Positions 1 through 31,282 of a stretch of DNA of 31,282 bases are shown here, in pieces. The stretch is taken from IMG/VR virus record IMGVR_UViG_3300009503_000082, positions 1-31,282 of that record; one strand, written 5' to 3'. Numbering within the stretch: the first letter of the stretch is position 1; each line of letters starts with the position of its first letter. Made by a program: the position numbers and the translations under genes. The stretch comes from a virus. Under the pieces are notes generated by a model. That model was not told the origin of the DNA, did no database searches, and worked only from the letters and a program-made list of their open reading frames with translations.

Positions 1-24
1 CTGGCGCGAACAAAGGCTAAGTAA
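1..24 (+). CDS. 3' end of an upstream gene (possibly large terminase)
   Basis: Frame 1 reads seven codons (L-A-R-T-K-A-K) to a TAA at 22-24. Frame 3 would instead stop at 18-20, so the exact frame is uncertain. By known phage gene order, the gene immediately before a portal gene is usually the terminase large subunit. That identity is inference from position only, because no domain is visible in this fragment. Confidence 0.3.
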   Translation: MARTKAK

Positions 25-39
25 GACGGGAGGTCTTGA

Positions 40-1536
40 TTGGATAATATCAATTCTGAAGCTCAAGGGTTTTCTGACGAGAACTCTGCATACGGAATCA
101 CGGTCCCCGCGCTGGCAACCGCCGCCGCGCTCGATGCGTCCGCATTCAGCAGCATCAATGCCAATGACGCGATCCCCACGACCTGGGAAGACAGGGCCCG
201 CAAAGCCTGGGAGTACTACGTCGAGGAGCCGCTCGTCAAGAACTGTGTGAACTCCTGGCGCACCTTCGCCGTGGGAGACGAGATCAAGATCACGAGCGAC
301 GATGACGCCGTGAAGCAAGAAGCCAACGACCTCGCCGCCAGACTCGGCATATCCGAGTTCGTGAAAGACATGATTCTCCAGCTTCTTGTGAAGGGCGACG
401 CGGTCGGGTTCAAGAGATATACGAAGGACGGCAAAGACATCGAGGAAGTCACCTGCGTCAACCCGGTCTCGGTCAAGGTGAAATACGCGCAGGGGCAGCT
501 TGTGGACATCGAGCAGTTTCCGGAGGACACCCCGACCGCAGGCCACGGGCTGAGACTGCCGGTCGAACAGACCCTGCACCTGAAGTGGGATGCTCCTGAG
601 TTTTCGCCGCGCGGCAACTCGCTCGTGCTGCCGGCGTTTCAGTCAATCGAGCTTCTTCGGGACTACCGGCGAGCGGAGCAGGCCATTGCCAAACGCTGGG
701 CCACTCCGTTCAGGCTGCTCAAGGTCGGCGGCGCGTTCGGCCAGAAGATGGTGATGCCCAACCAGAAGATGCTCGAGCAGGTTCGCGACATGGTGAACAA
801 GATGGACCTCAAGAGCGGTCTGGTCGTCCCCTTCTACGTCACGGTCGAAACCCACGGCACCGAAGGGCAGGTTTTCAACGTCGAGGACAAAGTCAAGGAG
901 GTCAAGGAAGACATAGTCGTCGCGCTTGGGCTGTCGCGCTCGCTTGTCGCGGGCGACGGACCCAACTTCGCGACGGCGTCGGTCTCGATGCAGAAGATGC
1001 TCATCATGATCCGCGAGATCAAGCACGCCGCGCGCACTATCCTCGAATGGATATTCGACGACTGGCTCGAGCTTTCAGGATATGCGGGCAAGAGCATCCA
1101 GTTCCTCTTCAACGATCTAGACCCGACGGACGCGGTCGACTTCAAGAAGCTCCTCATCGAGCTATACGACCGTAAGCTCATAAGCCGGTCGTCCCTACAG
1201 CTCAAGATGGACCTCGACCCGGATATCGAAGAAGCGAACCGGCAGAGCGAGGGCAAGTCGGTCGACCTGCTTGATGAAAAGCAAGTAAAGCCCATCGTCG
1301 ATATGGTCGTGGCCGGAATCATGAGCGTCGAGACCGCACAGGAGATGCTCGGTCTCGACCCTGACAAGAACAGACCCGGGGGCGAGTCCCAGGCATCGGC
1401 ATATGCCGGTGAGATCTGCGACTCGTGTGGCTTCTTCGATGCCGAGAAGAACAGGTGCAAAGTTACCCATGCCGAGGTTACATTCGACTCCCAGGCGTGC
1501 AGGCACATCATTCGCAGGGGGTCAATCGGCAGTTGA
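40..1536 (+). CDS. phage portal protein with cysteine-rich C-terminal tail
   Basis: The portal forms the dodecameric ring at the capsid vertex through which DNA enters and leaves. The 498-residue product has the usual portal length and character: an N-terminal helical entry with the motif EEPLVKNCVNSW, a central alpha/beta body, and a long stem/clip region around residues 290-350 rich in VKEVKEDI-type helices. It lies first in a portal, MuF, protease, capsid order, which supports the call. The TTG start at 40 is chosen because a GGGAGGT Shine-Dalgarno site lies at 28-34. The last 40 residues carry C460-x2-C463-x9-C473-x13-C487, which looks like a small zinc-binding knuckle appended to the portal. 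The stop overlaps the next gene's TTG start (TTGA at 1533-1536). Confidence 0.9.
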   Translation: MDNINSEAQGFSDENSAYGITVPALATAAALDASAFSSINANDAIPTTWEDRARKAWEYYVEEPLVKNCVNSWRTFAVGDEIKITSDDDAVKQEANDLAARLGISEFVKDMILQLLVKGDAVGFKRYTKDGKDIEEVTCVNPVSVKVKYAQGQLVDIEQFPEDTPTAGHGLRLPVEQTLHLKWDAPEFSPRGNSLVLPAFQSIELLRDYRRAEQAIAKRWATPFRLLKVGGAFGQKMVMPNQKMLEQVRDMVNKMDLKSGLVVPFYVTVETHGTEGQVFNVEDKVKEVKEDIVVALGLSRSLVAGDGPNFATASVSMQKMLIMIREIKHAARTILEWIFDDWLELSGYAGKSIQFLFNDLDPTDAVDFKKLLIELYDRKLISRSSLQLKMDLDPDIEEANRQSEGKSVDLLDEKQVKPIVDMVVAGIMSVETAQEMLGLDPDKNRPGGESQASAYAGEICDSCGFFDAEKNRCKVTHAEVTFDSQACRHIIRRGSIGS

Positions 1537-4500
1537 ACACCATCCATTCCCCGATGTGCGCTCTGGCCGACGTGTTCCAGGTCCAGAGGATCAGGGCCGC
1601 CACGGACAGAAGCTTGATGGCCCGCGACCTCTACACGGAGCAGGTGGTCTATCAGCTCACGCAGTCGCTCAAGTCGGCTGAAAAACAAGTGCGTTCGGCT
1701 CTTGCTGAATATCGAAGCCTCGGTTCTCTGCCGGACAACAAGCTCGCGGCGCTAAGGGGTCTGGGGAAGCTGGACGCCGAGATCGCCGATGTGATGAATG
1801 CGCTGCGCAGAGACCAGACCCTGATGTTCCGGCAAGCATCTCGGGCGGCGTTTCGCTCCGGCGTGTATCGAGGGATCGAAGAGTTCTCGGCGGCGCAGAT
1901 GCCGTTCTACCGCGATCTCACGCCGGACGGGATCGACAAGCTCACCACATCCGTTTTCACCCTCATCGACACCGATGCGCTGGACTTCATGGCCAATTAC
2001 AACCTAGTGCTTGCCGGGGACGTTCACCGGCAACTCGCGGACGGCATCAAGCGCACAATCCTCGGCGGCATCGCCACGGGCAAGGGCGCGGATGATATAG
2101 CCCGTGACCTCGGATCGGTGATCGAGGACAAGGAGTCCTTCCGGCACGCCGGGTCAAAGGTGTTCACCAAGGCGCAATACCGGATGGAGATGATAGCACG
2201 TACCGAAGTGCTGCGCGCTCACAACCAAGGCCGCATCAAGTTCCATCAGCAGGTCGGCGTGCGGAAGCTCGAATGGATGACGATGGAGGATGAGCGGGTC
2301 TGTCCGGTGTGCGGTCCCCTGGATGGCAAAGTCTTCGACACCGACCGTTTCCCGAACCAGCCCGCTCATCCGAACTGCCGGTGCACGAGCGTCGTGGCAT
2401 GGCCGCTGGTCATCTGCGGCGGGGAGTTGGGCGCGACGGCAGCGCCCGGTCAGAGCGCGTGTATCCTGCCTCCGCAGGCAATACACGACCTGGCAAAGCA
2501 ACAGGCCGAGGAAGAGAAGAAGCTCAAAGAGGCGTTCGAGTCGGGAGAGGTCGCCGATCTGTCGGCACTCACAGTCAAGCAGCTTCAGACACTGGCCAAG
2601 GGAAACGGCATATCGGTCGCGCGAACGAAGAGCGACTTTATCAAGCTCTTGGACCAGGTAGAGCCGGGAGTCAATCACGGCGACCTCTCCGGCGCGGCGC
2701 TGCAGGCGAAGATAAAGCAGTACAACATCGCGGCGCTGCGGAGTAAGGACGACCTCGCAAAGCTGCTCGCATCGAAGCAGGCCGCAATCAAGCAGGCCAA
2801 GGCTCTGGAGGAAGCAGCAAAGAACTTAGCGCCTCAGACGGACCTCTCCGGCCTCACAATGGTCCAACTCAAGGATATGGCCAAGCAGCATGGCGTCTCC
2901 TTGAACCTCACCAAGTCCGAAGTCATCGAGATGCTCGACGTGCTGGAACCGGGGGTGGATCACTCCGGCCTGGCCGGGAAGACCCTGATCGCCGCGAAAG
3001 CGAAACATGGCATTCCGCCGCTCAAGAACAAGGAGCAGCTCGCGAAAGCGCTGGAGAAAGCCGCAGGCAAACAGATGGCGGAACAGGCCAAGCAGCAGGC
3101 TCTTGACGCAGCAAAGGCCGAGGCTTTGAAGAAAGCAGATCAAGCGCTGAAGGAAGCCACATCGCAGATAGTGATGCCGTCATCTTCCTCGCAGTATTCC
3201 TCGTTCCTCGAGTCGGTCAAGGCTGCCGAGGGCGAGCTTGCAAAGGACTCCGGTCTGCCGGCCGCAGTCCTCGAACAGCACGCAAAGGAGGTCGCGCTCA
3301 AGAAGCAGGCATTCCAACAGCAGATTGCGGCGATGAAGTCCGGCGAACTCAAAGATCTGGCGAAACAGACCAAGGTTACGCACTGGCAGTGGGCTTCGAA
3401 AGACGAACTGGTTACTCTCTTCACTGAGACGGACGCCGCAAAGGTATCAGGGGCCCAGGCGAGCATCGAGGCAAAGCATGCCAAGTGGGCGGAGAAGCAC
3501 CTGGGGAAGGCGGGCAAGACAGCGCAGCCGAAGCCTGTGGCCACACCGCCTCAGACCAAGCCACAGGTCGCTACTGAATCGGTCACATCAGCGTCCCCGA
3601 ACACATTCACGAAGAAAGGCTCGGAGTTCGAGGCCGTTGATTCAGCCTGGGCGGAGAAAGGCAAGCCTGAGAAGTTCAAGTATGACGGCAAGGCCAACGT
3701 CGGCGGGGCTCACGAGAAGGAATTCTGGATCGACGAGAATGGCGACAAGTGGCTTTTCAAGCCCGTCGGCAAACGCTCAGACGACTTCGTCGCGTACGGA
3801 GAGGAAGCGGCGTACAAGATCGGCAGGCTTATCGACCCCGACGCCATCGAGGTGCGGACCATTCGCCTGAACGGGCGGACAGGCTCGATACAGAAGTGGC
3901 GGACTGATCTCTCTGTCAGGTACGATTTCTCGGAGATCGAAGTCACCGAGTTGTTCGCCGACGAGGTGGTGCAGATACAGCGTGAGCACGTGCTCGACTG
4001 GCTGATCGCAAACCACGACGGCCACCCCAAGCAGTTCCTCCGGGCGAAGAACACTCACATCTACGGCATCGACAAGGGCCAGCTATTCAAGTTCCTTGGC
4101 TCTGACAAGCTGTCTGTAGACTACCATCCCAATGGAGTCTGCGGCGAACAGGAGCCGTTGTACAACACGCTATTCCGCGCGGTGAAGCAAGGCAAGGTGG
4201 TGGCCGACCCGTCTGTGACTCTGCGCTACATTCGCGAGGTGGAGCGCATATCCGACGATGATTACCTGGCCTTGCTGCGGCCTTATGTCGAGGGCAGGTT
4301 CGGAAGCGACGAGGCTGGAAAGCGAGCATTTTACGAGCTGGCCCAGGCGCGGAAGCACAATCTGCGCCGTGACTTCGAGGAGTTCTACGCCGACGTGCTC
4401 GGCAAGACGGGATTCCGGTTCGAACAAGTTGTCGAGGCTCCAACCAAAGGCCGCATCGGCAAGGCCGAAGAGGAACTGCTCGAAGATGTCCAACGACTGG

Positions 4501-6122
4501 GCTGGCAGGGGAAGGCGCTCCCGATTGACGAGGACAACATAGAGGACCAGAACGCGCTTATCTTCACCGAGACGGCCAAAGGCCAACAGCGCACGGTGAT
4601 CAAGCTCAAGGTCAGACCGGAGGCGGAATCAAAGGTCTTGGCCAAACTCCGCAAGGCGACAAAGCAGGTCACCAAGATCGGTGAACGTCTGCCGGAAGAC
4701 GACTTCGCCGAAGACATTCTCGACGCGGTAAAGACCGTGAACCACCATGCAGGCGACGGCCACTACAACAAAGCGAAGATAGACAAGGCAGTGGGGCATA
4801 TCGAGGCGCTTGAGAGACTGGCGAAGTCCGATGATCCGGACGTCCGCGAGATGGCCGAAACATACAAGGGCTGGTTGGAGAAAGTGCAGCAGGCGGTCCG
4901 CGACCGAAAAGCCATTCCCGAGTACTTCGATACGTACCTCAAGAAGGTCGCCACTAAGCCGAAAAAAACGGAGTCCGACTTCACCTGTCGTAAAACCAAG
5001 GTACTCCTCGAGAAGCGAACCGTCAACAAGGGTGACCTGTCCGTCGAGAGCGAGGCTGTGGACCTCGGCAGTCTGTTTGGCGGACGGCACTTGCCCGAAG
5101 GCGAGCAGTACGAGATAGACTTCGGGGACGGCGTCCGCGCGGTCTACCACCCGTGGTCGTCGAAGAACCTGTATGCGCATTCCGAGGAGTTCGAGATGGT
5201 GTTGCCGGGCCGTCCGGACGCCAAAAGCTTGGACCGGGCGCTGGAGAAGATGGAGAAGATCGGCTTGAAGGCGAACATCGCCACTGCCGAGGACGCGGAG
5301 ATCCTCTATCTCCACAAGCAGGCTTACATAACCCAAGTCGACAAGTCTCCTGAATACACGCAGATGATCTCCGCACTCGACCAGCGCAACGCATCGAAGA
5401 CGGAGCGCATTCAGGCAATGCGCGGGTTTTGGGAGAAGCGGCTCGGAGTGCCGGACATCACGAAGATCCCGGGCTACGATCCCGTCGGAGAGTATCAACT
5501 CGGTTTCAAGGACAAAACGATAGGCGGCGGCTATCGGTATCAATACAGGTTCGATATCTCCGACGAAGACTTGGAACGCGAGATGGCGGGCTACAGCCTC
5601 CATCACAGCTTGACGAATAGCTCCAGCATGAGCGGGTTCCTTGACGCGGCTCTGGAGAACAACGGCACCTTGATAAGCACGGTCGAGAAGCTCAGGGCCG
5701 GGGTGCAGCCGCGCGGCATGTCGCCGGAATCGGATATGAAAACCGGCGGAGCGAGCTACGTGTTCACGAGAATCAAGAAATCACCGCTTTCCGGCGCTTC
5801 CGCCGAAAACGGCCTCTACTTCAAGAAGCGCATGCTAAGGCGGATGGACGCCATAAGCTACGACCACGACGCCTACGGCAAGGTTACCGAAGACTACGTG
5901 CCCACGCACCGGGGAAGCGATCCCAAGACCTGGAAGACCTATGCGCAAAACACAAGCAACGAGACGATCCTCAAGCACTCGATAACGCTGCTGGATAACC
6001 TGGAGGCGATAGTAGTCGGAAGCCAGTCGGAGCGGATGCAAGTGCTGGCGGTATTCAAGAAGCACGGCATATCCAAGCTGACCGACGGTCGCAAGGTCGA
6101 GGATATCGTTTTGGTGAGGTGA
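1533..6122 (+). CDS. giant MuF/SPP1 gp7-type minor head protein with kinase-like and other C-terminal domains
   Basis: The gene encodes 1,529 residues from a TTG start coupled to the portal stop, with an AGGGGG Shine-Dalgarno site at 1516-1521; an ATG at 1554 is the alternative. Residues about 150-290 are a MuF (phage head morphogenesis) domain, with the IARTEVLRAHNQGR helix near 220 and a zinc-like signature VCPVCG (C257, C260) plus HPNCRC (H279, C282, C284). Two SAP/HeH-like repeats follow (about 343-385 and 437-470, each ending EPGV[ND]H). An Ala/Lys/Gln-rich helical linker leads to a PI3/4-kinase- or HipA-like domain at about 700-950: lysine K743 in WLFKPVG, catalytic-loop-like N827-H-D829-G-H831-P-K-Q834, and metal-type D847 in GIDKG. 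The last 550 residues are unassigned, with an ART-like pattern near 1357-1412. Ordinary MuF proteins are far shorter. By family knowledge, MuF proteins are internal virion proteins and some carry toxin domains; an effector role here is inference. Confidence 0.85.
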   Translation: MNTIHSPMCALADVFQVQRIRAATDRSLMARDLYTEQVVYQLTQSLKSAEKQVRSALAEYRSLGSLPDNKLAALRGLGKLDAEIADVMNALRRDQTLMFRQASRAAFRSGVYRGIEEFSAAQMPFYRDLTPDGIDKLTTSVFTLIDTDALDFMANYNLVLAGDVHRQLADGIKRTILGGIATGKGADDIARDLGSVIEDKESFRHAGSKVFTKAQYRMEMIARTEVLRAHNQGRIKFHQQVGVRKLEWMTMEDERVCPVCGPLDGKVFDTDRFPNQPAHPNCRCTSVVAWPLVICGGELGATAAPGQSACILPPQAIHDLAKQQAEEEKKLKEAFESGEVADLSALTVKQLQTLAKGNGISVARTKSDFIKLLDQVEPGVNHGDLSGAALQAKIKQYNIAALRSKDDLAKLLASKQAAIKQAKALEEAAKNLAPQTDLSGLTMVQLKDMAKQHGVSLNLTKSEVIEMLDVLEPGVDHSGLAGKTLIAAKAKHGIPPLKNKEQLAKALEKAAGKQMAEQAKQQALDAAKAEALKKADQALKEATSQIVMPSSSSQYSSFLESVKAAEGELAKDSGLPAAVLEQHAKEVALKKQAFQQQIAAMKSGELKDLAKQTKVTHWQWASKDELVTLFTETDAAKVSGAQASIEAKHAKWAEKHLGKAGKTAQPKPVATPPQTKPQVATESVTSASPNTFTKKGSEFEAVDSAWAEKGKPEKFKYDGKANVGGAHEKEFWIDENGDKWLFKPVGKRSDDFVAYGEEAAYKIGRLIDPDAIEVRTIRLNGRTGSIQKWRTDLSVRYDFSEIEVTELFADEVVQIQREHVLDWLIANHDGHPKQFLRAKNTHIYGIDKGQLFKFLGSDKLSVDYHPNGVCGEQEPLYNTLFRAVKQGKVVADPSVTLRYIREVERISDDDYLALLRPYVEGRFGSDEAGKRAFYELAQARKHNLRRDFEEFYADVLGKTGFRFEQVVEAPTKGRIGKAEEELLEDVQRLGWQGKALPIDEDNIEDQNALIFTETAKGQQRTVIKLKVRPEAESKVLAKLRKATKQVTKIGERLPEDDFAEDILDAVKTVNHHAGDGHYNKAKIDKAVGHIEALERLAKSDDPDVREMAETYKGWLEKVQQAVRDRKAIPEYFDTYLKKVATKPKKTESDFTCRKTKVLLEKRTVNKGDLSVESEAVDLGSLFGGRHLPEGEQYEIDFGDGVRAVYHPWSSKNLYAHSEEFEMVLPGRPDAKSLDRALEKMEKIGLKANIATAEDAEILYLHKQAYITQVDKSPEYTQMISALDQRNASKTERIQAMRGFWEKRLGVPDITKIPGYDPVGEYQLGFKDKTIGGGYRYQYRFDISDEDLEREMAGYSLHHSLTNSSSMSGFLDAALENNGTLISTVEKLRAGVQPRGMSPESDMKTGGASYVFTRIKKSPLSGASAENGLYFKKRMLRRMDAISYDHDAYGKVTEDYVPTHRGSDPKTWKTYAQNTSNETILKHSITLLDNLEAIVVGSQSERMQVLAVFKKHGISKLTDGRKVEDIVLVR

Positions 6123-6595
6123 GTATGAGGGAGTTCATAGCACAGGAAAAGGCAAGGCTGCAGGCCCTGTTCGACGAGTTCAATCGCGATGGATCGTTCA
6201 TCGTGTTGCGAGAAGGTCGCGGTGAGCCGCTGCTGCTTGGGCTTGTCGACAGCTACACCGTTACCCGGGTCGCCCCGCACTTCGATGCGGCCGGCAACGT
6301 CACGAAGACCGACTTCTGGGTCATGTGGAAATCGATCGGCTATGACAACGGCTATCAGTATTCGCATACAATCCAGGTCGTAGACTGGAGCCGGGACGAC
6401 ACCTACGAGCTAGACCTCACCGACGACCTTGGCCGCCGCTATCACATCGAGCTAGTTATGGACGCGACCGAACACGAGTATGTGCTCGACTGGCGCAAGT
6501 GGCTGCGTTACAAGGCCGAGAACGCCGCGGAGTTCGAGATCATCGACGCCCAGCTTCTCGAGGAGCACACGAAAATAGCGGAGTCTTGGGAATGA
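6119..6595 (+). CDS. hypothetical protein downstream of the MuF effector (possible partner or immunity protein)
   Basis: The 158-residue acidic soluble protein has no transmembrane segment or signal peptide, and I do not recognise the family. It has a helical N-terminus (about 1-22), a beta-rich middle that includes VMWKSIGY and YELDLTDDLG, and an acidic helical C-terminus. The GTG start at 6119 overlaps the MuF stop (GTGA). An in-frame ATG at 6125 is equally possible because GAGG at 6116-6119 is well spaced from it. It is translationally coupled to the giant MuF gene and to the next small gene. By analogy with MuF polymorphic toxins, small genes directly after the toxin are often immunity genes, but nothing in this sequence proves that role. 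Confidence 0.6.
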   Translation: MSMREFIAQEKARLQALFDEFNRDGSFIVLREGRGEPLLLGLVDSYTVTRVAPHFDAAGNVTKTDFWVMWKSIGYDNGYQYSHTIQVVDWSRDDTYELDLTDDLGRRYHIELVMDATEHEYVLDWRKWLRYKAENAAEFEIIDAQLLEEHTKIAESWE

Positions 6596-6924
6596 AGCTC
6601 AGATATATGATCGAATACGCGCTGCGCGAGCGCGACACGAACCCGCGCTATGAACCTATCGGTGTCTGGGTGCAAGGTCCCGGCCCGGGACTGGATATCG
6701 TGATGGACTACCTGCCCGGCAATGAGGAGTTTGCCGAAGACGCCGACTGTGTCATCAACCGGCTGGTGGAAAACGGCATCAAGTCCCTGCCTGATGAGTT
6801 TCTGGAGTATCACCGATCCACGATGTCGCCATATCGTGGAATGCGCGGCGAGATCGTCCAGACCGAGAAGTTTGCCACGGCAGAGGAGTGCGCCAAAGAA
6901 GTCTGTAGGGCAATCGCGCACTAA
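6592..6924 (+). CDS. hypothetical small protein
   Basis: The product is 110 residues. The ATG start overlaps the previous stop (ATGA at 6592-6595), so the two genes are probably co-translated. The product is acidic and soluble, with alternating strands and helices (motifs RYEPIGVWVQGPG and GMRGEIVQTEKFATAEE), and no recognised domain, membrane segment or catalytic motif. It ends the first head operon block: a 245-nt gap with a terminator-like hairpin follows. Together with the preceding gene it could be a cargo accessory to the MuF effector protein; this is inference from position. Confidence 0.6.
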   Translation: MKLRYMIEYALRERDTNPRYEPIGVWVQGPGPGLDIVMDYLPGNEEFAEDADCVINRLVENGIKSLPDEFLEYHRSTMSPYRGMRGEIVQTEKFATAEECAKEVCRAIAH

Positions 6925-6976
6925 TCCCGCACTTTTGCCGCACTCGACCACCTCCCACCATATCACCAAGATAGTA

Positions 6977-7002
6977 ACCCACACTTGTTTACATGTGTGG
7001 GT
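6977..7002 (+). terminator. terminator-like hairpin after the MuF block
   Basis: ACCCACAC (6977-6984) pairs perfectly with GTGTGGGT (6995-7002) around a 10-nt loop, and ATTTCTAT follows. The tail is only partly T-rich, so termination may be weak. It lies about 50 nt after the last small gene of the MuF block, where a transcript boundary would make sense. Confidence 0.5.
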
Positions 7003-7010
7003 ATTTCTAT

Positions 7011-7048
7011 CCATTCTGCCTAAGAATGCAAGTGGAAGCCATTCTGCC
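7011..7048. repeat. short direct repeat in the 6925-7169 gap
   Basis: CCATTCTGCC occurs at 7011-7020 and again at 7039-7048, starts 28 nt apart. The 245-nt gap has no convincing gene. It holds the terminator-like hairpin, this direct repeat, copy 1 of the 49-nt repeat and a hairpin before the next gene. The repeat could be a protein-binding site or chance. Confidence 0.35.
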
Positions 7049-7080
7049 AGACCTCTTCTAGGTTGCTCTCCTGCCCCCGA

Positions 7081-7129
7081 AAAGAATCCCGGCACGCCGC
7101 GAGTTTTGCCAGTAAATATCAATTGGAGA
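7081..7129 (+). repeat. 49-nt imperfect repeat, copy 1
   Basis: This copy shares AAAGAATCCCGGCACGC at its left and GCCAGTAAATATCAA at its right with a second copy at 24380-24428, separated in both by a variable core of about 9 nt. Both end in TGGAGA and both lie shortly before a structural gene that resumes after non-structural genes. GGCA and TGCC flank the variable core here and could pair. The function is unknown: a leader or promoter element, a recombination scar, or a remnant coding end. Confidence 0.7.
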
Positions 7130-7150
7130 GGTTCCCTGCCAATGGGAACC
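7130..7150 (+). promoter_or_regulatory. hairpin in the leader of the methyltransferase-protease gene
   Basis: GGTTCCC (7130-7136) and GGGAACC (7144-7150) form a perfect 7-bp stem with a 7-nt loop directly after repeat copy 1. The Shine-Dalgarno GGAG (7160-7163) and ATG (7170) follow within 20 nt, so the hairpin could affect translation or mRNA stability. There is no T-tract, so it does not look like a terminator. Confidence 0.45.
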
Positions 7151-7169
7151 GCACGTGTCGGAGTGATCG

Positions 7170-10100
7170 ATGCAGCTTTTCGCCACGGACGTTGACCGGC
7201 TTGCCTTTCTTCTGGAGACGGACGCGTCGCGCCACCTGGAGCGGCTTCTTGCCCAGGCGGCTGAACTCGTCACCGAGGAACTGCCGGAAGACGAGCGTCC
7301 GAAATACATAACCAACTACATCGGCTCTAAACAGAAGCTGGTTGACTGGATATGGAAGCACACGCCGGAGGGCGTGGAGTCCGTCCTCGACGCATTCTCG
7401 GGTTCGGCCGTCGTGGCCTATATGTATAAGACCAAGGGCCTGCGGGTTCTTGCCAACGACCGGCTGAACTACTGTTATCACGCCGCACGGGCCATCGTCG
7501 AGAACGACAGCGTGCGCATCAGTCAGGAAGAACTCGACGAACTGCTTGCGGATAATCCGAAGGCCGGAACCTTCGTCCGCGACAACTTCAAAGGACTATT
7601 CTTCGCCGACGGCGTCCACAAGGTCATCGACCAGATCCGCGCGAACGCCGACAAGCTGGAGGGCTACAAGAAAGACATCGCGCTCTTCGCTCTCGGCAAG
7701 ACCTGCATGTCCGGCAAGGGCGGCTTCGGGCACTTCTCTTCCTCGACCGACTACGGGAAGCGCCAGGACACTCCCGAGGAGTTCAAGGAGCGCTTCGCGG
7801 ATAACGTCGGGCGTATCAACGCTCTCGTCTTCGACAACGGCAAGGAGTGCAAGGCTTACCGGAAGGACGTCAACGATATGCTTTCCTGGGCGAAGATAGA
7901 CCTCGCCTACTTCGACCCGCCTTACGCGACCGAGTTCTCCACCACCAACTACGAGAAAAGCTATCACTTCGTCGAGGGTCTGATGACCTACTGGGACGGC
8001 CTCACGCTCGTCGAAGACTCGAAGACTCACCACTACGAGACCGAACACAAGACCGTCACCAAGGCCAACGCCAAGGAGTTCTTCTCGACGTTTCTTGCAA
8101 ACGCCAAGCATATCCCGAATTGGCTCATCTCTTACCGCGACCACGCCTACCCGAACGAAGGCGAGATGAAGCAGATCATCTCGGCAAGCGGCATGTCGAG
8201 CCGGATGGAGTCGCAGCAGCATCACTACCACATCTCTTCCCGCCACTCGGAGAACTCCCAAGCCACGGAGCGACTCTTCATCTGCTCGAAAGCGAACGAG
8301 ATGAAGCAGGCCGCAAGCCTCTGCCCGGCGTGCTCTCAGCAGGCAATGGAGACAGAAGCCCTCTGGGATGAGACCGCCAATGAGATCCGCTATCGCGTCC
8401 GCGACCCCGAGGATTTCGAACCCGACAGCTTCAGGCGCAAGGCTCTCGATGGGGTGGACGGCGTCGCCATCATCGTCGGCAAGCTCAAGAAGGAGCACGT
8501 TCCGCAGGGACACGATCCCGAGGTGATGGTCTTGCAGGCTTATCGCTTCGCCAAGAAGACCGACTCCAACCCCGACGGCTGGACACCTGGGAAAGCCAAG
8601 GAGTGGATAAGGCAGCACGAGCCGGAAGCCTCCACGGCCGAGATTCGGACCGAAGAGAACATGCGCGCATTGGCCGACGCGCCGCTTGCGGACGAGATCG
8701 ACCTGCTCTCCTGCCAGGCCGGGCTTGACCTGGTCAAGGTGACCGGCTACATGGGCAACAAGTTCACGATGCTCGGTTGGATCGAGCGGCAGATTCCAAA
8801 GGACGCAAAGACCGCTCTCGACGCATTTTCCGGCGGCGCAAACGTCGCTTACCATTTGAAGCGAAAGGGATTGAAGGTCATCGCAAATGACCTGCTGCTC
8901 TTCCCTTACCACGTTGCCCGAGCCGTCGTCGAGAACTCACACGAGACGCTCTCGGACGAGGATATCGAGAGGATTCTGGCTCCCAATCCCAACGCGGGCA
9001 CGTTCATCGTGGACAACTTCAGCGGCTACTACTACACCAAGCGGGTGCTCTCCTGGCTCGATCAGGTGTGGGCGAACATCCAAAAGCTCTCCGGCTACAA
9101 GAAGGATCTGGCGCTCGCGGCGCTCGGAAACACGGTCAAGGCGAAGAGCCTCTACGGTCAGTTCCATCGCTCGAAGATCAACCTCAAGGCCGATGCAGGC
9201 GGGTTCAAGGAAAGCCAGCTCACCAGCATTCCGATTTCCAGCATGGTGGAGAGCTTCAAGCGTTACGCCAATCAGCTCAACCGGCTTGTCTTCGACAGCG
9301 GCCAAGAATGCAAGGCTTTCCACGGCGACGCGGTAGAGGCGGTGCGGAAGTACGGCGCGGACGTGCTGTATCTCGATCCGCCCTACATCACGGAGTTCTC
9401 GAACAACGACTACGAGTATTCGCTGCACTTCGTCGAGGGCTTGATGAACCGCTGGGCGGACAAGGAGCTTCTCGACGACAACCGGCGCAGCTACAAATCC
9501 CGAACTCACTACGATCGCGAAAGCATCCGCGCGCTCATCGAGAATCTGGCTTCTGAGTCCCGCGGCAAATACAAGACCGTGATCATGTCCTACCGCGACC
9601 ACGCATTCCCGACGGAGAAAGAGATCCGCGACATCTTCGCGGAGCGGTTCGGCCAGGTTCGGGTGAAGAGCATGGATGTCGAGTACGGCATCGTGCTCGG
9701 CAAGGGAGGTGAGGGCAAGAACGGACGTGAGCTTCTATTTATAGCGTCCAATTCCAGGCAGGCTCCCAGGTCAATCGCTTCGGCCGGTGTCTCAAACTGC
9801 CACACAGCTATCCCCGTGGAAGTGAGTCTGAACAACAAGGACGGACTCTCGGCCGAGGCGATTGACCTCAACCCCAACGCCGGCGACCCGCAGTTCGGCT
9901 TCATCATGTGTCGAGCGGGCACGAACCGCAACGGCGACCACTTCACCCCGGACGAGCTCGCCGCGCGCTACACCACGGCCATCAACAAGAAGATAGACCT
10001 CAAGCATTCCCAGGAACTCACGGACATCGTCGGCGGCATAGTCGCGGCCGACTTCGTGGAAGACGAGACGGGCGGGCGCGTCGAGTGCGTAGGCGAGCTA

Positions 10101-11024
10101 TATGCGGCGGAAGCCCCAGCCGCCGCGCTCGCCTACAAGCTCATGAAGAAGGGCATCATCTCCCAAGTCTCGATGGAGTGTGACTACGAGACAGGGGAGT
10201 GCTCGATTTGCGGCAAGACGGTAAGCAACAAGAACGACTACTGCCTGCATCTTCGGAAGTTCAAGGGCGCGGAGTATCAGGGCAAGCCGGTGTTCGAAAT
10301 CCTTCACGGCGTCACATTCACCGGCCTCGGCCTCCTCGATAGGAAGGGAGCCGACGACAACGCACGGATAACCCAGGTCGCCTCGGACAAGACGGGGCGG
10401 GCAGAATATACAACCTCAGGAGGCAACTCATTGGAAGATGTGAAGAACGAACACGAGACCGACGAGCAGCGCGAGGAAGCTGCAAAGAAGAAAGATTCTC
10501 CGGGCGGCGGAGGCGCTCCCCCGGTCGACGACAAGGCCCGGATAAAGGAGCTTGAGGCGGAGAACAAAGACCTCAAGAACCAGGTGCTTGAGCTTCAGAA
10601 GCGCGTGGACGAGCTCGAGGCGGAAAGCAAGGCGGCCGCGAACAAGGCGCGCGCGCAGAAGCTGATGCGGAAGTTGGAGAAGGCGGGGATGTCCTTTGCC
10701 TCTGACGAGGACAAGGAGCAGGAACTGACGCGGCTCGCCGGTCTTTCCGACGACGCGTTCGCGGCGACCGAAGCCGCTTACGACAGGGCGATCCAGGCCA
10801 AATCGGAATGCCCGAACACCGGCAAGCAGGACGCTGACAAGGGCACGGGCTGCGAGGCGAAGTCCGCATCCGCTTCGACGGACCGACAGATGCGTTCGAA
10901 TGCGGACGTGCGGCCCGCAGACGTCGACGACAAGAAGCTTTCCCTCGAGGACAAGCTTCGAGACGGATTCATGATTGCCTACCGTGAGCGAGTCGGTCTC
11001 GTCGGCGCGGGCAAGAGCAACTAA
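7170..11024 (+). CDS. fusion of two D12-class adenine DNA methyltransferase modules, prohead protease and scaffold
   Basis: One uninterrupted frame of 1,284 residues. Module 1 (about 45-375) has a Dam-like YIGSKQKL start, SAM motif LDAFSGS (73-79) and DPPY (249-252). A linker with CPAC and a phage-type domain (RVRDPEDF, about 395-490) follows. Module 2 (about 525-860) repeats the pattern: YMGNK, LDAFSGG (550-556) and DPPY (736-739). Residues about 905-1090 match capsid-maturation proteases, with probable catalytic His946 (DLKHSQE) and Ser1001 (SQVSME), plus an inserted zinc-like C1011-x2-C1014-x10-C1025-x-H1027. Residues about 1120-1175 form a strong coiled coil, as in scaffolds fused to proteases. 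The start has GGAG at 7160-7163. No internal start with a good ribosome site is evident, so a true fusion is favoured. The protease would trim scaffold and perhaps release the methyltransferases; this last point is inference. Confidence 0.85.
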   Translation: MQLFATDVDRLAFLLETDASRHLERLLAQAAELVTEELPEDERPKYITNYIGSKQKLVDWIWKHTPEGVESVLDAFSGSAVVAYMYKTKGLRVLANDRLNYCYHAARAIVENDSVRISQEELDELLADNPKAGTFVRDNFKGLFFADGVHKVIDQIRANADKLEGYKKDIALFALGKTCMSGKGGFGHFSSSTDYGKRQDTPEEFKERFADNVGRINALVFDNGKECKAYRKDVNDMLSWAKIDLAYFDPPYATEFSTTNYEKSYHFVEGLMTYWDGLTLVEDSKTHHYETEHKTVTKANAKEFFSTFLANAKHIPNWLISYRDHAYPNEGEMKQIISASGMSSRMESQQHHYHISSRHSENSQATERLFICSKANEMKQAASLCPACSQQAMETEALWDETANEIRYRVRDPEDFEPDSFRRKALDGVDGVAIIVGKLKKEHVPQGHDPEVMVLQAYRFAKKTDSNPDGWTPGKAKEWIRQHEPEASTAEIRTEENMRALADAPLADEIDLLSCQAGLDLVKVTGYMGNKFTMLGWIERQIPKDAKTALDAFSGGANVAYHLKRKGLKVIANDLLLFPYHVARAVVENSHETLSDEDIERILAPNPNAGTFIVDNFSGYYYTKRVLSWLDQVWANIQKLSGYKKDLALAALGNTVKAKSLYGQFHRSKINLKADAGGFKESQLTSIPISSMVESFKRYANQLNRLVFDSGQECKAFHGDAVEAVRKYGADVLYLDPPYITEFSNNDYEYSLHFVEGLMNRWADKELLDDNRRSYKSRTHYDRESIRALIENLASESRGKYKTVIMSYRDHAFPTEKEIRDIFAERFGQVRVKSMDVEYGIVLGKGGEGKNGRELLFIASNSRQAPRSIASAGVSNCHTAIPVEVSLNNKDGLSAEAIDLNPNAGDPQFGFIMCRAGTNRNGDHFTPDELAARYTTAINKKIDLKHSQELTDIVGGIVAADFVEDETGGRVECVGELYAAEAPAAALAYKLMKKGIISQVSMECDYETGECSICGKTVSNKNDYCLHLRKFKGAEYQGKPVFEILHGVTFTGLGLLDRKGADDNARITQVASDKTGRAEYTTSGGNSLEDVKNEHETDEQREEAAKKKDSPGGGGAPPVDDKARIKELEAENKDLKNQVLELQKRVDELEAESKAAANKARAQKLMRKLEKAGMSFASDEDKEQELTRLAGLSDDAFAATEAAYDRAIQAKSECPNTGKQDADKGTGCEAKSASASTDRQMRSNADVRPADVDDKKLSLEDKLRDGFMIAYRERVGLVGAGKSN

Positions 11025-11035
11025 GGAGGCACAAC

Positions 11036-11398
11036 GTGGCATTTCTGAACCCCAATCATCGAGGACTGGCCTACGGCGACGGATACTTGCAGGGCGCTGG
11101 ATCGTGCGGCCAGTTCGTAAAGTTGGTCGGCAACGACCTCTTCGCCGTGAACACCGACTCGACCGCCAAGAGCTTCGGGATCCTCATCAAGGACTACAAG
11201 GCAGGCGAGATGCCCGGCGTCTTCTGCATGGGCGGCGTCTACGAGACCGACGTCTACGAGGGCACGATCAACGCTGGCGACGATCTCAAGGTCTCGGCAA
11301 ACGGCAAGCTCACTGCGGGTGTGGCGGAAGGTGACGAGGTCGTCGCCAGGGCCATTTCGGTATCGAGCGGAACGCTCAAGTTCCGCCTGCTCATCTAG
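11036..11398 (+). CDS. head decoration (capsid cement) protein
   Basis: The 120-residue beta-rich protein lies between the protease-scaffold and the major capsid protein, the standard place for a decoration protein that stabilises the expanded capsid. Glycine-containing strands such as VFCMGGVYETDVYEG and a C-terminal VVARAISVSSGTLKF strand resemble small beta-tulip or lambda gpD-like cement proteins. The GTG start is set by AAGGAGG about 7 nt upstream. The family call rests on size, composition and position rather than a diagnostic motif. Confidence 0.75.
   Translation: MAFLNPNHRGLAYGDGYLQGAGSCGQFVKLVGNDLFAVNTDSTAKSFGILIKDYKAGEMPGVFCMGGVYETDVYEGTINAGDDLKVSANGKLTAGVAEGDEVVARAISVSSGTLKFRLLI
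11367..11386 (+). promoter_or_regulatory. hairpin at the decoration/major capsid junction
   Basis: GCGGAAC (11367-11373) and GTTCCGC (11380-11386) form a perfect 7-bp stem with a 6-nt loop inside the last codons of the decoration gene. There is no T-tract, so it may be an mRNA stability or processing element upstream of the highly expressed capsid gene, or chance within coding sequence. Confidence 0.3.
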
Positions 11399-11412
11399 GA
11401 CGGGAGGGACTA

Positions 11413-12276
11413 TTGGAAGCAACCCAGCTCAACATTCACAGCCAGGAATACATGGAGACCATGGCGCGCCTGATGACCGAGGCTCTTGAATCTCCAGATG
11501 GAATGCGCGCGCTCGCCGCGGCAATAGCCGAGCCAATCGAGCAGGAGATCAAGCGGAAGGAGATAAGCTCGCTTCTTCTAACGCAGCACACGCTGCCGAA
11601 AGGCGAGCGCCCGATCTACCAGAAGAAGCCGAAGGTCAAGGCTTACTGGATCAGCACCGAGGGCGAGGCCCGCGAGCAGGAACTCGGCCAAGATGAAGTC
11701 GAGTTTCCCACCAACAGGATTCACTCGACGCCGATGGTAGACGTATCGATGCTCAAGAACGGCAACATCGGCACCCTGATGGACATCCAGACCTCGGCTG
11801 CCGACGAGATACGCAAGGAAATCGACAAGAGAACGCTCACCGTCCTTTCGGCCTCAGTCCCCGCCGCGAACACGATCGAAGTCACGGGCGGCAAGCTCAC
11901 GGACGACGCATTGAACGAAGCAATCTCCATCATCGAAGACCTGGAGCTCTCGGTCAAGTACATCGTGATGCGTGGACGCCGGTTCAACGATATGCGCGAC
12001 TGGGATCTCGATCCAGAGACTCGATCCGAACTCAGGACCAAGGGCGTCATCAAGAACTACGGCACCGGCGGCATCCTGCTTACGGCTTCCGCCAGCATGA
12101 CCGAGATTCTTCTAGTGCCCGATGATGAGGTCGGCAAGATGCCGATCCGCGAGTCACTCAAGACCGAAGCCATCGAGCAGAAGACTCGGTTCAAAACCGG
12201 CTGGCTCGTATGGACCGAGCTTGGCCAGGGCGTCACCCGGCCCGAGATTCTCGCGAAGATCAGGATACTGCCGTAA
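11413..12276 (+). CDS. major capsid protein (probable HK97 fold)
   Basis: The 287-residue product follows the protease-scaffold and decoration genes, the expected place for the capsid shell protein. An N-terminal helical arm (about 10-55) precedes a beta strand region with KGERPIYQKKPKV, consistent with the E-loop of an HK97-type capsid. Later IIEDLELSVKYIVMRGRRFNDM and a C-terminal FKTGWLVWTELGQGV strand resemble the A-domain and terminal strand of such proteins. The TTG start is supported by GGGAGGG at 11402-11408. It is on the short side for the family, and the sequence alone cannot show whether the protease trims it. Confidence 0.8.
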   Translation: MEATQLNIHSQEYMETMARLMTEALESPDGMRALAAAIAEPIEQEIKRKEISSLLLTQHTLPKGERPIYQKKPKVKAYWISTEGEAREQELGQDEVEFPTNRIHSTPMVDVSMLKNGNIGTLMDIQTSAADEIRKEIDKRTLTVLSASVPAANTIEVTGGKLTDDALNEAISIIEDLELSVKYIVMRGRRFNDMRDWDLDPETRSELRTKGVIKNYGTGGILLTASASMTEILLVPDDEVGKMPIRESLKTEAIEQKTRFKTGWLVWTELGQGVTRPEILAKIRILP

Positions 12277-12287
12277 GGAGGGTCGAA

Positions 12288-12632
12288 TTGACCAAGGTTA
12301 AGAACGTCCGGGCGGGCATTGTCATCATCGCCGACGCCGGACTCAAGCTCTTCCCGGGCGAGACAGTGTCGGTCGACAGGCTGACGGCGCAGATGAACTC
12401 CGCTCTCGACGCTGGCCTGCTCACGAGGGTCGATGGTGATGGTGACAGCAAGTCCAAGCCGAAGAGCGCGGCGAAGCCTGCTGAGGCAAAACCCGAGGCA
12501 CCGGACGGCGGGCAGCCTGCTTTGGATGATCCCGGCACTGAGGCCACGGATAAAGCCGATGCGACAAACGCTGGCAAAGATGACGGCGCACTTGTTGAGG
12601 CCGCACCAGGAGCAAAGCGTGGCGGCAAGTGA
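12288..12632 (+). CDS. small head-region protein with low-complexity tail
   Basis: The product is 114 residues from a TTG start at 12288, preceded by AAGGAGGG at 12275-12282. The first 48 residues form a compact domain (motifs GIVIIADAGLKLFPGE and LDAGLLTRV). The remainder is a disordered Ala/Lys/Pro/Asp-rich tail. The same architecture, a short folded domain plus an acidic tail, occurs in the 14439-14789 gene. Position between the capsid and connector genes suggests a head-completion or connector accessory. No family was recognised. Confidence 0.65.
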   Translation: MTKVKNVRAGIVIIADAGLKLFPGETVSVDRLTAQMNSALDAGLLTRVDGDGDSKSKPKSAAKPAEAKPEAPDGGQPALDDPGTEATDKADATNAGKDDGALVEAAPGAKRGGK

Positions 12633-13080
12633 TCTGGTTGCGATTCTCAGAACCGATCTTGCCGACCCGAGCGCGGAACGGTTCTCGGACGAGGTGTTGA
12701 CGCGATGCATTCTCAAAGCGGCGTTCCCGGTCGGTAGTGACCTTGGTGTGCAGCTATCCATAGTCGGCACTGAGATAAGCCCTGAACCAGAATGTGAGAC
12801 GTTGGAGATGCTGTTGCTTTGGGCGCGGATAGAGGCTTGCCGGTATATGCGTGCGGCGACCGCGAGCGCTTTCTCGTTCTCATCCGGCGACAAGCGAGTG
12901 GACAAGACTAGCCAGCCGGAGCATTGGGCCAAGCTGGAGGCAGACCTACTGGCAAGTTACCGGCAGCGGCTGCACGAAATCAGACCGGAGACGGCGCAGG
13001 ATGATGGTTATATCATCACTCCCAGGTCGGTCACACCCGTGATCTACGAACAGGGGCTGGACCTTGAGACCGCTCTCTGA
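12619..13080 (+). CDS. head-tail connector (adaptor) protein
   Basis: The 153-residue, mainly helical protein starts at a GTG with AGGAG about 7 nt upstream and overlaps the previous gene by 14 nt. Adaptor proteins of the HK97 gp6/SPP1 gp15 type bind under the portal, are helical and of this size, and are encoded just after the capsid gene, as here. The sequence has several amphipathic helices (about 18-30, 60-85, 105-125) and a C-terminal strand region ending in SVTPVIYEQG. Assignment is mainly from size, secondary-structure character and gene order. Confidence 0.65.
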   Translation: MAASDLVAILRTDLADPSAERFSDEVLTRCILKAAFPVGSDLGVQLSIVGTEISPEPECETLEMLLLWARIEACRYMRAATASAFSFSSGDKRVDKTSQPEHWAKLEADLLASYRQRLHEIRPETAQDDGYIITPRSVTPVIYEQGLDLETAL

Positions 13081-13426
13081 CGTGGAGAAAGCCGACGCGG
13101 CTGCGGACGTGAGGGAACTCATCACCTCCTCGAGCCAGACGGCAACGCTCCTGCGAAAGCAGGCCGGCGAGAATCTGTATGGTTCGGATGAGGGCGAGTT
13201 CGTGGAAGTCTGCTCGTTCGCTCTGGAGCTATCCGAGACGCCGCCCAAAGACCTGGCAAAGCAGGCGGATGCCCTGGCAAGTGTTCTGCCTGAGCTCGAT
13301 GTTCGCGTGGAGGACCGTGTTCGTTTGGAGGGTCGAGACTTTCGGGTGCAGACCGTTGCGCCGCAATCACTGTTCGGAATCCTGACCCATAAGGTTCTGG
13401 AACTGGTGGAATTGCATGGCCCTTAG
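13064..13426 (+). CDS. head closure (stopper) protein
   Basis: The 120-residue protein starts at a TTG that overlaps the previous gene. After a helical N-terminal half, the C-terminal half contains VEDRVRLEGRDFRVQTVAP, a strand pattern typical of head-closure proteins of the SPP1 gp16 type, which have VxWxGxxYxV-like cores. Such stoppers close the connector after packaging. The place after the adaptor and before the tail-completion gene fits. The start has AGGGG at 13053 upstream. Confidence 0.65.
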   Translation: MRPLSDVEKADAAADVRELITSSSQTATLLRKQAGENLYGSDEGEFVEVCSFALELSETPPKDLAKQADALASVLPELDVRVEDRVRLEGRDFRVQTVAPQSLFGILTHKVLELVELHGP

Positions 13427-13904
13427 CAGGTTCGGTGACTGGGAGAAAGCCAGGCGACTGCTCACCAATGGCTTCAACCAACGGCTGGCGCTGGCGATCC
13501 GAAAGGCGACCATCAAGAGCGCGTTGCTCTTGGTGCGGGAGATACAGCGAGGCATTCGAAGCCAGGCTCCTGGCGGCAAGCAATTCGCTCCGATTGCACA
13601 GGTAACGATTGAGCGCAAGGGTTCCTCGAAGGCGCTCATCGACACCGGGTTTCTGGTGAACTCGATCACACAGAAAATACTCTCGGACGGCGCATTCGTG
13701 GGTCTGCTGCGGACCAGCATCTCCAAAGACGGCATGAGTGTCGCCAACATCGGCGCGATTATGGAGTACGGGGCGACCATCAATCACCCGAGCGGCGCGG
13801 TGATAGTGATTCCGCCCAGGCCATTCCTGCATCCCACGATGCTGAAATACAAAGACGAAGTTATCGATAACTACCGGCAGGCGGTTGCCTCGGTGTTGAG
13901 GTGA
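13416..13904 (+). CDS. tail completion/neck protein (HK97 gp10 or Mu gpG-like)
   Basis: The product is 162 residues with the family hallmarks: a basic helical N-terminus, the APGGKQFAPI segment, LIDTGFLVNSI, then NIGAIMEYGATINHPSGAV, and finally IPPRPFLHPTM, which is the conserved end of phage virion morphogenesis/HK97 gp10-like proteins. These proteins act at the neck when heads and tails are joined. The ATG at 13416 overlaps the stopper gene by 11 nt, as in tightly packed neck operons. Confidence 0.85.
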   Translation: MALSRFGDWEKARRLLTNGFNQRLALAIRKATIKSALLLVREIQRGIRSQAPGGKQFAPIAQVTIERKGSSKALIDTGFLVNSITQKILSDGAFVGLLRTSISKDGMSVANIGAIMEYGATINHPSGAVIVIPPRPFLHPTMLKYKDEVIDNYRQAVASVLR

Positions 13905-13908
13905 GGAA

Positions 13909-14442
13909 TTGGAACTCATTCGTGAGGTAGTCGAGTCGTTCATACGACTCGTGAAGTCGGAGATTCACGCGGGAGCGGTCCTGGTCTGCTCCGATGACTT
14001 TTTCGAGGTGACCAACGTGCCGAGTGTGGTTCTACAGGGCCCGACACTCGCGGAAGACGCGGCGCGGAGAACACCCGCAAGTCAGGTTCGGAAGAACGAA
14101 AGCGATTTGACTTACGAAGAGCGCAGGCACCCGAGGCTGTATCATCTGGACTTCGATCTCATCGTCACGACGGGCAAGGAAGCCGAACTGCTGGACCTGA
14201 CGGAGAAGGTCGCACGGTTTTACCAGCTTCACCCGGTTCTTTCGGTTGGAGATCACGGTTCTCTGAGCCTCACCGAGCTTGTGCCGCTGGGTGACCTGAA
14301 GCGCGTGAACCTTTCCAACCTTCGGCAGGCGTCCGGTAGATGTCGGATCGAGGACTGTCCTGTCTACGACGGCAGAGTGACCGCCGGCAAGCTCGCGGCC
14401 GGTGTGAAGATAGAAGTCGAGCATACAGGAGAAACACCGTGA
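13909..14442 (+). CDS. tail terminator protein
   Basis: The 177-residue alpha/beta protein starts at a TTG with GAGG at 13903-13906. It lies directly after the gp10-like gene and shortly before the sheath, the usual place for the tail terminator that caps the finished tail tube. It opens with a helix (IREVVESFIRLVK), followed by a strand with LYHLDFDLIVTTGKE and a helical segment with LTEKVARFYQLHP, in keeping with the small alpha-beta fold of tail terminators. Assignment rests on position and pattern. The stop overlaps the next GTG start. Confidence 0.6.
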   Translation: MELIREVVESFIRLVKSEIHAGAVLVCSDDFFEVTNVPSVVLQGPTLAEDAARRTPASQVRKNESDLTYEERRHPRLYHLDFDLIVTTGKEAELLDLTEKVARFYQLHPVLSVGDHGSLSLTELVPLGDLKRVNLSNLRQASGRCRIEDCPVYDGRVTAGKLAAGVKIEVEHTGETP

Positions 14443-14789
14443 TAGAGATACGAAATCTGCTTTTTCAGCCTATGACATTCCAGCTTGCCGGAGAGGAGCG
14501 CGGGCTGCATCTTGGCTCGCGACAGCGCAAGCTTGTAGATGATGCCCAAGTGTCCGAGGAGATCCGGATTGCTGCAAAGCGCGGGTTCGTCGCGCTGACA
14601 ATGTCGGAGCGGCACGATCAGCTCGAAGCGCAACCTATGGCAGCCGAAACCACTGAAGATTCATCCGATACCGCCGTCCAGTCAGACAAGGAACCTGCGG
14701 CCGAGGAATGCCATTCCAATGCGGAGCCCGAGCCTGCGGAGCAGCCCGAGGAAACCGCTGACGAGACGCGATCCAGGCGACGGAGGTAA
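14439..14789 (+). CDS. small protein upstream of the sheath with acidic tail
   Basis: The product is 116 residues from a GTG overlapping the terminator stop (GTGA at 14439-14442), with AGGAG upstream. The folded part (about 1-60) contains MTFQLAGEERGLHLGSRQRK and KRGFVALTM. The last 50 residues are Glu/Ala/Pro-rich and end in RSRRRR. It resembles the 12288-12632 product in layout, and the two might be distant paralogues. No function was recognised. The basic terminus after a long acidic stretch is unusual. Confidence 0.6.
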   Translation: MIEIRNLLFQPMTFQLAGEERGLHLGSRQRKLVDDAQVSEEIRIAAKRGFVALTMSERHDQLEAQPMAAETTEDSSDTAVQSDKEPAAEECHSNAEPEPAEQPEETADETRSRRRR

Positions 14790-14792
14790 ACC

Positions 14793-16640
14793 ATGCCATC
14801 ATATCTATCGCCTGGAGTCTACACACGGGAAACGGACTTCAGCTTCTACATCAAGCAGATCTCCACATCCGCCTGCGGGATGATCGGGATAGCGGAGAAA
14901 GGCCCTATCAACAAGCCGACGCTTGTCACAAGCTGGGAGCAGTTCGTCCGCAAGTTTGGCTCGTACATCCCTGACGGCTATCTCGCATATGCGGCGCGGG
15001 CGTTCTTCGACAACGGCGGACAGGTGCTCTACGTTAACCGCGTGGAGCATTATGACTGGCCGACGGACCCTGACAGCATAATGGCCATTAAGGCAGTCAC
15101 CACATTGATGGACCGGGAGGGCGTCGCCGCGTCACTTACGACCGGAACGACCGGGACAAACCGAATCACCTGGCGGGCAAAGAACATAGGATCGCTCGGC
15201 AACAATATCCAGGTTGCGGTCATCAAGAGCGGGAACAACACTCCTCTCTCGGTAAGCGTCAGCGGGCAGACCATCACGGTCAATCTGGCTACCGACGCAT
15301 CCGGCAACGCGACCAGCACGTGTTCACAGGTAGTAACAGCAGTGAACAACAACGCATCCGCATCCACGCTGATCCAGGCCACGCACATCGACTACGGCAT
15401 AGTCGGTCCATTCGCCGCCACGCCACTGACCGGCGGACAGAACGCGCGTCCGTCAGTCAACGTCTTCGCTCTCTCCGAAGGTGCGTGGGGAAATAGCCTG
15501 AAAATAGAGATCACTGACAGCACGGTCGATCCGGCCAACCTTTTCAATCTCACCGTTCGACATAAAGACGAAGTAGTGGAGTCGTTCAGAGACCTCTCGA
15601 TGGACGTTACACACCCATCCTACGTTGAGACGGCCATAAATGAGCGGTCAGAGTATATCACCGTCGAGGACTGCGAGATGCCGACAACCCCGGCGCTCCG
15701 TCGCCCATTAGTTGGCGGCTTTGCCATGAGCTATGGCGAGGATGGGACGGACAATATGCAGGACGAGGACTACATCGGCGACCAGGCGGCACGCACCGGT
15801 CTCTACGCTTTCGATGGTAATGAGAGTCTCAATCTCCTGCTTGTGCCAGGTGTGACCAGCGCGACGGTCATACACGCCGGAATCGCGTATGCCGAGAGTC
15901 GCAGAGACATTCTTTTCATTGCGGAAGCGCCCTTGTTCGTCAACCCGCTCGAAGCGGTAGACTTCCGCAAGGGCAAGGGAATGTTTTCCCACGCGGCGTT
16001 CAACTCCTCTTACGCGGCCTTGTATTATCCGTGGATCGAGATATCCGATCCGCTCACGGGCAAAAAGAAGCTCGTTCCGCCAACAGGGGCTGTCGCGGGC
16101 TGCATCGCCAGAAGCGACGAGAAAGCCGAGGTCTGGTGTGCGCCCGCCGGTATCGACCGAGGTCGGGTGTTCAATGCCTTGTCCCTGGCCTACAAGACCA
16201 GCCGGGGCGAGCGGGACGTGCTTTACCCGGAAGGAATCAACGTCATCGCTTCGTTCCCGGACACCGGCATCAACATCTGGGGACAGAGGATGCTGCAGAG
16301 TCAACCGTCCGCAACGGACCGCATCAACGTTCGCAGGCTGATGATGTACATCGAAGAGGCGATTTCGCAGTCGTCGCGCTTTGTGGTCTTCGAGCCGAAC
16401 AACCGAGAGACCTGGCGGGCGCTAGTGCGGCTTATCACGCCGTTCCTGCAGAACATCAAGAGCAAGGGCGGGTTCTATGACTTCCGCGTGCAGTGCAACG
16501 AGGAGTCGAACCCTCCGGCAGTGATCGACCGGAATGAAATGGTATGCCGCGTGTTCGTGAAGCCGACGAAGACCGCCGAGTTCGTTGAACTCAACTTCAT
16601 CCTGACCGCGACCGGCGCGAGCTTCAGAGAGATACTGTAG
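14793..16640 (+). CDS. contractile tail sheath protein
   Basis: The 615-residue product begins with the diagnostic sheath N-terminus YLSPGVYTRE and continues with GMIGIAEKGP and a conserved C-terminal half that includes EAISQSSRFVVFEPNN and the region around WRALVRLITPFLQ. The sheath polymer surrounds the tube and contracts to drive it into the host envelope. Residues about 115-214 form a Thr/Ser/Asn-rich inserted domain (SVSVSGQTITVNLATDASGN) of the type seen in other phage tail proteins, probably a surface-exposed lobe. GGAGGT lies just upstream of the ATG. Confidence 0.95.
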   Translation: MPSYLSPGVYTRETDFSFYIKQISTSACGMIGIAEKGPINKPTLVTSWEQFVRKFGSYIPDGYLAYAARAFFDNGGQVLYVNRVEHYDWPTDPDSIMAIKAVTTLMDREGVAASLTTGTTGTNRITWRAKNIGSLGNNIQVAVIKSGNNTPLSVSVSGQTITVNLATDASGNATSTCSQVVTAVNNNASASTLIQATHIDYGIVGPFAATPLTGGQNARPSVNVFALSEGAWGNSLKIEITDSTVDPANLFNLTVRHKDEVVESFRDLSMDVTHPSYVETAINERSEYITVEDCEMPTTPALRRPLVGGFAMSYGEDGTDNMQDEDYIGDQAARTGLYAFDGNESLNLLLVPGVTSATVIHAGIAYAESRRDILFIAEAPLFVNPLEAVDFRKGKGMFSHAAFNSSYAALYYPWIEISDPLTGKKKLVPPTGAVAGCIARSDEKAEVWCAPAGIDRGRVFNALSLAYKTSRGERDVLYPEGINVIASFPDTGINIWGQRMLQSQPSATDRINVRRLMMYIEEAISQSSRFVVFEPNNRETWRALVRLITPFLQNIKSKGGFYDFRVQCNEESNPPAVIDRNEMVCRVFVKPTKTAEFVELNFILTATGASFREIL

Positions 16641-16652
16641 GAGGTCTGTACG

Positions 16653-17111
16653 ATGGAAGTGACAATGCCCCAGAGCCTCTACCAGAACTGGCAATTCGCC
16701 ATCGAGATAAACGGCTTCGACGTGGCGCTCTTCAAGAAAGGGCAGGAGCCGAAGACCGAGTTCGAAGAGGTTGCCTTCGCTCCGGCCGGCTCGATGTTCG
16801 ACCAGAAGGTCGCAGGCCGCATTAAGTTCGAGGACATCACGCTCGAAAAGGGCGTGCTCGCTGATGGGTCGGATGAGTCCGCTCGCGACTGGGTGCGCAT
16901 CCAGGCCGACGTGAACTACGGAGTCGGCGCGTTGCCGGAGGAGTATATGCGCGATATCGACATCGTGCGTTACGACCGGGCGGGAAACGAGACCCGCCGT
17001 TGGACGCTTCACGGCGCGTGGGTTAAGGCCCTGGAATACGACGAGCTCGAGGGCGGCAGTTCAGACAACACCATCGAGAAGATCACGATCTGCTACAACT
17101 ACTGGGACTGA
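16653..17111 (+). CDS. tail tube protein (T4 gp19-like)
   Basis: The 152-residue product follows the sheath and starts at an ATG with AGGAGGT at 16639-16645. The N-terminal FAIEINGFDVALFKK strand and C-terminal WTLHGAWVKALEYDELEGGS are characteristic of T4-like tube proteins (phage_T4_gp19 family), in which the end forms the ring-to-ring interface. These subunits stack as hexamers to make the inner tube that contracts through the sheath. Gene order sheath then tube confirms the call. Confidence 0.93.
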   Translation: MEVTMPQSLYQNWQFAIEINGFDVALFKKGQEPKTEFEEVAFAPAGSMFDQKVAGRIKFEDITLEKGVLADGSDESARDWVRIQADVNYGVGALPEEYMRDIDIVRYDRAGNETRRWTLHGAWVKALEYDELEGGSSDNTIEKITICYNYWD

Positions 17112-17117
17112 CGGAGG

Positions 17118-17801
17118 ATGGACTTGTATACATTTATATTACCGACCGGCAGTGAGATAGAACTTAGAGAGATGACCGGAGCAGAGGAGGAACTGCTCAC
17201 TAATCATCGGCTTATTCGCAACGGTGACGCGGTGAACCAGGTTCTCGCCAACTGCATCCTGCGGGTCGGCGACAAGGATGATGTGACGAGCAAAGATGTC
17301 CTCGATATGCTCTCCGGCGACAGGCTCTTCACCCTGGTGAAGCTTCGCCAGATATCGCTCGGAGACGAGGTAGAGCTTGAGCTTGTCTGTCCGAACACGG
17401 CCTGCCGTGCCAAGAACAAGGTAACGATCAACCTCGACGATTTACCGGTCACACCCTATGGCGCGGAGCGAGAGTTCATATTCACGCTTCCCGCTTCGGG
17501 ATCCAAAGTGCGGTTTGTCTATCTCGACGGTCACAAGGAGAAGCGGCTTGCGCAAATGCAGGAGCCGTCAATCTCCGCTGCAATGCTGATCCGCATCCTG
17601 GATATCGACGGCAGCGCGCCATCCAAGAAGGCTCTTAACGAGATGTCCATGCGGGACCGCAATGCGCTCCGGCAGGAGATGCTGCGCGTTGACGCTGGCA
17701 TCGACACTGCCGTCGAACTCGACTGCGATTCCTGCGGAACGCGTATTCGCACTAGACTTGAGGCCGAGCCCTCTTTTTTATTCCCCGGAGTTCGGTTGTA
17801 A
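17118..17801 (+). CDS. T4 gp26-like baseplate/tail assembly protein, frame-0 product
   Basis: The 227-residue product resembles the T4 base-plate protein family of contractile systems: an N-terminal TGSEIELREMTGAEEELL segment, a central LFTLVKLRQISLGDEVEL segment, and two cysteine pairs (C91-x4-C96 and C203-x2-C206) that could bind zinc. It lies between tube and tape measure, the place of tail assembly chaperones. The Shine-Dalgarno GGAGG (17113-17117) abuts the ATG, so the in-frame TTG at 17124, six bases away, may be the true start. Near its 3' end lies the slippery heptamer TTTTTTA, from which ribosomes can shift -1 into the next frame to give a 277-residue product. Confidence 0.85.
   Translation: MDLYTFILPTGSEIELREMTGAEEELLTNHRLIRNGDAVNQVLANCILRVGDKDDVTSKDVLDMLSGDRLFTLVKLRQISLGDEVELELVCPNTACRAKNKVTINLDDLPVTPYGAEREFIFTLPASGSKVRFVYLDGHKEKRLAQMQEPSISAAMLIRILDIDGSAPSKKALNEMSMRDRNALRQEMLRVDAGIDTAVELDCDSCGTRIRTRLEAEPSFLFPGVRL
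17774..17780 (+). promoter_or_regulatory. -1 ribosomal frameshift site (T TTT TTA)
   Basis: In frame 0 the codons are TCT TTT TTA, giving an ideal X-XXY-YYZ slippery heptamer. A -1 slip leads into an open frame of 56 codons that ends at 17950 and has no ATG, GTG or TTG of its own. Programmed frameshifts between tube and tape-measure genes are well known in tailed phages. Confidence 0.85.
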
Positions 17802-17950
17802 GGGACGCGTTCTTCCTCGCCTACGGCGGACTGCACTGGGAATACGCGGAGGTCGCAAGACTACCGCTCCGCACCCGGGAACAGTTTGTCCAGGCGCTGG
17901 AGAACCAGCTTGACTATGAGAAACAGGAACTGGAGCGAAGCAAGCGATGA
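17780..17950 (+). CDS. -1 frameshift extension (DUF6760-like tail)
   Basis: The 56 codons read from ATT at 17780 to TGA at 17948-17950 and encode FFLAYGGLHWEYAEVARLPL and a helical end. This resembles the short DUF6760-like proteins that follow the gp26-like gene in contractile tail operons. The frame is closed upstream by TGA at 17759-17761 and contains no canonical start, so it is most simply made as the C-terminal 56 residues of a 277-residue frameshift product. The stop overlaps the tape-measure ATG (17947). Confidence 0.8.
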   Translation: MPRSSVVRDAFFLAYGGLHWEYAEVARLPLRTREQFVQALENQLDYEKQELERSKR

Positions 17951-19959
17951 TGAGTGATCTGGGCCTCGGCATAATGGTGAGCCTGAAGGACGCCTTCACT
18001 CAGAACGCGACGCGCATCCAGTCCTCGATGGAGTCGCTCGATTCATCCGTCGCCAAAGCGAGCGAGAACATGACGCGCAATCTTGGACTGATCGAAAAGG
18101 GCACGATGATGGTCGGCGCGGGGCTTGCGCTTCTTGCTGTGCCTACCGCGCTCGTGGCGTCCACTGCTGCGACTCAGAAGGCTCTCGGTGAGCTTGCCTC
18201 TGTCGGTGTGAAAGACTTCCGGGCAATGGAAGATGCGGCCGAGTCGTTCACCAACCAATGGGCAGGGACGAACAAAGCCGAGTTCATTACGGCCGCCTAT
18301 GACGTGAAGTCCGCGCTTGCCAGTCTCTCCGACGAGGCTGTCGGGACATTTGCTTCCATGGCCGCGCTAACGGCCAAAGCCACCAAAGCCACTACCGAAG
18401 AGATGGTCGGCACGTTCACCACTGCCTACGGGATCTTCAAGCCCATAATGCAGGATATGTCTGACATAGACTGGGCCAAGACCTTCTCAGGAGCGCTCGC
18501 TCAGACCGTCGCTCAGTTCAAGACCACCGGTCCACAGATGGCCGAGGCCATAAAGAACGTGGGCGCGATTGCGGCAGCGTCCAATGTGCCTCTGCAGGAG
18601 CAGATGGCGATCCTCGGGCAGCTTCAGACAACGATGCCCGGTTCCGAGGCAGGCACGCTGTACAAAGCGTTCATGATGAAGGTCGCTGAAGCCGGTGACG
18701 AACTTGGGCTATCGTTCGTAGACGCGGGCGGAAGGCTCAAAGGCATTATACCTATCCTTGAAGAGGTAAAGCGCAAGTTCCCTGACCTCTCCCAAGCCGC
18801 TGCTCAGGTGAAGCTCAAGAAAGCGTTCGGTTCCGACGAGGCCGTGCGGTTCCTGCTGCAGATGTCGATGGGCATGGACCAGCTCGAAGGCAATATCGAG
18901 AGCGTCGAACAGGCAATGAGATCAGGCACTTTGACTACCGAACAGATGGCTCAGGCCATGAACCAGGATATCGGCTCGCAGTTTACTCTCGTGAAACAGC
19001 AGGTCGCGAACCTTGCCGAGATACTCGGTCGAACGCTGCTGCCGGTAGTGATCCCAGTCTTCCAGGCGGTCTCCCACTTCATCCTCTACCTGCAGGGCGT
19101 CGCGAAGTCGGCCCCGGGAGTGACACGGGTAATTCTCACCATGTGTGTCGCCCTCGGTGCAGTGCTGGTTGTGGTCGGCAGTGTCACGGCCGCGCTTGGA
19201 ACAGTAGGCATCATGCTTCCCGCGATCAAGGCTGGCATAGCCGCGCTCGGCCCGATGCTCGCCGGAGTGGGGTCGGCGGTGTCGGCCTACTTCTGGCCGG
19301 TCGTGGCCGTGATCGCCGCAGTGGTCATCGCCGTGATTGCTCTCAGGAAGGCCTGGGAGACCAACTTCGGCGGGATACGCGACGTGTTGCTTGGCGCGTG
19401 GAACAAGGTGTGCCTCGCGTTTCAGGGCATACGGGCGCTCATCGGTTCACTCTCAGGCGGCAGCGGCCAGATGTCCGCCGAGCTTGCAAAGAAGCTCGAA
19501 GCGGCGGGGCTGATGAAGTTCGTTACGACAGTGTTCCAGGTCTACTACCGCGTGCGGCAGTTCCTGACCGGGCTGTGGCAGGCGTTCTCCTCCGCATTCG
19601 GAAAGATTCGCGCGATCCTTGAGCCTCCGATCCGAGCTATTATGGGCGCGTTTGCCGAGCTTGGTAAGGCGTTGCTCTCGGTATTCGGCATCTTCGGCAA
19701 GACCGCGACATCGGTCGACTCGGCAACGTTTGCAAGCCTGGGGCAGACCCTGGGCAAGGTGCTCGGGGTGATCGCGCAAGTCGGAGCGCATCTCCTGAAG
19801 TTCGTCATCTACAACCTTGTGTTCGTTATCCGCGTTGTGACGCTGGTTGTGCGGGCTGTGGTCTGGCTTGGCCGGGTCATCATTGGGGCATTCGTCACGG
19901 CGGCCCCTACGTCTACAAGTTCTTCCTGCCGCTACGGATGCTGGTCCAGGGATTCCTGA
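17947..19959 (+). CDS. tail tape measure protein, N-terminal part (frameshifted)
   Basis: This 670-residue frame begins at an ATG overlapping the previous stop. It has a helical N-terminus, hydrophobic stretches (about 50-70 and 395-460), and a phage tape-measure core (about 75-345) with GTFTTAYGIFKPIMQDMS and LQEQMAILGQLQTTMPGSEA. Tape measures set tail length and are ejected with the DNA. The last 20 or so residues (after GAFVTAAP) are out of character. The frame that continues the protein begins at the same spot in the next reading frame, so the two parts form one gene of about 1,209 residues split by an apparent one-base deletion near 19904-19907. Confidence 0.9.
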   Translation: MMSDLGLGIMVSLKDAFTQNATRIQSSMESLDSSVAKASENMTRNLGLIEKGTMMVGAGLALLAVPTALVASTAATQKALGELASVGVKDFRAMEDAAESFTNQWAGTNKAEFITAAYDVKSALASLSDEAVGTFASMAALTAKATKATTEEMVGTFTTAYGIFKPIMQDMSDIDWAKTFSGALAQTVAQFKTTGPQMAEAIKNVGAIAAASNVPLQEQMAILGQLQTTMPGSEAGTLYKAFMMKVAEAGDELGLSFVDAGGRLKGIIPILEEVKRKFPDLSQAAAQVKLKKAFGSDEAVRFLLQMSMGMDQLEGNIESVEQAMRSGTLTTEQMAQAMNQDIGSQFTLVKQQVANLAEILGRTLLPVVIPVFQAVSHFILYLQGVAKSAPGVTRVILTMCVALGAVLVVVGSVTAALGTVGIMLPAIKAGIAALGPMLAGVGSAVSAYFWPVVAVIAAVVIAVIALRKAWETNFGGIRDVLLGAWNKVCLAFQGIRALIGSLSGGSGQMSAELAKKLEAAGLMKFVTTVFQVYYRVRQFLTGLWQAFSSAFGKIRAILEPPIRAIMGAFAELGKALLSVFGIFGKTATSVDSATFASLGQTLGKVLGVIAQVGAHLLKFVIYNLVFVIRVVTLVVRAVVWLGRVIIGAFVTAAPTSTSSSCRYGCWSRDS

Positions 19960-21575
19960 TGGTCGGCCGTGTCGCCTATACGGTCTGGCGGATGATAACG
20001 GGCCAGGTGTCGGTGGTGGATGGTCTAAAATCCATCGCTACCGCGATCTATCAGTATCTCTCGACTCCATTTTCATGGGTGCGAGACGTGGCATCGGCGA
20101 CGTGGGATTTCCTGCGCGGGCTGTTCTCAGGCATAGGCGGGTTCTTCACATCGGCGGGGTCGGCGCTACTATCGGCGTTCCTCAACCTGCCATTGGTAAG
20201 CACCCTCTCGCGCGTGTTCGGTATAGCCCGCGCATTCCTGTCCGGCCAGTTGAGCTTTGCGGATGCCGGAAAGAGAATACTCATCACGCTTGCCCAGGGC
20301 ATCTGGTCTGCCGCGACCTATCCGTTCAATATGCTCAAGCGCGCTCTGGGCTGGCTAAGGAGACTGCTGCCGTTCTCGGACGCGCCGGAGGGACCACTAT
20401 CATCTCTGACGGCGTCGGGCGCGGCGCTATTGCGGACGCTTGCCCAGGGCATGTTGTCAGTCATAGGTCTTCCGGCACAGGTCCTGAGCTACGTATTTGG
20501 GCGAATGCTGGATGGCGTCCGGTGGACATGGGATGGCCTGAAGTCGATAGGCTCACAGGTCGTATCGACCCTGTCCGGCGCACTCTCGACCGGCGCGCAG
20601 ATCGCGAGTTCAGCATGGAACGGGATTGCGGGCATTGTTTCGTCGGGCTGGAATGCGGTTGCGTCCATAGGCTCGTCTGCATATTCGTTTGTGTCTGCTC
20701 CGTTCAGGTGGGTGGCTGGAATCGCCGGGTCCGCATGGTCGCAGGTCACTGGGTTTGCATCATCAGCCTGGTCAGGCATTCGTTCGATGGCGTCATCCGC
20801 CATTGGCTGGCTGAGATCGCCGTTTTCGAGCCTTGTGGGATTCGCGTCATCAGCGTGGGCAAACATTCGAGGCGCGGCCTCGAGCGCGTTCTCCTCCATT
20901 ATGTCAGGAGCCCGAAGTCTCATATCCAGCGCGTTCCAGAGTGGTCGTTCGATGATGACTACGATAGCATCGGGAATTCGCTCGGCAGTGTCGGTTCCTT
21001 ACGAAGCTGCGAAATCCGTCCTCTCCAGGCTCAGACGGCTCTTGCCGTTCTCGGACGCCAAGGAAGGGCCGCTGTCGACCCTGACTCGGAGCGGAGCGGC
21101 GATGCTGGAGGCGTTCAGCTCAGGAATAACGGGAGCGTCTAGGCTCCCGGCGCGGGCGTTCGAGCAGGCTTTCGGGTTTGCCAGACAGATGGGCCGATCG
21201 GCGATTGTTCCAACGGCTCTCGCTGGCACTTTGGCTCTGACTCCCAACATCGCGGGTGCAATGCCTCAGATCACTGCCCCAGTGGTCGCAGGGCAGAAAG
21301 TTGTCGATACGGCGGGCACCTCACGTGGCTCCGAGCGGTCCCGGTTGTTGGCCGTCACACGCGGCGCGCTGGGATCGGAAGCTAGAACGGGCGCGCCAGC
21401 ACTCGGGTCGGAGGATGCCCGTCCACTGCTCGAGGCGATCATCGCCAAGCTGGATCGCGTTGCGGAACGGCCGATTGAGGTGTCAGTCACGACCACACTC
21501 GACGGTCGAAAGATTGCCCAGGCGGTCTACAAGGACATGCGGGAGAGAAAGGTTCGAAACTATGAGACGGCCTAA
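19938..21575 (+). CDS. tail tape measure protein, C-terminal part (frameshifted)
   Basis: The 545 codons from ATG 19938 continue the tape measure. The same frame is open further upstream and reads GGPYVYKFFLPLR just before it. Two copies of a tape-measure motif, RRLLPFSDAPEGPLSSLT (near residue 140) and RRLLPFSDAKEGPLSTLT (near 365), confirm that this is the same family. Between them are repeated SSAWNGI/SSAWSGI-type segments. A weak ribosome site and the uninterrupted upstream frame argue that the ATG is not a genuine independent start. If both are translated separately, the gene is broken; if one base is missing through a sequencing error, it is intact. Confidence 0.85.
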   Translation: MLVQGFLMVGRVAYTVWRMITGQVSVVDGLKSIATAIYQYLSTPFSWVRDVASATWDFLRGLFSGIGGFFTSAGSALLSAFLNLPLVSTLSRVFGIARAFLSGQLSFADAGKRILITLAQGIWSAATYPFNMLKRALGWLRRLLPFSDAPEGPLSSLTASGAALLRTLAQGMLSVIGLPAQVLSYVFGRMLDGVRWTWDGLKSIGSQVVSTLSGALSTGAQIASSAWNGIAGIVSSGWNAVASIGSSAYSFVSAPFRWVAGIAGSAWSQVTGFASSAWSGIRSMASSAIGWLRSPFSSLVGFASSAWANIRGAASSAFSSIMSGARSLISSAFQSGRSMMTTIASGIRSAVSVPYEAAKSVLSRLRRLLPFSDAKEGPLSTLTRSGAAMLEAFSSGITGASRLPARAFEQAFGFARQMGRSAIVPTALAGTLALTPNIAGAMPQITAPVVAGQKVVDTAGTSRGSERSRLLAVTRGALGSEARTGAPALGSEDARPLLEAIIAKLDRVAERPIEVSVTTTLDGRKIAQAVYKDMRERKVRNYETA

Positions 21576-21906
21576 GACAAAAAGGGTTTTCATCTGCAGC
21601 AGATACATTGGGGACATAGAGCACAACGTCGAGGTTGCACTTTCTCTCTGCCGGATGGCCATCGACGCGGGCTGTGCTCCGTTCGCTCCTCACCTTCTCT
21701 ACACAAGGTTTCTCGATGAGAACGATCCAGCGCAGCGCGAGCTTGGCATCTCGCTTGGACTGCGGTTCATGGAAGCCTGCGAAGAAGTCTGGGTTTACGC
21801 CGCTGAGGGCATATCGGATGGCATGCATCGGGAAGTGGAGCATGCCAAAGCTCTCGGCAAGCCGGTTATTGAACTCCGGGAGGTCCGGCCTTGCGCGCTG
21901 ACCTGA
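21562..21906 (+). CDS. DUF4406-like (nucleoside 2-deoxyribosyltransferase-like) protein
   Basis: The 114-residue product has the pattern of the DUF4406/DUF7768 family, related to nucleoside deoxyribosyltransferases: an N-terminal strand VFICSRYIGDIEHNVE, a middle APHLLYTRFLDENDP segment, and a C-terminal EEVWVYAAEGISDGMHREVE followed by HAKALGKPV. These proteins probably bind nucleotides, and the phage role is not established. The ATG at 21562 lies 14 nt inside the tape measure gene. It is an enzyme-like protein in the middle of structural genes, so it is likely a small cargo gene. Confidence 0.75.
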   Translation: MRRPKTKRVFICSRYIGDIEHNVEVALSLCRMAIDAGCAPFAPHLLYTRFLDENDPAQRELGISLGLRFMEACEEVWVYAAEGISDGMHREVEHAKALGKPVIELREVRPCALT

Positions 21907-22361
21907 AGAAGACAACCGGCTGCATCGTGGACGTCGTCACACGCGAATCGCTGGAGTTCCAGCATAACCCGGACGAGATCACCGACGAAAAGAGCACGGA
22001 TTTCGCCACAATCAAGGTTCCGGGGATGAGCCACCCGCGCTACCAATACGTTGCGGGTGAGGCGCGAAGGATCACCTTCAAGGTCTCGTTCTTCAAAGGT
22101 CCGGTCAAGAAGAAGGTCGCTTGGCTCCAGTCGCTCCTGTACCCACAGCATGAGAAAACGATGCTCAAGAACGCGCCGCACAAGGTGCTTTTCTTCTTCG
22201 GCGACCTTTATCCGGGGACGCTGTGCGTCGTGCGGCAGGTCAGAGCGCGCTACTTCCACATGTTTGACCGCGACAGCCTCTTGCCGCAACGTGCGGAGGT
22301 AGAGCTGACGCTCGAGGAGATAGTGCCCAAGTCCGTGAGCTATACGGAGGTGCGGAGATGA
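21891..22361 (+). CDS. tail tube-associated baseplate protein (CIS tube protein-like)
   Basis: The product is 156 residues from a TTG start, with GGGAGG about 10 nt upstream inside the previous gene. It has the pattern of the contractile-injection-system tube-initiator family: an N-terminal LEFQHNPDEITDEKST strand pair, FKVSFFKG, and a C-terminal LEEIVPKSVSYTEV. By family knowledge it joins the tube to the baseplate hub. The next gene, a LysM protein, is the usual neighbour, which supports the assignment. Confidence 0.85.
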   Translation: MRADLKKTTGCIVDVVTRESLEFQHNPDEITDEKSTDFATIKVPGMSHPRYQYVAGEARRITFKVSFFKGPVKKKVAWLQSLLYPQHEKTMLKNAPHKVLFFFGDLYPGTLCVVRQVRARYFHMFDRDSLLPQRAEVELTLEEIVPKSVSYTEVRR

Positions 22362-22648
22362 TAGGACCGGATTCGAGATACGCCTCTTGCGTGCTGTATG
22401 TCGATGGCGACCAGGAGTTCATCGGAACCAGAGAGCGCATCGATACATCCCCCCGGCCTGATGACGTTTTCCACACCGTGGTCGAGGGTGACCGGATAGA
22501 CCTGATCGCCCATCGTTACCTGGGCCGCGCGGATCTCTGGTGGGTTGTCTGTGACTACAACGACATGTTCTTTCCGCTGGAACTCGAGCCTGGAATGGTG
22601 CTAAGGATTCCGTCGGTTGAGCACGTTGAAATGCGGATCTTGGCCTGA
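22358..22648 (+). CDS. LysM-domain baseplate protein (tail protein X-like)
   Basis: The 96-residue product contains one LysM-like domain (about 35-90): HTVVEGDRIDLIAHRYLG, LWWVVCDYND and LEPGMVLRIPS. The small tail/baseplate protein of P2 gpX type binds the hub and tube. The ATG overlaps the previous stop (ATGA). Its normal neighbour, the gpD-like hub gene, lies 1.8 kb further on because the minus-strand cargo island sits between them. Confidence 0.88.
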   Translation: MIGPDSRYASCVLYVDGDQEFIGTRERIDTSPRPDDVFHTVVEGDRIDLIAHRYLGRADLWWVVCDYNDMFFPLELEPGMVLRIPSVEHVEMRILA

Positions 22649-22660
22649 GGATTGCGAGGG

Positions 22661-22888
22661 CTATTGACCGGACTCCTCGTCGGCCCGTTTACGCCATTGC
22701 TTGATAAGCGTGGTCCAGTCTCTACGTGGTCTCACCAGACGCTGGCTCTGGATGAGTTCAAGCGCGTCAGCAGCTACCTGAGGCTTGATGATCCCCTCCC
22801 TCACGAGTTCGACCATCAAGTCATGCGTGTCCAGAACTTTCACGCCTTCTTTGCGCGCCGCTTGTTGCAGGGCCGAGTCTCGTGTCAC
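22661..22888 (-). CDS. PIN-domain protein, C-terminal part (frameshifted)
   Basis: This frame encodes the end of a PIN nuclease domain: VTRDSALQQAARKEGVKVLD supplies the late TRD aspartate, and a helical tail follows. The same frame is open upstream and reads PDLSCLVYARDNH, which is the missing third acidic motif of the PIN fold. The frame does not connect to the N-terminal part: one base is missing in the T-run 22956-22960 (A-run on the coding strand). The displayed start is therefore not a genuine independent start. The stop at 22661-22663 is 12 nt from the LysM stop, tail to tail, with no terminator visible. Confidence 0.7.
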   Translation of the reverse strand: MTRDSALQQAARKEGVKVLDTHDLMVELVREGIIKPQVAADALELIQSQRLVRPRRDWTTLIKQWRKRADEESGQ

Positions 22889-23208
22889 GAGCGGAATGTG
22901 ATTGTCTCTGGCGTATACCAGGCAGGAAAGGTCTGGGATGCTGGGTCCAATATAGTTTTTGCCAGGGTATCTATGTCTTTGATCTGATCACCCGTCAGCG
23001 TAACAACTCGTAGCCCCAATTGCTTGAGCATCAGTATGTTCGGCGTCTTTAGCTCCTTTTCCACAAAATCGGTCACGACCCAGCAATGCTTGAGATAGAA
23101 TATCTGGGAAAGAATTTGGGCTGCTTCCAAGTCGAATATAAGCGTGGCGTCAAGCACAGCTTCGTCCAGCTCATCGTTTCCAGCACCCTCAAGCCTGCAA
23201 TCGGCCAA
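22885..23208 (-). CDS. PIN-domain protein, N-terminal part (frameshifted)
   Basis: The 107-residue frame begins at TTG 23208 with GAGGAGA upstream. It has the PIN N-terminal pattern VLDATLIFDLEAA (D20 and D26) and VVTDFVEKELK (E50/E52). After LAKT the frame goes astray: the -1 neighbour (reading KNYIGPSIPDLSC, with one A added to the run) continues the domain. With one base restored the protein has about 182 residues. PIN proteins are metal-dependent RNases and frequent toxins. It is paired with the upstream XRE/ImmA gene, in keeping with a toxin-antitoxin-like pair that may now be inactive or affected by a sequencing error. Confidence 0.75.
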   Translation of the reverse strand: MADCRLEGAGNDELDEAVLDATLIFDLEAAQILSQIFYLKHCWVVTDFVEKELKTPNILMLKQLGLRVVTLTGDQIKDIDTLAKTILDPASQTFPAWYTPETITFRS

Positions 23209-23220
23209 GATAAGGTCTCC

Positions 23221-24309
23221 TCATCGTGAACCTGCGGTGGCTGCCGCACTTGATTGCTCGTGGTCCTGTCCATCCATCAAGACCTGATGCAGGTCGGAAA
23301 CGCTCAAGCCAAGCAACTCGGCGGCGCGGGACTCGGATATCATGCCATCGGTATAAGCTCTGGCCACCAGTCGTCTGTGCCGCGACGTGCGTTCGAGCGG
23401 ATAAGGCTCACCCAGTTCTCGCTTAGCCAGACCCCTCGCGCTCAACATCTTCCATACAGCGCGGTATGCGTTTTCGCTCAGGATTCCGAGGTCCCGTGCG
23501 CGATGAAGCCATGCCTGAACACTCATCCCATATTTGAGTTTGAGTTCGGATAGCTCCAGAAGCGATATGCGCGTCCTGCTCTTGCCGAGCTCCTCTATAG
23601 CTCTACTCTCTGGGACAAGAAAAGCTCCCGCGAACCGATGGACAGCTTTCTCCTGCTCCTTCTCAGTCCAGCATTCCGGGAACGTCAGAACCAGGTGTCC
23701 CAGTTCGTGAGCGAGGTCGAATCGAAAGCGATCACCGGGCTTGTTGTCGTTCACGACAATGATCGGGATTTCGGCATCAGGATACGTGCACCCATCGAAC
23801 TTACTGTCCTCACTTACACAGACAACCAGGATGCCGTGGTCCTCTAGCACTTCGATGAGATTCTCTATTGGATGATCCGCCAGCCCCCAGTGCCTTCTGA
23901 GTTCGTAGGCGCGTCCTTCCACATCCGATATGCGAGCGATGGGCTCTCGAAAAGAACTGGGCAATTCCAAAGCCCTGTGAGCATCGAGCGAGAATATCGC
24001 CTCGACTTCCAGATGGCGCTCAACTTGTAAGGTGACGGCGCTTTGCAAGGCGTGTCTGCTCCTCTGGCTCATGCTTGCACACTTGCGGTAGGCGGGCTCG
24101 CCCAATCGCACGGTCGTCCTCTTGAACAGATCGGCGGGCGACACCCCCAAGGCATCGGCAAGGGAGAGCAACACCGACGAACCGGGTGTATCCTTGTTTG
24201 TTTCGTAGTTTGAGATCGCCTGCGCGGAAACACACCCCATCTTCTCGGCGAGTGCTCGCAACGATAGTCCTCTCGCCAATCGTATCTGCCTAATGCGTTC
24301 GCCTAGCAT
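23221..24309 (-). CDS. XRE-family regulator fused to ImmA/IrrE-type metallopeptidase
   Basis: The 362-residue product starts at ATG 24309, with GGAGGA seven bases upstream; a longer frame exists but lacks this site. Residues 1-65 form an XRE helix-turn-helix (LRALAEKMGCVSAQAISNYE). Residues about 140-260 form a zinc-peptidase domain with HELGH (201-205) and AVHRFAGAFLVP (COG2856 type). The C-terminus carries ISESRAAELLGLSVSDLH. By family knowledge such proteins repress and can be cleaved or cleave partners to control neighbouring genes. Its partner here is the PIN gene, only 12 nt downstream. It lies on the opposite strand from the tail operon. Confidence 0.9.
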   Translation of the reverse strand: MLGERIRQIRLARGLSLRALAEKMGCVSAQAISNYETNKDTPGSSVLLSLADALGVSPADLFKRTTVRLGEPAYRKCASMSQRSRHALQSAVTLQVERHLEVEAIFSLDAHRALELPSSFREPIARISDVEGRAYELRRHWGLADHPIENLIEVLEDHGILVVCVSEDSKFDGCTYPDAEIPIIVVNDNKPGDRFRFDLAHELGHLVLTFPECWTEKEQEKAVHRFAGAFLVPESRAIEELGKSRTRISLLELSELKLKYGMSVQAWLHRARDLGILSENAYRAVWKMLSARGLAKRELGEPYPLERTSRHRRLVARAYTDGMISESRAAELLGLSVSDLHQVLMDGQDHEQSSAAATAGSR

Positions 24310-24322
24310 ATCGTGCTCCTCC

Positions 24323-24333
24323 ACTTGACAAGT
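24323..24333. promoter_or_regulatory. candidate operator overlapping the XRE promoter
   Basis: ACTTG-A-CAAGT is a perfect 5-bp inverted repeat with one central base. It overlaps the -10 box of the minus-strand promoter and lies 14 nt from the XRE start, so it is a plausible site for auto-repression by the XRE protein. This is inference. Confidence 0.5.
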
Positions 24334-24359
24334 ATACCTCAATTATCGGGTTTTGTAAA
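24331..24359 (-). promoter_or_regulatory. sigma-70-like promoter of the XRE/PIN pair
   Basis: On the minus strand TTTACA (complement of 24354-24359) and TATACT (complement of 24331-24336) are separated by exactly 17 nt, close to the consensus. A GGAGGA ribosome site and the ATG follow 20-25 nt downstream. It is the clearest promoter in the window and shows that the island has its own transcription. Confidence 0.8.
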
Positions 24360-24379
24360 GTGGCTCAACAGTGGCCCTC

Positions 24380-24428
24380 AAAGAATCCCGGCACGCTGTC
24401 TCTCGCGCCAGTAAATATCAAGTGGAGA
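24380..24428 (+). repeat. 49-nt imperfect repeat, copy 2
   Basis: This is the second copy of the element at 7081-7129, with the same left AAAGAATCCCGGCACGC and right GCCAGTAAATATCAA blocks around a different 9-nt core. A hairpin CAAGTG/CACTTG spans the right end and next bases (24419-24435). The gpD-like gene starts 19 nt later. It separates the XRE/PIN promoter region from the resumed structural operon. Confidence 0.7.
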
Positions 24429-24446
24429 ACACTTGGATAACCGGCG

Positions 24447-25781
24447 ATGCAACTGGACGACTACCAGCCCACATTCATCATAGAGATAGAGGGCAAGCGG
24501 CTCTCCAAGGACGTCACGCACGAGACAACCTCTTTTGTCTTCGAAGACAACGAGGAGGAGATGGACGTGATGGAGGTGTCCATCACGGACCGGTATCTCC
24601 AGTTCGTGGACGATCCGCTGTTTCAGGAAGGTAACGAGATTGCCGCCCGGTTCGGCTATGTCGATGACCTATCGCCAAGGAAGATCGCCGTCATCACGGA
24701 GATAGACTACGATTTCCCGGAGACCGGCGAGCCGACGATCAAGATCAAGGCTTACGACAAGGGTCACAAGCTCGCGGGCAAGCAGATTCAGCGAATCTGG
24801 CAGAAGCCCGCTCCCGGGATTCTGTACTCGGAGATCGCGGAGAAGATCGCGGCAGAGCATGGGTTGATTCCTGTGGTGACAAAGACGGTCGGCAGACACT
24901 TGCGCGTAGCACAGGGCAACATCTCCGACGCTCAGTTCTTGAAGCAGCTTGCGGCCAAGAGCCGTGACAAGGACGGCAAGGGAGTGACCGGGTTCGTGTT
25001 CTACGTCCAGGATGACGAGCTGCACTTCCATCCAAGGAAGCTCGAATCGCGCGCGGCGATGGCGTTGGAGTACTTCACCGACCGCGAGGGCGTGCTGCGG
25101 TCGTTCACTCCCTCCACCCAATCGCAGGGTGTGAAAGGCGCAGGGACGGAGACGAGGGCAGTCGGCGTCGATCCACGCAAGAAAGCACACGTCGAATATG
25201 CGGCCAACAACGCGACCACTTCCGGCCGGACGTCGCTAGGAAAGAAGACATATCTTGTCGACGGCAATACCGGCGAAGGCAAGTTCCGCAAGCAGGAATC
25301 CGGCAAGATTGCTCAGAGCTTCGAGCGGTCAGAGGGATTTTACGAGGAGCCTCATCAGGAACCGGCTCAGGATAAAGCCGAGGGGCACTTCAAAGAAGCT
25401 GAGCTTCGGCAGGTGGAAGCGACCGCTGTCACCATTGGCATTCCGACTCTTCACGCAAAGCAGAACATCGAGATTCGCCGAGTCGGCCGGAAATTCTCCG
25501 GCGCTTACTACTGCACTTCCGTCCGGCATATCTTCGGTGACGGCTATTCCTGCGAGTTAAAGCTCAAGCGCAACGCACTCGGCAAAGGCCCTGGAGCCAA
25601 GGCGGCCGAGGTCAAGGGCAAAAAGAACGAATACGAAGCTCCTCGACAGCCAAAGAAACGCGCTGTGACCCTCGCAGGGTCTGCGGCTAAGGTCAAGCAA
25701 TCCCAAACCGCAAAGCCGGTGAAACCGAAGCCGAAGATGGTCCGAATCGACGCCAACACAGGCAAGGTACTCAGCAACTAA
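24447..25781 (+). CDS. baseplate hub protein (phage late control gene D-like)
   Basis: The 444-residue product has the gpD/gp27-like pattern: an N-terminal strand domain FIIEIEGKRLSKDVTH, IAARFGYVDDLSPRKIAVIT, and GNISDAQFLKQLAAKSRDKDG. The C-terminal part has ETRAVGVDPRKKAHVEYAAN and FSGAYYCTSVRHIFGDGYS, then a long basic Lys/Pro-rich tail. The protein forms the hub ring between tube and spike. Only a weak ribosome site precedes the ATG at 24447. Its normal LysM neighbour lies 1.8 kb upstream, on the other side of the island. Confidence 0.9.
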   Translation: MQLDDYQPTFIIEIEGKRLSKDVTHETTSFVFEDNEEEMDVMEVSITDRYLQFVDDPLFQEGNEIAARFGYVDDLSPRKIAVITEIDYDFPETGEPTIKIKAYDKGHKLAGKQIQRIWQKPAPGILYSEIAEKIAAEHGLIPVVTKTVGRHLRVAQGNISDAQFLKQLAAKSRDKDGKGVTGFVFYVQDDELHFHPRKLESRAAMALEYFTDREGVLRSFTPSTQSQGVKGAGTETRAVGVDPRKKAHVEYAANNATTSGRTSLGKKTYLVDGNTGEGKFRKQESGKIAQSFERSEGFYEEPHQEPAQDKAEGHFKEAELRQVEATAVTIGIPTLHAKQNIEIRRVGRKFSGAYYCTSVRHIFGDGYSCELKLKRNALGKGPGAKAAEVKGKKNEYEAPRQPKKRAVTLAGSAAKVKQSQTAKPVKPKPKMVRIDANTGKVLSN

Positions 25782-25797
25782 TCAGGAGGTCAGGTAA

Positions 25798-26109
25798 ATG
25801 CAGATCGATGAGGTAGTCAGGTTCGTGCTGGAGAACCGGGAGGTTCTTGTGGCCTTTCTCGTCGCGCTCATCGCCGTCGTCAAGCTGACGGCATGGGGCA
25901 AGGCGCAGGCAGCCGCGCTCGACGCGGTTGTCGGCGTCATCGAGCGTATTGGCGCTCACGAGGTGAAGTCCGGTGTTGCCAGGAAAGAGTATGGTCTTGC
26001 CGCTGCAGCCAAGGACGCTCTTAGGGATTCCGTGGCTAAGGCCGACCCGAAGAAGTCCCCTCCAAGGATCGGCTGGAAGATCGTTCGAGAGATATTCAGG
26101 GGCATCTAA
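25798..26109 (+). CDS. small membrane protein of the baseplate region
   Basis: The 103-residue product has one strong transmembrane segment (about 16-34, including LVAFLVALIAVVKL) near its N-terminus and a long helical, charged remainder. AGGAGGT lies upstream of the ATG. A holin-like or tail-spike-associated membrane role is possible, since phage holins are small with one to three membrane segments, but no holin family is diagnostic here. It sits between the hub and spike genes and so is likely a late gene. Confidence 0.6.
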   Translation: MQIDEVVRFVLENREVLVAFLVALIAVVKLTAWGKAQAAALDAVVGVIERIGAHEVKSGVARKEYGLAAAAKDALRDSVAKADPKKSPPRIGWKIVREIFRGI

Positions 26110-27135
26110 GTGGCGCTTCCCTTCCAGGACGAACAGCACGAGGAACGCTACAGGGACAAGTGGTATGGCAAGTATCGCGCCTTCGTTCGGGACAACAACG
26201 ATCCCGAGCGGCTCGGCAGGCTCAAACTTGAGATTCCCGCTGTGCTTGGTTTTGGCGAGGAGAACTGGTCGGACTGGGCGTGGCCTTGCTTTCCATACGG
26301 AGGCAACGACGATGTCGGCACGTTCCTCGTGCCCGAAGAGGGAGCTAGCGTCTGGGCTGAGTTCGAGGGCGGTGATCCCCAGTATCCTATCTGGACAGGC
26401 GTGTGGCTCGCGAAGTCCAATCCGGGAGAGCAGCCCAAGGAGTCAAAACGGCTCTGCTCGAGTGCGACCTGCCTTGACTGCGAAGACAAGAACGAGCATG
26501 CCTCGGATTCGGCCGACAACAAGGAGCACGGCAAGTTCCACGCTCATCCGCCATTCTACTGCCCACGCAGGAAGGTGCTCGTCAAGACGGAGACCGGCCA
26601 CACCATAGTGATGGACGACCGGGACGAAGAGGAGTTTCTGAAGATCATAGACAGGGCAGGCCAGATCCTGCACATGCACTGCCCGGTCAAGAGGGAGGTC
26701 CAGGTTGCGAATTCTAGGCGGCGCGGGGCGCACGATTTTGCGTCAAGCGAGGGCGACGGCCAAGCGGGTGCTGGTTCGGGCGGTCAACAGATCGATATCG
26801 CGCGGGATATCAAAGGCCGCAAAGCGTTTGTTCAAGTGACGGACGCCTGCCGCCAGTTCCTGCGATTTGAGGCGTGGCAGGACAAGGAGAAGATTCATAT
26901 CGTCTCCTGCGACAAGACCCGCTCGCGCTGGCAGAAGATACTTATCGACACGACCAAGGGTCGAGAGAGCATCGGCATTTGGGGGCTAGGTGGCACGCAG
27001 GAGGTGCGAATCATCTCCTCAGCGGGTGGTGAACAGATCAGGCTCAAAGACAGGGCCGGCAGCAAGGTGATCATGGACGGAGCGACCGGACATATCGTCG
27101 TGCGCTCGACCGGAAAGGTGCTCATCAACCCATGA
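26110..27135 (+). CDS. baseplate spike protein (gp5/gpV-like OB-fold and beta-helix)
   Basis: The product is 341 residues from a GTG start next to the previous stop. An OB-fold-like domain (about 15-105) contains YRAFVRDNNDPERLGRLKLE and VPEEGASVWAEFEGGDPQYP, typical of gp5/gpV spike hubs. A Cys-rich insert C116-x4-C121-x2-C124 with C151 follows. The C-terminal part has repeat-like beta strands (EQIRLKDRAGSKVIM and GHIVVRSTGKVLINP), as in the needle of spike proteins. The trimer pierces the outer envelope. The PAAR gene downstream supplies the tip. Confidence 0.88.
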   Translation: MALPFQDEQHEERYRDKWYGKYRAFVRDNNDPERLGRLKLEIPAVLGFGEENWSDWAWPCFPYGGNDDVGTFLVPEEGASVWAEFEGGDPQYPIWTGVWLAKSNPGEQPKESKRLCSSATCLDCEDKNEHASDSADNKEHGKFHAHPPFYCPRRKVLVKTETGHTIVMDDRDEEEFLKIIDRAGQILHMHCPVKREVQVANSRRRGAHDFASSEGDGQAGAGSGGQQIDIARDIKGRKAFVQVTDACRQFLRFEAWQDKEKIHIVSCDKTRSRWQKILIDTTKGRESIGIWGLGGTQEVRIISSAGGEQIRLKDRAGSKVIMDGATGHIVVRSTGKVLINP

Positions 27136-27152
27136 CTCAAGGAGAGGAATCC

Positions 27153-27530
27153 GTGAATGATAGCCAGTGCCAGGGCCCGACGAAGTGCGGCTGGGTGGAA
27201 AGCGAAAGGCTTCTCGCGAAGACCTTCGACGCATGGCGGGCCGAGTTCCGCTCGATACTCGAAGACCATAGGCGGGATATACAAAACCGTCTGGAACACA
27301 TCGAGCGAGAGATCGAGAAGAAGTCCGATAAGGAGAACGTCGAGCTGATCGTCCGTGGCATAAACGACGAGCTTTCCCAGCACGCGGAACAGATCAGGGA
27401 ACTCAACACCGGGCTTGGCGGCAAGGTTGGCGTCGATACGATGTGGAAGATCGCAGGTTTGGTTGTGACCATCGGCGGGATAGTGAGCGGCATCATAAGC
27501 GCGGTCATCAACTACTTTGGAAGGCGCTGA
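27153..27530 (+). CDS. XhlA-like coiled-coil and single-membrane-segment protein
   Basis: The product is 125 residues from GTG 27153, whose AAGGAGAGG site is well spaced. An in-frame ATG at 27132, overlapping the spike stop, would add 7 residues. A charged coiled coil (about 25-85, including RRDIQNRLEHIEREIEKK) leads to a C-terminal membrane segment (about 98-120, WKIAGLVVTIGGIVSGII). This matches the layout of XhlA/hemolysin-type phage proteins that partner holins, found in several Gram-positive phages. The basic FGRR end suits a membrane-inserted tail. Confidence 0.7.
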   Translation: MNDSQCQGPTKCGWVESERLLAKTFDAWRAEFRSILEDHRRDIQNRLEHIEREIEKKSDKENVELIVRGINDELSQHAEQIRELNTGLGGKVGVDTMWKIAGLVVTIGGIVSGIISAVINYFGRR

Positions 27531-27533
27531 GCG

Positions 27534-27797
27534 ATGCGACCACAGGCAAGACTGGGCGACGTCTCCAGCCACGGCGGAAGGATCATCACTGGATCGGTCA
27601 CGACCCTCGTGAACAACCATCCTGCGGCACGGATGTGTGATTTGCATGTCTGCCCTATACCAGGGCACGGCGTCACCCCCATCGTTACCGGAAGCCTGGA
27701 TACGGCGACGGACGGCAGGCCGAACGCAAGGCTGGGTGACATCGCGGGATGCGGCGCGGTGATATTGAGCGGCAGCCTGAATGTGGGAGACAACTGA
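27534..27797 (+). CDS. PAAR-domain spike tip protein
   Basis: The 87-residue product is the typical size of a stand-alone PAAR. It has two characteristic repeats: ARLGDVSSHGGRIITGS and ARLGDIAGCGAVILSGS, with the intermediate HPAARMCDLHVCPIPGHG segment supplying His and Cys ligands. The PAAR protein caps the spike trimer with a metal-bound point. It is located one gene downstream of the spike, with only the XhlA-like gene between. Confidence 0.92.
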   Translation: MRPQARLGDVSSHGGRIITGSVTTLVNNHPAARMCDLHVCPIPGHGVTPIVTGSLDTATDGRPNARLGDIAGCGAVILSGSLNVGDN

Positions 27798-27798
27798 G

Positions 27799-28089
27799 GT
27801 GAGCGTGGATCAGGTTCAATATTGGGATGTATTCCCGAAGACAATCAAGGTCTCAAAGAGTCTGCTGGGGACGGTGGTTTCACTGTCGGTTCGTGGCCTT
27901 CCAAGGGGAACTGTCCAGTTCCAATCTGCTGACGAGATAGTGGCGACCGTCGATGTGAACGGCCTTGTCACTCTCGGGCTGAATGTCGGCTCGACGGTCA
28001 TTGTGGCTTACGATTCGGAAGACAGAACGATCGCGCGTTATGTCATCGCGGAGGTGGTCGCGGCCGCAAGCGAGATTGCGGTCTCCTAA
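27799..28089 (+). CDS. bacterial Ig-like (Big2-type) domain protein
   Basis: The 97-residue product starts at GTG 27799 (alternative GTG 27805, with GAGG at 27796-27799). It starts with VDQVQYWDVFP and has a Big2-like body (VQFQSADEIVATVDVNGLVT, then GSTVIVAYDSEDRTIA). The next gene opens with the related VVYWDIRPQ, so the two are tandem paralogues. It could decorate the baseplate or act as a short receptor-binding domain. Ig-like domains on phage surfaces usually bind carbohydrate weakly; this role is inference. Confidence 0.65.
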   Translation: MSVDQVQYWDVFPKTIKVSKSLLGTVVSLSVRGLPRGTVQFQSADEIVATVDVNGLVTLGLNVGSTVIVAYDSEDRTIARYVIAEVVAAASEIAVS

Positions 28090-28090
28090 T

Positions 28091-28822
28091 ATGAGTGAAT
28101 CAAGAGTCGTCTACTGGGACATTCGCCCGCAGGCAATCATACATCCCTATGACCAGCAGGCAAAGTCCGTGCAACTGGATGTGGTTGGAAGCCCGGAGGG
28201 TGAAGTATCGCTCTATTCGTCTGATACCAACATCGCCGCTGTCTCCAACGGCGTGCTTACGTATGGATCGCTGCCCGGCGCGGCGGTCATAGTCGCGGAG
28301 GCAATCCGGGATGGCTCTGTAGTTTCTCGGCGCTATCAGCAGGTCGATGTCTACCGTGAGCAGGGGCCGTCAGTCGTGAGAGATATCACCGAGACCGGCT
28401 ATGTAGAGAAGCTTGGCGGTGGAGTCTGGCACTTCAAGTACTTCACCGACTGGTTCGACCGGTGGGGATGCAACATCCGTGTCCAAGGGGAACTCGCGCT
28501 TACGCTCGATCTCGACAGGCACTACTGGATGTACTTCGACGTCTGGGGCGCGATTGAGAGCTTCGGCGCTCACAATCACGACTGCCTGGACATCTATTTC
28601 GACAACCGCTGGAAACGCAACTTCAACCCGCCGCCGGTCGTCTATCCGGCCTGGAATCTGCCTTGCGTGATCCCCAGGCGAACCGAGCGGATCGACCTGT
28701 GGGAGTTCATAGGACGAAGCGTCACGGTGCGGTTTGTTTGGGATACTAAAGACGCGCTATATCAGATGTTCGACGGCTGGTATGTCGGCAACATAAGACT
28801 TGTTCCAAAGTGGTGGTACTGA
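28091..28822 (+). CDS. Ig-like N-terminal domain fused to a probable carbohydrate-binding-like domain
   Basis: The 243-residue product starts at ATG 28091, just after the previous stop. Residues 1-90 are an Ig-like domain paralogous to the preceding protein. Residues about 95-243 form a separate beta-rich domain with many Trp/Tyr/Phe residues (WHFKYFTDWFDRWGCNIRVQ, LDRHYWMYFDVWGA), like a jelly-roll binding module. Such aromatic density suggests a host-surface-binding protein. No family is certain. Its place between PAAR and the gp25 wedge is unusual for a receptor-binding protein. Confidence 0.6.
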   Translation: MSESRVVYWDIRPQAIIHPYDQQAKSVQLDVVGSPEGEVSLYSSDTNIAAVSNGVLTYGSLPGAAVIVAEAIRDGSVVSRRYQQVDVYREQGPSVVRDITETGYVEKLGGGVWHFKYFTDWFDRWGCNIRVQGELALTLDLDRHYWMYFDVWGAIESFGAHNHDCLDIYFDNRWKRNFNPPPVVYPAWNLPCVIPRRTERIDLWEFIGRSVTVRFVWDTKDALYQMFDGWYVGNIRLVPKWWY

Positions 28823-28823
28823 G

Positions 28824-29699
28824 ATGGCAGGTGTAGGCGGCGATCCGCAACTCATAATCGAACAGACAAGCTCGTCCGAGAACCACTACGAGCTTATGGC
28901 CCTGGCCGGAGTTGTTGCTGAGGTCAGGGAAGATCTGCACGCGATACGCATGCTTCTGGAGCAGAGCTTTGCCACCTCCGAAATGATGCGCAAGGAGGCG
29001 CAGCGGGTTCTTGCCCTGCACGAACAAAGCGCCGCCCAGTATCTGCGCAGACTCGACGACGATGCGGATGCGCATCCCTTCCGGTCGGTTCCCACTGGCA
29101 CAACCATTCGGGATCTTCCCGACGGCGGCAGGTTGTTCTCGTTTTCGGACGGGTCGTTTCTCAGAGTCCTGCCGGACGGAGGAATGGTCTCCGTCGGCGA
29201 AGACGGCGTATCAAAGCCGGTCGCCCCGTCGCGCGCGGGAAAGGTCTCTCTGCCGGGCGGCACGGAGCTTAGTCTGGTGAACGATGCCATAACTGTTACG
29301 CACGATGCTTGCGGTATCGAGGGGCTGCCCCACGACGTGGAGCCGACTCTCGCCGCTGACGGGAGATACACGGTCACGCTGGCCGATGGAGTTCGGCTGG
29401 ATGTATTGCGGCGCGAACGGCTTGTCGCAATAGCCAATCCGATAGGCACGCTGAATATCATAGGCATCGGCCGCATCGATGGCGTCGGCGAAGAGATTCA
29501 ACCAAGAAGCATCTCAGGAGGGTCGAAGAGCTTCCGCGCAATGGAAAGCGGGCACGCCGGGATGATAGAAGCCGACGGGACGATTCACTTGTCCCTCGCA
29601 AGCGGCCTAGATTTGGTTATCCGATTCCCGCAGGATTCCGGCGATGGAAGCGACACCGATACGGGCGCGATCTGCTTCGACTGTGAGGAGCACGAATAG
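28824..29699 (+). CDS. hypothetical baseplate-region protein with beta-repeat region
   Basis: The 291-residue product starts at ATG 28824. An N-terminal helical, coiled-coil-like segment (about 20-75) leads to a Gly/Asp-rich beta-repeat region (GTTIRDLPDGGRLFSFSDGS, then LRVLPDGGMVSVGEDG, about 93-130), and further strands to the C-terminus, which ends GAICFDCEEHE with a Cys pair. I do not recognise the family. It could be a baseplate wedge or surface protein, or an assembly factor. It lies directly before the gp25-like gene, whose start overlaps its stop. Confidence 0.6.
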   Translation: MAGVGGDPQLIIEQTSSSENHYELMALAGVVAEVREDLHAIRMLLEQSFATSEMMRKEAQRVLALHEQSAAQYLRRLDDDADAHPFRSVPTGTTIRDLPDGGRLFSFSDGSFLRVLPDGGMVSVGEDGVSKPVAPSRAGKVSLPGGTELSLVNDAITVTHDACGIEGLPHDVEPTLAADGRYTVTLADGVRLDVLRRERLVAIANPIGTLNIIGIGRIDGVGEEIQPRSISGGSKSFRAMESGHAGMIEADGTIHLSLASGLDLVIRFPQDSGDGSDTDTGAICFDCEEHE

Positions 29700-30151
29700 T
29701 GAGCACGGACTTCCTCGGCAAGGGGCTGCGATTTCCGTTCGCATTTGCCAAGCGATCCGGCGGCGCGCAGGTCTCGACCGTCACCTCGGTGGACCATGCA
29801 CATATTCACGAAAGCATCCTGCAGATTCTGGGGACGCGCCCGGGGGAGCGGTTCTTGAACCCTGAGTTTGGTTCGCACATCCGCGACCTGGTCTTCGAGC
29901 CGAACGATTCGGTCTTGAAGGGACTTATCCGGCACTACATCATCGACGCTATCGAGCGATGGGAGAAGCGAGTCTACGTGACGGATGTGTCCTTTGACGA
30001 GTCGCCGGAAGCAACCGATAGCAATACATTATATATACGCATTTCTTACCGGGTGATAGATACGCAGGTTGAGGGCAATCTGGTCTACCCCTTCTGCAGG
30101 GACATCCTTGCGGACTCATTGGAAGACATCAGGAGAGTTCCAATTGGGTAG
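29699..30151 (+). CDS. baseplate wedge protein (gpW/gp25-like)
   Basis: The product is 150 residues from a GTG overlapping the previous stop. It has the gp25-like pattern: LGKGLRFPFAF at the N-terminus, ILGTRPGERFLNPEFGSH (the conserved gp25 core) and an IERWEKRVYVTDVSFDE strand toward the C-terminus. The wedge protein helps initiate sheath polymerisation at the baseplate. The next gene is the baseplate J protein, its usual neighbour. Confidence 0.95.
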   Translation: MSTDFLGKGLRFPFAFAKRSGGAQVSTVTSVDHAHIHESILQILGTRPGERFLNPEFGSHIRDLVFEPNDSVLKGLIRHYIIDAIERWEKRVYVTDVSFDESPEATDSNTLYIRISYRVIDTQVEGNLVYPFCRDILADSLEDIRRVPIG

Positions 30152-31282
30152 AGCGAGCATCTCGTATAGTAATAAGGATTACGAATCCCTTCGCCAGGAA
30201 CTGCTTGCGCGCGTTCCCCAGCTTACTGACCGCTGGACCGACTTCAACGAGACCGATCTGGGTGTCGTCCTGCTGGAGTTGTTCTGCGGCGTCGGCGATA
30301 TGCTCGCGTACTACCTGGACGCGCAGGCGGCGGAAGCATTCCTCCCAACGGCCCGGCAGCGGCAGAATGTGATCAACCTCTGCAAGCTCATCGGCTATCG
30401 GCTGGATTCGCCGGTTGCCGCGACAACCATTCTCAGGTTCAGTCTGCCGTCCGTGATGACTGAAGACATCATTATTCCAGCCCGAACTATCTGCACAGCC
30501 AAGCTAGACGACGGGAACGTGGAGTTCGAGACCATCGAGGACGCGACCATCCCGCGCGGGCAACTGATGGCAGACGTAGGCGCTCGGCAAGGCGTGCGCA
30601 GGAGCGAGGAGTTCATCTCGACCGGCGAGCGCAGCCAGCGGTTTGCGCTCTCTTCGATTGTCATCGCCCAAGGCAGTGTGCGAGTCAGAGTCGGCGATAG
30701 CACTTGGGAAGAAGCGCGGTTCTTCATCGACAGCGCGCCGGACTCGAAGCACTTCCAGGTGGAGGCCGACGGGCTGGACGTCACCAGGATCATCTTCGGC
30801 GACGGAATCCACGGAGCGATTCCGCCTGCCGGTGAGATTGTCACTGTCGAGTATCTCGAAACCCTGGGTTCGGAGGGCAACATAGGTCGGGAGCTGGTGA
30901 CGGAGATCGTCAGCCCGATCTACCACAGCGGAACACGTCTTGATCTTTCGGTTACGAATCCCATCGCCTCCACGGGCGGCTCCGACCGCGAAACTCTGGA
31001 TCACGCCAAGCTGCAGGCTCCGGCGGAACTGCGCTCTCTATGGAAAGCCGTCACCAAGGACGACTACAAGGCGCTCGCGGAGGGCTTTCCGGGTGTGGCC
31101 AAAGCTCAGGTGCTCGACGCCAACGACTGCTCCAACATCCGCTACTACCAGGTGAACATGGCCGTAGCGCCGGACGGCGGCGGGCTGCCCTCGCCTACAC
31201 TCAAGAGCGAGCTTGCGGAGTTCATCGAGTCCCGCAAGGTCATCACCATCGAGGTAAACCTGTTCGATCCGAGCTACCGCCC
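30144..31282 (+). CDS. baseplate J-like protein (gp6/gpJ family), partial at the window end
   Basis: The frame starts at TTG 30144, with AGGAGAG at 30131-30137, and overlaps the gp25-like gene. It runs open for 379 codons to the end of the window, so the C-terminus is missing. It has the baseplate-J pattern: DRWTDFNETDLGVVLLELFC near the N-terminus, then GVGDMLAYYLDAQA, and later the typical STGGSDRETLDHAKLQAP followed by LWKAVTKDDYKAL. It forms the inner baseplate wedge scaffold around the hub. Confidence 0.92.
   Translation, partial: MGRASISYSNKDYESLRQELLARVPQLTDRWTDFNETDLGVVLLELFCGVGDMLAYYLDAQAAEAFLPTARQRQNVINLCKLIGYRLDSPVAATTILRFSLPSVMTEDIIIPARTICTAKLDDGNVEFETIEDATIPRGQLMADVGARQGVRRSEEFISTGERSQRFALSSIVIAQGSVRVRVGDSTWEEARFFIDSAPDSKHFQVEADGLDVTRIIFGDGIHGAIPPAGEIVTVEYLETLGSEGNIGRELVTEIVSPIYHSGTRLDLSVTNPIASTGGSDRETLDHAKLQAPAELRSLWKAVTKDDYKALAEGFPGVAKAQVLDANDCSNIRYYQVNMAVAPDGGGLPSPTLKSELAEFIESRKVITIEVNLFDPSYR

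Follow-up and report, generated by a model that had tools for sequence, protein, structure and literature searches.

The window, by which is meant the whole 31,282-nt stretch of IMG/VR virus record IMGVR_UViG_3300009503_000082, carries contractile tail genes in the order sheath-tube-TAC-TMP, with the gene for a putative tail assembly chaperone (TAC) lying between those for the tail tube and the tape measure protein (TMP). The features referred to below are:

14793-16640, + strand: tail sheath protein (PF17482, 2.2e-15; PF04984, 5.4e-12)
16653-17111, + strand: tail tube protein, gp19 family (PF06841, 4.8e-28)
17118-17801, + strand: predicted TAC short form (TAC-N), a gp26-family protein of 227 aa (Pfam PF12322, PHROG 150)
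17758-17763, + strand: Shine-Dalgarno (SD)-like TTGAGG, candidate stimulator, 10 nt 5′ of the heptamer
17774-17780, + strand: in-phase T TTT TTA slippery heptamer, seen in the sequence and kept in all 76 relatives
17780-17950, + strand: -1 frame tail of the predicted long form (TAC-C), 56 codons plus stop, without a start codon
17947-21575, + strand: tape measure gene (PF10145, 8.2e-27)

The tape measure gene of the window is split into overlapping open reading frames (17947-19959 and 19938-21575) in different frames, and in relatives with a readable end it is a single ORF encoding 1159-1352 aa; the split could be due to either mutation or an assembly error. Two further regions of the window can be mentioned here. 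On the minus strand, 22885-24342 holds a gene (P0002; PADLOC RmrA, 1.8e-55) that combines a helix-turn-helix with an IrrE-type peptidase and that, together with a small neighbouring gene of no assigned family, is reversed within the tail operon. An ORF of 1284 aa at 7170-11024 contains two stretches of D12-type adenine methyltransferase along with an extended C-terminal region.

Across the junction the zero frame reads CCC TCT TTT TTA TTC, with TTT at 17775 and TTA at 17778, and it terminates at a TAA (17799-17801). The -1 frame, which is closed by a TGA four codons 5′ of the heptamer, runs from ATT at 17780 to a TGA at 17948-17950 and includes no ATG, GTG or TTG among its 56 codons; its end shares an ATGA overlap with the tape measure ATG at 17947. 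A ribosome changing frame at the heptamer would produce a protein of 277 aa (221 + 56). These particulars agree with a preliminary description made from the letters alone, which had placed T TTT TTA in the correct phase at 17774-17780 and had noted a start-less 56-codon frame ending at the tape measure start. TTTTTTA is found once in the 31 kb, where a mean of 0.64 copies is expected by chance; a single copy is hence at chance level, and conservation must decide.

The 227-aa protein belongs to the gp26 family, as had been proposed: it matches PF12322 (T4_baseplate, comprising T4 gp26 and gp51) with an E value of 5.5e-16 and 59.3 bits, against a Pfam cut-off of 24.5, and it matches PHROG 150 with 1.4e-22. 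The AF2 model of the protein has a pLDDT of 92.7, and residues 1-84 of the model give the HK97 TAC (2ob9) as their best VIA-align match (Z 6.1, 79 aligned residues, rmsd 3.6), the next match being unrelated (Z 3.1). Foldseek with the 227-aa model returned a weak TAC match (E 1.5, probability 0.35). The modelled fold resembles that of the HK97 TAC; the match is moderate, but it stands alone. The preliminary description had set the position of the gene, typical of a TAC, against its membership of the gp26 and DUF6760 families, a contrast that dissolves since gp26 and gp51 (PF12322) are the T4-type tail assembly chaperone family.

Relatives of the 227-aa protein were collected from IMG/VR (59 loci) and from bacterial genomes (26 loci), the latter including Desulfobacterota, Ectothiorhodospira, Sulfidibacter, Holophagae, Planctomycetota, Armatimonadota, Chloroflexota, Halanaerobium and others, such that prophages of the clade span at least six phyla. 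The 76 genes that are readable form 28 clusters at <90% DNA identity, and all 76 (28/28 clusters) carry T TTT TT(A/G/C) in phase, 7 or 8 codons 5′ of the zero-frame stop; heptamer conservation was one of the checks that the preliminary description had proposed. The -1 frame is likewise open in all 76, extending about 47-50 codons beyond the zero-frame stop in contigs long enough to include the end of the frame, and its tail contains the conserved motif FFL(A/G)YGG. In the genes of this clade TTT accounts for 26% of Phe codons and TTA/TTG for 10% of Leu codons, while 9% of Gly/Ala/Ser codons have T in the third position, and the heptamer expected from codon use is about 0.002 per gene (∼0.2% of genes). 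Judged from the sequences, conservation of the heptamer and the -1 frame far exceeds chance and runs against codon bias. Past the zero-frame stop, variability at -1 frame positions 1, 2 and 3 is 0.27, 0.25 and 0.49, a third-position excess that marks the tail as under coding selection at the sequence level. One candidate exception without an in-phase heptamer (L056) was rejected as a decayed copy with an internal stop and a deletion that removed the tail. Another locus (L085) is a deletion remnant in which the gp26 gene has been joined to the tape measure gene.

The broken tape measure gene in the same contig could suggest that the junction too stems from an indel introduced into the T run during sequencing or assembly, or that the gene has decayed. 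This is refuted by the presence of the arrangement in 76 loci, among them complete isolate genomes such as those of Sulfidibacter corallicola and, with two copies, Desulfosarcina alkanivorans; the probability of an indel or decay is negligible. It could also be proposed that there are two separate genes, the tail being started independently after the gp26-like stop, by re-initiation or from a non-standard start. In some T4-like relatives the -1 ORF is indeed annotated as a separate gp51 gene, and in a few (Mendera, RL38J1, D491s) an ATG is located at the stop codon. Such an arrangement is absent from the clade itself: ATG, GTG and TTG are missing between the heptamer and the motif in 73 of the 76 genes (present in 3), and the -1 frame of the window is closed only four codons upstream. 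Even in those T4-like relatives that possess an ATG the U run is retained in phase, and many of the ATGs lie 3′ of conserved tail residues. Independent translation of the tail is therefore considered very improbable, and the comparison strongly supports the -1 frameshift, joining a gp26-like protein to a C-terminal tail, that the preliminary description had put forward.

Upstream of the heptamer, an SD-like GAGG or GGAGG ends about 10 nt before the slippery site. At least 4 nt agree with the SD consensus in 96% of the 28 clusters, compared with 29% of control stretches from the same genes, and at least 5 nt in 75% of clusters versus 13% of controls, although a conserved Leu-Glu-Ala in the protein partly dictates the element. 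In 25/27 clusters the Glu within the GAGG element is encoded by GAG, as against 9/28 for the next Glu, and in one-copy T4-like phages the SD-like element is found in 67% versus 21% in controls. A spacing of about 10 nt is that of the dnaX stimulator. From these comparisons we infer a stimulating role for the element. A stimulatory RNA structure was not found by RNAalifold (-4.4 kcal/mol, two-sided covariation absent), nor was a downstream RNA stimulator found from structure z-scores, which ranged from -0.1 to 1.1.

The run of six T residues at the slippage site (seven in L050) could also serve as a site of transcriptional slippage, with the long form translated from an altered transcript instead of arising on the ribosome. 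Runs of six are short for transcript slippage, and only ribosomal slippage explains an SD-like element at a dnaX-type distance; a transcriptional origin of the long form is accordingly thought quite unlikely. The preferred reading, to which we assign a probability of about 0.93 from sequence comparison, is that the locus encodes the TAC of a contractile-tailed phage and that short and long forms are produced by programmed -1 frameshifting. Most ribosomes would stop at 17801 to give the 227-aa TAC-N, and a minority would shift one nucleotide backwards on U UUU UUA, by tandem slippage stimulated by the SD-like element, to give a 277-aa TAC-NC. SD-anti-SD pairing at TTGAGG (17758-17763) would probably hold the slipping ribosomes. 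Many TAC-N and few TAC-NC molecules may then coat the tape measure protein, with the tube protein recruited by the C-terminal tail on the model of lambda gpG/gpGT; the occurrence of frameshifting, its efficiency and these binding roles are all predicted from sequence.

Genes of the same kind can be detected among T4-like phages. A PF12322 gene ending in T TTT TT(C/T/G) and followed by a -1 tail is found at more than 50 marine T4-like loci, and the U-run heptamer with a -1 tail is also present in cultured cyanophages, phiM12, Mendera, RL38J1, Aeromonas CC2, Cronobacter S13 and Vibrio D491s. The cultured one-gene phages that were counted (seven T4-like genomes) have only one PF12322 copy per genome. 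T4, 44RR, Kpn6N, ZZ1 and a Klebsiella phage encode a short gp26 and a fused long gp51 and have no U-run heptamer, the gp51 record of ZZ1 being broken into two pieces; where some T-even phages have two genes, these are thus a short form and an already fused long form. Vibrio D532, SUMAE and Salmonella allotria have one copy and a -1 tail without the full heptamer. The alignment between T4 gp51 and the fused product predicted from the marine loci spans the junction (3.7e-9).

A 2016 review, which also sets out the lambda model, described G-T frameshifting as widely conserved with T4 as an exception (PMC5009743). According to the accounts given in PMC10885494 and PMC12846349, it was subsequently reported that some T4-like phages carry a short gene plus a fused long one and that U-run signals occur in the TAC-N genes of others (Vladimirov, Gautam and Davidson, 2022, Virology 566:9-15). 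The interpretation of T4 gp26 and gp51 as short and fused-long paralogues is consequently not new, having been published in 2022 as referenced in PMC10885494, and, since T4-type U-run frameshifting is by that account already on record, the window locus adds to a known kind of TAC.

The tail had also been called DUF6760-like, a description that fails by one method and holds by others. The window tail gave no match to PF20546 (DUF6760) by hmmscan even at E 10, and searches of the -1 tail against Pfam, PHROGs and NCBIfam yielded nothing useful beyond one chance coiled-coil match. In a single pairwise profile comparison with hhalign, it aligned with DUF6760 over 42 columns (1.3e-6, probability 90.6). 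Furthermore, a Desulfobacterota genome contains a single uninterrupted gene of 286 aa (L235, 781-1641) that matches both PF12322 (4.2e-13) and, just under the family cut-off, DUF6760 (2.3e-5) in one frame. This gene, the only copy in its genome, lies directly 3′ of a tube gene and has a weak match to PF10109, the P2 E/Mu chaperone family (0.0021). The natural fusion indicates that the gp26-type head and the DUF6760 tail belong together, and at the level of sequence a relationship between DUF6760 and the window tail is supported.

DUF6760 itself is found in the -1 frame immediately after a zinc-ribbon, TAC-like protein, mostly of 121-160 aa, in 15 of 201 Chloroflexota genomes, most of the junctions reading G GGG GG(G/A) and others G GGG GAA; one such locus includes sheath, tube, eCIS_core, CIS_tube, PAAR and baseplate genes. 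The same -1 relation can be detected in replicons of Nostoc, Streptomyces and Paenibacillus and in one Desulfobacterota genome other than that with the fusion gene. A search for DUF6760 in Acidobacteriota had no result. Most junctions in the injection-system loci (L216-L230, L231 4527-5069, L234, L236-L238) read G GGG GGG or G GGG GAR, and the -1 DUF6760 frame there often has no start codon. The injection-system case appears less certain than that of the window because GTGA at some junctions could serve as a separate start. In a literature search covering few subscription papers, neither a mention of DUF6760 nor relevant work on frameshifting in contractile injection systems was found, and the apparent -1 placement of injection-system DUF6760 relative to a TAC-like gene is new as far as that search reached.

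In gp26 genes of Streptomyces and SP-15-like phages the tail is shifted by +1 (or -2) relative to the head (L099-L113, L087-L092, L094). One example of the junction in these phages is CTC TGA T, which resembles an RF2-type site, and the tails are annotated as separate truncated genes or left unannotated. In profile comparisons the Streptomyces-phage tail matches the window tail (3.5e-6), the P2 E′ tail (4.9e-5) and, in a single pairwise comparison, the DUF6760 profile (9e-8), and the P2 E′ tail matches DUF6760 (5.1e-6) and, weakly, the window tail (0.0097). It seems somewhat favoured that the TAC tails of P2, the window clade and Streptomyces phages form one family with DUF6760, and that non-phage extracellular contractile injection systems, in the 15 Chloroflexota, Nostoc, Streptomyces, Paenibacillus and the one Desulfobacterota, use the same short/long chaperone recoding with DUF6760 as the -1 extension of the TAC-like protein. 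Judging by the gp26-DUF6760 fusion and by the -1 arrangement at injection-system loci, such systems may also rely on short and long chaperones for length control. For annotation, gp26-family "baseplate hub" genes situated between tube and tape measure should be recorded as frameshifted tail assembly chaperones; current records give them as "baseplate hub", as a truncated separate gene, or not at all.

Among characterized systems, the lambda frameshift site is G GGA AAG, and the window locus is like lambda gpG/gpGT and the HK97 TAC in having a predicted short/long pair 5′ of the tape measure gene, with residues 1-84 modelled in a fold resembling 2ob9. Its gene order of sheath-tube-TAC-TMP and the type of its predicted -1 frameshift site are shared with P2 gpE/E+E′, where the site is T TTT TTG, although P2 E is only 91 aa and has no detected relation to PF12322. 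With T4-like gp26/gp51 and their one-gene relatives it has in common PF12322, a slippery U run and a start-less -1 tail, but the window phage differs in its prophage-type genome and in the location of the gene between tube and tape measure; the gp26-type protein heads are about 20% identical to T4-like ones, and the protein tail is nearer to DUF6760 and P2-type tails than to gp51. The DUF6760 (PF20546) of extracellular contractile injection systems lies, like the window tail, at -1 relative to a preceding TAC-like gene, whereas the site in those systems is G GGG GGG or G GGG GAR and the upstream protein is only about 121-160 aa.
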